Origin: Crossiella equi
Lineage (GTDB): Bacteria; Actinomycetota; Actinomycetes; Mycobacteriales; Pseudonocardiaceae
Assembly (NCBI RefSeq): GCF_017876755.1
Contig: NZ_JAGIOO010000001.1
Location: 6,743,786-6,807,785, forward strand
DNA: 64,000 nucleotides
Direction of reading: 5' to 3'
The notes under the pieces were generated by a model. The model saw nothing but the letters and a program-made list of their open reading frames with translations, was not told the DNA's origin and did not search any database. The translations under genes and the position numbers were made by a program. Shown piece by piece: positions 1 through 64,000 of the stretch (positions within the stretch are counted from its first letter, which is position 1; every line of letters starts with the position of its first letter).

Positions 1-1
1 C

Positions 2-2945
2 ATCCGCGAGGAGATCGTCACCTCGGTGGCGCGCGTGATGGGCCCCGAGCGCAACCTGCTCGACCCCGGCCCCTCCTCCTGCCGCCACATCCAGCTGCCG
101 TACCCGGTCATCGACAACGACGAGCTGGCCAAGCTCATCCACGTCAACGACGACGGCGACCTCCCCGGCTTCGCCTGCGCTGTCCTGAGTGGACTGTATG
201 AAGTGGACGGTGGCGGGGACGCGCTGCGCGAGGCTGTCGAGCGCGTGCGGCGCGAGGCCTCGGAGGCCATCGCCAACGGCGCCCGCACCCTGGTGCTCTC
301 CGACCGCGACTCCGACCACCGGATGGCGCCCATCCCGTCGCTGCTGCTGGTCTCCGCGGTGCACCATCACCTGGTGCGCACCAAGGAGCGCCTGCGCGTG
401 GCGCTGGTGGTGGAGTCCGGCGACGCCCGCGAGGTGCACCACATCGCGCTGCTGCTCGGCTACGGCGCGGCCGCGGTCAACCCGTACCTGGCCTTCGAGA
501 CCATCGAGGATATGGTCAGCCGCGGGGCCGTCACGGGCATCGAGGCCCGCAAGGCCGTGCGCAACTACGTCACCGCGCTGGTCAAGGGCGTGCTGAAGGT
601 GATGTCCAAGATGGGCATCTCCACCGTCGGCGCCTACACCGCCGCGCAGGTCTTCGAGGCCGTCGGCCTGGCCACCGACGTGGTGGACGAGTACTTCGTG
701 GGCACCGCCTCCAAGCTCGGCGGCGTCGGCCTGGACGTGCTCGCCGAGGAGGTCGCGCAGCGGCACGCGCTGGCCTACCCGGACAACCCGGCCGACCGCG
801 CGCACCGCGGCCTGCCCGTGGGCGGCGAGTACTTCTACCGCCGCGAGGGCGAGCTGCACCTGTTCAACCCGGAGACGGTGTTCCTGCTCCAGCACGCCAC
901 CAAGACCCGGCAGTACGACGTCTACCGCCGCTACACCGCCGAGTGCGACCGCCTGGCCGCCGAGGGTGGCGCGCTGCGCGGGCTGTTCAAGCTCAAGAAC
1001 GAGCGCAAGCCGGTGCCGATCGAGGAGGTCGAGCCCGCCTCCGCGATCGTCAAGCGCTTCAACACCGGCGCCATGTCCTACGGCTCCATCTCCTCCGAGG
1101 CGCACGAGACCCTCGCGGTCGCGATGAACCGCCTCGGCGGCCGGTCCAACTCCGGTGAGGGCGGCGAGGACCCGGAGCGCCTGTACGACCCGGAGCGGCG
1201 CTCCGCGGTGAAGCAGGTCGCCTCCGGCCGGTTCGGCGTCACCAGCGAGTACCTGGTCAACAGCACCGACATCCAGATCAAGATGGCCCAGGGCGCCAAG
1301 CCCGGTGAGGGCGGCCAGCTGCCCGGCTACAAGGTCTACCCGTGGATCGCGCGCACCCGGCACTCCACGCCCGGTGTCTCGCTGATCTCGCCGCCGCCGC
1401 ACCACGACATCTACTCCATCGAGGACCTGGCGCAGCTCATCCACGACCTGAAGAACGCCAACGAGCAGGCGCGCGTGCACGTCAAGCTCGTCAGCGAGGT
1501 CGGGATCGGCACCGTCGCGGCCGGGGTGGCCAAGGCGCACGCGGACGTCATCCTGGTCTCCGGCCACGACGGCGGTACCGGCGCCTCCCCGCTCACCTCG
1601 CTCAAGCACTGCGGCACCCCGTGGGAGATCGGCCTGGCCGAGGCCCAGCAGACGCTGGTGCTCAACGGCCTGCGCGACCGCATCACCCTCCAGGTCGACG
1701 GCGCCATGAAGACCGGGCGGGACGTGGTGATCTCCGCGCTGCTCGGGGCCGAGGAGTACGGCTTCGCCACCGCGCCGCTGATCGTCGCGGGCTGCGTGAT
1801 GATGCGGGTCTGCCACCTGGACACCTGCCCGGTGGGCGTGGCCACGCAGAACCCGGAGCTGCGCAAGCGGTACACCGGCAAGCCGGAGTTCGTGGAGAAC
1901 TTCTTCTACTTCGTGGCCGAGGAGGTGCGCGAGCACCTGGCCGCGCTGGGCTTCCGCAGCCTGGACGAGGCCGTCGGGCACGCCGAGCTCCTCGACGTGG
2001 ACGAGGGCGTCGCGCACTGGAAGTCCAACGGCCTGGACCTCAAGCCGATCTTCGAGCTGGTCGAGGGGCCGCAGGGCAGCGCCAAGCGCCGCGTCCGCGA
2101 CCAGGACCACGGCCTGGACAAGGCCCTGGACCGCACGCTGATCCAGCTCGCCGAGGCGGCCCTGGAGGACGCGCACCCGGTCCGCCTGGAGCTGCCGGTG
2201 CGCAACGTCAACCGCACCGTCGGCACGCTGCTGGGCTCGGAGGTCACCCGCCGCTTCGGCGGGGCCGGGCTGCCCGACGGCACCATCCACGTGCGCCTCA
2301 ACGGCTCGGCCGGGCAGTCGCTCGGCGCGTTCCTGCCGCAGGGCGTGACCATCGAGATGGTCGGCGACACCAACGACTACGTCGGCAAGGGCCTGTCCGG
2401 TGGCCGGATCGTGGTCCGCCCGCACGAGGACGCCGTCTTCCGCGCCGAGAACCAGGTGATCGCGGGCAACGTGATCGGCTACGGCGCCACCAACGGCGAG
2501 ATCTTCCTGCGCGGGCAGGTCGGCGAGCGGTTCTGCGTGCGCAACTCCGGCGCCACCGCCGTCGCCGAGGGCGCGGGCGACCACGCCTTCGAGTACATGA
2601 CCGGTGGCCGGGCCGTGGTGCTCGGGCCGACCGGCCGCAACGTCGCCGCCGGGATGTCCGGTGGCATCGCCTACGTGCTCGACCTCGACCCGGTCAAGGT
2701 CAACGGCGCGATGGTGGAGCTCCAGCGGCCGAACGCGGAAGACCTCCGCTGGCTGAAGGAGACCGTGGAGAAGCACCACCAGCTCACCGGATCCACGGTG
2801 GCGGCCTCGCTGTTGGGCGACTGGCCGCGCCGGTCGGCGGCGTTCACCAAGGTGATGCCGAGCGACTACCAGCGAGTCCTCGAAGCGGTGCGGATCGCGC
2901 GCGCCGAGGGCCGGGACGTGGACGAGGCGATCATGGAGGCTTCCC

Positions 2946-2953
<8 letters not shown>
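2..2953 (+). CDS. gltB: Glutamate synthase large subunit (GltB), 5'-truncated
   Basis: This is the C-terminal two thirds of the large (alpha) subunit of NADPH-dependent glutamate synthase, which converts glutamine plus 2-oxoglutarate into two glutamates in the cytoplasm. The frame is open to the left window edge, so the N-terminal glutamine amidotransferase domain lies outside; full-length GltB is about 1500 residues and about 983 are visible. Seen here are the end of the central domain, the FMN-binding synthase domain (GAMSYGSIS near nt 1070), the cysteine cluster [15 protein letters not shown] near nt 1793-1837 that binds the 3Fe-4S centre, and the glycine-rich GXGXG domain near nt 2360-2690. 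The stop overlaps the gltD start by 8 bp, so the two subunits are translationally coupled. Confidence 0.97.
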
Positions 2954-4451
<1,498 letters not shown>

Positions 4452-4458
4452 CGCACCG

Positions 4459-4486
4459 CCCGGCCCGCCAACGACGTCGGGCCGGG
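4459..4486. terminator. Bidirectional hairpin terminator after gltD
   Basis: Perfect 9-bp stem CCCGGCCCG / CGGGCCGGG with a 10-nt loop, between the convergent gltD and the small membrane-protein gene. There is no U-tract, as is common in actinomycetes. Confidence 0.7.
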
Positions 4487-4495
4487 ATCGGGGTA

Positions 4496-4774
4496 TCAGG
4501 GCTCGGTGCTGCCGGACGACGGCGAGGCCTGGGGCGGAGGGTTGTCGTGCAGGAACTGGGCCGCGTAGGCGGCCACGAGCAGCCCGGTGCCGAAGGTCCA
4601 GAGCAGCACCACCCACGGCAGGTAGCCGACCACCACCAGGTTCTTGCAGCTGAGGCCACCGCCGGAGAAGGTCCTCCCGCAGTCACCGGGCAGTGGAAGC
4701 AGACCGAGCACCAGCCCGCCGAGCACCAGGATCGCGCCGAACCAAGCCAGCGCACCACGCCATTCACGAGTCAT
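4496..4774 (-). CDS. Small two-helix membrane protein, unknown function
   Basis: 92 residues starting with ATG (MTREWRGALAWFG). Two hydrophobic stretches, about residues 9-28 and 46-70, are separated by a short loop with two cysteines (PGDCGRTFSGGGLSC). The C-terminal tail is polar and rich in Pro and Ser. I do not recognise a family. It faces gltD across a shared terminator and is transcribed alone. Codon use matches the neighbours, so it is probably a real gene. A cysteine-bridged extracytoplasmic loop is plausible but is inference only. Confidence 0.6.
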   Translation of the reverse strand: MTREWRGALAWFGAILVLGGLVLGLLPLPGDCGRTFSGGGLSCKNLVVVGYLPWVVLLWTFGTGLLVAAYAAQFLHDNPPPQASPSSGSTEP

Positions 4775-4890
4775 GCCCGGCTCGTCGCCCAGACCACGCC
4801 GCCTGTTGCGCCGAACAGCCGAACGGTGACCCTTCCGTTCCCGGATCGCGTCCGCCCGGGTCTCTGGATCTCCGCGGTCCCGGGGGCAGG

Positions 4891-5355
4891 ATGGCCCTCG
4901 TGCTGACGGCGGAGGAGATCACCGCGGGCCTGGCGCCGCTGACCGGGCAGGTGCTCGGCTGGGCCGGGCGGGTCGCGGACATGGTCGAGCTCGGGTTCGG
5001 CGACGAGGTCGAGCTGCCGTCGAACATGGGCGGCACGCGGCGCCTGCCCCGGCACGTCCTGCACCTGCGGTGCCCGTGCCGGGTGCTGGCGGGCGAGGAG
5101 ATCCTCCTGGGTTCGCACGACGTGTTCCGGCCGGAGGTGTTCCAGGCGCGGGCCGCGGAGCTCAACGCGCTGCTGGCGCGGCGGCGGCCCGAGGTGCTCG
5201 CGGTGCGCGGCGGGCCCGGCGGGGCACTGGAACTGGACCTGGCCGAGGGGCTGCTGGTGCAGGTGCTGCCGGTGCGGTCCGGGGCGCACGAGGCCTGGCG
5301 GTACTTCCGGCCCGGGGACCTGGACAGCCACGTCGTGGTGCCGGACGAGCGCTGA
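4891..5355 (+). CDS. Hypothetical protein, 154 aa
   Basis: Soluble protein of 154 residues from the ATG at 4891 (MALVLTAEEITAGL). It has no signal peptide or membrane segment. The N-terminal half is helical and acidic, followed by RRLPRHVLHLRCPCRVL and alternating strands near the end. I do not recognise a family. A longer open frame extends upstream, but composition and the purine-rich GGGGGCAGG just before this ATG favour this start; the spacing is very short, so the start is uncertain and a GTG at 4900 is possible. The DUF2461 gene follows after 47 bp on the same strand and may be co-transcribed. Confidence 0.6.
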   Translation: MALVLTAEEITAGLAPLTGQVLGWAGRVADMVELGFGDEVELPSNMGGTRRLPRHVLHLRCPCRVLAGEEILLGSHDVFRPEVFQARAAELNALLARRRPEVLAVRGGPGGALELDLAEGLLVQVLPVRSGAHEAWRYFRPGDLDSHVVVPDER

Positions 5356-5402
5356 CCGTCCCCCGTCCGGGGCTGCCGGGGCTCCGTCGTAGGCTCCCGG
5401 GC

Positions 5403-6056
5403 ATGGAGTTCTCAGGCTTCGGGGAGTACGCCGTCGACTTCTACGACGGGCTGATCGCGGACAACTCCAAGTCCTACTGGACCGACCACAAGGCCACGTA
5501 CGAGAGCGACGTCAAGGCGCCCATGGTCGCCCTGCTGGCCGAGCTGGAACCGGAGTTCGGGGCGGGCAAGGTGTTCCGGCCGTACCGGGACGTGCGGTTC
5601 AGCAAGGACAAACGGCCCTACAAGGACCACTGCGGCGGGGTGGTGGAGCAGGGGCGCGGCGGCGGGGCCTGGTACGTGCAGGTCGGCGCCGACGGGCTCA
5701 TGGTCGGCGGCGGGTCCTTCGCCATGGCGCCCGACCAGCTCGCCCGGTACCGCACCGCCGTGCTCGACGACCGGCGCGGCGGGGCCCTGGCCAAGATCCT
5801 GGCCACGCTGGTGAAGGCGGGCTGGGAGGTCCACGGGGACGTCATGAAGACCCGGCCGCGCGGGGTCGATCCCGAGCACCCCAGGGTCGAGTTGTTGCGG
5901 CACCGGTCGGTCTACGCCGCCAAGCGGTGGGCCCCGGACGACGCGCTGCACGGGCCCGAGTGCCTGGAGCGCGTGCGGCTCGGCTGGCGGCAGCTGACCA
6001 AGTTCAACGAGTGGTGCGCCGACCATGTCGGGGTCAGCGACCAGTGGCGGCGCTGA
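5403..6056 (+). CDS. DUF2461 family protein
   Basis: 217 residues with the typical features of the DUF2461 (TIGR02453) family: an N-terminal F-x-x-Y-x-x-D-F-Y-D-G-L segment, then the conserved core FRPYRDVRFSKDKRPYKDH near residues 60-78, and YVQVGADGLMVGGGSF. The biochemical role of the family is unknown; it is a widespread cytoplasmic protein. The start at 5403 gives the family's usual length, while the longer upstream frame reads through the preceding gene. It converges on the GGDEF-EAL gene with only 15 bp between stops. Confidence 0.85.
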   Translation: MEFSGFGEYAVDFYDGLIADNSKSYWTDHKATYESDVKAPMVALLAELEPEFGAGKVFRPYRDVRFSKDKRPYKDHCGGVVEQGRGGGAWYVQVGADGLMVGGGSFAMAPDQLARYRTAVLDDRRGGALAKILATLVKAGWEVHGDVMKTRPRGVDPEHPRVELLRHRSVYAAKRWAPDDALHGPECLERVRLGWRQLTKFNEWCADHVGVSDQWRR

Positions 6057-6071
6057 GGCGGCACCGCCCGG

Positions 6072-8204
6072 TCAGTCCCGGTCGCCCAGCGCCGAGGTCA
6101 GCTCCTCCGCGGTGACCGGGCCGCCCAGCAGGTCGCCCGCGGCCAGGTCCGCGCCCGCCGCGCGCCAGAACGCCACGTCCTCCTCGGCGTCCAGGTCCGG
6201 GACGAGCAGGCGTGCGCCGGTGCGGTGCAGCAGGCCCGGCAGGGCGCGCAAGGCCGCCGTCACCGGTGAGTCCCCGGGTTTGGCGCGGGCCGCCAGGTGC
6301 GGGGACAGCGCCACCGCGTGCAGCGGCAGGTCCTCGGCCGAGGCCAGGTCGGCGGCGCCCAGGCCGAACCCGTGCACCGCGGTGCGCACGCCGATGTCGG
6401 CGAGTGTGGCCAGGTTGTCCCGGGTCTCACCCAGGTCTTCGGCCAGCGCGTCGGCCGGGACCGACAGCAGCAGCCCCTCGGCCGGGTACGAGGTCTCGGC
6501 CAGCACCGTCAGGACCCGGCCCACCAGGTCCGAGTCCGCCGCCTGGTGCGGGCTGACCGCGACCGAGAGCAGCAGGTCCGGGGCGTGCCGACGACGCCAC
6601 CAGGCCGCCCGCTGGCACGCGGTGCGCAGCAGGTGCTCGCCCAGCGTCAGCATCAGGCCGGTGGTCTCGGCCAGCTCGCGGCAGCGGATGTCCCCGATCG
6701 GGCCCGCCACCGGGTGCGGCCAGGACAGCAGGGCCTGCACGCCTTCGAGGTGGCCGTCCCGCAGGCGGCGCAGCGGGCGGTAGCGGACCTCGACCTCGCC
6801 CGAGGCGAAGGCGCCCGGCATCGTGGCGGCCAGCGCGTCCTGGGCGCGGTCCTCGCGGGTCTGGCCCGGATGGGACAGCTCGCACTGGCCCGGACCGCTG
6901 GCCTTGGCCCGCCGCAGCGCCCGGTGCACGTCGCGCAGCAGGTCGGCGGCGAGCCGGTCCGGTGCCGGGTGGTGCAGCACGCCCACGCTCACCGAGGTGG
7001 CCAGCCCGTGCCCGTCCACGTACGCCGGTTCGGCCAGCTCCCGGCGCAGCGCCCGCACCAGCTCGGCCGGCGCCGGGGTGGACTCCCCGCGCTCCACCAG
7101 CACCGCGAACTCGGCGCCGTCGAAGCGCGCCACCACCGCCCGCTCCCCGGCCAGGGCCTGCTTGAGCCGCTGTGCCACCAGCACCAGCAGCTGCCCGCTC
7201 ACGCGCTCGCCCAGCCCGTCCCGGATCACCGGGTACGCGTCGAGCTCCAGCTGCAACAGCGTGACCCCGTGCGCCGGGTCCGCGCGGCGCAGCGCGCTCT
7301 CCAGCCGGGTGCCGAAGTACTGGCGGTTGGGCAGCCCGGTGAGCACGTCGTGCAGCGCCTGGCGGCTCAGCTCGTTCTGCAGCAGCACCAGCTCGGTGCC
7401 GTCCTCGACCACGGTGACGAAGTGGCCGGGCTCCTCGCCCGCACCGCGCAGCAGCGAGGCGGTCAGCGACACCGGCACCGGCTCACCGTCGGCGTGCAGC
7501 AGCCGCTGGGACTGCTTGACCCGCTCGATCCGCCCGTCCAGCAGCGCCCGGTAGTCCTCGCGCAGCACCGGCGCGTGGTCCGGCGGCACCAGGTCGAACA
7601 GGTTGCGGCCGGGCACCTCGTCGACGGACAGGCCCAGCGTGGCCGCCAGCGCGCCGTTGGCCCGCACCACCGTGCCGTCCAGCTCGGTGATCAGGATTCC
7701 GCTGGCCGAGGACACCGCGACCTCGTCGAAACGGGCCTGCGCCGTGCGCAGGTTGTACTTGGCGTCGCGCACCGCCTTGAGCAGCGAGGCCTGCATGCTC
7801 TGCTGCTGGTCCAGCAGCGCCCGGCGGGCCGCGGTGACGTACCCGGCGGCCAGCGCGCCCAGCACCCGCACCACCGCCTCGGCCCGCTGGCCGAGCGGGC
7901 CCAGCTCGGGCAGCGCGCACAGGCCGCGCGCCAGCACGTCCATGGTCCGGGGCAGCGCCGTCTCGTCGGTGCAGCTCAGCTCGACCAGCCGCGCGCCCGC
8001 GGTCTCGGCGGCCTCGGGCCGCTCGGCCAGCACGGCCGCGCACAGCTCGTCCAGCAGCCCGGCGAGCTCCTCCTCGAACCGCGCGTGCGGCAGCGGCACG
8101 TAGTTCGACTCGGCCAGCTGGTACGCCCATTTGCGCGCCAGCGTGCGCCGCTCGCGGTGATCCGGGAGCGGTGCGGGATTCGGCTGGCGACTGGGCTCGG
8201 GCAT
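6072..8204 (-). CDS. PAS-GGDEF-EAL protein with degenerate catalytic motifs (paralogue A)
   Basis: 710 residues. Order: an actinobacterial N-terminal helical region (about 20-150), a PAS/PAC sensor (about 160-285), a GGDEF-type domain (about 290-440) and an EAL-type domain (about 450-700). The family normally makes or degrades cyclic-di-GMP, but the signature residues are lost: GGDEF reads DGAEF near residue 360, EAL reads QAL near residue 488 (GVQALLSW), and the DDFG loop is HGFG. I therefore infer that it is not an active cyclase or phosphodiesterase; it may be a sensor or adaptor. A GGAGG ribosome site lies 12 nt before the ATG. It is a tandem paralogue of the next gene and shares a near-identical 151-bp tract with it. 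Confidence 0.88.
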   Translation of the reverse strand: MPEPSRQPNPAPLPDHRERRTLARKWAYQLAESNYVPLPHARFEEELAGLLDELCAAVLAERPEAAETAGARLVELSCTDETALPRTMDVLARGLCALPELGPLGQRAEAVVRVLGALAAGYVTAARRALLDQQQSMQASLLKAVRDAKYNLRTAQARFDEVAVSSASGILITELDGTVVRANGALAATLGLSVDEVPGRNLFDLVPPDHAPVLREDYRALLDGRIERVKQSQRLLHADGEPVPVSLTASLLRGAGEEPGHFVTVVEDGTELVLLQNELSRQALHDVLTGLPNRQYFGTRLESALRRADPAHGVTLLQLELDAYPVIRDGLGERVSGQLLVLVAQRLKQALAGERAVVARFDGAEFAVLVERGESTPAPAELVRALRRELAEPAYVDGHGLATSVSVGVLHHPAPDRLAADLLRDVHRALRRAKASGPGQCELSHPGQTREDRAQDALAATMPGAFASGEVEVRYRPLRRLRDGHLEGVQALLSWPHPVAGPIGDIRCRELAETTGLMLTLGEHLLRTACQRAAWWRRRHAPDLLLSVAVSPHQAADSDLVGRVLTVLAETSYPAEGLLLSVPADALAEDLGETRDNLATLADIGVRTAVHGFGLGAADLASAEDLPLHAVALSPHLAARAKPGDSPVTAALRALPGLLHRTGARLLVPDLDAEEDVAFWRAAGADLAAGDLLGGPVTAEELTSALGDRD
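7369..7519. repeat. Near-identical tract, copy 1 (candidate gene conversion)
   Basis: By eye, 149 of 151 bases match 9642-9792 in the tandem paralogue, including third codon positions, while the flanking sequence diverges quickly. The tract covers the PAC/GGDEF junction. Confidence 0.85.
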
Positions 8205-8240
8205 CGGCTGGGCTGTCCTCCGGAATCACACAGGCGGACC

Positions 8241-8268
8241 AGCATACCGAGGTTCGGTTGGCAATTGC
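8241..8268 (-). promoter_or_regulatory. Upstream element shared by the two GGDEF-EAL genes (copy A)
   Basis: Two conserved blocks are shared with 10531-10556: AGCATACC (minus strand GGTATGCT, containing the -10-like TATGCT) and the palindrome GCAATTGC. They lie about 36-65 nt before the start codon. The distance between blocks (10-12 nt) is too short for a -35/-10 pair, so GCAATTGC is more likely an operator or an upstream promoter part. Confidence 0.45.
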
Positions 8269-8335
8269 TCCGCTGCCATTGTGACCGGCGGGCCGCAATC
8301 CCCCATTTCCCGGAACCAATTGTTTCCGGAAATGC

Positions 8336-10498
8336 CTAGGGCAACCGCCAGGCGGGCTCGCCGAACGTGGCGGCCAGCTCGTCCGGGCGGCAGGGCGCCC
8401 CGCAGTGGTCGCCCAGCGCCAGCTCCGCCCCGGCGGCCAGCCAGAACCGGGCCCGCGCGGCGGTGGTCAGCCCGTCCACGATGACCTCCGCGCCCGCCCG
8501 GTGCGCCAGGCCCGGCAGCTCCCGCAGCAGGTCGACCACCGGGGAGTCCGGTGCGGCGCCGTCGAGCAGCCCGCAGTCCAGCCGCACGCCGTGCACCGGC
8601 AGGTCGGCCACCGCGGCCAGCGCGCCACCGCCCAGCCCGCAGTCGTTGATCACCGGCCGCACACCCAGGTCGGCCAGCGCCCGCAGGTTGTCCCTGGTCT
8701 CGCCCAGGTCGGCGGCCAGGCCCGGCGTGGGCACCTCCACCAGCAGCCGCTCGGCCGGGAACCGCGTCTCCGCCAGCACCCCCACCACCCGGGTGAGCAG
8801 GTCGGTGTCCGCGGCCTGGTGCGGGCTCAGGCTGATGAGCAGCCGCAGGTCGCGGTCCAGCCGCTGCCGCCACCAGCCCACCTGCTGGCACGCCGTGCGC
8901 AGCAGGTGCTCGCCCAGCGGCAGCATCAGCCCGGTGGTCTCGGCCAGGCGGCGGCAGCACTGGTCGGACAGCGCGCCCACCTCGGGCGGCGCCCAGCCCA
9001 GCTGCACCTCCACGCCGTGCACCGCGCCGTCGGCCAGCCGCACCAGCGGGCGGTAGCGGGCCTGCACGTCCCCGCGCTCGAAGGCGCCCGGCATGACCGC
9101 GGCCAGCGCGTCGGTCTTGCGGTCCAGGCGGTTCTGCTCGGGGTGGGACAGCTCCCACTGCCCGTGCCCGTTGGCCTTGGCCCGGCGCAGCGCCTGGTGG
9201 GACTCGCGCAGCAGCTCGGCGGCCTCGCGGTCCCGAGCGGGCCGGTTGACCACGCCGACGCTGACCGACAGGGCCAGCCCGTGCCCGTCCACGCAGGTCG
9301 GCTCGGCCAGCTCGCGGCGCAGCGCGTGCACCAGGCGCACCGGGTCCGGGGTGTCCGGCCCGTTCTCCACCAGCACCGCGAACTCCGCCCCGCCGAATCG
9401 CGCGAGGAGGGCCTTCTCCCCGGCCAGCGCGGACTTCAGCCGCTGTGTCACGGTGACCAGCAGCTGCTCGGCCGCCCGTGCGCCGAGGCCGTCGCGCACC
9501 ACCGTGAAGGCGTCCAGCTCCAGCCGCATCAGCGTCACGCCCAGCTCCGGGTCCGCCTTGCGCAGCGCGGTCTCCATCCGCGTGCTGAAGCACTGGCGGT
9601 TGGGCAGGCCGGTGAGCACGTCGTGCAGGGCCTGCCGGTTGAGCTCGTTCTGCAGCAGCACCAGCTCGGTGCCGTCCTCGACCACGGTGACGAAGTGGCT
9701 GGGCGCCTCGCCCGCACCGCGCAGCAGCGAGGCGGTCAGCGACACCGGCACCGGCTCACCGTCGGCGTGCAGCAGCCGCTGGGACTGCTTGATCCGCTCG
9801 GCCTTGCCCGCCAGCACCGAGCGGTAGTCCTCGCGCAGCACCGGCGCGCAGTCGGGGTGGACCAGCTCGAACAGCTCGCGCCCGGTCAGCTCGTCCGGGG
9901 CGTGGCCCAGCATCACGCCGACCGCGGCGTTCACCGTGACCAGCCTGCCGTCCAGGTCGGTGACCAGGATGCCGCTGGCCGAGGACGTGGCCACCTCCTC
10001 GAACCGCGCCCGCGCGGCCCGCAGGTTCCACTTGGCGTCGCGCACGGCCTTGAGCAGGGACAGCCTCATGGCCTCCTGCTGGGCCAGGGTGGCCCTCTGC
10101 GCGGCCACCACCATGCTCGCGGCCAGTGCGCCGAGCACGCCCACCACGCGTTCGGCGAAGGTCTCGGCGGGCCGGAACTCCGGCAGCGCCAGCAGGCCCT
10201 TGCCCAGGATGTCCATGGTGGCGGTGAGTGCCTGCCCGTCCGCGCAGTTCAGCTCGACCAACCGGGTGCCCGCGGCCTCGACGGGGCTGGTGCGGCCCGG
10301 CGGGTGCGCCCGGTCCCCGTCGTGGACCTCGGCGCACAGCGCGTCCAGCGTCCTGGCCAGCTCGGCCTCAAACTCGGAGTGCGGCAGCGGCACGTAGCCG
10401 ACCCCGGCCAGCACGTAGGCCCACTTGCGCGCGAGCGTGCCGCGCCGCCGGCGCCAGTCCTCCGGCGGCGCCGGGTGTGCCTCACGGCTCGGGTCCAC
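8336..10498 (-). CDS. PAS-GGDEF-EAL protein with degenerate catalytic motifs (paralogue B)
   Basis: 720 residues, same domain order as its downstream neighbour: N-terminal helical region, PAS/PAC, GGDEF-type and EAL-type domains. GGDEF reads GGAEF near residue 369, EAL reads EVQ near residue 497 (GVEVQLGW), and the DDFG loop is DCGL, so I infer no cyclic-di-GMP turnover. I chose the GTG at 10498 because MDPSREAHPAP aligns with the paralogue's start and a purine-rich GGTGGGGG precedes it; a GTG at 10519 is open in frame but would leave almost no leader after the -10-like element. The pair arose by tandem duplication, has kept a common upstream element, and is separated by about 130 bp. Confidence 0.86.
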   Translation of the reverse strand: MDPSREAHPAPPEDWRRRRGTLARKWAYVLAGVGYVPLPHSEFEAELARTLDALCAEVHDGDRAHPPGRTSPVEAAGTRLVELNCADGQALTATMDILGKGLLALPEFRPAETFAERVVGVLGALAASMVVAAQRATLAQQEAMRLSLLKAVRDAKWNLRAARARFEEVATSSASGILVTDLDGRLVTVNAAVGVMLGHAPDELTGRELFELVHPDCAPVLREDYRSVLAGKAERIKQSQRLLHADGEPVPVSLTASLLRGAGEAPSHFVTVVEDGTELVLLQNELNRQALHDVLTGLPNRQCFSTRMETALRKADPELGVTLMRLELDAFTVVRDGLGARAAEQLLVTVTQRLKSALAGEKALLARFGGAEFAVLVENGPDTPDPVRLVHALRRELAEPTCVDGHGLALSVSVGVVNRPARDREAAELLRESHQALRRAKANGHGQWELSHPEQNRLDRKTDALAAVMPGAFERGDVQARYRPLVRLADGAVHGVEVQLGWAPPEVGALSDQCCRRLAETTGLMLPLGEHLLRTACQQVGWWRQRLDRDLRLLISLSPHQAADTDLLTRVVGVLAETRFPAERLLVEVPTPGLAADLGETRDNLRALADLGVRPVINDCGLGGGALAAVADLPVHGVRLDCGLLDGAAPDSPVVDLLRELPGLAHRAGAEVIVDGLTTAARARFWLAAGAELALGDHCGAPCRPDELAATFGEPAWRLP
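9642..9792. repeat. Near-identical tract, copy 2 (candidate gene conversion)
   Basis: Partner of 7369-7519 at a constant offset of 2273 bp, with two mismatches seen. Both copies encode the same peptide segment from LLHADGEPVPVSLTASLLRG through VVEDGTELVLLQNEL. Confidence 0.85.
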
Positions 10499-10530
10499 CG
10501 TGCCCCCACCTCGATTCACGGAGGCGGATC

Positions 10531-10556
10531 AGCATACCCATTCCGGTGGCAATTGC
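10531..10556 (-). promoter_or_regulatory. Upstream element shared by the two GGDEF-EAL genes (copy B)
   Basis: Carries AGCATACC (10531-10538) and GCAATTGC (10549-10556), as upstream of paralogue A. The preceding GGCGGAYC is also conserved. This suggests shared regulation of both copies. Confidence 0.45.
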
Positions 10557-10673
10557 CGCCTGCTCACCGGAGTCAACGATTTCCACTCGACCGGGGGAAG
10601 GAGTCAAGCTTTTCACCCGCGCGACTCCAGACACCTCCCGTCACGAATGCGGAGCTCATTCATCGCGCACGGG

Positions 10674-11396
10674 TCACGGCAGCCAGCCCTCGGTCAGCTC
10701 GGCGACGGCGTGCGCGGCGTGCACGGTGTCCTTGGCCAGCACGCTCACCAGCGCCGCGTCCTCGGCCAGCAGGTGCACCGCGCCCCCGGGGCGGGTCCGG
10801 GCCACCGGCCGCAGCCCGGGCGCCACCACCAGCACCGTGCTCAGCACGCTGGCCCGGCCGAGCAGGGCGGGGGAGCGGTAGTCGGCCTCGGCCAGCAGCG
10901 AGGTGGTGGTGCACAGCAGCGGCCGCCCGCCCCGGGTGACCCGCCAGTGCTGGCGGGCCCGGCCCGGGACCTCGCCGTGGCGGCCGAGCACGGTGGTCTC
11001 CTGCCAGTGCGTGCTCGCGGCCGGTGCCAGGTCCAGCGTGGTGGCGGCGTGCAGCACGGCGCCCCGGACCAGCACGGTGGGCTCCAGGGCCACGGCCAGG
11101 TGCCCCTCGACGCTGGCCCGGGTGTGCGTGGTGGCCGGGTCGCCGTCCCGGCCGGGCTGCACGAGCTGCGCGCTGGTGGAGCGCAGCCGCAGGGCCGCGC
11201 CGCCGCCCACGGTGACCGCGAGCTCCAGGTGGTCCCCGCCCAGGGGACCGGCCGCCGAGCCCACCAGGCAGACCTCCGCACCCGGCCCGGGCGCGCGGAC
11301 GCGGCGCAGCGTCAGCGGGGGCTGGGAGCGGGTGGCGGTGAGCACCGTGCGGCCGTCCCCCGCGGCCTGCGCGGTGAGCGTGGCGTGGGCGTGCAT
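10674..11396 (-). CDS. ureD: Urease accessory protein UreD
   Basis: 240 residues, similar in pattern to actinobacterial UreD/UreH, which docks on apo-urease together with UreF and UreG during nickel insertion. Recognisable segments include LRLRSTSAQLVQPG and the paired LGRHGEVPGRARQHWRV. The sequence is divergent, as UreD usually is, but its position at the 3' end of a urease operon is decisive. The ATG start overlaps the ureG stop by one base (TGATG). It is the last gene of the operon. Confidence 0.88.
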   Translation of the reverse strand: MHAHATLTAQAAGDGRTVLTATRSQPPLTLRRVRAPGPGAEVCLVGSAAGPLGGDHLELAVTVGGGAALRLRSTSAQLVQPGRDGDPATTHTRASVEGHLAVALEPTVLVRGAVLHAATTLDLAPAASTHWQETTVLGRHGEVPGRARQHWRVTRGGRPLLCTTTSLLAEADYRSPALLGRASVLSTVLVVAPGLRPVARTRPGGAVHLLAEDAALVSVLAKDTVHAAHAVAELTEGWLP

Positions 11397-12085
11397 CAGT
11401 GCGCGTGCGTGTGCGACAGCTCGGCCAGCACCCCGTGCACCCAGGCGGCGACCCCGGAGGCGGCCGGGTCCTCGCGCAGTGAGCTGAACAGCACCGGCAG
11501 CTCGCCCCGGATGGCGGCCGCGTCGCGGGCCATCACGTCCAGGTCCGCGCCGACCAGCGGGGCCAGGTCGGTCTTGTTGACCACCAGCAGGTCGGCCAGG
11601 GTGACGCCGGGGCCGCCCTTGCGCGGCACCTTGTCCCCACCCGCCACGTCCACCACGAAGATCTGCCGGTCCACCAGGCCCTTGCTGAAGGTGGCGGTGA
11701 GGTTGTCGCCGCCGCTCTCCACCAGCACCAGGTCGAACGCCCCGTGCCGGGCCTCCAGGTCCTCGATGGCGTCCAGGTTGGCGGTGATGTCGTCGCGGAT
11801 CGCGGTGTGCGGGCAGCAGCCGGTCTTGACCGCGCCGATCCGGTCGTCGGGCAGGATCGCGTTGCGGCGCAGGAACTCCGCGTCCTCGGTGGTGTAGATG
11901 TCGTTGGTCACCACGGCCAGCCGCAGGTCCTCGCGCAGCGTGCGGCACAGCGCGGCGACCAGGGCGGTCTTGCCCGAGCCGACCGGGCCGCCGATGCCGA
12001 TGCGCGGGCTCGCGCCGAGGCGGTGCAGGTGCGCGTGCGGGTCCGGGCCGTCGTCGTGCGGGCCGTCGCCGTGGTAGGCGCCCAT
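11396..12085 (-). CDS. ureG: Urease accessory GTPase UreG
   Basis: 229 residues. UreG is the nickel-carrying SIMIBI-class GTPase that drives urease activation. The P-loop is GPVGSGKT (residues 33-40), the nickel-binding Cys-Pro-His is at 91-93, and the NKTD guanine-specificity motif is in the C-terminal third. The first 21 residues hold five histidines. No ureE gene, coding for the dedicated nickel donor, exists in this operon, so the histidine-rich N-terminus may serve nickel binding; that is inference from similar histidine-rich UreG proteins. The gene is tightly packed between ureF (11-bp gap) and ureD. Confidence 0.96.
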
Positions 12086-12096
12086 GGTGGCTCCTT

Positions 12097-12774
12097 TCAG
12101 GACACGAACAGCGTGTCGGGGAGGGTGGGGTGGGTGTCGGCGAGGACGTCCAGGGCCGGGGCGCCCTCGGCGGGCAGCTCCGGCCAGGGCAGCGGTACCG
12201 CCGCCTCGGCCGCGATCTCGTCCACTGTGGACGACAGGTCGTTGAGCACGTGCTGCACCGCGAACGGGTCCAGGGCCAGCAGCCGGATGGCCGCCGAGGC
12301 CGGACCGGTGACGGCGTGCAGCGCCAGGGCGGTGGCCACGTCGGCCGGGGTGCCGCCCAGCCGGGTCGCGGCCGCGCCGAAGGCCAGCGGGTGGTGCGGG
12401 CCCGCGGTGGGGGAACCCTTGCGCAGCCCGGTGAGCACCTCGTCCGGGCGCAGCGTGCGCAGCAGCCCTCGGCCCTGCTGGCGTGAGGCCAGCCGCTGCC
12501 CGGCGGCCGGGGTGCGGGCGTCCAGCTCGGCGTCCAGCTCCGCCCAGGACTCCGGTGCCCGCCCGGCGCCGTCCAGGGCGAGCCGGGTGGCCGCCGCGCC
12601 GAAGGCGGCCGCGACCAGCCCGGCCGAGCGCAGCCGTCCGGCCAGGAACCGGTGCAGCGACGGCACGTCCGTCACCGCCCCGGTCCGCGCGGCCGCCTCC
12701 AGGGTGCCCGAGTGCACGTGCCCGCCCGCGGGCAGCCGCGCGTCGGCGAGGAGCAGCAGTCCGGCCGCGACCAT
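12097..12774 (-). CDS. ureF: Urease accessory protein UreF
   Basis: 225 residues. UreF is the all-helical protein that binds the UreD-urease complex and gates UreG GTP hydrolysis. The N-terminal [18 protein letters not shown] is the typical UreF opening, and the C-terminal [17 protein letters not shown] segment is also usual. The ATG overlaps the ureC stop by one base, so translation is coupled. The gene contains one copy of the TCCACWGTGGA palindrome at 12221. Confidence 0.92.
12221..12231. repeat. TCCACWGTGGA palindrome, copy 1
   Basis: TCCACTGTGGA inside ureF, extended to a 13-base palindrome by flanking G and C. It encodes Ser-Thr-Val-Asp. Confidence 0.7.
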
Positions 12775-14495
12775 CAGAACAGGAAGTACCGCTGCGCCAT
12801 GGGCAGCGACTCCGCCGGTTCCGGGGTCACGACCTCGCCGTCGATCCGCACGGTGAAGGTGTCCGGGTCGACCTCGATGCGGGGCAGCGCGGTGTTGTTC
12901 GGCAGGTCCTGTTTGGACAGTGCCCGCGTGTTCCGCACCGGGACGAGCTTCCGCCGGACCTCCAGCCGCTCCGCCAGACCGTCCTCCAACGCCGCCGGGG
13001 CCACGAAGTGCAGCGAGGACTGGGCGGCGGCCACCGGTTCGGCACCCCACATGGGACGGGCGAACACCGGCTGCGGCGTGGGGATCGAGGCGCCGGGGTC
13101 GCCCATCGCGGCCCAGGCGATGAACCCGCCCTTGACCACCACGTGCGGCCGGATGCCGAAGAAGGCGGGCTCCCACAGCACCAGGTCGGCGAGCTTGCCC
13201 GGTTCCACCGAGCCGACCTCGTGGTCCAGGCCGTGCGCGACCGCCGGGCAGATCGTGTACTTGGCGACGTACCGCCGCGCCCGCAGGTTGTCCGCCCCGC
13301 CGTCGCCGGGCAGCGCGCCCCGGCGGGCCTTGTTCACGTGCGCGGTCTGCCAGGTGCGGATGACCGTCTCGCCGATGCGGCCCATGGCCTGGGAGTCGGA
13401 GCTGATGATCGAGATCGCGCCCAGGTCGTGCAGCACGTCCTCGGCGGCCATGGTGGACGGGCGCATCCGCGACTCGGCGAAGGCCAGGTCCTCGGGCAGT
13501 GTCGGGTCCAGGTGGTGGCAGACCATGAGCATGTCCAGGTGCTCGTCCAGGGTGTTCACCGTGAACGGGCGCGTGGGGTTGGTCGAGGAGGGCAGCACCG
13601 AGCGCTCGCCCGCCATCCGGATCACGTCCGGCGCGTGCCCGCCGCCCGCGCCCTCGGTGTGGTAGGCGTGGATGGAGCGGCCCGCGATCGCATCGACCGT
13701 GGACTCCAGGAAGCCCGCCTCGTTGAGCGTGTCGGTGTGGATGGCCACCTGCACCCCGGAGGCGTCGCACACCCGCAGGCAGGCGTCGATCGCGGCCGGG
13801 GTGGTGCCCCAGTCCTCGTGCAGCTTGAACCCGCTGGCCCCGGCGCGCAGCTGCTCCCACAGGGCTTCCTCGCGCACGGTGTTGCCCTTGCCGAGCAGCG
13901 CCACGTTCACCGGGTGGCCGTCGAGGGCGACCAGCATGCGCTCCAGGTGCCAGGCCCCCGGGGTGACCGTGGTGGCGCGGGTGCCGTCGGCCGGGCCGGT
14001 GCCGCCGCCGACGATCGTGGTGATGCCCGCGGCGAGGGCCTCGGGCAGCTGCTGCGGGCAGATCAGGTGCACGTGCGCGTCCACCGCGCCCGCGGTCAGG
14101 ATCATGCCGTTGCCGGAGAGCACCTCGGTGGACGGTCCGATCACCAGGTCGGGGTGCACACCGGTCATGGTGTCCGGGTTGCCCGCCTTGCCCAGGGCCG
14201 TGATCCGGCCGTCCCGCACGCCCACATCGGCCTTGACCACGCCCCAGTGGTCCAGCACGACCGCGCCGGTGATGACCAGGTCCGGGGCGCCCTCGGCGCG
14301 GGTGGCGCCGGACTGGCCCATCGACTCGCGGATGACCTTGCCGCCGCCGAAGACCACCTCCTCGCCCGCCCGGCCGGGGCCGCCGCAGCGGTCCTCGGTG
14401 ACCTCGATGAGCAGGTTCGTGTCGGCCAGGCGCACCCGGTCGCCCGTGGTCGGGCCGTACCTGGCCGCGTACGCCGCCCGGTCCATGGAGCTCAT
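12774..14495 (-). CDS. ureC: Urease alpha subunit (UreC)
   Basis: 573 residues, full length for the catalytic subunit that hydrolyses urea to ammonia and carbamate at a di-nickel centre. Visible ligands are the HxH pair in [10 protein letters not shown] (about residue 137), the lysine of [12 protein letters not shown] (about 222), carbamylated in the family, the histidines of [10 protein letters not shown] and [10 protein letters not shown], and the mobile-flap cysteine and histidine in MVCHHLDP (about 323). All are intact, so the enzyme should be active once nickel is loaded. ATG 14495 overlaps the end of ureB (ATGA); a second ATG lies three codons in. Confidence 0.98.
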
Positions 14496-14791
14496 TCCGG
14501 CCTCCTCAGGCTCAGTCCCGGCACGACCTGGCGTCCGCCCAGGGGGACCAGGTCGACCTCGCGCACGACACCGGGCTCGAAGCGCACCGAGGTGCCCGCC
14601 GGGATGTCCAGGCGGTGGCCTCGCGCGGCCGCGCGGTCGAACTCCAGGGCCTCGTTGACCTCGGCGAAGTGGTAGTGCGACCCGACCTGTGCGGGCCGGT
14701 CGCCGGTGTTGGCCACCCGCAGCCGCAGCCGGGGCGCACCCTCGTTCAGCTCGATCCGGCCCTCCGCCGGGACGACCTCGCCCGGGATCAC
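14492..14791 (-). CDS. ureB: Urease beta subunit (UreB)
   Basis: 99 residues, normal for the separate beta chain of bacterial urease. It has the typical start [17 protein letters not shown], then [19 protein letters not shown] and GTSVRFEPG. It forms the trimer of (alpha beta gamma) units with UreA and UreC in the cytoplasm. The start is a GTG overlapping the ureA stop by four bases (GTGA), and the stop overlaps ureC. Confidence 0.97.
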
Positions 14792-15090
14792 GGGATCGGC
14801 TCGTGGATCGTGACGAGCTTGGTGCCGTCCGGGAAGGTGGCCTCGACCTGCACCGAGTGCAGCATCTCCGGCACGCCGTCCAGCACGTCGGCGCGGGTCA
14901 GCACGGACCGCCCGGCCTCCATCAGGTCGGCCACGGTGCGGCCGTCGCGGGCGCCCTCCATGACGAAGGAGCTCAGGACGGCCACCGCCTCCGGGTGGTT
15001 GAGCCGCAGCCCCCGGGCACGGCGCCGCGCCGCGAGGTCGGCGGCCACGTGCACGAGGAGTTTCTCCTGCTCGCGTGGCGAGAGTCGCAT
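14788..15090 (-). CDS. ureA: Urease gamma subunit (UreA)
   Basis: 100 residues matching the urease gamma chain: [20 protein letters not shown], then [20 protein letters not shown] and [18 protein letters not shown]. It is the first gene of the operon ureA-ureB-ureC-ureF-ureG-ureD, in which every junction overlaps or is nearly contiguous. Only 53 bp separate it from the VanZ-like gene upstream, which reads in the same direction. I see no clear NtcA/GlnR-type operator in that short stretch. Confidence 0.97.
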
Positions 15091-15143
15091 CCTCGGGAAC
15101 CTAGTTGGCGATCACCCCGGGAGCACCGGTCCGCCGCCTGAGT

Positions 15144-15494
15144 TCACCCGCTGGAAACACGCCACCGCCGCACCAGGTGCCACCCGGCCACCCCGGCGAG
15201 CGCGCCGAGCACGTCCGCGAGCGCGTCCGCCACGCCGCCGGTTCGCCCGATCGGCAGCACGGCCTGGAGAACTTCGGACAACCCCGCCCACACCGCGAGC
15301 CCCACGAGGAGTGGCAGCACCGGGAAGCGCGCGAGGCAGCCGGTGACCGCCAGCAGGAGGAACAGGCTGAAGTGGATCACCTTGTCGGTGCCGGGCGGCG
15401 CGGAGGGCACACCTGACGCGGGCGTGAACAGGATGACAACACTCAGTAGCACAGCGGCGACGAAAGGGACCACCCGAACGTTCGCTTGACCCAT
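15144..15494 (-). CDS. VanZ-like membrane protein
   Basis: 116 residues with about four hydrophobic segments and the VanZ-type motif DKVIHFSLFLLLA near residues 37-49, followed by SEVLQAVLPIGRTGGVADALAD. VanZ-like proteins are small integral membrane proteins; the founding member gives low-level teicoplanin resistance, but most homologues have no known role. Its start lies 85 bp from the divergent pyruvate kinase start. A promoter for the urease operon could lie inside or before this gene. Confidence 0.8.
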   Translation of the reverse strand: MGQANVRVVPFVAAVLLSVVILFTPASGVPSAPPGTDKVIHFSLFLLLAVTGCLARFPVLPLLVGLAVWAGLSEVLQAVLPIGRTGGVADALADVLGALAGVAGWHLVRRWRVSSG

Positions 15495-15579
15495 GGGTCT
15501 TCATCTTGCCGGAACAAGGTGGACAAATTCCCGTATCGGTACCGTGATCGGTACAGGTGTGAGGTTAAGCTCCCAGACC

Positions 15580-17010
<1,431 letters not shown>

Positions 17011-17061
17011 CGGGCGCGGCCGGAGCCACGCACCCGGGCCTTGCGCCATGGGGAGTCCGAC

Positions 17062-18024
17062 GTGACCGAGGCCGCCCGCTTCGCCGCAGCCGACCCGTCC
17101 GGGACCCAGGGGAGCTCACCGGCCCCCCTGGCCCTGGACGGCGTCCCGCACGGCCAGCCGATCCTGGACCGGCTGGTGGCCCTGCTCGACCTCGAACAGA
17201 TCGAGGAGAACATCTTCCGGGGCGTGAGCCCCTCGGTCTCCCCCACCAGGGTCTTCGGCGGCCAGGTGGCGGGCCAGGCCCTGGTGGCGGCCGGACGGAC
17301 CGTCCCGGCCGAACGCCGCGTGCACTCCCTGCACGCCTACTTCATCCGTGGCGGCGACCCGACCATCCCGATCGTCTACGAGGTCGACCGCATCCGCGAC
17401 GGCAAGTCCTTCACCACACGCCGCGTGCTGGCGATCCAGCGTGGCAAGGCGATCTTCTCCCTCTCGGCCTCGTTCCAGAAGCACGAGGAGGGGCTTGAGC
17501 ACACCTCGGACGAGATGCCGCAGGTCCCGGCGCCGGAGACCCTGCCGACGTACGCGGAGCGCACCCAGCCCTACCGGGACAAGCTCCGGGGCTTCGCGAC
17601 GATGCCGCGGCCGATCGACATCCGGTACGTGACGGACCCGCCGTGGGTGTCCCAGGAGCACGGGCTCCGGGAGGCCGCCAACAGCCAGGCCTGGATGCGT
17701 GCCGACGGCAAGCTGCCGGATGACGACCTGCTGCACGTCTGCCTGCTGGCCTACTGCTCGGACCTCACGCTCCTGGACGGTGTCCTGGCCCGGCATGGGC
17801 TGACGTGGGGTTCGGATGGGGTCATCGGGGCGAGCCTGGACCACGCGATGTGGTTCCACCGGCCGTTCCGGGCGGATGAGTGGCTGTTGTACGACTGCGT
17901 GTCGCCCAGTGCCTCGGGGGCGCGGGGGCTGGCCACCGGGAGGTTCTTCTCGGCGGACGGCCGACTCGTGGCCACGGTGGTGCAGGAGGGCTTGATGCGC
18001 CTGGCCACGGAATCGCCGCTGTAG
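17062..18024 (+). CDS. tesB: Acyl-CoA thioesterase II (TesB)
   Basis: 320 residues, a double hot-dog thioesterase that hydrolyses medium- and long-chain acyl-CoA to free fatty acid and CoA. Conserved segments are RVFGGQVAGQALVAAGRTV, VHSLHAYFIRGGDPTIPI, the active-site region GASLDHAMWFHRPFRADEW, and SGARGLATGRFFSADGRLVA. I chose the GTG at 17062 because GGGGAG lies 6 nt before it; a TTG at 17041 is in frame but lacks a ribosome site. The N-terminus has about 30 extra residues compared with E. coli TesB. A very long inverted repeat begins 25 bp after the stop. Confidence 0.93.
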   Translation: MTEAARFAAADPSGTQGSSPAPLALDGVPHGQPILDRLVALLDLEQIEENIFRGVSPSVSPTRVFGGQVAGQALVAAGRTVPAERRVHSLHAYFIRGGDPTIPIVYEVDRIRDGKSFTTRRVLAIQRGKAIFSLSASFQKHEEGLEHTSDEMPQVPAPETLPTYAERTQPYRDKLRGFATMPRPIDIRYVTDPPWVSQEHGLREAANSQAWMRADGKLPDDDLLHVCLLAYCSDLTLLDGVLARHGLTWGSDGVIGASLDHAMWFHRPFRADEWLLYDCVSPSASGARGLATGRFFSADGRLVATVVQEGLMRLATESPL

Positions 18025-18049
18025 AGCGACCCGCCAGGGGTTTTGTTGG

Positions 18050-18186
18050 TTGGCTGCGCAGCAGCCGAAAAGACCCGGTGGAGGGGGTTGTTGGGGTGTT
18101 CTGAGGACCTGGGCGGCATCGCCAGGTCCTCAGAACAGCCCCGCCGCACCCCTCCACTCGCATCCTTTCGGCTGCTCCGCAGCCAA
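18050..18186. repeat. 137-bp imperfect palindrome, probable bidirectional terminator or mobile palindromic element
   Basis: Almost the whole gap between the convergent tesB and DUF2218 genes is one inverted repeat. The core is a perfect 15-bp stem (GTTCTGAGGACCTGG at 18098-18112, complement at 18122-18136) with a 9-nt loop. Outside it the arms continue as TTGGCTGCGNAGCAGCCGAA at both ends, with GTGGAGGGG and GGGG blocks between. The outer GGCTGC...GCAGCC is a small hairpin itself. It is far longer than needed for termination and could be a dispersed repeat family. Confidence 0.75.
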
Positions 18187-18200
18187 AAGTCACACCGCGC

Positions 18201-18491
18201 CTACCGCCACTCGACCACGAGCTCGTCCCGGGTCCCGAAGCGCACGAGGTGGCTGGCCACGACCTGCCGCATCCGCTCCAGGTTCTCCTCCGACTCGGCC
18301 CGCACGACCATCCGCAGCACGCCCTCCTCGGCGGTCAGCTGGCAGGACCCGGCCGAGAAGACCAGATCCCCGCGCTGCTCGTCGAACTCCGCCGACGTGA
18401 TCTTGTGTGCGAAGTGCTTGCACAACTGCGTCAGGTACCGGGACGGCCGCTCGGTGGCAACGGCGGCCTCAGCGGTCAGGACATCGCTCAT
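18201..18491 (-). CDS. DUF2218 family protein
   Basis: 96 residues with the usual DUF2218 pattern: TERPSRYLTQLCKHFAHKI, then FDEQRGDLVF, an acidic middle, and LERMRQVVASHLVRFGTRDEL. Proteins of this family are small and cytoplasmic, and their genes are often found beside iron-siderophore uptake genes; no biochemical function is established. The upstream region shared with the DJ-1/PfpI gene holds an iron-box-like dyad, which fits an iron link. Confidence 0.85.
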   Translation of the reverse strand: MSDVLTAEAAVATERPSRYLTQLCKHFAHKITSAEFDEQRGDLVFSAGSCQLTAEEGVLRMVVRAESEENLERMRQVVASHLVRFGTRDELVVEWR

Positions 18492-18524
18492 GCCGCCCAG
18501 TGTAGTTTAAAACCGAACAACTTG

Positions 18525-18538
18525 TTAGGTGACCCTAA
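18525..18538. promoter_or_regulatory. Candidate iron-box-like dyad (IdeR/DmdR type)
   Basis: TTAGGTGACCCTAA, arms TTAGG/CCTAA, in the divergent gap between DUF2218 and the DJ-1/PfpI gene. It resembles the half sites of the actinobacterial iron-repressor box, but the second half of the 19-bp consensus fits poorly. Confidence 0.35.
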
Positions 18539-18611
18539 GCCTGAACCGTACCCCAGGCCCGCCACGTGACCCCTGGTGACGACCGTCCTCTCCGGATCGA
18601 GGTGAGCCACC

Positions 18612-19424
18612 TTGGGTGACTTCAACGGCTTCCTACCGGCGCCGCGCCCCCGCCTGGACCGCCGCACCCTCCTCCGCTCCGCCACCGCGGCGGCGGGGCT
18701 GCTCACCGCGAACAGCCTGCTCCCGGCCCCGCCCGGGGTCTGGCCGCCGGGGGATGGGGTGCGCATCGCCTTCCTGGGGTTCACCGGGATGACCGTGCTC
18801 GACCTCGTCGGGCCCTGGCAGGTCATCCGCGTCGCCGACGGCAAGGCCCGGATGCACGTCCTGGCCGCCGACCGGGGGGACATCCAGTCCGACTCCGGCA
18901 TGACCATCGGGGCCACCGCGACCCTCGCCGACACCCCCGGGGCCGATGTCATCGTGGTCGCCGGGGCCGCCAACCCGTTCCCCGCGCTGCGCGACCGGCG
19001 CAACGTCGACTGGTTGCGCGAGCACGGGCCCCGGGCCCGCTACCTCGCCTCGGTCTGCACCGGTGCGCTGCTGTTGGCCGAGGCCGGGTTGCTCACCGGG
19101 CGGCCCGCCACCACGCACTGGGCCTTCCGCGACGAGCTGGCCGCCCGGGGGGCGCTCGTGCGCACCGAGCGGGTGGTGCGGGACGGCAGCGTGATCACCT
19201 CCGCCGGGGTGTCGGCGGGGATGGACATGGCGTTGCACCTGTCCGCCTTGTTGTGGGGTGAGCAGTCCGCGCTGTCCGCGCAGACGCTCATCGAGTACGC
19301 GCCCGAGCCGCCGTTCCGGGGCGGGTCGCCGGAGAACCTGCCGCCACGGCTGGAGGAGGAGCTGCGCACCGCGATGCGCGGTCACGTGGCCAAGGCCCGG
19401 GCGGGGGAGGGTCAGGCCCGCTGA
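18612..19424 (+). CDS. Tat-exported DJ-1/PfpI family protein, isonitrile-hydratase-like
   Basis: 270 residues. The N-terminus carries twin arginines R17-R18 before a hydrophobic stretch (RRTLLRSATAAAGLL), a Tat signal. The mature part is a DJ-1/PfpI (GATase1-like) domain: IAFLGFTGMTVLDLVGPWQV (from residue 52), the nucleophile elbow SVCTGALLLAEAGLL with C149, and SAGVSAGMDMALHL. This C-T-G nucleophile pattern and the LDLVGPW aspartate occur in isonitrile hydratase and in AraC/FtrA-type regulators; here there is no DNA-binding domain. An exported isonitrile hydratase would suit the isonitrile synthase 2.9 kb downstream, but that link is inference. The TTG start has GAGGTG 7 nt upstream. Confidence 0.8.
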   Translation: MGDFNGFLPAPRPRLDRRTLLRSATAAAGLLTANSLLPAPPGVWPPGDGVRIAFLGFTGMTVLDLVGPWQVIRVADGKARMHVLAADRGDIQSDSGMTIGATATLADTPGADVIVVAGAANPFPALRDRRNVDWLREHGPRARYLASVCTGALLLAEAGLLTGRPATTHWAFRDELAARGALVRTERVVRDGSVITSAGVSAGMDMALHLSALLWGEQSALSAQTLIEYAPEPPFRGGSPENLPPRLEEELRTAMRGHVAKARAGEGQAR

Positions 19425-19623
19425 GCCACCACCGCCAGGGCCAGGCCGGGCCCCACCGGCTGCCCCGCGGCACCAGCGCGATCAGCGGCAGCGGTAACCC
19501 GGCACCATCCGCCACACGGCGTCATGCCGAAGTCCGCGCCAGCGAGGGCGGGGTGATGTTCACGCTGTTCATCGACAGCATTCCGGCCGCGAACACCAGC
19601 GGCCGGCGGTTGCCGGACAACAC

Positions 19624-20370
19624 TCACGCCACGTGCTTGGCCGACGCACTCGCCGTGCCCGGCTGACCGGGCGAACGCTGGGAGATGTCCCGGACCGGGA
19701 ACAGCCCGCCGTGCGGCAGGGGGAAGTCCTCGTCCTCGGCCAGGGCGCCCGGTGCCGGGGTGCGGGTGGCGCCGGTTCGGGCCAGCAGCACGATCAGCAC
19801 CAGCCCGGCCAGGGCCAGCAGGTGGGTGGCCACGCGGGTCGGGGCCACCCCGCCGCGCAGCAGGTCCAGCACGCTCACCCCGAACAGGACCAGCACGAAC
19901 GTGCCCAGCACCGGCACCAGCCCGGCCACGTGCCGCGCGCGCAGCGCCGCCCAGCCGAAGGCCACGCCCAGGGCCAGGTTCCACGCCGCGCTCTCGTGCG
20001 AGAGGTGCGCCGCGCCCGCGGCCAGCAGCCCGCCGCCGTGGTGGTCCGCACCGCCCGCGGTGCCCAGGAACGCCGACATGGCCACGGTGGCCTGCGCGAT
20101 GCCCAGCAGCCCCAGCGCCCACCGCAGCGCCGCGACCAGCGTCACCCGCCGCCGCGCCACCGGCGCCTGCGCCAGCACCGAGGCGACCAGGTCCGGCCCC
20201 TGCTCGGCCACCCCGGTCCTGGCCAGCCGGGTGATCCGCGCCGCCGCCTCGTACCAGGCAGAACAGTCCACGCAGCCGGTCAGGTGGGCGTCCAGGCGGT
20301 CCTCGGCGCCCGGCGGCAGCTCGCCGTCCAACCGGGCGGAGAGCAGCTCCTGGTAGTTCTCGCAGTCCAC
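19624..20370 (-). CDS. Zinc-finger anti-sigma factor, multi-pass membrane
   Basis: 248 residues. The N-terminus has the ZAS zinc motif C3 ... H29-x3-C33-x2-C36 (HLTGCVDC), which in this family binds the ECF sigma factor. About five hydrophobic segments follow (roughly residues 80-105, 125-145, 150-170 and 175-200), and the C-terminus is polar. Its start is 69 bp from the divergent SigC-like sigma gene, so the two form a sigma/anti-sigma pair, though divergent instead of co-operonic. The membrane part may sense an envelope or redox signal; this is inference. Confidence 0.87.
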   Translation of the reverse strand: MDCENYQELLSARLDGELPPGAEDRLDAHLTGCVDCSAWYEAAARITRLARTGVAEQGPDLVASVLAQAPVARRRVTLVAALRWALGLLGIAQATVAMSAFLGTAGGADHHGGGLLAAGAAHLSHESAAWNLALGVAFGWAALRARHVAGLVPVLGTFVLVLFGVSVLDLLRGGVAPTRVATHLLALAGLVLIVLLARTGATRTPAPGALAEDEDFPLPHGGLFPVRDISQRSPGQPGTASASAKHVA

Positions 20371-20439
20371 GCTCTACAGGTCGGCTGGGCACCCGGTCTG
20401 GTTCCCTCGATTCCATCGATCGTGGTTAGAGTGCTGGCC

Positions 20440-21003
20440 ATGGCCGACGACACGCAGATCACCGAGTGGGCGCTCGCGGCGGGCCGCGGCGACCAGCTAG
20501 CGGCGGCCGCGTTCATCCGGGCCACCCAGCGCGAGGTCTGGCGCTTCCTCACCCACCTGTCCGGGCGCGAGGAGGCCGAGGACCTCACCCAGGAGACGTT
20601 CGTGCGGGCCCTGCGCAGCCTGCCGCGCTTCGCCGGGCGCAGCCAGGCCCGCACCTGGCTGCTGTCCATCGCCCGCCGCGTCGCGGTCGACCACGTGCGC
20701 GCCGCCATGGCCCGCCCGCGCGTCTCCGCCGGGGCCGACTGGCAGGAGACCGCCGAACGCGCCACCGCCGGGCTGCCCGGCCTGGACGAGGGCGTGTCCC
20801 TGCAGCTCGCCGTCCGCTCGCTCGGCCCCGAGCAGCGCGCCGCGTTCGTGCTGACCCAGGTCCTCGGGCTCGGGTACGCAGAGGCCGCGCAGGTGTGCGA
20901 GTGCCCGGTCGGCACCATCCGCTCCCGCGTGGCCCGCGCCCGCCAGGAGCTCGTGCAGGCCCTGGGCGAACACGGCAGGCACCGGCCCGCCGCCAGCGAG
21001 TAA
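20440..21003 (+). CDS. sigC: ECF RNA polymerase sigma factor, SigC-like
   Basis: 187 residues with region 2 (EEAEDLTQETFVRALRSLPRF, about residues 45-70) and region 4 (AEAAQVCECPVGTIRSRVAR near the end). The sequence closely follows the pattern of mycobacterial SigC (ALxAAxG...AFIxATQxxVWRF), a sigma factor linked to copper and metal acquisition in mycobacteria. The ATG at 20440 is preceded by in-frame GTGs but gives the usual length. The anti-sigma gene is divergent, and the P450/isonitrile operon begins 96 bp downstream on the same strand. Control of that operon by this sigma factor is a testable guess. Confidence 0.85.
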   Translation: MADDTQITEWALAAGRGDQLAAAAFIRATQREVWRFLTHLSGREEAEDLTQETFVRALRSLPRFAGRSQARTWLLSIARRVAVDHVRAAMARPRVSAGADWQETAERATAGLPGLDEGVSLQLAVRSLGPEQRAAFVLTQVLGLGYAEAAQVCECPVGTIRSRVARARQELVQALGEHGRHRPAASE

Positions 21004-21021
21004 CGGCCACCGCGCCGGGGT

Positions 21022-21051
21022 GAGTTCGGGCACAGAGGTGCCGGGGAACTC
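21022..21051. terminator. Weak hairpin after sigC
   Basis: Arms GAGTTC/GAACTC and GGCAC/GTGCC with an internal loop, 19 bp after the sigma-factor stop. It may be a terminator or a leader structure of the P450 operon. Confidence 0.35.
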
Positions 21052-21099
21052 GTCACGTCCTCCTTCCGACTCTTGTTGAGTAGGACCGAGGAGGAAGCC

Positions 21100-22371
21100 T
21101 TGCCCGAACCCGTCTTCCTGCACACGCCCGAGTTCAAGCGGGATCCGTATCCGGTGTACGCCGCCCTGCGCGAGCGGGGCCCGGTGCACCGGGTGCGCTT
21201 CCCCAGCGGCGTCGTCGGCTGGCTCGTCACCGGCTACGACGCCGCGGTGGCCACGCTGTCCGATCCCAGGCTGGCCAAGAACCACCGCCACGGCGGGGAC
21301 CAGTGGCGCCGCCTGTCGGCGAGCATGCCCGAGCCCTACCACGGCCGCCTGCAAGCCCACCTGCTGCACCAGGACCCGCCGGACCACACCCGGATGCGCA
21401 AGCACGTCACGGATTCCTTCTCCCCCAAGCGGATGGCCGCACTGCGGGGCCGGATCGAGGAGATCGCCGAGTCCCTGCTGGACGACGTGGTCCGCGTGGC
21501 CCGGCGCGACGGGCAGGCCGACCTGGTCGAGCACTTCGCCGCGGAGCTCCCGCTGCACGCCCTGGCGGAGGTGCTCGGCCTGCCGGAGGACTACCGCGAG
21601 CGCTTCGACCCGGCCTGGCGGCGCGTGGTCGCCCCGGTCGGACCGGAGGAACCGGGCCGCGCCGCGTACCTGGCGCTGCTCGCGGGGTGCCAGGACTACA
21701 TCGCGGACCTGTTGGCGCACAAGCGGTCCCACCCGGGCGAGGACCTGCTGACCGCGCTGGTGCGCGCCCACGACGCGGGCGAGCTGGCCGAGCACGAGCT
21801 CAGCTCCATGGTCTTCCAGCTCTTCGCCGCCGGGCAGGAACCGGTGACCGGCCAGATCACCACGATGACCGTGGCGCTGCTGGCACACCCGGCGGAGTTC
21901 GCCGCGCTGGCCGAGGATCCCGGGCTGCTGCCCGGCGCGGTCGAGGAGCTGTTCCGCTACGACGGGTCCTTCGAGATCACCACCTGGCGCTTCTTCCGCG
22001 AGGACAGCGACCTGCACGGCACGCGGATCCCGGCCGGGGAGTCGGTGATCGTGTCCCTGGCCGCGGCCAACCGCGACGGCCGCCGCTTCGCCGACCCGGA
22101 CCGCCTGGACCTCACCCGCTCGCCCAACCCGCACCTCGCCTTCGGGCACGGGCACCACTTCTGCCCCGGCGCCGCGCTCGCCCGCGTCCAGGCCCAGACG
22201 GCGGTCTCGACCCTGGTCCGCAGGCTGCCCGGACTGCGCCTGGCCATGCCCGCGGCGGAGCTCCCGTGGGTCCAGGCCGTGCTGGGCCGGGGTGTGACCC
22301 GGCTGCCCGTGACCTTCGGGGCGGCCCCGCGGCCCGCCCCCGCCCTCAGCGCCCCCGGAGGACTGTCGTGA
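21100..22371 (+). CDS. Cytochrome P450 paired with isonitrile synthase
   Basis: 423 residues; a soluble class I bacterial P450. The heme loop is FGHGHHFCPGAALAR with the axial cysteine at about C355, and the K-helix ExxR is in VEELFRYDG. The I-helix reads AAGQEPVTGQ (about 242-251), where most P450s have AG-x-D/E-T-T: the conserved threonine of the acid-alcohol pair is a proline, so oxygen activation may differ. The TTG at 21100 has GGAGG 5 nt upstream and gives a normal length; an in-frame TTG at 21073 is less likely. The stop overlaps the isonitrile synthase start (GTGA), so both act in one pathway. Confidence 0.9.
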   Translation: MPEPVFLHTPEFKRDPYPVYAALRERGPVHRVRFPSGVVGWLVTGYDAAVATLSDPRLAKNHRHGGDQWRRLSASMPEPYHGRLQAHLLHQDPPDHTRMRKHVTDSFSPKRMAALRGRIEEIAESLLDDVVRVARRDGQADLVEHFAAELPLHALAEVLGLPEDYRERFDPAWRRVVAPVGPEEPGRAAYLALLAGCQDYIADLLAHKRSHPGEDLLTALVRAHDAGELAEHELSSMVFQLFAAGQEPVTGQITTMTVALLAHPAEFAALAEDPGLLPGAVEELFRYDGSFEITTWRFFREDSDLHGTRIPAGESVIVSLAAANRDGRRFADPDRLDLTRSPNPHLAFGHGHHFCPGAALARVQAQTAVSTLVRRLPGLRLAMPAAELPWVQAVLGRGVTRLPVTFGAAPRPAPALSAPGGLS

Positions 22372-23297
22372 ACACCACCCGGACCTGCGAGGCGATCCTC
22401 GGGCTGCTGCTGCCGCACCGGCGGGCCGAACCGGGAGACGGCTACGACGGGGCGGCGGTGGCCACCGCGTTCGCCGAGCAGCTGGACCAGATCCGCACCT
22501 TCGTCGAGGCGGGGGAGCAGGTGCTGTTCACCCTGCCCGCCTTCCCGTGCAAGTCGCCCAACCACGACAAGGTCCTCGGCCACCTGCCGGACCTGGGCGA
22601 GCTGCTCTCGCTGCGCTTCCTGCACGGCCTGGCCCAGCGCGTGCGCGCGGTCCACCCACCCGGCGCGCGGTTCCTGATCTGCTCGGACGGCCACGTCTTC
22701 GGTGACCTGATCCGCGTCCCGGACCACCACATCGACGAGTACGGCGAGACGCTGCGCCAGATGATCGCCTGGGGCGGCTTCGACTCGATCGGCACCTTCA
22801 GCCTGGACGAGGTCTACGGCGAGGAGGACCACACCACCAAGCGCCGCCTGCTGGAGGAGGAGTTCGCCGAACCCGTGGAGTCCCTGCGCGCGGAGGTGCG
22901 TGCCGGTGGCAAGGCCCTGAGCCTCTACCGGGGCATCACCCGGTTCCTGGTGGAGGACGCGGGCGACTTCACCGGCACCAGGTCGGCGCTGCAACGGGAG
23001 TGCCGTCGGCGCGCCTACGGCGTGATCGCGCGCAGCCGCGCCTGGGGCGACCTGATCGCCGCGCACCACCCGCGCCAGGTGCGCCTGTCCATCCACCCGC
23101 AGCCGGTGGGCGGCCCGAAGTTCGGCATCATGCTGCTGGACTCCCCGGACAGCTGGCTCACCCCGTGGCACTCGGTGGCCGTGCGGCACCACGACACGGA
23201 CCGCTACACGCTGATGAAACGCGTGGACGCGGCCAGGATCGGCGAGGTGGTGCTGCGCGAGGGCCGCCCCAGCCACTACGTCGCGGTCTCGGCCTGA
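22368..23297 (+). CDS. Isonitrile (isocyanide) synthase, DIT1/PvcA family
   Basis: 309 residues of the DIT1_PvcA family, which converts the alpha-amino group of tyrosine or tryptophan into an isonitrile using ribulose-5-phosphate as the carbon donor. The hallmark LPAFPCKSPNHDKVLGHLPD lies at residues 56-75, and RLSIHPQPVGGPKFGIMLLD is near residue 242. The usual partner is an Fe(II)/2-oxoglutarate oxygenase (PvcB/IsnB); here the partner is a P450, as in yeast DIT1/DIT2. The GTG start overlaps the P450 stop, with GGAGGA upstream. The 3' end overlaps the convergent ABC ATPase gene by 22 bp. The substrate amino acid cannot be read from the sequence. Confidence 0.93.
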   Translation: MNTTRTCEAILGLLLPHRRAEPGDGYDGAAVATAFAEQLDQIRTFVEAGEQVLFTLPAFPCKSPNHDKVLGHLPDLGELLSLRFLHGLAQRVRAVHPPGARFLICSDGHVFGDLIRVPDHHIDEYGETLRQMIAWGGFDSIGTFSLDEVYGEEDHTTKRRLLEEEFAEPVESLRAEVRAGGKALSLYRGITRFLVEDAGDFTGTRSALQRECRRRAYGVIARSRAWGDLIAAHHPRQVRLSIHPQPVGGPKFGIMLLDSPDSWLTPWHSVAVRHHDTDRYTLMKRVDAARIGEVVLREGRPSHYVAVSA

Positions 23298-24283
23298 CCG
23301 CCCCGGACCACCTCGACCACTGAGGCGAGGCTGTGGTGCTCGGTGGTCGAGGCCGGGGTGGCGAGCTTCCACAGCCCTCGGTGGCAGACGAGCTCCACGT
23401 CCACCGGCCCGGCCTCCGCCACCACGCGGTACCCGGCGCGCTCCACCGCCCGCCGCGTCCACACCGAGGTCAGCTCGTCCACCGCACCGGTCACCCGGGC
23501 GGTGCCGCGCACGTGCTGGCGCACCTGGAAACCGCCCGCCAGCGGGTCGAAGGTGTGCTCCCGGCCGTTGAACGCGCCCGCGAGCACCCCGGAGAGCACC
23601 AGGTCCTCCGGGGCCGCCGCGACCACGTGCCCCTCGGGGTGCACCAGCCACACCACGTCCGCGTTGCGCAGCGCCAGCTCGACGTCGTGCGTGGACAGCA
23701 GGACCGCCAGCTCGCTGGCCCGGCCCAGGCGCCGCAGCACCGCGGTCAGCTCGGCGCGCCGAGGTGCGTCGAGGAAGGCCGTGGGCTCGTCCAGCAGCAG
23801 CACCCCCGGCTGCTGGGCCAGCGCCCGGGCCACCATCAGCCGCTGCCGCTCGCCGTCGCTCAGCTCCTCCAGCAGCCGCCCGGCCAGGCCGGTGGCCCCG
23901 GCCAGCTCCAGCGCCTCCCGCACCACGGCCCGGTCGTGTGCGCGCAGCCTGCCGGACCAGCCGGTGTACGGCGCCCGGCCCAGCTCCACCAGCTCGATCC
24001 CGCGCAGACCGCCCACCGCCACGCGCGTGGTCAGCACCACCGCGAGCGCTCGCGCGCGCTCGGCCCGGGACAGCCGGTCCAGCGGAACGCCTCGCAGCTC
24101 AACGGATCCGGCCACTGGTGGCTGCGCCCCGGCCAGGGTGCGCAGCAGCGTGGACTTGCCGGTGCCGTTGGCGCCCAGCAGGCACACCAGCTGCCCGGCA
24201 CGCAGCTCCAGGTCGATCCCGGACAGCACCGCCCGGCCCTGGTAGCCGACGGCCAAACCCTTGGTGCGCAACGAGGTCCTCAC
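23276..24283 (-). CDS. FecE-type ABC transporter ATPase with C-terminal extension
   Basis: 335 residues. The first 255 form a siderophore/cobalamin-type importer ATPase: Walker A GANGTGKST near residue 34, signature LSDGERQRLMVARALAQ, Walker B VLLLDEPTAFLD and the H-loop STHDVELAL. About 80 further residues (from about GGFQVRQHVRG) make a small extra domain of unknown role, absent in ordinary FecE/BtuD. The GTG start overlaps the permease stop by four bases. The last 22 bp overlap the end of the convergent isonitrile synthase gene, so the two transcripts are complementary at their 3' ends. Confidence 0.92.
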   Translation of the reverse strand: MRTSLRTKGLAVGYQGRAVLSGIDLELRAGQLVCLLGANGTGKSTLLRTLAGAQPPVAGSVELRGVPLDRLSRAERARALAVVLTTRVAVGGLRGIELVELGRAPYTGWSGRLRAHDRAVVREALELAGATGLAGRLLEELSDGERQRLMVARALAQQPGVLLLDEPTAFLDAPRRAELTAVLRRLGRASELAVLLSTHDVELALRNADVVWLVHPEGHVVAAAPEDLVLSGVLAGAFNGREHTFDPLAGGFQVRQHVRGTARVTGAVDELTSVWTRRAVERAGYRVVAEAGPVDVELVCHRGLWKLATPASTTEHHSLASVVEVVRGGQAETAT

Positions 24284-25389
24284 ACCTCCAGCCCCCGGCC
24301 CCGGCCCAGCCGCACCAGCACCCAGGTCACCACGGGCGCGCCGAGCAGGGCCAGGGTGGTGTTCAGCGGCAGCACCGCGTCATTGCCCGGCAGCTGCGTG
24401 AGGATGCCCGCGGCCAGCGCGATCACCGCGCCCAGCAGCGCCGCGCCCGGCACCAGCAGCCGGTGGTCGGCGGTGCGCAGCAGGCCGCGCGCCAGGTGCG
24501 GGGCGGCGATGCCGAGGAAGGCGATCGGCCCGGCGTGCGCGGTGACCGCCCCGGCCAGCACCGACCCGCCCGCCATCAGCGTCCACCGGAAGGCCCGCAC
24601 GGACACGCCGAGGGACTCCGCGTAGGTCTCGCCGAGCAGGAACAGGTTGAGCCGCTTGACCGAGAGCACCGCGACCAGCAGGCCCGCGGCCACCATGCCC
24701 GCCAGCACCGGCAGCGCCGACCAGGACACGCTCTGGAAGCTGCCCGAGGTCCAGTCGGTGAAGGTCTTCACCGCCTCCGGCTGCGCGTAGTAGACCAGCA
24801 TGTCCACCAGGGCCAGCACGAACGCGTTCACCATCACGCCGATCACGATGACGATGACCGAGCTGCGCACGAACGCGGCGACCACGAGCATCACCGCCAT
24901 CACCGCGGCCGCGCCGACCGAGGCGGCCAGCACGGTGCCCACCCCGTCCACAGTGGACAGCGCGATGCCACCGGTGAGGCTGGCGCCGCCGCCCAGCAGC
25001 ACGATGCTCACGCCCAGGCTGGCGCCCGCGTTCACCCCGAGCAGGTGCGGGTCGGCCAGCGGGTTGCGGAACAGGGTCTGCAACTTCAGCCCGGCCACGC
25101 CCAGCGCGGCGCCCGCGAGCACCGCGGTGAGCATCCGGGGCACCCGGATCTCGGTGACGATGAACGCCCAGGACGGGGTGGACACGGGCTCGCCGAGCAC
25201 CGCGTCGACCACGTCCGGGACCGGGATGCGCACCGAGCCCAGGCTCACCGCGAGCACGGCGAGCAGGGCGGCGACGCCGCCGAGCGCGACCAGCAGCACC
25301 ACGCGCCACCCAGCCCCAGCGGGATCCGGGGCTGGCTGGGGCGGTGCCGTGGATGGGAGTTCGCGCCTCGGCGACGTCGCCGGTTCCAT
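24280..25389 (-). CDS. FecCD-type ABC transporter permease
   Basis: 369 residues with about ten membrane segments after a proline-rich cytoplasmic N-terminus of about 28 residues. Family markers are RVPRMLTAVLAGAALGVAG, LQTLFRNPLADPHLLGVNAG and the C-terminal GPIAFLGIAAPHLAR, which contacts the ATPase. Such permeases import iron-siderophores, heme or cobalamin as homodimers. One gene suffices, since no second permease is present. It overlaps its neighbours on both sides (TGATG upstream, GTGA downstream). One TCCACWGTGGA palindrome lies at 24947. Confidence 0.95.
   Translation of the reverse strand: MEPATSPRRELPSTAPPQPAPDPAGAGWRVVLLVALGGVAALLAVLAVSLGSVRIPVPDVVDAVLGEPVSTPSWAFIVTEIRVPRMLTAVLAGAALGVAGLKLQTLFRNPLADPHLLGVNAGASLGVSIVLLGGGASLTGGIALSTVDGVGTVLAASVGAAAVMAVMLVVAAFVRSSVIVIVIGVMVNAFVLALVDMLVYYAQPEAVKTFTDWTSGSFQSVSWSALPVLAGMVAAGLLVAVLSVKRLNLFLLGETYAESLGVSVRAFRWTLMAGGSVLAGAVTAHAGPIAFLGIAAPHLARGLLRTADHRLLVPGAALLGAVIALAAGILTQLPGNDAVLPLNTTLALLGAPVVTWVLVRLGRGRGLEV
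24947..24957. repeat. TCCACWGTGGA palindrome, copy 2
   Basis: TCCACAGTGGA inside the FecCD permease gene, within the full 13-base GTCCACAGTGGAC. It encodes Ser-Thr-Val-Asp on the minus strand. Confidence 0.7.
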
Positions 25390-26591
25390 CAGCCCCCCTC
25401 GATCCGGCGGAGGAACTCCAGCCGGTGGCCGGGGAGCAGGTCGGGGTGCAGCACGCCGACCAGGTCGGCCAGCAGCTTGTCCGGGTTGGCCAGCCCGGCC
25501 GCCGAGTACACCCTCGGGTCGGCGCGGTCGATGCCCTTCCCGCTGGTCAGAGCGGTGATGCGGCTGAGCCGGGGCTCGGCGGCCAGGATGCTCCTGGCGG
25601 TGGCGCCCGCGCCGACGAAGTCCGGGCGGAACCAGAAGTCCGCGGTCGCGCCCCGCTCGACCATGGTCTCCATGGGCAGGCGCTGCAGGGCCTTGCCGGG
25701 CAGGTCGAACACGGTGGCACCGCCCGCGTCGCGCACCAGCGTGGGTTCCAGGTAGTCGTTCTGCGGGGCGAGGAAGTCGCGGCCGTGGCCGTTGATGCCC
25801 ACCAGCACGCTCGGCTTCGGCGCGGCCGCGGCCTTCGCGCGCAGCTGCTCGTACCGGGTGCGCACGCCGTCGAAGTGCGTGTTCGCCTCGGCCTCGGTGT
25901 TGGTGAACAGGGACAGCAGCTTCACCTGTTCGGCGCTGCCCAGCGGGGACTCGTTGAACGGGGAGTAGAAGACGACCGGCACACCGCCCGCGGCCAGCCG
26001 GTCGAAGCGGGACTTGTCGCCGCTGTCGGCGAACATGACCTGCGAGCCGAGGGTGAGCACCTTCTCCACGTCGAGCTTGTCACCGTGCCCGACCTGCACC
26101 GCGGTGCCGTCCTTGATCCGCTTGGCGACGCCCGGCAGGTGCTGGGGCGCGGTGCCCTTGTGCGGGAACTCGCCGTACCCGGCCAGTGCCTCCGGGGCGA
26201 GCAGCTCGAACGCGCCGAGCAGGGTCGCCGGGTTGTCCACGGCCTTGCGCACCGGCACCGGGACGACCGTCGCGCCCGCGAGCTCGCCGGTCAGCTCCGG
26301 GGCAGGCGTGCCGCACTGGGGCAGCACGTAGGTCCTCGGCGCGGTGTCGGTCTGCTCCAGGGAGGTCTTCGGGCCCGCGTTGACCCGCAGCACCTTGTAG
26401 CTGCCCCGGTAGCTGACCTGCCACTGCGTGCTGACCTGCGCGCTCACCTTGTCCGGGAAGTAGTCGCGGCCCGCCTCGTACCCGCTCGCGCAGCCCGGTT
26501 CCCCGCCGGTGGCGGCGGGCGCCGGGGCGCACCCGGCGGCGAGCAGCAGCACCAGCGTGGCGGCGACCGGTGCGGGGGTGGTGCGGGGCAT
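25389..26591 (-). CDS. Iron-chelate-type ABC transporter substrate-binding lipoprotein
   Basis: 400 residues from the ATG at 26591. A hydrophobic signal peptide ends in a lipobox (LLLLAAGCAP), so the protein is a membrane-anchored lipoprotein. The mature start DYFPDKVSAQVSTQWQVSYR followed by a TroA-like fold (GSQVMFADSGDKSRF, PVVFYSPFNESPLG) is typical of metal-chelate binding proteins of the FecB/FepB type. It is first in a three-gene operon with the permease and ATPase. The ligand cannot be told from sequence: a siderophore, heme, or an isonitrile metallophore are possibilities. The gene is divergent from the aminotransferase gene, 191 bp away. Confidence 0.9.
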   Translation of the reverse strand: MPRTTPAPVAATLVLLLAAGCAPAPAATGGEPGCASGYEAGRDYFPDKVSAQVSTQWQVSYRGSYKVLRVNAGPKTSLEQTDTAPRTYVLPQCGTPAPELTGELAGATVVPVPVRKAVDNPATLLGAFELLAPEALAGYGEFPHKGTAPQHLPGVAKRIKDGTAVQVGHGDKLDVEKVLTLGSQVMFADSGDKSRFDRLAAGGVPVVFYSPFNESPLGSAEQVKLLSLFTNTEAEANTHFDGVRTRYEQLRAKAAAAPKPSVLVGINGHGRDFLAPQNDYLEPTLVRDAGGATVFDLPGKALQRLPMETMVERGATADFWFRPDFVGAGATARSILAAEPRLSRITALTSGKGIDRADPRVYSAAGLANPDKLLADLVGVLHPDLLPGHRLEFLRRIEGG

Positions 26592-26782
26592 GCGGGGGCT
26601 CCTGACGAGGGGGTGGAGGGGCTCTCGACATGGGTAGTCGGGCCGGGACGCGGTTCGGTTCCCGGCCGCGGCGGAGATCTGTCCGATAGTCGACACACTG
26701 TGACGCTCGCCTCCGGGCCTGCCCGCTTCGGGGGACTTCCCGGTGCTTCCACCCCGCCGGAGCGCGATGCGAGGATGCGGTC

Positions 26783-27835
26783 ATGCCCGTGCGCGTCAGA
26801 GCCGACCTCGCGTCCATGCCCGACTACGTCCCCGGTCGCAAGATCGCCGGGGCGATCAACCTCGCCAGCAACGAGGTGTCCTACCCGCCGCCCGCCGCGA
26901 TCGTCGAGGCGCTCAAGGATGCCGCCGAGAGCGTGCACCGCTACCCGGCGATGGGCAGCGACGACCTGGTGGCGGCCGTGGCGCGTGAGTTCGGGCTGGA
27001 GGCGGCACAGATCGCCATCGGCTGCGGCTCGGTCGCGCTGTGCCAGCAGCTGGTGCAGGCCATGTGCACGGCGCAGGACGAGGTGCTCTTCGCCTGGCGC
27101 TCCTTCGAGGCCTACCCGATCGTCACCCAGGTGGTCGGCGCGGTCCGGCACACCGTGCCGCTGGCCCCCGGCTACCGGCACGACCTGGAGGCCACGCTCG
27201 CCGCCGTCAACGAGCGCACCCGCCTGATCTTCGTGAGCAACCCGCTCAACCCGACCGGCACCGCGCTGCGCCGCGCCGAGCTGACCGACTTCCTGGACCG
27301 CGTGCCCGAGGACGTCCTGGTCGTACTGGACGAGGCCTACCGGGAGTTCGTCACCGACCCCGAGGTGCCGGACGGCCTGGAGCTGGCGCGCGGGCGGCAG
27401 AACGTCGCGGTGCTGCGCACCTTCTCCAAGGCCTACGGCCTGGCCGGTTCGCGCGTGGGCTACTGCGTGGCCGACCCGGCGATCGCTGCCGGGGTGCGCA
27501 AGGTGGCGATCCCGTTCTCGGTCAACCGGTTCGCGCACGCCGCTGCGCTGGCCTCGTTGTCGGTCCAGGACGAGCTGTTCGCGCGCTGCCGGGACATCTC
27601 CGCCGAGCGCGAGCGCGTGCGCACCGAGCTGCGCGCGATGGGCTTCGACGTGCCGGAGTCCCAGGCCAACTTCGTGTGGCTGCCGCTGGGCGAGGACGCG
27701 GCGCGGTTCAACGAGCACTGCGTGGAGCAGAAGGTGGTGCTGCGCGCGTTCGCCGGTGACGGCGTGCGGGTCACGATCGGCACCCCGGAGGAGAACGACG
27801 CGATGCTGGCCGCGGCCCGCACCTACCGGGCCTGA
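26783..27835 (+). CDS. pat: Aromatic-amino-acid / histidinol-phosphate-type aminotransferase
   Basis: 350 residues, a PLP-dependent fold-type I aminotransferase of the HisC subgroup. Landmarks are NLASNEVSYPPP near the start, NPLNPTGTALRR, LDEAYREF and the PLP lysine in FSKAYGLAGSRVGY (about K216). The sequence fits the actinobacterial Pat/HisC2 type (like M. tuberculosis Rv3772) that makes phenylalanine or tyrosine from the keto acids. A tyrosine-forming role next to a possible tyrosine-isonitrile locus is suggestive, but this gene is common in actinomycetes without such loci. The HAD phosphatase starts 4 bp after its stop. Confidence 0.88.
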   Translation: MPVRVRADLASMPDYVPGRKIAGAINLASNEVSYPPPAAIVEALKDAAESVHRYPAMGSDDLVAAVAREFGLEAAQIAIGCGSVALCQQLVQAMCTAQDEVLFAWRSFEAYPIVTQVVGAVRHTVPLAPGYRHDLEATLAAVNERTRLIFVSNPLNPTGTALRRAELTDFLDRVPEDVLVVLDEAYREFVTDPEVPDGLELARGRQNVAVLRTFSKAYGLAGSRVGYCVADPAIAAGVRKVAIPFSVNRFAHAAALASLSVQDELFARCRDISAERERVRTELRAMGFDVPESQANFVWLPLGEDAARFNEHCVEQKVVLRAFAGDGVRVTIGTPEENDAMLAAARTYRA

Positions 27836-27839
27836 CGGG

Positions 27840-28862
27840 GTGGGGGTCCTGCGGGGCAGTGCCGAACCGCTGGCGCTGCGCTACCGCACCGCCCTGCTGG
27901 ACCTGGACGGCGTGGTCTACCGCGGCGCGGTCGCGGTCGAACACGCCGTGGAGTCCCTGGCCCAGGCGCGCCGCCACGCCCTGCGGACCCTCTTCGTCAC
28001 CAACAACGCGAGCCGCACCCCGGCCGAGGTGGCCACCCTGATCAGCGGCTTCGGCCTCCCGGTCGACCCGTCGGACGTGGTCACCTCGGCCCAGGCGGCA
28101 GCCACCCTGGCGGCGGCCCACGTCCCCCGGGGCGCCCCGGTCCTGGTCGTGGGCGGCCCGGCGGTGGAGACCGCCCTGTCCGCGGTGGGCCTGCGCACGG
28201 TCCGCTCGGCCCAGGACTCCCCGGCCGCCGTGGTCCAGGGCTTCGCCCCGGACGTCGACTGGCGCCAGCTCGCCGAAGCGAGCTACGCGGTCGCCAAGGG
28301 CCTGCCCTGGATCGTGTCCAACATGGACCTGGCCGTCCCGCGCGAGGGCGGCATCGCCCCGGGCAACGGCGCCCTGGCCACCGCCGTCCACCTGGCCACC
28401 GGCCGAAACCCGCTGGTAGCGGGCAAACCCGAACGCGCGATCTTCACCGAGTCCCTCACCCGCGGCGAAGGCCCGCACCTGGTGGTCGGCGACGGCCTGC
28501 ACACCGACATCGAGGGCGCCACCAACTCCTCCCTGGACAGTCTCCTGGTCCTGACGGGCGTGACCACGGTCCGCGCCCTGGCCACGGCCCCGGTGCCGCA
28601 CCGCCCCACGTACCTGGCGATGGACCTGCGGGGCTTGCTGGTCCCGCACCCCTCCCCGGAGATCACCACCACCCACGTCCGCTGCGGCACCTGGACGGCC
28701 GAGGTCGCAGGCGGCGCACTCCACCTGTCCACCTCGGACCCGACAGCCCTCTCGGACGGCGCCCGAGCCCTGTGCCTGGCGGCGTGGTCACACCCGGACG
28801 CCTCGGTGGAGCCCGCGCTGGCGGTGTGGGCCGAGATGGGCGAACGAGCCCGGGCAGCCTGA
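27840..28862 (+). CDS. HAD-superfamily phosphatase, NagD/glycerol-3-phosphate phosphatase type
   Basis: 340 residues. HAD motifs in order: LLDLDGVVYRG (nucleophile aspartate, about residue 22), FVTNNASRTPAEV (motif II), AGKPERAIF (motif III lysine) and VVGDGLHTDIEGA (motif IV). The cap is of the C2 type seen in NagD and in mycobacterial glycerol-3-phosphate phosphatase. After about residue 265 a further domain of about 75 residues follows, as in that mycobacterial enzyme. The GTG at 27840, just after the aminotransferase stop, suggests co-transcription. Confidence 0.85.
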   Translation: MGVLRGSAEPLALRYRTALLDLDGVVYRGAVAVEHAVESLAQARRHALRTLFVTNNASRTPAEVATLISGFGLPVDPSDVVTSAQAAATLAAAHVPRGAPVLVVGGPAVETALSAVGLRTVRSAQDSPAAVVQGFAPDVDWRQLAEASYAVAKGLPWIVSNMDLAVPREGGIAPGNGALATAVHLATGRNPLVAGKPERAIFTESLTRGEGPHLVVGDGLHTDIEGATNSSLDSLLVLTGVTTVRALATAPVPHRPTYLAMDLRGLLVPHPSPEITTTHVRCGTWTAEVAGGALHLSTSDPTALSDGARALCLAAWSHPDASVEPALAVWAEMGERARAA

Positions 28863-29032
28863 CTGAGCTGCCGAAACCCGCTCACTCCTCGTCACCCGGG
28901 TGGCGTTGCGGTCACCACATCCGGTGGTAAGTCGCCCCGATTCTTGCCAAGCAGGCGGGCAGGGTGCGCTACATTCGAGGGGCGCTGGGGGGCGACTGTG
29001 TGTGTACGGGTGAGCGCAGGGGGTAATGAGCG

Positions 29033-29383
29033 ATGGGTGGCCGACAGGTCGACATCGATTTCGGGGGCGGCAACCGGTTCCGGGTCGAGGTGTCCGAGCT
29101 GCTGCGGATGAAGGCCGGGTTCGAGGAAGTCCTGGGCATGATCGACGATGCCAGAGAGCTTGCGCTGGAGACGGCGACCAGCCGGACTCCCCCTGGCGAG
29201 GATCCGTTCAGCATCGAGGCCATCAACAAGATCTGCGAGAAGGCCTCGAACGCCTCAGGCTGCCATGGCAGCGCCAACTTGGCCTTCCGGGTCGAGGTCG
29301 AGAGGGTCATGGCTGTGCTCCAAGCGACCTTCGACCAGTACGCGACAACCGAGGACCGCCGGAAAGCCTCGTTCAAGGGTTAG
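29033..29383 (+). CDS. Small helical protein, probable ESX-type (WXG100/EspC-like) factor
   Basis: 116 residues, without signal peptide or membrane segment, predicted mostly helical (VSELLRMKAGFEEVLGMIDDARELALETA ... VMAVLQATFDQYATTEDRRK). It lacks a clear W-x-G turn. Its size, helix-rich make-up and position at the head of a DUF3558/PPE-like/EspG cassette suggest an early ESX substrate or partner; this is mainly context. GGGGG lies upstream of the ATG. The next gene starts 10 bp after the stop. Confidence 0.65.
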   Translation: MGGRQVDIDFGGGNRFRVEVSELLRMKAGFEEVLGMIDDARELALETATSRTPPGEDPFSIEAINKICEKASNASGCHGSANLAFRVEVERVMAVLQATFDQYATTEDRRKASFKG

Positions 29384-29393
29384 GACTGAACTC

Positions 29394-30005
29394 GTGCGTT
29401 CCCGTATGACCAAGACTCTGCTGATCTCGCTGGTGACGGTCGCCGTGGTGGCTGGGTGCGGCACCCCCGGGCCCGGGGGTGCCAGTGATACCGCCACACC
29501 CGCGACCTCGCAGTCCGCCAGCGGCGCTCCCGCGTTGCCGCAGCCGGAGATCGACGTGACGAAGTTCCTGGCCAACCCCTGCACGATGATCACCTCGAAG
29601 CAGGCTGCCGACGTCATCGGCGGTGCGACAGGGACCCCGTGGACCGAGAGCACCCTGGGGCCTGCCTGTCGGTGGCGGCTGCCCAGTGATCCCGCGAAGC
29701 TCACGTTCTTGCTGACCCTGGACAAGACCTCAGGCGGCATCGCTGAGCTGTTCCGCCGACCGAAGAACTACCAGGTGTTCGAGCCGACCACCGCGGGCGG
29801 CCAGCCCGGTGTCATCGCCCTGCCAGAGGACCTGCGGCAGCAGGGCGACTGCTCACTCGAGATTGGCTTGGCCAAGGACGTCCTCCTCCGCGTGAGCATC
29901 AGGCTGGGCAGCATCGGCAACACGCCCGAAGAGCGGAGCAATCCCTGCCCTCGGGCGGTGGGGATCGCGGAGAAGGCCATCACCACCATGAAAGCGGGGG
30001 GCTGA
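29394..30005 (+). CDS. DUF3558 family lipoprotein
   Basis: 203 residues with a lipoprotein signal (lipobox VVAGC, cysteine near residue 22), then a linker rich in Thr, Ser and Ala, then the DUF3558 domain, marked by LANPCTMITSKQAADVIGG and a later GPACRWRLP. Such lipoproteins are numerous in Pseudonocardiaceae and related mycolic-acid actinomycetes; their function is unknown. I prefer the GTG at 29394, which has AGGA 8 nt upstream, over the ATG at 29406. It sits between two ESX-type genes with gaps of 10 bp and 1 bp. Confidence 0.85.
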   Translation: MRSRMTKTLLISLVTVAVVAGCGTPGPGGASDTATPATSQSASGAPALPQPEIDVTKFLANPCTMITSKQAADVIGGATGTPWTESTLGPACRWRLPSDPAKLTFLLTLDKTSGGIAELFRRPKNYQVFEPTTAGGQPGVIALPEDLRQQGDCSLEIGLAKDVLLRVSIRLGSIGNTPEERSNPCPRAVGIAEKAITTMKAGG

Positions 30006-30006
30006 T

Positions 30007-31269
30007 ATGGGACTGCTGGACGACATCGGCAGCCTGGCGAGTTCAGTCGGGAGGGGAATCGCCGACGGCTACAACTGGGTCATGGGCAACGTGCGACCCG
30101 AGGGCACCGACGGCCACCAGATCTACCAGTGGTTCCACGAGGGCAAGGGCACCGCTTCGACGGTGAGCCCCAAGCAGCAGGCCTGGGACAACGTGTCGAA
30201 GAAGTACGACGACATCCAGGCCCGGATCAAGCGCATCATCAACGACTCCCACGGGGTCTGGCAGGGCAAGGCCGCCGATGCCGCCCGCGACTCCTTCCTG
30301 CCCCTCGCCCAGTACGCCGACGCCGCCAAGCAGGCCGCGACGCAGACCGGGTGGAAGGTCGGGAACCAGGGGAATGACTGGCACGGGGCCAAGAACCAGC
30401 TCAAGCCCGTGCCCAAGGAGATGCCCAGCAACAACCCGATCAACGCCATCTGGCCCATGACCACCGATCTCGACCGGGAGATCGACTCGTTCAAGGCCAA
30501 CACCACCGAGAACCAGCGGGTGCTCGCCGGGTACGGGGTTGCCACCGGGGGGAATCTCAGCACCATGCCCGCCTGGACGCCGCCGTCCGGGAGTGGTGGG
30601 GACACCTCGCTCGTGCAGACGCCGCCCGGTGGGGGTGGCGGGTTCGACCGCGGGCGTGATCCCGGGCGGATCCGGCCCGGCGGCGGGGGTACCGGTGGCG
30701 GGTACGCGCTGCCCGGTGCGCACGACGGCAATGGCAACGGTGGCAACGGGAACGGCACCGGCACCGGCACCGGTGGGGGTACCGGGGAGGTGCCGCCGCC
30801 TCGTGGCGGTGAGCGGCCCGGGCCCGGGTACGTGCCGCCGCCCGTCGACAACACCGGGTTGTCCGGGGTCGGGGTCGAGGACCCCGTGCGCACGTCCGGG
30901 CCCCTCGGCGGACCCACCGGCGGTGGTGGCACCGGCGGTGGTGGCGGGGCCGCGGGCGGTGGGCTCGGGGGCGGGTTCGCCGGGGGAGTCGGTTACGGCG
31001 GCGGTGCGGCCGGCGGTTACGGCAGCACGCCCGGGGCCGGTGGCCGGGCCGGGGTGGGTGGCGCGGCGGGGTTCGGGCCCGCCGGGGCCGCCGCCGCGGG
31101 AGCCGCCGGACGGCCCGGGGCGCCCGGGATGGGCGGCGGGCCCATGGGGGCCGGGGCCGGAGGGCGCAAGGAGGAGGACTCCGAGCATCAGCGGCCCGAG
31201 TGGTTGCTGGAGAACGAGGACGTGTGGGGCGGCGACGAGCAGGTCGCGCCGCCGGTGATCGGGGAGTAA
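30007..31269 (+). CDS. PPE/WXG100-like type VII secretion substrate with glycine-rich tail
   Basis: 420 residues. The N-terminal 190 are helical with a W-x-G motif in VWQGKAADAARDSF (about residues 84-97), the fold used by ESX substrates that exit as helical hairpin dimers. From about residue 200 the chain is low complexity, rich in Gly and Pro with runs such as GGNGNGTGTGTGG, and ends with an acidic segment (EWLLENEDVWGGDEQ). It has no Sec signal, in keeping with type VII export. It is followed 3 bp later by an EspG gene. No EccB/C/D/E core gene is in the window. Confidence 0.85.
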   Translation: MGLLDDIGSLASSVGRGIADGYNWVMGNVRPEGTDGHQIYQWFHEGKGTASTVSPKQQAWDNVSKKYDDIQARIKRIINDSHGVWQGKAADAARDSFLPLAQYADAAKQAATQTGWKVGNQGNDWHGAKNQLKPVPKEMPSNNPINAIWPMTTDLDREIDSFKANTTENQRVLAGYGVATGGNLSTMPAWTPPSGSGGDTSLVQTPPGGGGGFDRGRDPGRIRPGGGGTGGGYALPGAHDGNGNGGNGNGTGTGTGGGTGEVPPPRGGERPGPGYVPPPVDNTGLSGVGVEDPVRTSGPLGGPTGGGGTGGGGGAAGGGLGGGFAGGVGYGGGAAGGYGSTPGAGGRAGVGGAAGFGPAGAAAAGAAGRPGAPGMGGGPMGAGAGGRKEEDSEHQRPEWLLENEDVWGGDEQVAPPVIGE

Positions 31270-31272
31270 CGG

Positions 31273-32043
31273 GTGCTGCGCACACGGGTGGTCGTCTCGG
31301 CCCTGGCCTACGACGTGGTGTGGGAGGCCGAGCGGTTGGGGGACAAGCACAACGCGTTGCTCACCGCCTCGCCCGGGGCGACCTGGGAGCAGCGCCTGGA
31401 GTACGCCCGGGCCGCCCTGCGCGAGCTCACCGAGGCCGGGCTCGCCGACGGGGAGTCCGTGCACCCCGACCTGGTGGCCGCGCTGCGGCTGCTCGCCCGG
31501 CCCCAGCACGAGGTGTACGGGTGGTTCACGCCCGAGCCCGGCAGCCCCGCCGTCGGGGTGCTCGCCGCCGCCAGCGGGACCGACGCGGTGCTGGCCGTGC
31601 TGCACGACGGGTGGCTCACCCTCGAACCGGTCGAGGCGGGCAAGCTGCCGGAGGCCGTCGCGCGGCTGCTGCCCGAGCGGAACGCCTTGCGCACCACAGT
31701 GCTCAGCTTCCCACTCGATGAGTCCACTGTGGACGAACAGGGGCTGCTGCGGCGGGTCGGCGGACGGGACGGCGGTGCCGCGCGGGCGCAGCGGCTGTTC
31801 GAGCGGGAGCGCCTCGGGGCCGGGCAGTTCCGGGTCGCCCGGCGGGACGGGAACGGTGTGCGCGAGATCGCCGAGTTCCCCCTCGACTACGTCGACACCG
31901 AGGCCGGGCGCTACCTGGCGTGTAGGCAGCCCGGACCAGACGGCGCGCCGTGGGGGCTCGTGCTGCCCGGCACGCCCACCGAGCTCGTCCAGCGGCTGCG
32001 CGGCCAGCTCCAAGGGCCGCTGACTCGGCCGCAACCGGTCTGA
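31273..32043 (+). CDS. espG: EspG-family ESX secretion chaperone
   Basis: 256 residues of the EspG family, cytoplasmic chaperones that bind PPE proteins and keep them soluble before ESX export. Typical features are an N-terminal LAYDVVWEAERLG, HPDLVAALRLLARPQHEVYGWF and a C-terminal RYLACRQPGPDGAPWGLVLPGTP. It follows the PPE-like gene with a 3-bp gap, the usual substrate-chaperone order. One TCCACWGTGGA palindrome lies in it at 31723. Confidence 0.9.
   Translation: MLRTRVVVSALAYDVVWEAERLGDKHNALLTASPGATWEQRLEYARAALRELTEAGLADGESVHPDLVAALRLLARPQHEVYGWFTPEPGSPAVGVLAAASGTDAVLAVLHDGWLTLEPVEAGKLPEAVARLLPERNALRTTVLSFPLDESTVDEQGLLRRVGGRDGGAARAQRLFERERLGAGQFRVARRDGNGVREIAEFPLDYVDTEAGRYLACRQPGPDGAPWGLVLPGTPTELVQRLRGQLQGPLTRPQPV
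31723..31733. repeat. TCCACWGTGGA palindrome, copy 3
   Basis: TCCACTGTGGA inside espG, in the 13-base form GTCCACTGTGGAC. It encodes Ser-Thr-Val-Asp. Confidence 0.7.
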
Positions 32044-32178
32044 CCCAGCTCCGGCGGCCCGCCCAGTCATCGTTTACGCGCCGCCCGGCATGAGAGCGCG
32101 CACACCCGGCCGCATGTGCCCGATCGGCCGATCACCCCACGGCCATTCGGGCACACCGCCGCCACCTGCGCGTGTCGA

Positions 32179-32221
32179 TTGGTTCAGACCTATTGACGGA
32201 AAAGGTCTGGACCTCTTACGT
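32179..32221 (+). promoter_or_regulatory. Chitinase promoter with two DasR-like repeats
   Basis: A -35 TTGACG (32193-32198), 17-nt spacer and -10-like TTACGT (32216-32221) are flanked and overlapped by two repeats: TTGGTTCAGACCTA (32179-32192) and AAGGTCTGGACCTC (32202-32215). Both resemble the DasR operator (core GGTCTAGACC; about 11 and 12 of 16 positions). The layout matches streptomycete chitinase promoters, where 12-bp direct repeats overlap the -35 region. Confidence 0.75.
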
Positions 32222-32296
32222 TCCTGGCACCCTGCTCCACTGTGTGTCCCCGCGCACACAGCCGCCTCCGCCGCCGCAGTCCCTGGAGGTGATCCC

Positions 32297-34666
32297 GTGC
32301 TCAGGAAGGTGCCGCTGTTCACCGCCCTGGTCGCCTTGCTCGCCAGCGTGCTCTTCGTGGCGCTGGACAGTCCACGGTCCCAGGCGGAGGTGCCCAGCGC
32401 CTCGGCCAACGAGGACTGCCGTCCCGACGGCCTGTACCGCACGCCGAACGTGAACACGCCCTACTGCCTGGCCTACGACACCAACGGCCGGGAGAAGATG
32501 GGCGCGGACCACCCCCGGCGCATCATCGGCTACTTCACCAGCTGGCGCACCGGCAAGAACGGCCAGCCGGGTTACCTGGCTAAGGACATCCCCTGGAGCA
32601 AGGTCACCCACCTCAACTACGCCTTCGCGCACGTCGGCGCGGACAACAAGGCCTCCGTCGGCGGGAACACCCCGGACAACCCCTCCATCGGCATGGAGTG
32701 GCCGGGTGTGCCCGGTGCCGAGCTCGACCCGGCGCTGCCCTACAAGGGCCACTTCAACCTGCTCAACAAGTACAAAAGGCAGTACCCGGACGTGAAGACG
32801 CTGATCTCCATCGGCGGCTGGGCGGAGACCGGCGGTTTCATCGACGACAACGGCAACCGCGTGGCCAGTGGCGGTTTCTACACCATGACCGACTCCCAGG
32901 CCACCATCAACACCTTCGCCGACTCGGTGGTGGACCTGGTGCGCCGCTACGGGTTCAACGGCGCGGACATCGACTACGAGTACGCGACCTCGATGCCCAA
33001 CTCCGGCAACCCGCTCGACTTCTCCTTCTCCAACCCGCGCCGCGCCCGTCTGATGGCCGGGTACACCGCGCTGATGAAGACCCTGCGCGAGAAGCTGGAC
33101 GCCGCCTCCGCCGCGGACGGCAAGTACTACCTGCTGACCGTGGCCGCGCCCTCCTCCGGCTACATGCTGCGCGGCCAGGAGACCTACCAGGTCGTGCAGT
33201 ACCTGGACTACGTCAACATCATGTCCTACGACCTGCACGGCGCCTGGAACCACTTCGTCGGCCCGAACGCCAGCCTGTTCGACGACGGCAAGGACGCCGA
33301 GCTCGCCGCGGGCAACGTCTACTCCACCCCGCAGTACGGTGGCATCGGCTACCTCAACGGCGACTGGGCCATGCACTACTTCCGGGGCGCCATGCAGGCC
33401 GGGCGCATCAACCTCGGCGTGCCGTACTACACCCGAGGCCACCGGGGCGTCTCCGGCGGTACCAACGGCCTGTGGGGCAAGGCCGCGCTGCCCGACCAGT
33501 CCAAGTGCCCGGCGGGCACCGGCGGCTCGGTCGGCTCCACCACCCCGTGCGGCAACGGCGCGATCGGCGCGGACAACATCTGGCATGACAAGGACGCGGC
33601 GGGCAAGGAGGTCCCGGCGGGCTCGAACCCGTTGTGGCACGCCAAGAACCTCCAGGACGGCAAACTCGGCAGCTATGCCGCGCAGTACGGCCTGACCCCG
33701 GCCACCGACCCGGACGACGCGATCACCGGCACCTACACCCGGCACTACGACAGCACCCTGGTCGCCCCGTGGCTGTGGAACGAGCAGAAGAAGGTGTTCC
33801 TGTCCACTGAGGACGAACAGTCCATCGCGGCCAAGGCGCAGTACGTGCTGGACAAGGGCTTCGGCGGCATCATGATCTGGGAGCTGGCGGGCGACTACGC
33901 CAAGGACACCGCGAAGAACGAGTACTTCATCGGGTCCACGCTGACCACCACGATGTACGACAAGTTCCGCACCGGCACCGCCTACGGCAACCGCAAGGCC
34001 ACCACGCCCACGCCCGCCGAGGCGCTGGACGTGACCGTGGAGTTCGGCCAGTTCCCGGTCGGCGACGCCAACTACCCGATCAGCCCCAAGGCCAAGATCA
34101 CCAACAACTCCTCGGTGACCATTCCCGGCGCGGCCGAGTTCCAGTTCGACCACGGCACCTCGGCCCCGGCCAACATGCAGCAGCAGTCCGGCTGGACCAT
34201 CGCCAATGTCACCACCGGCCACAGCGGCCCGAACATCGGCGGTCTCAAGGGCGCGCTCAACCGCGTGTCGCTGAAGCTGCCGAACTGGCAGACCCTGGCG
34301 CCGGGCGCCAGCGCCGAGGTGGCCATCGTCTACTACCTGCCGATCACCACGCCGTCGAACTTCACGCTCTCCTTCGGCGGCAAGACCTACGGGCTCAAGC
34401 AGGACTACGCCCGGGGCAGCGGCGGCGGCACCAGCACGACAACGACGACGAGCACCACCACCAGCACCACGACGAGCACGACCACCACGACGACCACCCC
34501 GCCCCCGGCGTGCTCGGCACCGGCCTGGGACCGGGGCGCGACCTACACCCAGGGCAACGAGGTCGCGCACAAGGGCCGCAAGTGGAAGGCCCAGTGGTGG
34601 ACGCAGGGCGAGGAGCCCGGCACCACCGGCGAATGGGGCGTCTGGCGCGACCAGGGCGCCTGCTAG
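32297..34666 (+). CDS. Secreted GH18 chitinase with C-terminal chitin-binding module
   Basis: 789 residues. A Sec signal peptide (LRKVPLFTALVALLASVLFVAL) is followed by a glycoside hydrolase family 18 domain (about residues 70-560): LISIGGWAET, the catalytic FNGADIDYEY with the acid/base E228, and MIWELAGDYA. Next comes a beta-sandwich domain of about 130 residues (ALDVTVEFGQFPVG onwards), a Thr-rich linker at nt 34434-34500, and a C-terminal CBM5/12-type chitin-binding module with CSAPAWDRGATYTQGNEVAHKG and a closing cysteine. It should hydrolyse chitin outside the cell. The GTG start has GGAGGT 6 nt upstream. DasR-like repeats in the promoter suggest GlcNAc-responsive control. Confidence 0.95.
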   Translation: MLRKVPLFTALVALLASVLFVALDSPRSQAEVPSASANEDCRPDGLYRTPNVNTPYCLAYDTNGREKMGADHPRRIIGYFTSWRTGKNGQPGYLAKDIPWSKVTHLNYAFAHVGADNKASVGGNTPDNPSIGMEWPGVPGAELDPALPYKGHFNLLNKYKRQYPDVKTLISIGGWAETGGFIDDNGNRVASGGFYTMTDSQATINTFADSVVDLVRRYGFNGADIDYEYATSMPNSGNPLDFSFSNPRRARLMAGYTALMKTLREKLDAASAADGKYYLLTVAAPSSGYMLRGQETYQVVQYLDYVNIMSYDLHGAWNHFVGPNASLFDDGKDAELAAGNVYSTPQYGGIGYLNGDWAMHYFRGAMQAGRINLGVPYYTRGHRGVSGGTNGLWGKAALPDQSKCPAGTGGSVGSTTPCGNGAIGADNIWHDKDAAGKEVPAGSNPLWHAKNLQDGKLGSYAAQYGLTPATDPDDAITGTYTRHYDSTLVAPWLWNEQKKVFLSTEDEQSIAAKAQYVLDKGFGGIMIWELAGDYAKDTAKNEYFIGSTLTTTMYDKFRTGTAYGNRKATTPTPAEALDVTVEFGQFPVGDANYPISPKAKITNNSSVTIPGAAEFQFDHGTSAPANMQQQSGWTIANVTTGHSGPNIGGLKGALNRVSLKLPNWQTLAPGASAEVAIVYYLPITTPSNFTLSFGGKTYGLKQDYARGSGGGTSTTTTTSTTTSTTTSTTTTTTTPPPACSAPAWDRGATYTQGNEVAHKGRKWKAQWWTQGEEPGTTGEWGVWRDQGAC

Positions 34667-34682
34667 GACCATGCGGGAACGT

Positions 34683-34718
34683 GCGGGCCGTCCCGGAACC
34701 ACCTCCGGGGCGGCCCGC
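34683..34718. terminator. Chitinase terminator hairpin
   Basis: Arms GCGGGCCGTCCCGGA and TCCGGGGCGGCCCGC pair over 15 bp with one G-U/T mismatch and a 6-nt loop, 16 bp after the chitinase stop. It has no U-tract. Confidence 0.75.
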
Positions 34719-34737
34719 CGCGCGTTACCGTGACGGG

Positions 34738-35598
34738 GTGAGCTACGCGCTGGAGCTGGCGGGGGACAACGCCACCTGGTTCTTCGACCAGGGCCACGTC
34801 CGCATCGTCTACAAGACGGGCATGCTGGCCAACACCCTGCTGAAGAAGCTCGGCGAGCGCACCGTGCCGGACACCGCCCTGGCCGGGGTCGTGCTGGTGC
34901 AGGACACCCGCAACCCCGTTCTCTCGTTACGGCTGCGCCCGGGCGCGTGCCCCTTGCTGGAGGCGGCCCGCGGCCAGCTGCCCGACCGCGGCGACCCGTA
35001 CCGGCTGGTGGTGCCCGCCGCCAAGCGCGACCTGGCCGAGCACTACGCCGCCCACCTGCGCGACCGCGTCGGCCTCAACCCCGACGCCGACCGGGCCGCA
35101 CCGGACTTCCTGCTCAGCGCCCCGCCCCCGCCCAGCCGCGTGAAGAGCTGGCAGGGCGAGGCCAGCTTCGACGGCGCGGTGCTGACCTTCAGCCCGGACC
35201 GGGAGACCGCGCGCAAGGCCAAGGTCACCGCCGGACCGCAGCACGTGCCGGTCGGCGACATCCTCGGTGTGGAGTGGGCGACCCCGGCCGGTGGCTCCGG
35301 GCACTTCCGCGTGCGCACCACCGGCTCGCCCTCGTTCACGCTGGAGCCCGACGTCGACCCGCACGCGATCGTCTTCGGCTTCGGCCCGGGCACCACGGCG
35401 GACAGCCTGTCCTTCACCGCCACCGTGCTCGCCGCGCTCCCGCCGCGCACCGGCGAGCCCGCCGCCGGAGGATCGCTGGCCGCGACCACCGACGAGGTGG
35501 TCGCGGCCATCCGCAAGCTCGGTGAGCTGCGCGAGCTCGGGCTGCTGACCGAGGAGGAGTTCAGCGCGAAGAAGGCCGAGCTGCTCAGCCGCCTGTGA
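34738..35598 (+). CDS. DUF4429 protein with C-terminal SHOCT domain
   Basis: 286 residues. Two DUF4429-type modules are visible: one near residues 75-100 and one in FDGAVLTFSPDRETARKAK to VEWATPAGGSGHFRVRT. The last 30 residues form an SHOCT motif (IRKLGELRELGLLTEEEFSAKKAELLSRL region), a short helical hairpin found at the ends of many unrelated proteins. It is probably cytoplasmic, with function unknown. The GTG at 34738 lies just after the chitinase terminator. Confidence 0.8.
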   Translation: MSYALELAGDNATWFFDQGHVRIVYKTGMLANTLLKKLGERTVPDTALAGVVLVQDTRNPVLSLRLRPGACPLLEAARGQLPDRGDPYRLVVPAAKRDLAEHYAAHLRDRVGLNPDADRAAPDFLLSAPPPPSRVKSWQGEASFDGAVLTFSPDRETARKAKVTAGPQHVPVGDILGVEWATPAGGSGHFRVRTTGSPSFTLEPDVDPHAIVFGFGPGTTADSLSFTATVLAALPPRTGEPAAGGSLAATTDEVVAAIRKLGELRELGLLTEEEFSAKKAELLSRL

Positions 35599-35672
35599 GC
35601 CGTGTCCTCGCGAAAGCCCGGGACCCCGGCGGTGTCGCCCCCGACGTCACCGATCCGCCCCGGGCCACGCGG

Positions 35673-36479
35673 CTACTTGCCCTCGTCGTCGAGCAGCTTC
35701 TCCCGCAGCGTGGCCAGCGTGCGGCCCAGCAGGCGGGAGACGTGCATCTGCGAGATGCCGACCCGGTCGGCGATCTGCGTCTGCGTCATGTTGCCGAAGA
35801 AGCGCAGCACCACGATCGTGCGCTCCCGCTCCGGCAGCTGCGCCAGCAGCGGTTGCAGGGACTCCCGGTACTCGACCTCGGCCAGGCCGGTGTCCTCCTC
35901 GCCGAGCGCGTCCCCGAGGGAGACCGAGTCGTCGTCGGCGATGAGCAGGTCGTCCAGCGAGGCGCTGCGGTAGGCGTTGGTGGCCTCCAGGCCCTCGTAG
36001 ACCTCCTCGCGGGACAGGCCGAGGTGGGAGGCGATCTCGCTGGGCGTCGGCGCGCGACCGAGGCGCTGGGACAGCTCGCTGGTGGCCGCGCTGATCGACA
36101 GGTGCAGCTCCTTGAGCCGCCGCGGCACCCGCACCGCCCAGCTGGCGTCGCGGAAGTGCCGCCGCACCTCGCCCATCACCGTGGGCACCGCGAAGGACAG
36201 GAAGTCGACCCCGCGCTCGGGGTCGAACCGGTCCACCGCGTTGATCAGGCCCAGCGTGGCGACCTGGGTCAGGTCCTCCTGGGGCTCCCCGCGCTGGCTG
36301 AACCGGCGCGCGATGTGCTTGGCCACCGGCAGGTGCCCGGTGACCAGCTGTTCCCGCAGCTCCTGGCGGCGCGGGTCCTCCGCCGCCAGCGCCGAGAACT
36401 CGCGGAACAGCGGCTTCAAGTGGTCGTATCGGCCGGAGTCGCTGGAGGTGGACTCGGCCGGCTGTCCGGCCTGGGTCAC
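35673..36479 (-). CDS. sigF: SigF/SigB-type alternative sigma factor
   Basis: 268 residues, a group 3 sigma-70 factor without region 1.1. Region 2 includes LVTGHLPVAKHIARRFSQRG and DLTQVATLGLINAVDRFDPERG; region 3 is RVPRRLKELHLSISAATSEL; region 4 is LPERERTIVVLRFFGNMTQTQIADRVGISQMHVSRLL. In actinomycetes these control stress or sporulation genes and are held by an RsbW-type kinase. Its GTG start overlaps the anti-sigma stop (GTGA), so the two proteins are made together. Confidence 0.93.
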   Translation of the reverse strand: MTQAGQPAESTSSDSGRYDHLKPLFREFSALAAEDPRRQELREQLVTGHLPVAKHIARRFSQRGEPQEDLTQVATLGLINAVDRFDPERGVDFLSFAVPTVMGEVRRHFRDASWAVRVPRRLKELHLSISAATSELSQRLGRAPTPSEIASHLGLSREEVYEGLEATNAYRSASLDDLLIADDDSVSLGDALGEEDTGLAEVEYRESLQPLLAQLPERERTIVVLRFFGNMTQTQIADRVGISQMHVSRLLGRTLATLREKLLDDEGK

Positions 36480-36907
36480 CCGCCCACCACCGGGGTGCTC
36501 CTCTTCGCCAGGTCGATGCGCACCAGGTGGAACCCGTCCTGCGCGGGCGCCACGGCGGCGTCGACCTCGTCGGCGAGGGTGGTCAGGACCTGCCAGCCGA
36601 AGGAGTCCTTGCGCGGGGTGGCGTCACTGGCCGACAGCACGCTCGCGGTGACCTCGATCCGCCCGCCGCCGGAGCGGAACTGGCAGGTCAGCACCACGCC
36701 TGGCGCGGCCGAGCGGACCAGCGTGGAGCACACCTCGTCCACGGCGAGCTTCAGGTCCGCGATCGCGTCCAGGTCGAAGTCCTCGCGCATCGCCAGATCG
36801 GCGGCGACGGCGCGCACCGACGAGATCTGCAGCGGGGTGGCACTGATGCGCACCTCGACCGGGTGGACCACCGGCTCGGACGCCGTTTCGGGCTGTGACA
36901 CGGTCAC
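36476..36907 (-). CDS. rsbW: RsbW-type anti-sigma factor (serine kinase)
   Basis: 143 residues with a HATPase_c_2 (GHKL) fold: the N-box DLKLAVDEVCSTLVR near residues 52-66 and a weak G-box region (DSFGWQVLTTLADEVD). The family binds SigF/SigB and phosphorylates STAS antagonists. The start is GTG 36907, with a second in-frame GTG two codons later. It is first in a two-gene operon, and a GGGTAT-type SigF/SigB promoter candidate lies about 110 bp upstream, which would give autoregulation. Confidence 0.88.
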   Translation of the reverse strand: MTVSQPETASEPVVHPVEVRISATPLQISSVRAVAADLAMREDFDLDAIADLKLAVDEVCSTLVRSAAPGVVLTCQFRSGGGRIEVTASVLSASDATPRKDSFGWQVLTTLADEVDAAVAPAQDGFHLVRIDLAKRSTPVVGG

Positions 36908-37014
36908 CTCGACATCTCGGGAGTTGTTGGCCGCCGGCGGCGCGACCGGCGCTGGTTCACGATCACGCTACGACACCCCTGTGCTGGTCACCTCTCCGGC
37001 TGGTCAGCCATGTC

Positions 37015-37041
37015 ATACCCCGCGTGCGACGCGGCCAATCC
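37015..37041 (-). promoter_or_regulatory. Candidate SigF/SigB-dependent promoter for rsbW-sigF
   Basis: On the minus strand GGATT (37041-37037), 16 nt, then GGGTAT (37020-37015). This fits the actinomycete stress-sigma pattern G-n-n-T-n14-16-GGGTAY and suggests autoregulation. Confidence 0.5.
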
Positions 37042-37116
37042 TGGGGTGAGGCCCCCCGGTCCGGGCGCGGTTTAGCGGTTCGGGGCAGTGAGAACCCCGG
37101 TGGGGGAGGTGCCGCG

Positions 37117-38175
37117 ATGAGGATTGCCATGATCACCGATCCGGCCATGTCCGACCAGGAGCCCCAGGTGACCAGGCTGGCCGCCGGGCTCACCTCGGCC
37201 GGGCACCAGGTCGCCGTCTACACCCGCTCCGACCGCGAGTCGTTGCCGATGGCCGAGTTCAGCTCGTTCCTGGCCGGGCGCTTCCGCAGCCAGCACCCCG
37301 ATCTGGTGCACGCGCACTCCTGGACCGCGGGCCTGGCCGCGCTGCTGGCCTCCCGGGACCGGCGGCTGCCGCTGGTGCAGACCTACCACGGCCTGGGCAC
37401 GCGCGGCGGCGACCGCAACACCGTGGAACGCCTGCTGGCCCGCGAGGCCAGCCTGGTGCTGGCCGGGGACAGCGAGGAACAGGACCGTCTCGTGCGCATG
37501 GGCGTGCCGCGCACCCGGGTGTCGGTGGTACCGCGCGGCATCGACCGGGAGCGCTTCCGCCCCGAGGGCGACCGCGCCCCGCGCCAGGACGGGCACCGGC
37601 TGCTGTGGCTGGGCTCGCTGACCCCCGGGCACGGCCTGGAGCGCGTGGTCGAGGTGCTGCCCGCGGTGCCGGACGCCGAGCTGCTCATCGGCGCTCCCTA
37701 CCAGCGGTCCACTGTGGACGAATCGGAGCGGCGGGCGTTGTGCGCGCTGGCCGAACGCCTGGGGGTGCGCGGCCGGGTGCGGGTGCTGGGCTCGGTGGCG
37801 GGCCCGAGGCTGGCGCCGCTGCTGCGGTCGGCGGACGCGCTGTTGTGCCTGCCCCGCGAGGAACCGCACGGGGCGCTCCCGCTGGCCGCGATGGCCTGCG
37901 GGACCGCCGTGGTGGCCAGTCCGGACGGCGAGCTCGGGGACACCGTGGTGCCCGGGGTCACCGGCCTGCACGTGCCCGCCGACGACCCCAAGGGCCTGGC
38001 CAAGGCGCTGCGCGCGTTCCTGGCCGACCCGGCGATGGTCGAGTCCTGCGGCGCGGCTGGCCGGGACCGCGTGGACGCGTGCTACTCCTGGGACCGCGTG
38101 ATCGCCGACACCGACCGCCTGTACCTGAAGGTGCTGGCGGACAACCTGGTCCCGGCGCCGCGCGGCGGGAGCTGA
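37117..38175 (+). CDS. GT4-family glycosyltransferase
   Basis: 352 residues, a GT-B fold retaining glycosyltransferase. The N-terminal acceptor half begins MRIAMITDPAMSDQEPQVTRLA. The C-terminal half contains the linker VVPRGIDRERFRPEG, WLGSLTPGHGLERVVEVL, and the donor-site segment LPREEPHGALPLAAMACGTAVVAS, including the EPxG-type pattern. Substrates cannot be assigned. A strong GGAGGT lies 6 nt before the ATG. It stands between the sigF operon and an STAS gene and may belong to the stress regulon. One TCCACWGTGGA palindrome lies at 37708. Confidence 0.88.
   Translation: MRIAMITDPAMSDQEPQVTRLAAGLTSAGHQVAVYTRSDRESLPMAEFSSFLAGRFRSQHPDLVHAHSWTAGLAALLASRDRRLPLVQTYHGLGTRGGDRNTVERLLAREASLVLAGDSEEQDRLVRMGVPRTRVSVVPRGIDRERFRPEGDRAPRQDGHRLLWLGSLTPGHGLERVVEVLPAVPDAELLIGAPYQRSTVDESERRALCALAERLGVRGRVRVLGSVAGPRLAPLLRSADALLCLPREEPHGALPLAAMACGTAVVASPDGELGDTVVPGVTGLHVPADDPKGLAKALRAFLADPAMVESCGAAGRDRVDACYSWDRVIADTDRLYLKVLADNLVPAPRGGS
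37708..37718. repeat. TCCACWGTGGA palindrome, copy 4
   Basis: TCCACTGTGGA inside the glycosyltransferase gene, in the 13-base form. It encodes Ser-Thr-Val-Asp. Confidence 0.7.
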
Positions 38176-38177
38176 CC

Positions 38178-38561
38178 CTATGCGGCGAGAGCGGCGTCCA
38201 GGGTCTGGTGGATCTGGAAGACCTCGCCGAGGCCGGTGGCGTGCAGCGGGCGCGTCACCGCGTGGGTGGTGCAGACCAGGCGCAGCTCCGCGTCCCGCAG
38301 CTGCGTCACCTGACGGGCCTCGACCAGGGCGGCCAGGCCGCTGGAACCGAGGAAGCTCACCCCGGACAGGTCGAGCACGAGGCGGCGGCAGGCCGCGTCG
38401 ACCTCCGCGCCGAGCAGGTCCTGCAGCGCCGGGGTGGAGGACATGTCCAGCTCCCCGACGACGGTGATCACCACGACCCCGTCCGCTCTGCGCGAGGCGG
38501 TGGTCTCGGCGATGTCCGCACCGGGCAAGTCAGCCAGTGCGTGCTGGGTGGGTTCGGTCAC
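38178..38561 (-). CDS. rsbV: STAS-domain anti-anti-sigma factor (RsbV-like)
   Basis: 127 residues with one STAS domain: VVVITVVGELDMSSTPALQDLL, then DLSGVSFLGSSGLAALVEAR, where the serine of LGSSGL (about residue 82) is the expected phosphorylation site. In the family the unphosphorylated form frees the sigma factor from RsbW. It is close to rsbW-sigF (1.3 kb away) but separated by the glycosyltransferase and on its own transcript. The stop is 2 bp from the convergent glycosyltransferase stop. Confidence 0.9.
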   Translation of the reverse strand: MTEPTQHALADLPGADIAETTASRRADGVVVITVVGELDMSSTPALQDLLGAEVDAACRRLVLDLSGVSFLGSSGLAALVEARQVTQLRDAELRLVCTTHAVTRPLHATGLGEVFQIHQTLDAALAA

Positions 38562-38710
38562 GGCGCCTCCTCCTGCCCTGCTCTGGGGCCCGGGCCTGAC
38601 GCTGCGCCATTCGGTCGCAGCACCCCCACCGTAGAGACGCCGAACGGCGCAGACAACCGCCCATTGGCGGTGACCCAGCGTGGCGGAGGGACCTGCGGCG
38701 CGCTGACCTG

Positions 38711-38757
38711 CACAGGGTGACCCAGTCGGGGAAATCCGCCGACTGGGTCACCCTGTG
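38711..38757. terminator. Long perfect hairpin after the SulP-carbonic anhydrase gene
   Basis: Arms CACAGGGTGACCCAGTCGG and CCGACTGGGTCACCCTGTG pair perfectly over 19 bp with a 9-nt loop. It lies 15 bp past the stop of the minus-strand gene. There is no U-tract. Confidence 0.75.
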
Positions 38758-38772
38758 AGACTGACCGGACGG

Positions 38773-41073
38773 TCAGGTGGCCGCGCCGGAGGTGACCGGG
38801 GTGAGCCGCCCGGTCGCCTGGTCGACCAGGAACACCCTCGGCCCGGCGATGTCGAAGAACATGCCCGCGAGGGTGAGGCTGCCCGCCCGCACCGCCTCCC
38901 GCACCGACGGGAAGGTCATCAGGTTGTCCAGCTGCTGCACCACGTTCGCGATGCTCAGCCGGTCGTGCGCGGACAGCTCCTGGTCCGGCTCGACCGCGTG
39001 GAAGCGGATCAGGCTGGGCGAGAGGTGCCGCAGCCACTCCGCCAGCGAGGTGCCCGGCCGCGCGCTGCCCGCCAGGCCCGCCTTCATCGCGCCGCAGTCG
39101 GAGTGCCCGCACACCACGATCGTGGCCACGCCCAGCGCCTCCACCGCGTACTCCACGGCCGCGCCCACCGAGGCGTCCGCGGGGCCCTCGTCCTGGCGCG
39201 GCACCAGGTTGCCGATGTTGCGCAGCGTGAACAGGTCACCCGGACCACTGGTGGTGATGAGGTTGGGCACCACCCGGGAGTCCGCGCAGGTGACGAAGAG
39301 CTGCCGGGGGCTCTGGCCGTTGGCCGCCAGCTCGGCGAAGAACGGCCGCGCCAGCGGGGCCAGGCTGCGCTCGAACTCGTGCAGGCCGCGCAGCATCGGG
39401 TCCTCCAGCGCGCTCTCCTCCGTGCGAGGGGCCGGGATCGCGGCGGTGGCGTCGGTGTCGCGGCGCTGCCAGTACGACCACGGCGCGAACGTGCGCAGCA
39501 GCGGGCCGGGCAGCGTGCGGCGGCCTTCCGGACGGCCGTGCACCGCGCGGTGGTACCAGGTGTCGGTGACCTCGTGCACGCTCACCTGCCCGCCCAGGCG
39601 CTCGTGCGTGGTGCACCAGCCGTGGATGGCCTCGTAGGCGGCGTGGTCGAGGTAGTCGACCTGGAGGTTGAGCCGCACCCGGGTGCCCTCGGGCACCGCG
39701 CGCAGCTCGCCGAGCAGCCGGGCCACGCCCAGGAAGACCAGGGAGCCGCGGATGGTCACCGTCCAGTCGTCGTCTCCGCCGGCCGGCGGAGCGACCCGGA
39801 TCGTGGCGTGCGTCAGCCGGTAGAGCGCCAGGCCCAGGGCCAGCAGGATGCCCGCGGTCACGCCCTGGACCAGGTCCAGGAACACGACCCCGGCGAAGGT
39901 GACCGCGTAGACGGGGAACTCGCGGTGCCGCCACAGCTCGCGCATGTGCGACAGGCGCACCAGCTGCATGCCCGAGACCACGAGCACGGCGGCCAGCGCG
40001 GCGAGCGGGATGCGTTCGAGCAGCCCGGCCAGCAGCAGCACGAACGCCGCGACCCACAGGCCGTGCAGGATCGTGGACAGCCGCCCGCGGCCACCGGCGG
40101 CGACGTTGATGGAGGAGCGCATGATGCCGCCGGAGATCGGCAGGCCGCCGAGCGCGCCCGAGGTCATGTTGGCCACGCCCTGGGCCACCAGCTCGCGGTC
40201 GAGGTCGGCACGCGGTCCGGCGTGCATCCGGTCCACGGCGACGGCCGAGAGCAGCGACTCCACGCTGGCCACCGCGGCGACCAGGCACACGGCGAGCACG
40301 ATGCCCCCGGACGGGCCGTCCGGGAAGGTGGGCAGCGTGAACGCGGCCAGGGGCTCGTCCGGCAGGTCGACCCGGGGCAGGGACAGGGAGAAGGCCCAGG
40401 CCACGACGGTGGCCGCGGTGACCGCGACCAGCGGGCCGGGCACCACGGAGACCCTGGGCAGCCGGGGCCAGGCCACCAGCAGCGCCATGGTGACCACACC
40501 GATGGCCACGGCCGCGTCGTGGTGGGCGGCGAGCTGGGCGGGCAGGTCGCGCAGGTTGGCCAGCACCGAGGTCTGCGGCTGCCCGCCGAGCACCACGTGG
40601 ATCTGGCCGATCGCGATGACCACGCCGATCCCGGCGAGCAGGCCGTGCACCACGGCGGGGGACAGGGAGAGCGCGGCGCGGCCGACCTTGGTCAGGCCGA
40701 GCAGCAGCTGGAGGGCCCCGGCGGCGATGGTGATGCCCGCGGTGGCGGCGAAGCCGTACTGGTGGACGAGCCCGGCGTTGATCACGATCAGGCCGGTGGC
40801 GGCCCCGCTGACCTGCAACGGAGCCCCGCTGAGTGAACCGGCCACCACACCGCCGACCACGGTGGCGATGAGTCCGGCCATGAGCGGGGCGCCGGAGGCG
40901 GCGGCGACACCGAGGGAGAGGGGGAGGGCGGTCAGCAGGACCACGAGGGAGGCGGGCAGGTCGTGCCGGAGCAGTCCGGCCAGGCGGGAGCCGCGGGGCG
41001 GGGAGTGCACCGGCGGGCGGCGCGAGGTGGTGTGCTCACTGCTGCGGTGCCGGGGACGGGGTGCGCTGACCAT
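38773..41073 (-). CDS. SulP-type anion transporter fused to beta-carbonic anhydrase
   Basis: 766 residues. A SulP transporter (about residues 30-425, with 10-12 membrane segments and the motif NMTSGALGGLPISGGIMRSS) is followed by an STAS-like region (about 440-540) and a beta-carbonic anhydrase (about 560-755). Zinc ligands are in TCADSRV and VVCGHSDCGAM, so the anhydrase should be active. The fusion suggests bicarbonate transport coupled to CO2/bicarbonate interconversion at the membrane; the same architecture and length occur in M. tuberculosis Rv3273. The ATG has GGAGGTC about 9 nt upstream. It may support carboxylation reactions or pH balance; this is inference. Confidence 0.92.
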   Translation of the reverse strand: MVSAPRPRHRSSEHTTSRRPPVHSPPRGSRLAGLLRHDLPASLVVLLTALPLSLGVAAASGAPLMAGLIATVVGGVVAGSLSGAPLQVSGAATGLIVINAGLVHQYGFAATAGITIAAGALQLLLGLTKVGRAALSLSPAVVHGLLAGIGVVIAIGQIHVVLGGQPQTSVLANLRDLPAQLAAHHDAAVAIGVVTMALLVAWPRLPRVSVVPGPLVAVTAATVVAWAFSLSLPRVDLPDEPLAAFTLPTFPDGPSGGIVLAVCLVAAVASVESLLSAVAVDRMHAGPRADLDRELVAQGVANMTSGALGGLPISGGIMRSSINVAAGGRGRLSTILHGLWVAAFVLLLAGLLERIPLAALAAVLVVSGMQLVRLSHMRELWRHREFPVYAVTFAGVVFLDLVQGVTAGILLALGLALYRLTHATIRVAPPAGGDDDWTVTIRGSLVFLGVARLLGELRAVPEGTRVRLNLQVDYLDHAAYEAIHGWCTTHERLGGQVSVHEVTDTWYHRAVHGRPEGRRTLPGPLLRTFAPWSYWQRRDTDATAAIPAPRTEESALEDPMLRGLHEFERSLAPLARPFFAELAANGQSPRQLFVTCADSRVVPNLITTSGPGDLFTLRNIGNLVPRQDEGPADASVGAAVEYAVEALGVATIVVCGHSDCGAMKAGLAGSARPGTSLAEWLRHLSPSLIRFHAVEPDQELSAHDRLSIANVVQQLDNLMTFPSVREAVRAGSLTLAGMFFDIAGPRVFLVDQATGRLTPVTSGAAT

Positions 41074-41492
41074 GGGGCGGATGACCTCCGATGGATGTGC
41101 CAGTGCCCGCGCTGGGACGCCCGGCGACGGCCGGGCACGCGCGGGGGGTTACCAGGGGGTGAGAGCGGCGTCGTCGGACGCGACGCGGGAGGCAGCCGTC
41201 GATCAGGCCCTGGCGCGCATGGTTAAGGCCTCGGCGTACCGAGTCGTTTCCATGCCGAACCTCCGGACCACTGACGGTGCTGTGTCCATCGTCACAGACC
41301 AGTCCCAGCTTCCAGTAGACCTGTCAACCGGTAGGGACGCGGATTCACACCCTCGGGGTGTAACACCTACGGGCCGCTGCTGAGCCCCTAGACGAAAGTC
41401 AGGGCCGCGCTATGCGGAAGTCCGGGACGGCGATCTGTCCGGTTCTGCAAGACTGGCCGGGCATCCACAAGATCTGAGGGGGACACGGAGCC
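41074..41492. other. 419-bp gene-free region between SulP-CA and DedA
   Basis: Divergent promoter region for the SulP-carbonic anhydrase and dedA genes. It is less GC-rich than its surroundings in the middle. It holds a small hairpin at 41347-41361. I see no tRNA, no convincing ORF and no clear -35/-10 pair. Confidence 0.5.
41347..41361. promoter_or_regulatory. Short dyad ACACCC-TCG-GGGTGT
   Basis: Perfect 6-bp inverted repeat with a 3-nt loop, about 130 bp before dedA. It may be an operator or a leader hairpin; function unknown. Confidence 0.3.
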
Positions 41493-42149
41493 ATGGGCTT
41501 CATCACCGAGGCGCTCGAACAGATCGCGGGCCTGCCCAAACCGGCCGTGCTGGTCGCGACCGGCCTGCTGACCTTCGGCGAGTGCGCGCTGGGCCTGGGC
41601 TTCATCGTCCCCGGCGACACCGGCCTGCTGGTCGCGGCCACCACCGTCAAGACCACCCCGTTCTTCCTGCTGATGTGGGGCGTGATGACGGTCTGCGCGG
41701 CGGCGGGCGACTCCGTCGGCTACCTGCTGGGCCGCAAGTTCGGCGTCAAGCTCCGCAACACCAGGCTGGTGGCCAGGATGGGCGCGGAGAACTGGGACAA
41801 GGCCACCGACCTCATCCGCCGCCGGGGCGCCTGGGCGGTCTTCTTCGCCCGCTTCCTCCCGGTCGTGCGCACCCTGACCCCGGCCGCGGCGGGCACCTCG
41901 GGCCTGGCCTACCGCAAGTTCCTCCCGGCCTCGATCATCGGCGCCTGCCTCTGGTCCCTCCTCCACATCGCCATCGGCGCGGGCCTGGGCGAAGCCGCCA
42001 AACGCGTCGAGGGCATCCTGGGCACCGCGAGCTGGGTGGTCCTGGTTGTCCTGGCCGTGGTCATCGGCATCGTGGTGTGGCGCAAGCGCGCCAAGGCCAA
42101 GGCCGAAGCCGCCGCCAAGCCCGAACCGGAGCTCGAGACCGCGGGCTGA
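41493..42149 (+). CDS. DedA-family membrane protein
   Basis: 218 residues of the DedA/SNARE-associated family, multi-pass membrane proteins now linked to phospholipid (undecaprenyl or aminophospholipid) flipping. Landmarks are ECALGLGFIVPGDTGLLVAA, AAGDSVGYLLGRKFG and the FFARFLPVVRTLTPAAAGTS re-entrant motif near residues 111-130. A positively charged Ala/Lys/Pro tail ends the protein. GGAG lies directly before the ATG. It converges on the SARP gene with an 18-bp gap. Confidence 0.9.
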   Translation: MGFITEALEQIAGLPKPAVLVATGLLTFGECALGLGFIVPGDTGLLVAATTVKTTPFFLLMWGVMTVCAAAGDSVGYLLGRKFGVKLRNTRLVARMGAENWDKATDLIRRRGAWAVFFARFLPVVRTLTPAAAGTSGLAYRKFLPASIIGACLWSLLHIAIGAGLGEAAKRVEGILGTASWVVLVVLAVVIGIVVWRKRAKAKAEAAAKPEPELETAG

Positions 42150-42167
42150 CCCGCCCTCCCGCCTGCC

Positions 42168-45100
42168 TCAGGCTTCCGCCGCCCCGGCGATGTCCGCGAG
42201 CACCTGCCTCGTGCGGACCTCCCCGGGGCGGTGGCCTGTCCGGAGGTGGCTGGCCAGGGCCGTCTCGGCGTGCGCACGGGCGGCGGTCAGGTTCCCGGCG
42301 GCGAGCTCGATCCCGGCCAGCGCGGTGTGCGCCTGGCCGAGGCGTACGCCGTAGCCCACCTCGGCCGCGATCCCCCGGGCCAGCTCCGCGTGGGTCCGGG
42401 CGAGGGTGACCGCGCCCATGGCCAGGTGCGTGGCGGCCAGGCCGAGCAGCGCGTCGGCCTCGTGCAGGGACAGGCCCGCCTGCCTGGCCAGCGTCAGCGC
42501 CCGGTCGTGCTCCGCGAGTGCGGCCACCAGCTCGCCCCGGGCCCGGAGCACGTCACCGAGGCACCAGTGCGCGAACGACCGCTCCTTGACGTCGACGGCG
42601 GACTCAGCCTCGGCGAGCCCGGTGCGGGCGAGCTCCTCCGCCTGGTCCACCTCGCCCCGGGCCAGGAGCACCCCGGCCATGCCGAGCACGGTGTTGGTGT
42701 CGCCGTAACGGCCCCCGAGGTCGCGGATCGAGGCGAGACCCCGGTCCAGGCAGGCCAGCGCCTCGTCCAGCTCGCCCATGTCCCACAGCACGAAGCCCAG
42801 GTTGTTGTAGAGCACGGCCTCGGAGTTCACCAGCCCGATCCGGCGCGCGATCCCCAGCGCCTCGAGGTAGGCCTCCCGGGAGTCGGCGAGCAAGCCCTGC
42901 ACCCGCAGCGCGATGCCGAGGTTGCCCAACGAGGGCACTCGGCGCAGCTCGTCACCGAGCTCTGCCAGCATCTCCAGGGCCTCCCGGTAGCAGGCGATGC
43001 CGAGCGTGAGCTGCCCGCGCTCGATGTGGTTGATCCCGAGGTTGGACACCACGTTGGCCAGCCGCACCCGGTCCGCGTCTCCCGCCAGCCCGGACCGCGC
43101 GTGCTCCAGGTGCGCGAGCGCCGTGCCGGGCTGGCCGAGGAACCAGTGCAGCACCCCCAGACCGTGGTGCAGCACCGCCTGTCCGTAGCGGTGCCCGCGG
43201 CGTTCGGCGTGGGCCAGGCCGGTGCTCGCGGTGGTGAGCCAGTCGTTGAGCGCCCGGGTGTGTTGGAGGTAGCCGCGCAGGGTGTCCGCCAGGAGCCAGG
43301 CCAGCTCGTCCTCGCCGGTGTCCGCCGCGCGCAGCACGGCCGCGACCAGGTTCGGCCGCTCCGCGTCCAGCCACAGGCGTGCCTCGAGCAGGTCCGCGAA
43401 CTCCGGGGGCCGCGCGTCCGGCGGAACCGGCGGCAGGCTCACCCGCGCCGTCTCGGGGTACAGCAGCGCGGTCGCGCGGTCCAAGCCGTACAGGTGGTGC
43501 CGGGTCCAGCGCAGGAACGCCGAGCGCCGGGATCCTTCGGATTCCTCGCTCTGGCAACGGAACTCCGCGTACAGGTGCAGCAGGTCGTGCAGCTGGAACC
43601 GGCCGTCCTCCTGCCGCTGCACCAGGTTCGCCCCGGCCAGTCCCGCCAGCAGCTCGGCCGCGTGTCCCGGCTCCTCCTCCGCCAGCGCGGCGGCCGAGGC
43701 GGCGGTGAAGTCCGGGCCCGGGACGAGGCCGAGCAGCCGGAACAGGCGCCGCTGTTCCGGGCCGAGCGCTCGGTAGGAGCGGTCGAAGGCCGCCCGCACC
43801 GCCGCGTCCCGGTCGCCGTCGATGGCCAGCGCGGCGAGCCGGTCCCCGGTGCGGATCCGCCGGACCTGCTGTGCCAGATCGGTTCCGGGCAGGTCGGCCA
43901 GGTTCGCCGCGGCGATGCGCAGTGCCAGCGGCAGGTGGGCGCACAGCGTGGCCAGCTCGTCCAGGGCCGCCGGTTCGGCGTCACCGAGGATGCCTGACAG
44001 CAGCACGATCGCGTCCTCGTGCGGCAGCACCGCCAAGGGGACCGAGTCGCCGACGCCGGGCAGTTCGTTGCGGCTGGTGACCAGGGCCGCGCAGCCGGGT
44101 TCGGTGGGCAGCAGCGGCAGGACCTGGTCCGGGCTGGCGGCGTTGTCCAGCAGCAGCAACACCCGCCTGCCGCGCAGCGTGGCGTGCAGGAGCGCGGCCT
44201 GCTGCTCCTGCTCGGCCGGGATCTGGGACGGCGCCACGCCGAGTGCCCGCAGGAAGCGCGCCAGCACGTCGGTCGGGCGCAGCGCCGCCTCGGTGGCGTA
44301 GCCGTGCAGGTTCACGTGCAGCTGGCCGTCCGGGAACGCCGGGCGCAGCCGGTGGCCGACGTGCACCGCGAGCGCGGTCTTGCCCACGCCCGGCGGTCCG
44401 GAGAGCACCACCGACCGCCCCCGCCGCAGCCGGTCGCCCAGCGCCTCGGCCAGGCGGTCCCGGCCGACGAAGTCGCCGATGTCCGGCGGCAGCTGGCACA
44501 CCGGCGTCCAGCCCGGCCGCGGCGCGGGGGCGGCCAGGGCCGGGTCGTTGGTGAGCACCGCGTGGTGCAGCCCGCGCAGCCTCTCGCTCGGCGCCACACC
44601 CAGCTCCTCGCGCAGCACGGCGGTCGCGCGGTGGAAGGCCTCCAGGGCCTCGGCCTGGCGCTGCGAGCGGTACAGGGCGAGCATGAGCTGGCGCCAGAAG
44701 TCCTCGCGCAGCGGGTACTCGGCGGTGGCCTTCCACAGCTCCGGCACCAGCTCCTCGTGCCCGCCCGCGGCCAGCTCGGCGTCCACCCGCAGCACCAGGG
44801 CGTCCAGGCGTTCCCGGTCCAGCGGGTCACCGAAGTCGCGGCGCGGCGCGGTGGCGGTGACGTCGGCCAGCGCGGGCCCCCGCCACAGCTCGAGCGCGGC
44901 GCGCAGCCCGGCCGCCCGCACCACCGGGTCGGCCTGCTCCCGCGCCCGGGCGACCAGGCGGCGGAACCGGTGCGCGTCCACGTCCTCCGGCTCGACCTCC
45001 AGCCGGTACCCACCGTCCACAGTGGCCAGAATCCCGGGCCCGAGCAGGTGCCGCAGCCTGCGCACGTACGTCTGCACGGCCCCGCGCGGCTGTGCGGGCA

Positions 45101-45278
45101 GCTCCTCGTCCTCCCACAGGTACCCGACGAGCTCCTCGGTCTCCACCCGCTGCCCGGCCCGCAGGGCCAGCACCGCGAGCAGGATGCGTTGCTTCGCGGC
45201 GTCGACCGGCGCGGACCGTCCACCGTGGACGATCTCCACCGGTCCCAGCACGTGGAAAACGACGCTGTGACCAGCCAT
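42168..45278 (-). CDS. AfsR/SARP-family transcriptional regulator with NB-ARC and TPR domains
   Basis: 1036 residues. Order: OmpR-type winged helix (about 5-95), bacterial transcriptional activation domain BTAD (about 100-245), NB-ARC ATPase (P-loop GPPGVGKTALAV near 295; DNAAS and TSRNELPG later), then TPR repeats (about 640-1030). This is the large AfsR type that activates antibiotic or global secondary-metabolism genes in response to ATP and signals. No polyketide or NRPS cluster is adjacent; nearby candidates are the nitric oxide synthase gene and the XRE/peptide locus. The leader has a GAAA-capped hairpin just before a strong GGGGGGAAG ribosome site. Confidence 0.94.
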   Translation of the reverse strand: MAGHSVVFHVLGPVEIVHGGRSAPVDAAKQRILLAVLALRAGQRVETEELVGYLWEDEELPAQPRGAVQTYVRRLRHLLGPGILATVDGGYRLEVEPEDVDAHRFRRLVARAREQADPVVRAAGLRAALELWRGPALADVTATAPRRDFGDPLDRERLDALVLRVDAELAAGGHEELVPELWKATAEYPLREDFWRQLMLALYRSQRQAEALEAFHRATAVLREELGVAPSERLRGLHHAVLTNDPALAAPAPRPGWTPVCQLPPDIGDFVGRDRLAEALGDRLRRGRSVVLSGPPGVGKTALAVHVGHRLRPAFPDGQLHVNLHGYATEAALRPTDVLARFLRALGVAPSQIPAEQEQQAALLHATLRGRRVLLLLDNAASPDQVLPLLPTEPGCAALVTSRNELPGVGDSVPLAVLPHEDAIVLLSGILGDAEPAALDELATLCAHLPLALRIAAANLADLPGTDLAQQVRRIRTGDRLAALAIDGDRDAAVRAAFDRSYRALGPEQRRLFRLLGLVPGPDFTAASAAALAEEEPGHAAELLAGLAGANLVQRQEDGRFQLHDLLHLYAEFRCQSEESEGSRRSAFLRWTRHHLYGLDRATALLYPETARVSLPPVPPDARPPEFADLLEARLWLDAERPNLVAAVLRAADTGEDELAWLLADTLRGYLQHTRALNDWLTTASTGLAHAERRGHRYGQAVLHHGLGVLHWFLGQPGTALAHLEHARSGLAGDADRVRLANVVSNLGINHIERGQLTLGIACYREALEMLAELGDELRRVPSLGNLGIALRVQGLLADSREAYLEALGIARRIGLVNSEAVLYNNLGFVLWDMGELDEALACLDRGLASIRDLGGRYGDTNTVLGMAGVLLARGEVDQAEELARTGLAEAESAVDVKERSFAHWCLGDVLRARGELVAALAEHDRALTLARQAGLSLHEADALLGLAATHLAMGAVTLARTHAELARGIAAEVGYGVRLGQAHTALAGIELAAGNLTAARAHAETALASHLRTGHRPGEVRTRQVLADIAGAAEA

Positions 45279-45291
45279 TACTTCCCCCCTT

Positions 45292-45311
45292 TGTAGTCCT
45301 TTCGGACTACA
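45292..45311 (-). promoter_or_regulatory. Leader hairpin with GAAA tetraloop before the SARP gene
   Basis: On the minus strand TGTAGTCC-GAAA-GGACTACA: a perfect 8-bp stem capped by a GNRA tetraloop, ending about 13 nt before the start codon and directly abutting the ribosome site. It could be an RNA control element; the same DNA could be an operator. Confidence 0.55.
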
Positions 45312-45561
45312 CCCGGGAAGTACCCTAGTCGTTCGGCCCGGTCGGCGGGGGAGAAAAAGTCATACGGGGAGCCAAGACCAGCGCGGTTGCTCTGATCGAG
45401 TGATGTAAGCGCGGACTGTAACGACTCCCAGGATGTGGGCGACCGGGGGCGGACCGGTTCCGGCGACGAGGGGGTTCGCCGGTACCCGGCCCGCCCCCGG
45501 CCGCCGCTCGTTGCCCGGCCCGCAACACCGGGCACGCGAGGTCGGGGGAGGGGCGGTGGCC

Positions 45562-46905
45562 TCAGCCGCTGAGCCTGCGCCGGAACGCGGCGAACAGTCC
45601 CCGCCGGGCCGCCTCGGCGACCTCCGGGGCCGAGGGGAAGCGGTGCGGGGTGCCGTGCTGGCCGCGCTGCGCCGCGTCCGGGTCGAGCACGAACTCCGGG
45701 CGCAGGTGCTGGGTCTCGTAGTAGCGGTGGAAGACCGGGGTGAGCGAGCCCGACATCGGGGGCACGATCCAGCTCCAGTCGGCCGGGCACTGGCGGCCCG
45801 CCTTCTCCTCCTTGGCGATGTGGGTGAGGAAGCGCTCGGCCTCGGTGTGGTGGTCGGTGATGGTGACCCCGGCGGAGTGGTAGGAGTGCAGCACCGCGCG
45901 GTTGATCTCCACCAGGGCCCGGTCCCGCCAGAGGGTGGCCTCCGAGCTGGTGTCCAGGCCCAGGCGCTCGCCGATCTCGGGGAGCATGTCGTAGCGGTCG
46001 GCGTCGGCCAGGTTGCGCGCGCCGATCTCGGTGCCCATGTACCAGCCGTTGAACGGCGCGGCCGGGTAGGAGACGCCGCCGATGGACAGGCGCATGTTGC
46101 TGATCGCGGGCACGGCGTGCCAGCGCAGGCTCAGGTCGGTGAACCACGGCAGGTCGGGGTGCTCCAGGGGCACCTCCATGACCACGTCGCGGGGCACCGG
46201 GAACAGCCGGACGCCCTCGTGCGCGGTCTCGACGGCCAGGGGGAGCAGGTCGAACGGGCTGCGCAGGGTGGGTGGCCGCCACCCCAGCTCGGTGACCGCC
46301 TCGGTGAACCCGGCGTAGCGGGGGTCGCCGAGGACGTGGCCGAACGCGTCGCGGTACCCGGCGTACCGGACGAGCTGCTCGTTCCAGATGGAGGGGCCCG
46401 GGCGGTCGGGGGCGTCCGGGGCGAAGACGGTCATCACCGGGCGGACCCGGCCCGCGTTGGTGGCCAGGCGCAGGTGCTCCACGCACTCGGCGGCCACGTC
46501 GGCGGCGTTGGTCAGGTGCCGCAGATCGCGGACGGTCAGGCTGCGCCAGTACAGGCGCCCGATGCACCGGGCGCTGTTGCGCCAGGCCACGCGGGCCCCG
46601 AAGGTCAGCTCGTCGGGGGTGTGCAGGTAGGTGCCGCGCAAGGCGATCTCGGCACGGACGGCGGCCAGCCGTGGCTCCACCGGCCCCGCCTGAGGGTTCT
46701 CGGCGTGGAAGAGGCGGAGGAACTCCTCGGCCTCGTCGACGTCGACACCCTCGCCATGGGCGGTACGCGCCGGGCCCGCACCCTGAAGCGCCCCGTGGTC
46801 CACGGGGCAGCCCGCCAGGGGGGCGACCGGTCGCTCGCTGAGGGTAGTCACGGCGGGGAAACTTAACCCCGCAAACATGTCACCGGTGACCGCCATCCGG
46901 GCCAC
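45562..46905 (-). CDS. nos: Bacterial nitric oxide synthase (oxygenase domain)
   Basis: About 447 residues, an oxygenase-only NOS that turns arginine into citrulline and nitric oxide using external reductases. The heme-thiolate cysteine is in WRNSARCIGRLYW (about C114), and the substrate/pterin region LPWFTDLSLRWHAVPAISNM and PFNGWYMGTEIGARNLAD is intact. There is no reductase domain. The start is uncertain: GTG 46905, ATG 46896 and ATG 46878 are all possible and none has a clear ribosome site. In streptomycetes NOS serves pathway nitration (thaxtomin, with P450 TxtE) or signalling; no NRPS is nearby here. It lies downstream of the peptide-precursor gene, beyond its terminator. Confidence 0.94.
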   Translation of the reverse strand: MARMAVTGDMFAGLSFPAVTTLSERPVAPLAGCPVDHGALQGAGPARTAHGEGVDVDEAEEFLRLFHAENPQAGPVEPRLAAVRAEIALRGTYLHTPDELTFGARVAWRNSARCIGRLYWRSLTVRDLRHLTNAADVAAECVEHLRLATNAGRVRPVMTVFAPDAPDRPGPSIWNEQLVRYAGYRDAFGHVLGDPRYAGFTEAVTELGWRPPTLRSPFDLLPLAVETAHEGVRLFPVPRDVVMEVPLEHPDLPWFTDLSLRWHAVPAISNMRLSIGGVSYPAAPFNGWYMGTEIGARNLADADRYDMLPEIGERLGLDTSSEATLWRDRALVEINRAVLHSYHSAGVTITDHHTEAERFLTHIAKEEKAGRQCPADWSWIVPPMSGSLTPVFHRYYETQHLRPEFVLDPDAAQRGQHGTPHRFPSAPEVAEAARRGLFAAFRRRLSG

Positions 46906-47020
46906 GAGCTGCGGTTTAGGTCAACACACTATCGAGGTCTGTCGTTACTGTGCGTGTGTTACTCGACCGGTGCAGGGGTGGCCTTGAGGGACTGTTGGGG
47001 TGGCCAGGGGTGGGTTGAGC

Positions 47021-47067
47021 ACGAGGAACGGGTTGTCTCGCCGCCGCCGAGACAACCCGTTCCTCGT
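47021..47067. terminator. Perfect 20-bp hairpin after the peptide-precursor gene
   Basis: Left arm ACGAGGAACGGGTTGTCTCG (47021-47040) pairs with its exact complement at 47048-47067; the loop is 7 nt. It lies 36 bp after the stop of the minus-strand peptide gene and upstream of nos, so it should separate the two transcripts. Confidence 0.75.
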
Positions 47068-47103
47068 CTGATGCCACCGTTCAGGCAGAACCCGACCTCG
47101 CGG

Positions 47104-47460
47104 TCAGGGGTAGATCACGTCGTCCGTGCTGCCGCCGTCGCCCGGCTTCGTCGGGTACACCGCGTCCGCGGGGAGCGCGTGGATGACGGTCGTCGGCTTC
47201 GTCGGGTACACGACGTCGTCGAGCAGCGGGTAGACCACGTCCGTGTCCGTGGGTCGGAAGCTCGTCGGGTAGGTCACGTCGTTGACACTGTCGGCGGGCT
47301 TCTTCGGCTCGGGGTAGACAACGTCAGCAGGCGACGGCTGGGACGCGGACACGACGTGCTGCGGCTGCTCAAGCGACAGTTGGATATCGGTGGATTGAGC
47401 GGAGCTGTCAGCAAGTGGAACAATTCCCGCGTAAAGTGTCATCAGAAGGGCAACGTACAT
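47104..47460 (-). CDS. Exported repeat protein with six D-x-x-Y-P motifs, candidate signal-peptide precursor
   Basis: 118 residues from the ATG at 47460, chosen because GGAGG lies 5 nt upstream; an ATG four codons earlier lacks a ribosome site. A hydrophobic N-terminus (YVALLMTLYAGIVPLADSSAQS) looks like a Sec signal, though without positive charges. The rest contains six copies of D-[VA]-[VTI]-Y-P at about residues 46-50, 61-65, 74-78, 82-86, 99-103 and 114-118; the last ends the protein. Two copies are followed by TKP and share 17-bp DNA repeats. The linkers vary in length and are rich in Pro, Thr and Asp. No family recognised. It is back-to-back with an XRE-TPR regulator, which suggests a peptide pheromone precursor; this is inference. 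Confidence 0.75.
   Translation of the reverse strand: MYVALLMTLYAGIVPLADSSAQSTDIQLSLEQPQHVVSASQPSPADVVYPEPKKPADSVNDVTYPTSFRPTDTDVVYPLLDDVVYPTKPTTVIHALPADAVYPTKPGDGGSTDDVIYP
47144..47211. repeat. 17-bp direct repeats inside the peptide-precursor gene
   Basis: GGCTTCGTCGGGTACAC at 47144-47160 and again at 47195-47211, 51 bp (17 codons) apart. They encode the two VYPTKP segments and show internal duplication. Confidence 0.8.
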
Positions 47461-47487
47461 GCCTGCCTCCATGGGTAGCTATCTGTC

Positions 47488-48825
47488 ATGAGTTCTGCCG
47501 AACGTGTCAGCACCGAACGTGAGCACATGGCTACGTTCGGCGAGAAGCTTCGTGCGCTGCGGACGGCCCGTGGACTCACCCAGCGTGATCTTGCAGGTGA
47601 AGGCCTGTCGAGCAGTTACTTGTCCAGACTTGAGTCGGGGCAGCGGATGCCGACGGCCAAGGTCATGGAACAGCTGGCGGCGCGCCTCGGCGTGTCGTCC
47701 GACTCCTTCGCCGGGCTCGGCAACAGCAACGGCCGTGCCACCAGCGGGGTGGTGCTCGCCGGGGCCGCCCGCGTGGTCGACCACATGCTCGCCGGCCGCA
47801 CGGCCGCCGCTCTCGGGTTGCTCGACGACATCCGTGTCAACCTGAGGGACCCGGACGCGCGCTGGCTCGCCGAGTACGCGGCCGCCGCGTGTGCGAGCAG
47901 GCTCGGTCGCACCAACGAGGTCTTCGAGCGACTTTCGAGCCTTGACACCATGTACCGGGGTCTGCCGGTCGCGGCGCGGGTGCTGACCTCGACCATGCAC
48001 GCCGGCGCGGCCCGGGAGCTGGGCCGGGTCCGCGATGCGGTCGAACTCGGGGAACGGGCCGTGATGGAGGCCGACGGCATGGCCACCGCTTCGGACTTCC
48101 CGGTCGGCCAGGCGCTGCTGCTCCGCGTGCGCGCGCGGACGACGCTCGCCGCCGCGCTCGCCGAAGCCGGTCGCACGGCCGAGGTGTTCGCGACCTGTGA
48201 GCAGGCCATCGCGCTCGCGGAGGCCTACCCGGAGACCGAGGACCACGACAGCACTCCCGACCCGCTCGCCGACGAGCTGGCGGTGGTGAGCCACTGGATG
48301 TACGCGATCGCGCTCGCGCGGAGCGGCAACCTCGAGTCCGCGGGCCGGCACCTCGGTGAGGCCCACCAGCGCAGCGCCGACGCGATCGGTGTGGAGCTGT
48401 GGTGCCGGGTGCGCGTGGCCGCCGTGTCCTTGTTCCTGGAGACCGGCGCGACCACGGTCGAGGCGCCGGAGGTCCTGCTCAACCAGGTCTCGGACGTGCG
48501 GCACGCGGGCCGGGGCCAGCTCGACGCCCAGGTCTTCATGCTCCGGGCGGAGCTGGCGCTGCGGAAGGACGACGCGCGCGGCGCGCTCGACAGCGCTCAG
48601 GCCGCGCTGGACTCGGGGGTCCTGGGCTCGGCGGACCGGATCCGCACGCTCATGACGGTGGTCAAGGTCAGCACGGACCTGGGGCTGGAAGACCGGCGCC
48701 TGAACGCGCTCGAGGAGCTGCTGCAGCGGGTGGAGACCGCGGACGCCGATGAGGTCCGTCCCGCGCTGCTGAAGGAGGTCGCCGCGCTGTCCGTGCGGAC
48801 CCTGCGCAACCACGGTCGCGTCTGA
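47488..48825 (+). CDS. XRE-family regulator with TPR-like sensor domain (RRNPP-like)
   Basis: 445 residues. An N-terminal XRE helix-turn-helix (about residues 15-65: FGEKLRALRTARGLTQRDLA ... SSSYLSRLESGQRMPTAKV) is followed by about 370 residues of helical TPR-like repeats (A/L-rich pairs such as AAALGLLDDIRVNLRDPDARWLAEYAAA). In Firmicutes this architecture (PlcR, Rgg, NprR) binds short secreted peptides. Starts at ATG 47488 and ATG 47527 are both possible; neither has a good ribosome site. Only 27 bp separate the first from the divergent peptide-precursor start, so one control region serves both. Three CGAACGT boxes lie at its 5' end, suggesting autoregulation. Confidence 0.85.
   Translation: MSSAERVSTEREHMATFGEKLRALRTARGLTQRDLAGEGLSSSYLSRLESGQRMPTAKVMEQLAARLGVSSDSFAGLGNSNGRATSGVVLAGAARVVDHMLAGRTAAALGLLDDIRVNLRDPDARWLAEYAAAACASRLGRTNEVFERLSSLDTMYRGLPVAARVLTSTMHAGAARELGRVRDAVELGERAVMEADGMATASDFPVGQALLLRVRARTTLAAALAEAGRTAEVFATCEQAIALAEAYPETEDHDSTPDPLADELAVVSHWMYAIALARSGNLESAGRHLGEAHQRSADAIGVELWCRVRVAAVSLFLETGATTVEAPEVLLNQVSDVRHAGRGQLDAQVFMLRAELALRKDDARGALDSAQAALDSGVLGSADRIRTLMTVVKVSTDLGLEDRRLNALEELLQRVETADADEVRPALLKEVAALSVRTLRNHGRV
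47497..47541. promoter_or_regulatory. Three CCGAACGT boxes at the peptide/regulator locus
   Basis: CCGAACGTG occurs at 47498-47506 and 47513-47521 (15 bp apart), and its inverted form ACGTTCGGC at 47533-47541. They sit around the two possible starts of the XRE regulator gene, so they are candidate binding sites for that regulator; the third lies in coding sequence. Confidence 0.45.
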
Positions 48826-49206
48826 TCTCGTCCGAGTCGGCCGCATGCTTGGCACCGTCGCGCGGACGTTTGCGTGCGCGGCGGTCCGGCACTTTCCACA
48901 CACAGTCATGTCTAGCCCAAACGGGTGGCGACTTGGAGCTGCATGGTGTGCCTCTGCTGAGTGTCGTGGGGGCCGTGGTGTTCACCCACGGTGTTTGTGA
49001 GGCGAGGGTAAGAGTCCCGTTCGTGCTGCGTCAACGTGACAGGCGGGTCTCTGAGGGGGTGTCAACCGATTGGCAATCCTTCGATCGGTCGGATTCGTCA
49101 CCTTGGGTAGCGGGTGGGCGGGGTGGTGGCCATCCGACTAAGGAGGGTTGCGGGGCTGGCGGGTGACCTGAATGGCTGGTGTCACGCCCAGTGGTTGACT
49201 GAATAA

Positions 49207-49235
49207 TTGACCAGCAGTCAGGGGCTCGGTACCAT
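49207..49235 (+). promoter_or_regulatory. Sigma-70-type promoter of the NarL-type regulator
   Basis: TTGACC (49207-49212), 17-nt spacer, TACCAT (49230-49235). A second TTGAC lies 12 bp upstream at 49195. Expected transcription start is near 49242, giving a leader of about 70 nt. Confidence 0.55.
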
Positions 49236-49236
49236 G

Positions 49237-49271
49237 TTGTTGTCATCAGTTGTCAACTTGATGATCAGCAA
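49237..49271. promoter_or_regulatory. 35-bp dyad at the transcription start of the NarL-type regulator
   Basis: TTGTTGTCATCA and the inverted TGATGATCAGCAA flank the small palindrome GTTGTCAAC (49249-49257). The dyad covers the likely start site, so it would suit a repressor or autoregulation. Confidence 0.5.
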
Positions 49272-49310
49272 TTGCCAGCATGACTGGGGCCGTCTGAGCA
49301 GGGGTGTGTC

Positions 49311-50102
49311 ATGTCGCTGAACCAGCGTCCAGGCGCGGTGCGACCGGGGAACTTCGGCCAGTCTTCGCGCGATGGGGATCCGCGTGCGCAGGCAATCCGC
49401 GTGCTGGTGGTTGACCGGCACCCGATCGTCGCGGACGGGCTCAAGGCCTGTTTCGCGCAGCACTCGGACATCGAGTTCGTCGGTGCCCTGCACGACGCCG
49501 CGCACATCGTGGACGAGGTGACCCTCCGCCGTCCCGACGTCGTCCTCGTGGACCTCGACCTCGGTGAGGTCGACGGGCTCGAGGTGGTCAAGGCCGTGCT
49601 CCGCACCCGCCTGCCCATCGTCGCCGTCGTCTTCTCCGACCAGCGCGCCCGCGTGGGCGCCGCCCTCCAGGCCGGGGCCATGGGCTTCGTGCTCAAGTCC
49701 GCCACCGGTGAAGAGGTCATCGCCTCCATCCGCCAGGCCCGCTCCGGTGTCACGTCGATGTCGCCGCAGTTGTCACCGCTGACAGTGACGCCGCTGCCGC
49801 GTGCGCAGGTGCGCTGCGTGTTGTCCGGCCGCGAGCTCGACGTCCTCCGCCTGGTCGCCGAGGGTCACACGAACGCCGAGATCGGCAGGCGCCTGTTCGT
49901 CGCCGAGACCACGGTCAAGACCCACCTCCAGCGCATCTTCGCCAAGCTGCACGTCAGCGACCGCGCCGCGGCCGTGGCCACGGCGCTGGCCACCGGCCTC
50001 CTGGTCGCGGGCCCGGACGGCTTCGGCGGGCAGGTCTACTCCTTCCGGCCGCACAACGTCGCGGTCATGCCGCTGCGGCAGCAGGCCGTCGGCGGCAACT
50101 AG
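49311..50102 (+). CDS. NarL/FixJ-family response regulator (orphan)
   Basis: 263 residues. The receiver domain runs from about residue 28 to 145, with IRVLVVDRHPIVADGLKACF, the phospho-acceptor aspartate in DVVLVDLDLGEVDG (about 82-83), and KSATGEEVIASIR after the conserved lysine. A LuxR-type helix-turn-helix follows: LSGRELDVLRLVAEGHTNAEIGRRLFVAETTVKTHLQRIF. No histidine kinase gene is adjacent. The N-terminal 27 residues are an unusual polar extension, and the C-terminal 40 residues extend beyond the HTH. A long leader with a dyad precedes it and a strong hairpin follows. Confidence 0.92.
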   Translation: MSLNQRPGAVRPGNFGQSSRDGDPRAQAIRVLVVDRHPIVADGLKACFAQHSDIEFVGALHDAAHIVDEVTLRRPDVVLVDLDLGEVDGLEVVKAVLRTRLPIVAVVFSDQRARVGAALQAGAMGFVLKSATGEEVIASIRQARSGVTSMSPQLSPLTVTPLPRAQVRCVLSGRELDVLRLVAEGHTNAEIGRRLFVAETTVKTHLQRIFAKLHVSDRAAAVATALATGLLVAGPDGFGGQVYSFRPHNVAVMPLRQQAVGGN

Positions 50103-50137
50103 CACCGGCCCCCGGGCCGCGAGGCCCGGACCACCCT

Positions 50138-50200
50138 GGGAACCACGGCGCGCGGGCGCGAGCAGGTGCTTCGGCACGGCTCGCGCCCGCGCGCGTTCCC
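50138..50200. terminator. Terminator of the NarL-type regulator
   Basis: A 16-bp GC stem GCGCGCGGGCGCGAGC (50148-50163) pairs with 50179-50194, and a lower stem GGGAAC/GTTCCC closes it after a 4-nt bulge. It lies 36 bp after the stop. Confidence 0.75.
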
Positions 50201-50325
50201 ACTCGCTGCCCGGTCGTGGGTGACCCCCACGCACCTGCGGCTTTGCCCGTTGGTGCACACGGGTTGACCTGCCTGGAACGGGGCGACAGCGGACCGGAAC
50301 TCGGGGCACACTGGTGTCGTTGGAA

Positions 50326-50346
50326 CAAACAGAACAGTTCTGTTTG
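50326..50346. promoter_or_regulatory. Perfect 21-bp palindrome before the esterase-like gene
   Basis: Arms CAAACAGAAC and GTTCTGTTTG around a single central A. It ends about 14 bp before the start codon and abuts the ribosome site, so it is a strong operator candidate (TetR-like geometry). No regulator gene is adjacent. Confidence 0.65.
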
Positions 50347-50360
50347 AGGTGGGGGCGCCC

Positions 50361-50981
50361 ATGCGGTACGAGGTCGACGTCGACGGCGGCGTGATCGGCG
50401 TGGTGGTTCACCGTCCGGTCTGGATCGGCGCCCTGCCCTGCTACCTGCACCTGCCCAGCAGGCACGGCCGCGGCGAGGACCTCAGCGGCCTGGCCACCGA
50501 CGCGGGCTGCGCCATCGTCTCCGTCGAGCACCGGCTGGACGCGGGCCACTCCTTCGCCACCGCGCTCGAGGACTGCTACACCGCCCTGATGTGGCTGCTG
50601 GACAACGCCGCCCTGCTGGAGCTGGACGCCTCGCGCCTGGCCGTGGGCGGCAGCCGCGAGGGTGCCGACCTGACCGCCGCGCTGCCGCTGCTGATCAAGG
50701 AGCGCGGCGGGCCCGCGATCGGCCTGCAGGTGCTGGAGCTGCCCACCCTCTTGCCGGACCCGGCCACCGAGCCGACCGGCGTGCCGCCCGCGTTGATCGC
50801 GGTGGGCGAGCACGAGCCGGGCCGGATCGAGGCGGAGAAGTACGCGCGCAGGCTGACCAGGGCGGGCGTGCCCACCACGCTGCACCGGGTGGGGCCGGGG
50901 GCGTTCGAGGCGGTGCCGTGGCGGATCGAGCTGGCCCGGACCCTGCGCGCCGGACTTGTCAGCGCCGGGTTGCCAGCCTGA
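50361..50981 (+). CDS. Alpha/beta-hydrolase (hormone-sensitive-lipase-like), shortened
   Basis: 206 residues. The order of segments follows HSL-type esterases: AGCAIVSVEHRLDAGHSFATALEDCYTALMWL, then the elbow LAVGGSREGADLTAALPLL with the candidate serine, and near the end HRVGPGAFEAVPW where a catalytic histidine is expected. The usual oxyanion HGGG is missing and the region before it is short, and GDSAGG is changed to GGSREG. So it may be a weak or inactive esterase. The ATG at 50361 follows GAGGTGGGGG; a GTG at 50349 is an alternative. The perfect palindrome just upstream suggests its own repressor. Confidence 0.72.
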   Translation: MRYEVDVDGGVIGVVVHRPVWIGALPCYLHLPSRHGRGEDLSGLATDAGCAIVSVEHRLDAGHSFATALEDCYTALMWLLDNAALLELDASRLAVGGSREGADLTAALPLLIKERGGPAIGLQVLELPTLLPDPATEPTGVPPALIAVGEHEPGRIEAEKYARRLTRAGVPTTLHRVGPGAFEAVPWRIELARTLRAGLVSAGLPA

Positions 50982-50984
50982 CAA

Positions 50985-51539
50985 CTACTTGACAGACCGG
51001 TCCCGGGAGCAGCTCCACAGGCACAGCAGCTGCATGCAGATGCCGACCGCGAGCACGATGGCCATGTCGACGGCCTCGGCGGACGCGGCGAGCACGGCGA
51101 AGGCCGCCACCACGACCATGGCCAGGGCGAGGATCTGCGGGCGCGGGTCCCAGCGACGGCGGGCGGGCGCGGGCGGCGGGACGGTGCGCCGCGCGGCGGC
51201 CCGGCGGGCGGCGAACCGGGCCGCGGCGGGGCTGGTCGGGATCCGGGCGCTGGGGCTGGTGGGGGTGGCGGCGAACGGGGCCGGGCCGGTGGCGGCGGTG
51301 GGCTGACCGGTGGCGGGGTCGATCGCGACGGGCTGGCCCGCGCCGGTCCGGAGGGCGAGGTGCTGGGCCGCGGTCGGCGGCGTGGTGGCCGACGGGTAGG
51401 TGAACGGCGCGGTGCGCACCCGCGCTCGGCGGACGGGGGTCAGGCGCAGCTCGACACGCACCCGGCGACGTGCCGGGCTGAGCGTGGCCTGCGCGGTACC
51501 TTCGTCAGAACCGCCGGGGCGGGGTGGCGCTGCGTTCAC
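50985..51539 (-). CDS. Membrane protein with Ala/Pro-rich N-terminus, unknown function
   Basis: About 184 residues if started at GTG 51539; an ATG at 51593 would add 18. The first 130 residues are low complexity, rich in Ala, Pro, Thr and Arg (RFAARRAAARRTVPPPAPARRR), and two hydrophobic segments (ILALAMVVVAAFAVLAAS and MAIVLAVGICMQLLCLW) lie at the C-terminus. I do not recognise a family. I prefer the later start because the upstream 150 bp is AT-richer and looks like promoter for the divergent lipoprotein gene. It converges on the esterase gene with 3 bp between stops. Confidence 0.55.
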   Translation of the reverse strand: MNAAPPRPGGSDEGTAQATLSPARRRVRVELRLTPVRRARVRTAPFTYPSATTPPTAAQHLALRTGAGQPVAIDPATGQPTAATGPAPFAATPTSPSARIPTSPAAARFAARRAAARRTVPPPAPARRRWDPRPQILALAMVVVAAFAVLAASAEAVDMAIVLAVGICMQLLCLWSCSRDRSVK

Positions 51540-51700
51540 CTGAACGTCGTTCCCTCGGTAACCTCGTGGTTGCGTCAACAAACGTTGTCGCATTGTTGCT
51601 TTTGTGGGTTGACTTTAGTGCCTTTGGCCTAGTTGTCGACCCCGAATGTTGGTACTTCGATCCTGAAAGTGCCCTAGGTCACGTTCGGAGAGGGTGCGTA

Positions 51701-52390
51701 ATGCGGCGTTGGTTCCTGGTCGCGGCCGCGGCGGGACTGGCACTCACGGCAGGTTGTTCAGGCAAGACCCCGGCTCCCCCGGCCACGCCTCCGCCGCCCG
51801 CCTCGTCGGGGGCCCAGGGGCAGCCGGGAGCGGCGGGGGTGCGGCCCAAGCCCGAGGAGGTCGGGCAGGCGCGCACCGAGCTGGGCAAGCTCAAGGTGGT
51901 CACCTGGGCCCCGATGAAGGGCTACTCGCGCGAGAAGTTCAAGCACTGGACCTCGCAGGGCGAGTCCTGCGACACCCGCGAGTTCGTGCTCCGCCGCGAG
52001 GGCGAGGACGTCACCACGGACAAGTCCTGCAAGGTGCTGTCGGGCAAGTGGCGCAGCGCCTACGACGACAAGGTGCTCACCGGCCCCGGCGAGCTGGACA
52101 TCGACCACACCGTGCCGCTGGCCAACGCCTGGCGCACCGGCGCGGCCGAGTGGACCGACGAGCGCCGCTCGGAGTTCGCCAACGACACCCGCAACCCGCA
52201 GCTGCTCGCGGTCTCCGCGGCCAGCAACCGCTCCAAGGGCGACCAGGACCCCTCGCAGTGGAAGCCCCCGGCCACCGGGGTGTGGTGCGGCTACGCGGTG
52301 CACTGGATCAAGGTCAAGGCCGTGTACTCCCTCGGGGTCACCGAGGCCGAGCGCACCGCGCTGACCGACATGCTCGGCCACTGCAAGTAA
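51701..52390 (+). CDS. Secreted HNH-type nuclease-like lipoprotein (DUF1524/GmrSD C-terminal type)
   Basis: 229 residues. A lipoprotein signal with lipobox LTAGC (about residues 15-19) and a Pro/Ala linker precede a nuclease-like domain carrying the DIDHTVPLANAWRTGAAEW motif and the FANDTRNPQLLAVSAASNRS-KGDQDP block of the DUF1524 HNH group. Two cysteine pairs are probably disulfide bridged (ESCDTREF/DKSCKVL). Such surface HNH proteins are common in actinomycetes; their role may be extracellular DNA degradation, but this is not established. GGAGAGGG lies before the ATG. Confidence 0.88.
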   Translation: MRRWFLVAAAAGLALTAGCSGKTPAPPATPPPPASSGAQGQPGAAGVRPKPEEVGQARTELGKLKVVTWAPMKGYSREKFKHWTSQGESCDTREFVLRREGEDVTTDKSCKVLSGKWRSAYDDKVLTGPGELDIDHTVPLANAWRTGAAEWTDERRSEFANDTRNPQLLAVSAASNRSKGDQDPSQWKPPATGVWCGYAVHWIKVKAVYSLGVTEAERTALTDMLGHCK

Positions 52391-52406
52391 AGCCGCACAA
52401 GGGAAA

Positions 52407-52445
52407 AGCCGCGTCCGTTCGCCCCTGCAGCGATCGAACGCGGCT
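52407..52445. terminator. Bidirectional terminator between convergent genes
   Basis: AGCCGCGTCCGTTCG (52407-52421) pairs with 52431-52445 with two mismatches and a 9-nt loop, between the HNH lipoprotein and the dikinase-like gene. Confidence 0.65.
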
Positions 52446-52532
52446 CTCCCCTGCGCGAGCCCGGTCAGCCCCTGCGCTGCCCGTTCCCGCGTGGGATCGC
52501 GGCGGGCGAACCCGCCGCGGAGTCTTCCCGGC

Positions 52533-54530
52533 CTACACCGAGTACGGCCGGAGCTGGAGGATGTGGACGCGCTCCGGCCCGGTGACCCACTCGATGTCCA
52601 CCGGCGCGGCGAAGGTGTAGTCCGGCGAGAAGTGTGACTGGAGCAGGCGCCCGGCCAGGGCCAGCTTCTGCAGCATCGACTTGATGTCCTCGGACAGGTC
52701 TTCCTTGGCATCGCCCAGCGTCAGCGTGCGCCCGCCGCCCTCGACCGTGCTGTACAGGTACTGCATCGGCATCACGGTGCCGGAGACCACGTCGGTCACC
52801 TGCGGCGAGACGTTGACGTAGACGTTGCGGAAGTCGTTGCGCGCCATGGGGTTGGTCGTGACGAGCACGCCGCCCACGGGGGCGTCGACCTGCTCCTGCA
52901 CGATCACGCCCATGTAGCAGTCGTCCAGCGAGATACCGGCCTGCTGGCGCAGCCGCACCGAGCGCGGGGACACCAGCGAGGCCCACACCAGCTTGATGCT
53001 GTCGAAGATGGCCTCGGCGGTGCTGACGTGGTTGACCGACTCGTAGATGCCCGCGGCGGAGAACCCGTCCAGGTCCTCGGCGTTGGAGGAGGAGCGGACC
53101 ACGAAGGTGCGCACGCCGCCGAGGGTGGCCACGATCGCGGAGTCGATCTCCGCGCGGAGCTCCTCGGGCAGCTTGGTGGTGCGGATGAGCTTCTGCAGCG
53201 CGAGGCTGAGCGGCTCGGCCTCCGGCACGTCCAGCTCCAGGGCCATCTTCAGCTTGCCGATGGCCTGCTGGATGGCGGGGGAGGACTGGAGGAAGCGCTG
53301 CTGCACGGCGAACGGGATGGCGATGCCGCGCGGGATGCGCACGTTCTCGCGCAGGAAGGCCCACGCGTTGGCGGCCAGCTCCGCGTCCTCCGGCACGGCC
53401 AGATTGCGTGCCAGGTAGGACAGCAGGTGCGGCCGCGGCGGGCGGGGCACCTGGTAGAAGCCGAGCAGGCGGTCCGAGCCGTGGTCGAGCACGTGGCGCA
53501 GCTCGCCGAGGTTGGCGGCCTTGGTGCCGTAGCGGTGCCGGTCGGTGGCACGCAGCTTGTGCATGTCCAGGATCGGCGTGCGCTCGGTCTCCGGCTCCTC
53601 CAGCTTGATCTGCTGGGCGCGCCAGGCGGGCGGGGCGGACAGCTCGGCGGGCGCCTCGGTGCGCGTCAGGCCGATCTCGGTGCCGCCCGCGGTGACGGTG
53701 TACTCGACCCACTCGCCGTCGAGGGACTCCTCGGTGACGCGGTCCAGCACGCCGATCTGGATGGCGTTGGGGATCTTCCAGCCGGAGGCGAGCACGTTGG
53801 TGTGCGACAGCGGCGTGGTGTGCTGGGCGTTGATGATGCCCGCCAGGCGCGGGATGTCGTCCGGCACGCGGTCCATGACGATGATGTCGTACCACTCGAG
53901 CGTGCTCGCCGCGGCGTCGTAGTCCTTCTCGCTGGCGAAGGCGCGCAGGCGGCCGGTGGCCTTGCCCGGGTTCAGCGGGACGAACTGGGTGGAGGCGAAC
54001 AGCTCGTGCGCGGTGACCCGGGGCAGCTCGGCGGGCGGGATCGCGTCGAGGAAGCGCTCCTGCAGGTGCGTGGCGGGCTTGAACACCAGCGGCAGCGCCG
54101 GGTCGACCCACTCGCGCACGAAGTTGTAGAAGTACTGGATCATCTCCGCCGACATGGTGTCGACCTCGACGGTCTCCAGCGAGAAGAACCGGCGGCCCGC
54201 GCCGCCGTCGGCCGAGCGCTGGTGCAGGGCCAGGATGCCGAGGTAGAAGCGGCGCTCCGGGTCGTGGTAGACGCTGTCGTTGAACGCGTTGACGTTCGCG
54301 GCCAGGTCGTCCAGCTCCATGCCCAGGATGTCCAGGCCGACGTACTTGACGTGGAAGTCCCGGTGGGCGTTGTTGATGAAGTGGATCGTGTTCTCGTCCC
54401 GGTCCACCACCAGCTTCACGAACGGCTGGCCCGCCAGCATCCCGGAGAGCTGGTCGAACGCGGCCAGGGTGAGCCGTTCCCCGACGACGGCCTTGATGAC
54501 CTCGTCCGACTCGACCGGATCGGCGTGCAC
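52533..54530 (-). CDS. PEP-utiliser/pyruvate phosphate dikinase-like enzyme with swapped domain order
   Basis: 665 residues. The N-terminal 200 residues (LTLAAFDQLSGMLAGQPFVK and DRDENTIHFINNAHRDFHVKY) match no family I know. Next is a phosphohistidine swivel domain with PLSHTNVLASGWKIPNA (candidate His about 242), then an ATP-grasp PEP/pyruvate-binding domain with VRSSSNAEDLDGFSAAGIYES (about 475) and VDIEWVTGPERVHILQLRPYS at the end. PEP synthase and rifampin phosphotransferase have the reverse order; glucan water dikinases of plants have this one. The substrate is unknown. GTG 54530 has GAGGA 4 nt upstream; an ATG at 54563 lacks a ribosome site. Confidence 0.82.
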   Translation of the reverse strand: MHADPVESDEVIKAVVGERLTLAAFDQLSGMLAGQPFVKLVVDRDENTIHFINNAHRDFHVKYVGLDILGMELDDLAANVNAFNDSVYHDPERRFYLGILALHQRSADGGAGRRFFSLETVEVDTMSAEMIQYFYNFVREWVDPALPLVFKPATHLQERFLDAIPPAELPRVTAHELFASTQFVPLNPGKATGRLRAFASEKDYDAAASTLEWYDIIVMDRVPDDIPRLAGIINAQHTTPLSHTNVLASGWKIPNAIQIGVLDRVTEESLDGEWVEYTVTAGGTEIGLTRTEAPAELSAPPAWRAQQIKLEEPETERTPILDMHKLRATDRHRYGTKAANLGELRHVLDHGSDRLLGFYQVPRPPRPHLLSYLARNLAVPEDAELAANAWAFLRENVRIPRGIAIPFAVQQRFLQSSPAIQQAIGKLKMALELDVPEAEPLSLALQKLIRTTKLPEELRAEIDSAIVATLGGVRTFVVRSSSNAEDLDGFSAAGIYESVNHVSTAEAIFDSIKLVWASLVSPRSVRLRQQAGISLDDCYMGVIVQEQVDAPVGGVLVTTNPMARNDFRNVYVNVSPQVTDVVSGTVMPMQYLYSTVEGGGRTLTLGDAKEDLSEDIKSMLQKLALAGRLLQSHFSPDYTFAAPVDIEWVTGPERVHILQLRPYSV

Positions 54531-54822
54531 GGAATCCTCGCATTTCGTGGGACGGGCGGGCATGCCGGAGCCCGGCAGCCGAGGGGGAACGTGGGGAGAA
54601 CAGCGGATGAAGTTAGCAGGTCCTGCGTGACTGGTCAGGTCCGCTGAACGGACGAGGGCGGGTCCCCGGGATTCGTGCGATGAATTCCACGATCCGGACA
54701 TCTCGCTCTCGTTCGCGGCTGTGCCAAGGACTGTGGTCCGCGGCGGGCTCCCACGCTTCGGGAGCAGGCGTCCTGGGGTGACCAAACGTGCCCTTGGCCA
54801 CAGTGTCGCAGGTGACACCCGT

Positions 54823-55386
54823 TCAGCCCAGCTGGTTCGGAGTGTCCACATCAGACCCTTCGGCCACGTCCTCGCATGCTACGAGCACCGGCGGGTGTTC
54901 ACGCAGGTAGGACCGGGCGCCCGCGTCGCCGGTGGCCGAGGCGGCGGCACCGGCCCAGTGCGCGCGGCCGAACAGCACCGGGTGGCCGCGCACGCCGTCG
55001 AAGGAGGCGGCGGCCAGGGCCTCCGGGGCGGCCAGGGCGAGCACGCGGCGGACCGCGGCGGGGGTGAGGCCGGGCATGTCCACCGGCACGACGAGCACGG
55101 CGTCGACGTCGTCGGTGAGCGCGGCCAGACCGACCCGGAGGGAGCCGCCCATGCCGGTGGGCCAGTCCGGGTTGTCGAGCGTGGTCACGCCCGGCAGGCG
55201 CGCGGTGGCGCGGACCTGGCCGGCCGCGGCGCCCAGCACGGCGTACACCGGGGCGCAGCCCGCCTCGGCCAGGGTGGCGGTGGCGCGTTCCAGGAAGGAC
55301 TCGCCGGAGGGCGTGCGGGCCAGGGCCTTGGGCAGGCCGTAGCGGCGGCCCGCGCCCGCGGCCAGGACCAGTCCCGCTGTGCGCAC
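54823..55386 (-). CDS. mocA: Molybdenum cofactor cytidylyltransferase-like protein (MocA/MobA type)
   Basis: 187 residues with the MobA-like nucleotidyltransferase opening GLVLAAGAGRRYGLPKALA (residues 5-23), then DNPDWPTGMGGSLRVGL and VVPVDMPGLTPAAVRRVL, where the aspartate holds the metal. It should attach a nucleotide to molybdopterin; enzymes of the xanthine dehydrogenase family need the cytosine dinucleotide or related form. The molybdenum hydroxylase genes lie upstream on the same strand, which supports the role. The start is GTG. Confidence 0.87.
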   Translation of the reverse strand: MRTAGLVLAAGAGRRYGLPKALARTPSGESFLERATATLAEAGCAPVYAVLGAAAGQVRATARLPGVTTLDNPDWPTGMGGSLRVGLAALTDDVDAVLVVPVDMPGLTPAAVRRVLALAAPEALAAASFDGVRGHPVLFGRAHWAGAAASATGDAGARSYLREHPPVLVACEDVAEGSDVDTPNQLG

Positions 55387-55395
55387 CCGCCCAGC

Positions 55396-55833
55396 CTAGG
55401 CCGTGCGTTCGGCGAGGTAGAGCATGAACGCCAGCCAGGCCAGCAGCACCGTGGAGCCGACCGCCAGGCCGCCCAGCGACACCGAGCGCGCCGAGACCGC
55501 CCGTTCGGGCTCCTCCGGCAGGTACAGCACCGGCACCGAGTCGCCGACCTCGTGGTCACCGCGGATCTCGGTGACGTGCCGCTCGCCCCGGCCGTCCAGG
55601 TAGGCGACGGTGGCGTAGTGCTCGACCCGGGTCACCCACTCCGGGCCCATGCCGGGGTTGCGGTCCTCGTACATCTGGTAGCGGCTGCTCAGCACGGTGG
55701 CGCTGGTACCGACGCCCTGGGTGCGCCAGTGCAGTGTGCGCAGCAGCAGCACGCACAGCACCACCGAGACCAGCATCGTCAGCGAGCTCGGCAGCCACTC
55801 CCACTCGGCCGGGGTCATGTCCGGAAGCGTCAC
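55396..55833 (-). CDS. DUF3592-like membrane protein
   Basis: About 145 residues with two membrane segments (SSLTMLVSVVLCVLLLRTL near the start and LGGLAVGSTVLLAWLAFMLYLA at the end) around a soluble strand-rich loop (WVTRVEHYATVAYLDGRGERHV ... VGDSVPVLYLPEEPERA). This pattern is that of DUF3592 proteins, of unknown function. Starts at GTG 55833, ATG 55818 and an upstream TTG are possible. It lies between allantoicase and mocA on the same strand and may be part of that transcript by position only. Confidence 0.72.
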   Translation of the reverse strand: MTLPDMTPAEWEWLPSSLTMLVSVVLCVLLLRTLHWRTQGVGTSATVLSSRYQMYEDRNPGMGPEWVTRVEHYATVAYLDGRGERHVTEIRGDHEVGDSVPVLYLPEEPERAVSARSVSLGGLAVGSTVLLAWLAFMLYLAERTA

Positions 55834-55883
55834 CCGGTCACCCCGTTGGGTCAACGGTGCGTGATGACTCCGTGACGCGGTCG

Positions 55884-56960
55884 CTAGGCGTTCTCGACCA
55901 AGGCGAGCAGTTCGGCGGGCACCTCGGCCAGCGGGCGGGCCGCCCCGGGCAGCAGGGCGGCGGCCGCGGCCTCGGGCAGGGCGTTGAACCAGCGGCGGGT
56001 CAGCGCGGCCAGGCCCTCGTCGGTGAGCTGGCCGTAGACGCGCAGGCGGGCGATGCCGCCGTCGGGGTGGATGGACAGGCGGACCTCGTCCACCGGACGT
56101 GGTTCGGCGATGCGGAAGCGGTGGCCGGTGTCGGGCAGCAGGCGGGTGTCCGGGAGCAGCGGGGCCCAGTCCTCGCCGTCCAGGCGGCCGTGCAGCTCGG
56201 CCGAGCCCGGGCTGTTGCCCTTGTAGTGCAGGGTGCTCAGGTCCACCACGCGCGGGGTGGCGCGGGCGGCCAGGCGGATGACCGCCCAGTCGTGGCCCGG
56301 ACCCCGGCGGCGGGCGGTCTCCCAGCCGTCGCTCATGTACTTGGACTCGCCCGGCTGGAGCATGTGGTCGGGCGGGCTGAAGAAGCCGTCGCTGGCCGCC
56401 ACCGTGCGGCCGCCGTTGACCAGGGCGGCCAGGTCCACCGGGACGCCGACCAGGTCGCGGGGGTCGGGCAGGGGCTCGCCGCGCACGCGCAGTCGGGCCA
56501 CCCCGCCGTCCGGGTGGATGGTCAGGCGCACGTGCGTGATGCGCAGCTCGCCCGCCACCGGGAACTCGTTCTGGGTGTGGCCCTTGAGCGGGCTGGTGGG
56601 CACCAGCTCCTGCCAGTCGGCGTCGGCGAGCTCCTCGGCGGTCGGATAGCCCTCGACCGAGGCGCCGTGCACGGTGGCCTGCTCGGGGAAGTTGCCCTTG
56701 AAGAAGCTGGTGTCCACGGTGATGTGCCGGGGGATGCCCGGGATGCCCAGGCGCACCAGCACCCAGTCCTCGCCCGGCACGCCCCGGCGGCGGCGGGTCT
56801 CCCAGCCGTCGTACTCCTGGCCCTTCGGGGTGAAGGTGTGCGGCCGGAACACCGGTGGCTCCGGCTTGATCAGGTTCTCCTTCTCGGCGAAGAACTCGTC
56901 GTTGGCCAGCAGCACCGAGCCGCCGAGGTTGCGGGCGGCCAGGTCGGGCAGTTCGAGCAC
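55884..56960 (-). CDS. alc: Allantoicase
   Basis: 358 residues made of two homologous jelly-roll repeats, as in allantoicases, which split allantoate into ureidoglycolate and urea. The repeats carry parallel motifs: YDGWETRRRR / SDGWETARRR, HITVDTSFFKGNFPEQATVHG / VVDLSTLHYKGNSPGSAELHG, and VRLTIHPDGGVARLRVRG / VRLSIHPDGGIARLRVYG. It is the penultimate visible step before urease in this window. The GTG start is one base from the allantoinase stop, so the two genes are one operon. Confidence 0.95.
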   Translation of the reverse strand: MLELPDLAARNLGGSVLLANDEFFAEKENLIKPEPPVFRPHTFTPKGQEYDGWETRRRRGVPGEDWVLVRLGIPGIPRHITVDTSFFKGNFPEQATVHGASVEGYPTAEELADADWQELVPTSPLKGHTQNEFPVAGELRITHVRLTIHPDGGVARLRVRGEPLPDPRDLVGVPVDLAALVNGGRTVAASDGFFSPPDHMLQPGESKYMSDGWETARRRGPGHDWAVIRLAARATPRVVDLSTLHYKGNSPGSAELHGRLDGEDWAPLLPDTRLLPDTGHRFRIAEPRPVDEVRLSIHPDGGIARLRVYGQLTDEGLAALTRRWFNALPEAAAAALLPGAARPLAEVPAELLALVENA

Positions 56961-56961
56961 G

Positions 56962-58287
56962 TCAACCTCCGGTGCGGCGCAACAGCTTTCCGTGCGGGTG
57001 CGGGCCGATCTCCTTGCCGCGCAACCAGGTGCGCCGGACCACGCCGGTCAGCACCCGGCCCGCGTAGGCGGTGATCGGGTTGCGGTGGTGCAGGTTCTCC
57101 GCCTGGACAGTGAACCGCTCGTCGGCGGCGAAGGCGACGAGATCGGCGTCACAGCCGACCTCCAGGCGGCCTTTGGCGGTCAGTCCGACCAGGTCGGCGG
57201 GCTGCTGGGCCATCCAGCGCACCACCTCGGACAGGCCGACGCCGCGTTCGCGGGCAGCACTCCACAGCGCGGGCAGGCCCAGCTGCACCGAGGCGATGCC
57301 GCCCCAGGCCTGGGCGAAGTCGCCGTCGCCCCGCGCCTTGAGGTCGGGGGTGCACGGGGAGTGGTCGGACACCACGCAGTCGATCACCCCGTCGGCCAGG
57401 CCCGCCCACAGCCGGTCCTGGTTCTCGCCGTCCCGGATCGGCGGGCAGCACTTGAACTCGGTCGCGCCCGGCGGCACGTCCTCGGCGGCCAGGGTGAGGT
57501 AGTGCGGGCAGGACTCGGCGGACAGCCGCACGCCCGCCGCCTTCGCCGCGGCCACGGTGGACAGCGCCTGCGCCGAGGACAGGTGCAGCACGTGCGCGCG
57601 GCCCCCGGTGGTCTCGGCGAGGGCGGCCAGGCGGGTGATCGCGGTGTTCTCCGCGCTCGGCGGACGGGAGGCCAGGAAGGACGAATAGTCCCGGCCGCCG
57701 GGCGCGGGTGCGGCGGCCAGCTCGTCCGGGTCCTCGGCGTGCACCACGAGCAGCGCGTCCAGGGCGGTCAGGCGGTGCAGGACCGCCTCGATCTCCGGCC
57801 AGGACAGCGGCGGGAACTCCGGTACGCCGGAGTCCACGGTGAAGCACTTGAAGCCGAACACGCCCTCGGCGTGCAGGGCCTCCAGGTGCGCCAGGCCGTA
57901 CGGGACCGCACCGCCCCAGAAGCCCACGTCGACGAAGCACTGGCCGCGCGCGGCGGTGCGCTTCACCTCCAGCGCGGACGGGTCCACGGTGGGCGGCAGG
58001 GAGTTCAGCGGCATGTCGATGATCGTGGTGACCCCGCCCGCGGCCGCCGCGCGGGTGGCGGTGGCGAAGCCCTCCCACGCGGTGCGGCCCGGTTCGTTGA
58101 CGTGCACGTGCGTGTCGACCAGGCCGGGCAGCAGCGCCACCTCGCCCAGGTCGAGCTCGGTCGTGGCGGACAGGGCGGCGTCGTAGGCCGCGACCTCGGC
58201 GATCCGTTCACCGAGCACGGCCACCGCCGCGGGGGACTCGCCGCCGGGCAGGCAGGCCCGGCGGGAGCGCAGCACCAGGTCGTACAT
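56962..58287 (-). CDS. allB: Allantoinase
   Basis: 441 residues, a cyclic amidohydrolase that opens allantoin to allantoate. Metal ligands: DTHVHVNEPGR (residues about 58-68), the lysine of GFKCFTVDSG (about 146), expected to be carbamylated, HAEDPDEL, ESCPHYLTL and the aspartate of VVSDHSPCTPDLK. The length is normal. The ATG overlaps the stop of the xanthine dehydrogenase molybdenum subunit (TGATG). Confidence 0.96.
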   Translation of the reverse strand: MYDLVLRSRRACLPGGESPAAVAVLGERIAEVAAYDAALSATTELDLGEVALLPGLVDTHVHVNEPGRTAWEGFATATRAAAAGGVTTIIDMPLNSLPPTVDPSALEVKRTAARGQCFVDVGFWGGAVPYGLAHLEALHAEGVFGFKCFTVDSGVPEFPPLSWPEIEAVLHRLTALDALLVVHAEDPDELAAAPAPGGRDYSSFLASRPPSAENTAITRLAALAETTGGRAHVLHLSSAQALSTVAAAKAAGVRLSAESCPHYLTLAAEDVPPGATEFKCCPPIRDGENQDRLWAGLADGVIDCVVSDHSPCTPDLKARGDGDFAQAWGGIASVQLGLPALWSAARERGVGLSEVVRWMAQQPADLVGLTAKGRLEVGCDADLVAFAADERFTVQAENLHHRNPITAYAGRVLTGVVRRTWLRGKEIGPHPHGKLLRRTGG

Positions 58288-60515
58288 CAGGTCCCCGTGA
58301 TGTGTTCGGGGCGCACCGGCACCCGGGGCAGGTCCAGGCCGGTGGCCGCCCGGATCGCCGCGGCCACCGCCGGGGTCACCGAGATCGTCGGCGGCTCGCC
58401 CACCCCGCGCAGGCCGTACGGGGCGTGCGGGTCGGCCAGCTCCAGCACGTCCACCACCATGGGCGGCATGTCCAGGATGGTGGGGATGAGGTAGTCGGTG
58501 AAGGAGGGGTTGCGGATCAGGCCGTCGTGCACCTGGATCTCCTCCATCACCGCCAGCCCCAGGCCCTGCGCGGTACCGCCGTGGATCTGGCCCACCACCG
58601 CCTGCGGGTTGAGCGCCTTGCCCACGTCCTGCGCGCAGGCCAGCTCGACCACCTTGACCAGGCCCAGCTCCACGTCCACGTCGACCACCGCGCGGTGGGC
58701 GGCGAAGCCGTACTGCACGTGCGCGTTGCCCTGCCCGGTCAACGGGTCCAGCGTCTCGGTGGGGCGGTGCCGGTAGGTCGTGGTCTCCTCCAGCACCGCG
58801 TCGCCGAGCAGGTCGGCCATCTCCACAGTGGACAGTGGCCAGCGTCCGCCGGACAGGGCCAGCAGCTTCTCCCGGACCGCCTCGCAGGCCGCCTTCGCCG
58901 CGCCGCCGGTGACGTAGCTCTGCCGGGAGGCCGAGGTGGAACCCGCGCTGCCGATCGTGGTGTCCGCGGGCGCGATGGTCACCTGCTCCACGCCCAGCTC
59001 GGTGCGCGCGATCTGGCCGAGCAGCGTGACCAGGCCCTGGCCGACCTCGGCGGCCGCGGTGTGCACCAGCGCGACCGGTTCACCGCCCAGTACGGACAGC
59101 CGCACGCGCGCGGTGGAGTGGTCGTCGAAGCCCTCGGAGAAGCAGATGTTCTTGATGCCCACGCCGTAGCCCACGCCCCGCCGCACGCCCTCGCCGTGCG
59201 TGGTGTTGGCCGCGCCACCGGGCAGCTCCAGGATGTCCCTGGCACCGTCCACAGTGGGCAGTGGCTTGTCCCGGACCAGCTTCAGCAGCTCGGCCACGGG
59301 TGCGGCGGAGTCGATGACCTGGCCGGTGGGCATCACGCTGCCCTCGGTGACCGCGTTGCGCAGGCGCAGCTCCACCGGGTCCAGGCCCAGCTCGGCGGCC
59401 AGCTTGTCCATCTGGGACTCGTAGCCGAAACAGGCCTGCACCGCGCCGAAACCGCGCATCGCCCCGCACGGCGGGTTGTTGGTGTAGGCGCCCCAGCAGT
59501 CCACGGAGACGTTCGGCACCTCGTACGGGCCGATGCCCAGGGTGGCCGCGTTGGCCACCACCGCGCCGGTGCTGGAGGCGTAGGCGCCGCCGTCCAGGTA
59601 CAGCCGCGCCTTGACGTAGACGAGCTTCCCGTCCCGGTCCGCGCCGTGCTCGTAGTACATCCGCGCCGGGTGCCGGTGCACGTGCCCGAAGAAGCTCTCC
59701 TCGCGGGAGTACACCATCTTCACCGGCTTGCCGGTGTGCAGCGCCAGCAGGCAGGCGTGCACCTGCATGGACAGGTCCTCGCGGGCGCCGAAGGCCCCGC
59801 CCACCCCGGCCAGCGTCAGCCGCACCTTGTCCACCGGCAGGCCCAGCGCGTGCGCGACCTGGTCCTGGTCCACGTGCAGCCACTGGGTGGCCACGTACAG
59901 CTCGACGCCGCCGTCCTCGGCGGGCACCGCGAGCCCGGACTCCGGACCGAGGAAGGCCTGGTCCTGCATACCGACCTCGTACACCCCGGACACCACGACC
60001 TCGGCGGTGGCCTCGGGGTCGCCGCGCCGGATCGGCACGTGCCGCACCAGGTTGCCGCCGGGGTGCAGCGGGTTGTCCTGGGGCGAGTGCACGGCCTGCT
60101 CCATGTCGGTGACCGGCGCCAGCACCTCGTAGCCGACCTGGATGCGCTCCAGCGCGCGGCGCGCGGTCTCCGGGTGGTCGGCGGCGACCACCGCGACCGC
60201 CTCGCCCTGGTAGCGCACCACCTCGTGCGCGAGCACCGGCTGGTCGACGTGCTCCAGGCCGAAGGCGTTGCGGCCGGGCACGTCGGCGTGGGTGAGCACC
60301 GCGTGCACACCCGGTACGGCCAGCGCCTGGCTGATGTCCAGGCCGGTGATGCGGGCGTGCGGGTGCGGGCTGCGCAGCGTGGCGCCCCACAGCATGTCCG
60401 CGGCCCACAGGTCGGAGGAGTAGGCGAACTCGCCCTTGACCTTGAGGTTGCCGTCCGGCCGCACCGGGGACTGCCCGATGCCGCCGGTGACCCGGCTGCC
60501 GACTCCGCTGGTCAC
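58287..60515 (-). CDS. xdhB: Xanthine dehydrogenase, molybdenum-binding subunit
   Basis: 742 residues, the large subunit carrying the molybdopterin site that hydroxylates hypoxanthine and xanthine. Seen are LKVKGEFAYSSDL and the Ald_Xan_dh domain at the start, WLHVDQDQVAHALGLP, GVGGAFGAREDLSMQ, NNPPCGAMRGFGAVQACF, and the catalytic-glutamate segment YGLRGVGEPPTISVTPAV near residue 705. The GTG start overlaps the stop of the deaminase gene (GTGA). The three subunits are coded separately, FAD and iron-sulfur genes first, with the deaminase gene inserted before this one. Confidence 0.94.
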   Translation of the reverse strand: MTSGVGSRVTGGIGQSPVRPDGNLKVKGEFAYSSDLWAADMLWGATLRSPHPHARITGLDISQALAVPGVHAVLTHADVPGRNAFGLEHVDQPVLAHEVVRYQGEAVAVVAADHPETARRALERIQVGYEVLAPVTDMEQAVHSPQDNPLHPGGNLVRHVPIRRGDPEATAEVVVSGVYEVGMQDQAFLGPESGLAVPAEDGGVELYVATQWLHVDQDQVAHALGLPVDKVRLTLAGVGGAFGAREDLSMQVHACLLALHTGKPVKMVYSREESFFGHVHRHPARMYYEHGADRDGKLVYVKARLYLDGGAYASSTGAVVANAATLGIGPYEVPNVSVDCWGAYTNNPPCGAMRGFGAVQACFGYESQMDKLAAELGLDPVELRLRNAVTEGSVMPTGQVIDSAAPVAELLKLVRDKPLPTVDGARDILELPGGAANTTHGEGVRRGVGYGVGIKNICFSEGFDDHSTARVRLSVLGGEPVALVHTAAAEVGQGLVTLLGQIARTELGVEQVTIAPADTTIGSAGSTSASRQSYVTGGAAKAACEAVREKLLALSGGRWPLSTVEMADLLGDAVLEETTTYRHRPTETLDPLTGQGNAHVQYGFAAHRAVVDVDVELGLVKVVELACAQDVGKALNPQAVVGQIHGGTAQGLGLAVMEEIQVHDGLIRNPSFTDYLIPTILDMPPMVVDVLELADPHAPYGLRGVGEPPTISVTPAVAAAIRAATGLDLPRVPVRPEHITGT
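58822..58832. repeat. TCCACWGTGGA palindrome, copy 5
   Basis: TCCACAGTGGA inside the xanthine dehydrogenase gene. It encodes Ser-Thr-Val-Glu on the minus strand; one-mismatch relatives lie at 59248 and 45016. Confidence 0.65.
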
Positions 60516-61873
60516 AGTGTCACCTCCACGTGTGACTGGAGCCGCCTGCTCGCCGAGCTGAGGTCTCCGGCGAGCTCGTCCTCCGAGGCGGTGCGCAGCT
60601 CGTCGTCCACCACCACGCTCCGCCCGCCCACGACCAGCCGGGCCAGCGGGGGCACGGTGCCGAAGACCAGCGCGGCGACCGGGTCGGCGATGCCGGTGTG
60701 CGCGAGGCCGGACAGCCGCCACACCGCGAGGTCGGCCTGCTTGCCCACCTCGATGGAGCCGAGCTCCTGCTCCCGGCCCAGGCAGCGGGCCCCGCCCATC
60801 GTGCCCAGCCACAGCGCCTGCCGGGCGGTCAGCGCGTCCGGGCCGCCGCGCTGGCGGGCCCACAGAAGGGAGGCGCGCAGCTCCTCGGCCATCGCGCCGC
60901 CCTCGTTGGAGGCGGCGCCGTCCACACCGAGCCCGACCGGGGACCCGGCGTCCAGCAGCGCCCGCACCGGGCTGATGCCCGCGCCGAGCCTGCCGTTGGA
61001 CGTGGGGCAGTGCGCGATGCCGGTGCGGGTGGCGCCGAGCTTGCCGATGGCCTGCTCGGAGAAGTGGATGCCGTGCGCGAGCCACACGTCCGGGCCCAGC
61101 CAGCCCAGCGACTCCGCGTAGTCCAGCGGGGTGCAGCCGTACTGGGCGAGGCAGTGCTCCTCCTCGTCCAGGGTCTCCGCGAGGTGGGTGTGCAGCCGCA
61201 CGTCCAGGCGCCGGGCCAGCTCGGCGGCCTCGCGCATCAGGCGCTCGCTCACCGAGAACGGCGAGCACGGGCCGACCGCGATGCGCACCATGGCCTCGGG
61301 GGAGCGGTCGTGGTAGCGGTGCACGGCCGCCTCGGTGGCGGCCAGGGCCTCGTCGGTGTCCTCGACGATGTGGTCCGGCGGCAGCCCGCCGTGCGAGACG
61401 CCCCGGTCCATCGAGCCGCGCACCGCGTGCAGCCGGATGCCGACCCGGGTGGCGGCCGAGACCACCGCGTCCAGCTGGTCGCCGCCGGTGCGCGGGTAGA
61501 CGTAGTGGTGGTCGGCGGCGGTGGTGCAGCCGGTGCGCGCCAGCCAGGCCAGGCCCGCGCTGGCGGCGGCGTGCGTGGTCTCCGCGTCCAGGCGGCCCCA
61601 GATCGGGTACAGCTCGACCAGCCAGCCGAACAGCGTGCGCTCCTGCGCCAGGCCGCGGGTGGCCCACTGGTACAGGTGGTGGTGGGTGTTGACCAGGCCG
61701 GGCGTGACCAGGCAGCCGTGCGCGTCGATCCGCTCGCCCTCGGCGGCGGGCGCCGGGCCCGGGCCGACCGCGGTGATCCGGCCGTCCCGCACCACGACGT
61801 GCCCGGAGGCGTGTTCGGTGCCGTCCGCGTCGACCGTGGCGATGGCCGCGTTCTCGATCACCAGGCTGCTCAT
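60512..61873 (-). CDS. 8-oxoguanine / guanine deaminase (amidohydrolase)
   Basis: 453 residues of the amidohydrolase superfamily. Metal motif NTHHHLYQWATRGLAQ near residue 65, the histidine of RLHTHLAETLDEEEHC, HGIHFSE, and the aspartate of GLGVDGAASNEGG. The pattern fits the 8-oxoguanine deaminase / guanine deaminase group, which would yield xanthine (or urate from 8-oxoguanine) for the neighbouring dehydrogenase. ATG 61873 has GGAGG upstream and overlaps the iron-sulfur subunit stop (ATGA). Guanine versus 8-oxoguanine cannot be settled from sequence alone. Confidence 0.88.
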   Translation of the reverse strand: MSSLVIENAAIATVDADGTEHASGHVVVRDGRITAVGPGPAPAAEGERIDAHGCLVTPGLVNTHHHLYQWATRGLAQERTLFGWLVELYPIWGRLDAETTHAAASAGLAWLARTGCTTAADHHYVYPRTGGDQLDAVVSAATRVGIRLHAVRGSMDRGVSHGGLPPDHIVEDTDEALAATEAAVHRYHDRSPEAMVRIAVGPCSPFSVSERLMREAAELARRLDVRLHTHLAETLDEEEHCLAQYGCTPLDYAESLGWLGPDVWLAHGIHFSEQAIGKLGATRTGIAHCPTSNGRLGAGISPVRALLDAGSPVGLGVDGAASNEGGAMAEELRASLLWARQRGGPDALTARQALWLGTMGGARCLGREQELGSIEVGKQADLAVWRLSGLAHTGIADPVAALVFGTVPPLARLVVGGRSVVVDDELRTASEDELAGDLSSASRRLQSHVEVTL

Positions 61874-62340
61874 CGCGCCTCCTCGTGCCGGGCGGCGGCC
61901 AGGCGCACCGCGTCCAGGATCTTCTCGTACCCGGTGCAGCGGCACAGGTTCCCGGCCAGCGCCTCACGGATCTCCGGGTCGGTGGGCGTGCCCGTGCGGT
62001 GGATCAGGTCGTGCGTGGCCACGACCAGGCCGGGCGTGCAGAACCCGCACTGCACCGCGCCCGCCTCCACGAACGCCTGCTGCACCGGGTCGAGCTCGTC
62101 GGTGGCCAGCCCCTCGACCGTGCGCACCTCGCGGCCCTCGGCCTGCCCGGCCGCGACCAGGCACGCGCACACCGGCACGTCGTCGAGGTAGACCGTGCAC
62201 GAGCCGCATTCGCCCTGTTCGCACGCGTTCTTGGAGCCGGGCAGGCCGAGCCGCTCGCGCAGCACGTACAGCAGGCTCTCGCCCGGCCACACGTCGTCGG
62301 CCTGCCGGGGCTCGCCGTTGACGGTCACGTTCACGCGCAT
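61870..62340 (-). CDS. xdhC: Xanthine dehydrogenase, iron-sulfur subunit
   Basis: 156 residues with two [2Fe-2S] clusters: the plant-ferredoxin set C40, C45, C48, C60 (NACEQGECGSCTV...CAC) and the helical set C98, C101, C133, C135 (QCGFCTPG...NLCRCTGYEKI). It carries electrons from the molybdenum site to FAD. Its ATG lies 10 bp inside the end of the FAD subunit gene. The symbol follows the small-subunit usage in three-gene systems. Confidence 0.95.
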   Translation of the reverse strand: MRVNVTVNGEPRQADDVWPGESLLYVLRERLGLPGSKNACEQGECGSCTVYLDDVPVCACLVAAGQAEGREVRTVEGLATDELDPVQQAFVEAGAVQCGFCTPGLVVATHDLIHRTGTPTDPEIREALAGNLCRCTGYEKILDAVRLAAARHEEAR

Positions 62341-63203
62341 CGCGCCCACCTCCCGGTGCGGTAGTCCTGCCAGGTCCAGTTCAGGGTGCGGCGGGCCAGC
62401 ACGGACAGCGCGTGCCGCCGGTACTCGGCGCTGCCGCGCACGTCGTCGATGGGGGCGGCCGCCGCCGCGACCAGCTCGCCGAAGCGGGACAGCAGCGCGG
62501 GGGACAGGGTGCCCGGCCCGTCCCAGGGCAGCTCGTCGGCGAGGAAGTCCTCGGCCTCCAGGGCCGGGCGCGGGGTGGGGGCGGCCGAGCCGATGCCGGT
62601 GCCCACCGCCCGCCGGTCCGGGTGCAGGGACAGCGCGAAGGAGCACACCGCGATCACCATCGCGTTGCGGGTGCCGACCTTGGCGAACTGCTGCGGTCCG
62701 GCCGCGACCGGCTGGCGGACCGCGCGGATCAGCTCGTCCGGTGCGAGGGCGCTGCGCTTGACCCCGAGGAAGAACTCCCGGGCCGGGATGGTGCGGGCAC
62801 CGCGCACGGAGGCCACCTCGACCACCGCGTGCCCGGCCAGCAGCGGCGGGTGCGCGTCCCCGGCCGGACTGGCCGAACCGAGGTTGCCGCCCACGGTGCC
62901 CCGGTTGCGGATCTGCGGTGAGCCGACCGTGCGCGCGGCCATGGCCAGTCCGGGCAGCCGCCCGGCCAGCTCGGTGACCACGCGCCGGTACGGCACGGCG
63001 GCGCCCAGCCACACCGCACCGTCGGACTCCGACCACTCGGTGAGCTCGGTGATCCGGCCCAGGTCGAGCAGCGCGGGTGGGCGCCGCCGGTCGAAGTTCA
63101 GCTCGACCATCAGGTCGGTGCCGCCCGCGATGGGCACCGCCTCCGGGTGTTCGGCCTTGAGCGCCAAGGCTTCCGGCCAGCTAGCCGGTCGGAGGAACTC
63201 CAT
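62331..63203 (-). CDS. xdhA: Xanthine dehydrogenase, FAD-binding subunit
   Basis: 290 residues, a CO-dehydrogenase-flavoprotein-type FAD subunit. Motifs are the N-terminal PIAGGTDLMVELNF (about residues 24-37) and SPQIRNRGTVGGNLGSASPAGD (about 95-115), both lining FAD, and IAVCSFALSL further on. The ATG at 63203 has GGAG-like sequence upstream inside the permease gene, which it overlaps by 23 bp. It is the first of the catalytic subunit genes in the operon. Confidence 0.94.
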   Translation of the reverse strand: MEFLRPASWPEALALKAEHPEAVPIAGGTDLMVELNFDRRRPPALLDLGRITELTEWSESDGAVWLGAAVPYRRVVTELAGRLPGLAMAARTVGSPQIRNRGTVGGNLGSASPAGDAHPPLLAGHAVVEVASVRGARTIPAREFFLGVKRSALAPDELIRAVRQPVAAGPQQFAKVGTRNAMVIAVCSFALSLHPDRRAVGTGIGSAAPTPRPALEAEDFLADELPWDGPGTLSPALLSRFGELVAAAAAPIDDVRGSAEYRRHALSVLARRTLNWTWQDYRTGRWARCA

Positions 63204-64000
63204 CCGTGGCCTCCTCGCGCGCCGGGCTCCGCCGGACGCCGTGGTTGAAGAGCAGGTTGAGCAGGACCGCCGCCAGGCAGCCCGCGGTGATGCCGGACTG
63301 CATGACGGTCTTGAACCAGGTGGGGAACGCGTCGTAGACACCGGGCACGCCGACCGGGACCAGGCCCAGGCCCAGCGACACCGCGATGACGGTGAGGTTG
63401 TGGTTGTCCTGGAAGGAGACCCGGGACAGGGTGCGCACGCCGCCCGCGGCGACCGTGCCGAACATGGCGATGCCCGCGCCACCCAGCACCGGGGCCGGGA
63501 TGGCCGCGACGACCGCGCCGAGCGCCGGTACCAGGCCGAGCAGGACCAGGATGCCGCCCGCGGTGGCCACCACCCACCGGCTGCGCACGCCGGTGAGCGC
63601 GACCAGGCCGATGTTCTGCCCGAACGCGGTGTACGGGAAGGTGTTCAGGATGCCGCCGAGCACGGTGGAGGCGCCGTCCGCGCGCAGGCCGTCGGCCAGG
63701 ACGCGCCGGTCGACCGGGCGGTCCACCAGCTCCCCGGTGGCCACGATGCTGCCGCTGGTCTCGATCATGGTGACCGCCATGACGATGAGCATCGCGGTGA
63801 TCGCGCCCGCCTCGAAGGTGGGCAGCCCGAAGTGGAAGGGCGTGCTGATCCCCAGCAACGGCGCCTGCGCGACGCCGCCGAAGTCGGTCAGGCCGAGCGG
63901 CAGGGCCGCCAGGGTGCCCGCGACGATGCCGAGCAGCACCGCGATCCGCGACCACAGGCCGGGCAGGAACCGCTGCGCGGCCAGGATGACCAGCAGCACG
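63181..64000 (-). CDS. Xanthine/uric acid permease (NCS2 family), partial
   Basis: The last 273 or so residues of a nucleobase:cation symporter-2 protein; the N-terminus lies beyond the right window edge. Visible are several membrane segments, LPTFEAGAITAMLIVMAVTMIETSG, the substrate-site region GGILNTFPYTAFGQNIGLVALTGVRSR (in family terms the QNxG motif), and a short cytoplasmic tail. It should import xanthine, urate or a related purine to feed the dehydrogenase. The stop lies within the xanthine dehydrogenase FAD subunit gene (23-bp overlap), so it heads the operon as seen here. Confidence 0.93.
   Translation of the reverse strand, partial: VLLVILAAQRFLPGLWSRIAVLLGIVAGTLAALPLGLTDFGGVAQAPLLGISTPFHFGLPTFEAGAITAMLIVMAVTMIETSGSIVATGELVDRPVDRRVLADGLRADGASTVLGGILNTFPYTAFGQNIGLVALTGVRSRWVVATAGGILVLLGLVPALGAVVAAIPAPVLGGAGIAMFGTVAAGGVRTLSRVSFQDNHNLTVIAVSLGLGLVPVGVPGVYDAFPTWFKTVMQSGITAGCLAAVLLNLLFNHGVRRSPAREEATDGVPPTG

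What the first reader, a model, noticed from the sequence alone, without database searches (positions are those of the whole stretch)
47104..48825. Back-to-back XRE-TPR regulator and exported D-x-x-Y-P repeat protein: candidate actinobacterial peptide quorum-sensing pair
The sequence shows a 118-residue exported protein with six D-[VA]-[VTI]-Y-P motifs, the last at the extreme C-terminus, and a divergent regulator made of an XRE helix-turn-helix plus about 370 residues of TPR-like helices, with 27-66 bp between starts. In Firmicutes, RRNPP regulators (PlcR, Rgg, NprR) pair with adjacent small pro-peptide genes and bind the processed peptide. A precursor with several internal copies of a possible pentapeptide core would be unusual for that family and new to me in actinomycetes. 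The mature peptide, its protease and its importer are unknown; no Opp genes are in view.
Basis: partly seen in the sequence, partly recalled or inferred. Interest (0 to 1): 0.85.

Follow-up and report, generated by a model that had tools for sequence, protein, structure and literature searches.

The report
Actinobacterial peptide pheromone and receptor pair
Next to a DNA-binding receptor gene, this soil bacterium carries a small gene that encodes the same five-residue peptide several times over; related bacteria keep the gene pair but spell the peptide differently, which looks like a private chemical language of a kind so far described mainly in Bacillus-like bacteria.

Summary
In detail: a 118-aa ORF (47104-47460, minus) with six D-[VA]-[VTI]-Y-P copies, the last at the C-terminus, 27 bp from a divergent XRE-TPR regulator (47488-48825). 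The pair occurs in all 5 Crossiella and all 3 Allokutzneria genomes held, with lineage-specific cores: DVVYP, DITNP, DIGHP, DLTHP, GVEWP. Core copies within Crossiella genes differ mostly at synonymous sites (pS 0.28-0.83, pN 0-0.11). Two sister species are 95-100% identical in nearly all flanking windows, but an island over the repeats and most of the receptor drops to 46-87%, as in pherotype switching. Of 21 full-length regulator homologues elsewhere in the family, 20 have a small secreted-looking ORF close by, one with five GIEWPD copies. Streptomycetaceae plasmids carry 1-6 copies of DIGWP, IDWP or DVEWP beside related regulators. Best reading: an RRNPP-like propeptide and cytosolic receptor, part of a wider actinobacterial family. 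In weaker XRE-TPR groups a propeptide was often not found.

The parts
47104..47460 (-). Candidate propeptide gene, 118 aa, six D-[VA]-[VTI]-Y-P copies, last copy ends the protein
   Evidence: orthologues; purifying selection between G003 and G004 (tail pS 0.094, pN 0.013)
47466..47470 (-). Shine-Dalgarno-like GGAGG, 5 nt before ATG 47460
   Evidence: Sequence; columns invariant in 8 loci
47311..47325 (-). core 1 DVVYP
47266..47280 (-). core 2 DVTYP
47227..47241 (-). core 3 DVVYP
47203..47217 (-). core 4 DVVYP
47152..47166 (-). core 5 DAVYP
47107..47121 (-). core 6 DVIYP, extreme C-terminus
47383..47460 (-). Hydrophobic N-terminal coding stretch whose DNA is also conserved (low pS, GC3 0.50 against 0.91 in the rest of the gene): probably overlaps regulatory DNA (inference)
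47488..48825 (+). XRE helix-turn-helix plus TPR-like regulator, proposed cytosolic peptide receptor (445 aa)
   Evidence: Pfam HTH_3/HTH_31; TPR models in homologues; profile-profile match to a second actinobacterial XRE-TPR group, E 1.1e-25 over 359 columns, HTH included
47060..48650 (.). Approximate extent, projected onto the window, of the G001/G002 divergence island (repeats plus most of the regulator)
   Evidence: 150-bp windows: island 46-87%, lowest over the repeats; flanks 95-100% except one gapped window at 86.7%; pS 0.064 in NOS against 0.55-0.63 in regulator HTH and TPR
45562..46905 (-). Neighbour: nitric-oxide synthase oxygenase domain gene, next to the pair in all 5 Crossiella genomes but not in the 3 Allokutzneria loci; possible target, not part of the pair
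   Evidence: Pfam PF02898 E 4.6e-151

Best explanation
A two-gene peptide-signalling module that works like RRNPP systems. The small gene makes a propeptide that leaves the cell and is cut into short peptides with the core D-[V/I/L]-x-[Y/H/N]-P, several per precursor. At high concentration the peptide returns through an oligopeptide permease and binds the TPR domain of the divergently encoded XRE regulator. That changes its DNA binding at the shared promoter region and probably at other targets. Each lineage uses its own core, and core and receptor are exchanged together as an allele. Shown: the gene pair, its conservation, the repeated core under purifying selection, lineage-specific cores, the co-localised divergence island, and similar pairs with related cores in other actinobacteria. 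Inferred: secretion route, processing, import, binding and regulated genes.
For: (1) Divergent adjacency in 8 of 8 loci; the regulator profile finds 8 of 297 family genomes, the small-protein profile the same 8 plus one weak hit. (2) Core copies within Crossiella genes differ mainly at synonymous sites. (3) G001/G002 island: NOS pS 0.064, regulator HTH pS 0.63, TPR 0.55, repeat part 0.47. G003/G004, which share DLTHP, have no island. The G002 receptor is closer to G003 than to its sister G001 (TPR 75.1% against 55.0%; clade support 1.0), and both carry His at core position 4. (4) Of 21 full-length distant homologues in the family, 20 have a secreted-looking small ORF close by: 15 of 15 in genus g8 (F-x-P-P-Y), g22 (FTPPY), g17 (two IDWP), g11 (five GIEWPD), g2 twice (GIEWPDP, about 1.1 kb away). 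(5) DIGHP of G002 against DIGWP of Streptomyces/Kitasatospora, and GVEWP of Allokutzneria against GIEWP of g2/g11, differ by one residue. (6) Peptide-first search: 5 of 8 plasmid records hit (one is the query's own record) have an XRE-TPR gene within 500 bp.
Against: No binding, peptide or expression data. The Crossiella/Allokutzneria N-terminus lacks K/R and is unusually conserved for a signal peptide; part of that conservation is DNA-level. No convincing sequence match of the TPR part to RRNPPA receptors (HTH matches to PlcR/ComR; one RapH match at E 0.34). In the weaker XRE-TPR groups a propeptide was often not found: 15 of 20 loci, 6 of 16 plasmid loci, and 15 of 30 f18 loci with neither an I-x-W-P-type nor a CC-ending candidate. 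Those loci are not phylogenetically independent. The island rests on one pair of sister species.
Confidence: 0.82

Rival explanations
1. The small gene is a precursor of a secreted antimicrobial or natural product (RiPP-like, several cores) and the XRE-TPR protein is only its ordinary regulator.
For: Repeated cores and a variable core with a conserved leader also occur in RiPP precursors (recalled). Several plasmid homologues lie in biosynthetic neighbourhoods: acyl carrier protein, NRPS, ATP-grasp, a PqqD-family gene.
Against: No modification enzyme recurs beside the pair in what I read: NOS in Crossiella, a VTT-domain (DedA-type) gene in Allokutzneria, a bacterial PH-domain gene and an Exo_endo_phos gene at L074. 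This covers near neighbours only. Most relatives found have a signal-like N-terminus. The receptor diverges together with the core.
Confidence: 0.1
2. The repeat protein is a structural or surface protein with a degenerate proline motif, next to an unrelated XRE regulator by stable synteny.
For: The pair has stable synteny in Crossiella; the N-terminus could be a membrane anchor; no classical signal charge.
Against: Closeness is kept in genera where other neighbours differ and where the ORF is divergent, in the same direction, or convergent. Several single-copy versions end exactly at the core. The core changes in step with the receptor.
Confidence: 0.05
3. The peptide acts inside the producing cell without export, as a ligand of the TPR regulator (a toxin-antitoxin-like or autoregulatory pair).
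For: No K/R in the Crossiella N-terminus. Some loci have short frames without a signal that end in or near the core (L131, L150, L151, L156, L163).
Against: Many relatives have clear signal-peptide-like N-termini by a simple rule. Several copies of a pentapeptide make most sense with proteolytic release.
Confidence: 0.08

Closest known systems
RRNPP / RRNPPA quorum sensing of Bacillota (PlcR-PapR, NprR-NprX, Rap-Phr, AimR-AimP)
   Same: HTH plus TPR receptor of 250-500 aa next to a small propeptide gene; mature peptide usually at the C-terminus; propeptides with up to six copies are known (PMC9765709, section 7 read, and passages; PMC11343458 passages; criteria in PMC10075063 passages).
   Different: Actinobacteria. 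TPR region without a convincing sequence match to RRNPPA. Core D-[VIL]-x-[YHN]-P here, [DGN]-[IVL]-x-W-P in relatives. Small proteins of 93-133 aa in Crossiella/Allokutzneria; PMC10075063 set 10-100 aa for candidate propeptides (passage).
NsdA-family TPR-like regulators of Streptomyces (NCBIfam NF053720)
   Same: HTH-TPR regulator of actinobacteria; weak match to one related regulator (L128, E 0.0032, 17 bits against a cut-off of 75).
   Different: The window regulator has no NsdA match at E<=1. I recall no peptide partner for NsdA.
Pherotype loci such as agr and ComQXPA (recalled, no call)
   Same: Signal and receptor genes diverge together in an island between near-identical flanks.
   Different: Those receptors are membrane histidine kinases; here the receptor would be cytosolic.

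Membership tests
RRNPP/RRNPPA | Receptor of about 250-500 aa with N-terminal HTH (absent in Rap) and a C-terminal TPR superhelix | tested here: met
   445 aa; HTH E 9.1e-13; TPR models match homologues at up to 1.6e-9. The window protein's own best TPR E is about 0.06. Sequence level only; the fold was not modelled.
RRNPP/RRNPPA | Adjacent gene for a small propeptide | tested here: met
   8 of 8 Crossiella/Allokutzneria loci. Of 21 distant full-length homologues in the family 20 have a candidate close by; at L074 one gene lies between, L076 has the same spacing.
RRNPP/RRNPPA | Propeptide exported (Sec signal peptide or PptAB) | tested here: inconclusive
   Crossiella/Allokutzneria: hydrophobic N-terminus without K/R. 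Relatives: signal-like N-termini by a simple rule, not by SignalP.
RRNPP/RRNPPA | Mature peptide at the C-terminus, sometimes in several copies | tested here: met
   Core ends the protein in 5 of 5 Crossiella genes; two residues follow the last core in 3 of 3 Allokutzneria genes. Maturation itself not shown.
RRNPP/RRNPPA | Sequence homology of the receptor's TPR part to RRNPPA | tested here: not met
   No RNPP-type model among the Pfam and NCBIfam matches. PDB matches to PlcR and ComR are confined to the HTH; chains I recall as Rgg (5w4m, 4yv6) reach residue 106-111; RapH 3q15 at E 0.34 only.
RRNPP/RRNPPA | Peptide import by an oligopeptide permease and binding in the TPR groove | not testable with these tools
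   12 PF00496 matches in the genome show only that importers could exist
RiPP precursor | Conserved modification enzyme next to the precursor | tested here: not met
   Near neighbours differ between genera; no systematic survey of neighbours was made

The most novel reading that the evidence does not exclude
Actinobacteria have their own widespread class of RRNPP-like peptide communication, independent in sequence from that of Bacillota. XRE-TPR receptors are paired with secreted propeptides carrying 1-6 copies of a [D/G/N]-[I/V/L]-x-[W/Y/H/N]-P pheromone, on chromosomes and giant linear plasmids and often beside biosynthetic genes. Species-specific pherotypes are swapped as receptor-ligand cassettes. 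The Crossiella locus is a divergent branch.
Probability: 0.68. Interest if true: 0.95.

Novelty: new variant of a known kind. Interest (0 to 1): 0.88.

Why it matters
In the papers seen here, actinobacterial signalling is told mainly through gamma-butyrolactones; [quoted passage not shown] Such a code would give short, synthesizable signals to test at once, some of them beside biosynthetic genes, and might wake silent antibiotic clusters. The repeated cores and the receptor-ligand island also give a natural series for studying how specificity evolves.

Tried and rejected
Sigma-70 promoter and terminator scan of the intergenic region: nothing. Pfam and NCBIfam for ten small proteins in all: no meaningful family. 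PDB sequence search: RRNPP entries match mainly through the HTH. Phages: no match to the L128 regulator or to the L155 repeat protein. Plasmids: no match to the L074 regulator or to the L128 small protein. Phylum-wide profile of the TPR region (7 regulators of the two genera): only the window's own genome of 396, at E<=1e-6. Own genome: no second full-length copy of the regulator. Low-scoring small-protein hits beyond the orthologues (25 places, two of them in Crossiella genomes; one; five) were judged chance and dropped. I looked again at one, L062 (E 3.2e-4): its frame lies within long reading frames with no XRE gene in view; the others were not examined singly. Considered and set aside: RiPP precursor, surface repeat protein, intracellular ligand (see rivals).

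The test loop used a faulty pattern (0 of 0) and the regulator finder missed many loci; neither count is used, only the controls. In one search the anchored test gave a divergent secreted-looking ORF in 29 of 75 loci and a same-strand one in 9 of 75. Of the 29, 15 are one genus and at least two (L121, L130) look spurious; of the 9 same-strand loci four (L081, L086, L100, L114) look spurious, and one place is counted twice (L118, L127). In one search the raw count is 23 of 90 test loci against 1 of 46 control stretches (Fisher p 2.6e-4). Three of the 23 (L132, L140, L152) look spurious, the filter misses several true cases, and the loci are not independent.

Full report
Observation. The window lies in a 9.44-Mb genome. 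The ORF, its six D-[VA]-[VTI]-Y-P copies, the C-terminal position of the last copy, and the divergent 445-aa XRE-TPR regulator are all as described. The best start of the small gene is ATG 47460 with GGAGG five bases before it. The repeat is not compositional: shuffles of the tail reach at most 3 copies in 1500 trials, against 6 observed.

Conservation of the pair. With a profile of the regulator's TPR part, 8 of 297 family genomes match at E<=1e-20. With a profile of the small protein, 9 of 297 match at E<=0.01: the same 8 plus one weak hit (G247, E 0.0036, in a 420-aa frame) that I dropped. In all 8 the two genes are adjacent and divergent. All 5 Crossiella and all 3 Allokutzneria genomes held have the small gene. 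The N-terminus M-[FYL]-V-A-[LF]-LMTLYAGI is nearly fixed. The repeats are not: six DVVYP-type in the window, six DITNP in G001, five DIGHP-type in G002, four DLTHP in G003 and G004, GVEWP/GIEWP/DVAWP-type in Allokutzneria. In Crossiella the core ends the protein; in Allokutzneria two residues follow.

Selection on the core. Between copies within one gene, pS is 0.28-0.83 and pN 0-0.11 in Crossiella; Allokutzneria copies are looser (pS 0.26-0.52, pN 0.14-0.33). The copies were picked by a pattern, which lowers pN somewhat, but G001, G003 and G004 copies are identical in protein while differing in codons. In the window, G002, G003 and G004 the synonymous distance (0.44-0.83) says that the copies are old and held alike by selection; in G001 (0.28) some may be more recent. 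Between G003 and G004 the tail shows pS 0.094 and pN 0.013, so the ORF behaves as a real gene.

Island. G001 and G002 are sister species (NOS pS 0.064). Outside the pair their 150-bp windows are 95-100% identical, apart from one end window at 86.7% with 16 gaps. Over roughly 1.6 kb that hold the repeats, the regulator's HTH and most of its TPR part, identity falls to 46-87%: 46-66% over the repeats, a local peak of 87% at the shared N-terminal stretch, then 55-79% through the regulator. Synonymous divergence is high there too (HTH 0.63, TPR 0.55), so this is best read as an old allele brought in by recombination, not only fast protein change. G003 and G004, which share DLTHP, show no such island (90-100%). 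G002's receptor groups with G003/G004 (support 1.0) against the relationship shown by NOS (G001-G002 pS 0.064, G002-G003 0.20), and these three share His at core position 4. This is what a swapped receptor-ligand cassette predicts. It rests on one pair of sister species.

Overlapping DNA signal. The first 25 codons of the small gene have low synonymous divergence (pS 0-0.16 in seven Crossiella pairs, against 0.41-0.63 in the regulator HTH of the six divergent ones) and GC3 of 0.50-0.58 against 0.75-0.91 for the rest. The regulator's promoter or an operator probably overlaps them. So N-terminal protein conservation should not be over-read. The N-terminus has no K/R; export through Sec is plausible but unproven.

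Wider family. A full-length regulator profile matches 83 of 249 family genomes at E<=1e-9, most of them through the HTH alone. I examined all 21 full-length matches outside the two genera (L074-L094). In 15 of 15 loci of genus g8 there is a divergent 43-52-aa ORF with a signal-peptide-like start and a C-terminal F-x-P-P-Y segment. L079 has FTPPYQAN and L078 two IDWP copies, both divergent. L075 has five copies of GIEWPD[SP] about 0.4 kb downstream, convergent. L074 and L076 have one GIEWPDP about 1.1 kb downstream; at L074 an Exo_endo_phos gene lies between. L077 has none. From the weaker matches I read 20 loci (of about 80 further rows, picked by frame length): 5 of 20 have a small ORF with D-W-P-W (L098, L100 divergent; L101, L104, L105 same strand upstream); in 15 none was seen. 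Outside the family: L117 (another family of the class) carries three IGNWPDPM copies, the last at the C-terminus; L116 ends GNWPFFDD; these come from 3 matching genomes of 149, the third being L118. In family f18, 69 of 101 genomes match the A10 profile at E<=1e-10. Of the 30 loci given, 6 have a secreted-looking ORF with SIEWP, MIDWP, LIDWP, DIDWP, EIGWP or two DIGWP (L127 = L118, L120, L121, L128, L125, L124), 7 have one of another type ending in CC, and two more (L131, L132) have only frames ending in the core.

Named relatives. A related regulator (L128) finds 37 plasmid records, of Streptomyces 35, Kitasatospora 1, Embleya 1. I read 16 of these 37 regulator loci. Six have a signal-like ORF with the core: Streptomyces NBC_01006 three DIGWP, Kitasatospora NBC_01266 six [DNG]IGWP, S. 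parvus two DVEWP, NBC_01178 DVEWP and EVEWP, ITFR-6 one NIGWP (and one NIGWS), NBC_00158 three IDWP. Four have only a short frame ending in or near the core without a signal (L150, L151, L156, L163); six have none that I count (L152, L153, L157, L159, L164, L167). Starting instead from the NBC_01006 peptide, 8 records match, the first being its own. In 5 of 8 an XRE-TPR gene lies within 500 bp (coordinates; three of them read; three of the five, NBC_00304, NBC_01259 and NBC_00342, look like one plasmid type). In one it is about 6 kb away, and in two weak hits (E 0.4 and 0.8) 12 and 19 kb.

Controls. A secreted-looking ORF occurs in 99 of 4000 random 500-nt one-strand stretches and on the divergent side of 3 of 109 long ORFs, against 29 of 75 XRE loci on the divergent side with nearly the same rule (15 of the 29 are g8 and at least two look spurious). 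The core pattern in a secreted-looking ORF occurs in 1 of 46 control stretches and 23 of 90 test loci, three of the latter spurious.

Receptor relationships. The Crossiella/Allokutzneria profile aligns with the profile of a second XRE-TPR group (g67, g21 and g24) over 359 columns, HTH included (hhalign 99.7%, E 1.1e-25). A tree of 77 regulators places the DVVYP/GVEWP group beside the GIEWP/IDWP/FTPPY group (0.88) and gathers the I-x-W-P systems of f18 and the plasmids in one clade (0.99), with loci lacking a found peptide scattered among them (FastTree, midpoint root, modest support at depth). Against the PDB it is the HTH that resembles PlcR and ComR; matches to RapH and to chains I recall as Rgg are marginal in the TPR part. 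So it works like RRNPP but membership by descent is not shown.

Literature. Multi-copy propeptides in RRNPPA: PMC9765709 (section 7 read; passages), PMC11343458 (passages). PMC10075063 (passages) says that signals in Actinomycetota typically are small molecules, and its workflow was illustrated on Firmicutes and viruses. [quoted passage not shown] PMC13220807 and PMC13419125 were seen in passages. Ten full-text searches gave no listing of such a system in actinobacteria; other papers were seen as listings only, some listings were capped, and most subscription papers and all preprints are outside that library.

Verdict. The pair is real, repeated across lineages and evolves as a ligand and receptor should. 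A peptide signalling system is the most likely function (0.82). What it regulates is unknown; the neighbouring NOS gene is a candidate only in Crossiella.

Noticed in passing
L133, L134, L136, L138, L139, L146, L147 (family f18): A second class of small secreted-looking ORF near XRE-TPR regulators, ending in GCC, SCC or ACC: divergent in L134, L136, L138, L146, L147; L133 and L139 end DFPACC. Possibly another peptide signal.
   Followed up: partly
L131, L151, L156, L163: Short frames without a signal peptide that end in or near the same core (NVDWP, DIGWPKR, ELDWP, DIDWP) near XRE-TPR genes, reminiscent of leaderless communication peptides.
   Followed up: no
L152, L154, L156, L158, L159, L160, L162, L165, L168: On Streptomyces plasmids (mostly linear) these regulators lie near acyl carrier protein, metK, class V aminotransferase, SARP or ATP-grasp genes, which suggests control of biosynthesis.
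   Followed up: no
window 47383-47460: Near-invariant DNA across two genera inside the first 26 codons of the small gene, including GGAACAATTCCCGCGTAAAGTGTC on the plus strand in Crossiella; possible promoter or operator of the divergent regulator.
   Followed up: partly
window 45562-46905: Nitric-oxide synthase oxygenase gene next to the pair in all five Crossiella genomes; in the three Allokutzneria loci a VTT-domain (DedA-type) gene takes the place beside the small gene.
   Followed up: partly
window 42168-45278: AfsR/SARP-type regulator of 1036 aa, next to the NOS gene (NF053617 E 3.9e-132, 442 bits, below that family's cut-off of 1430).
   Followed up: no
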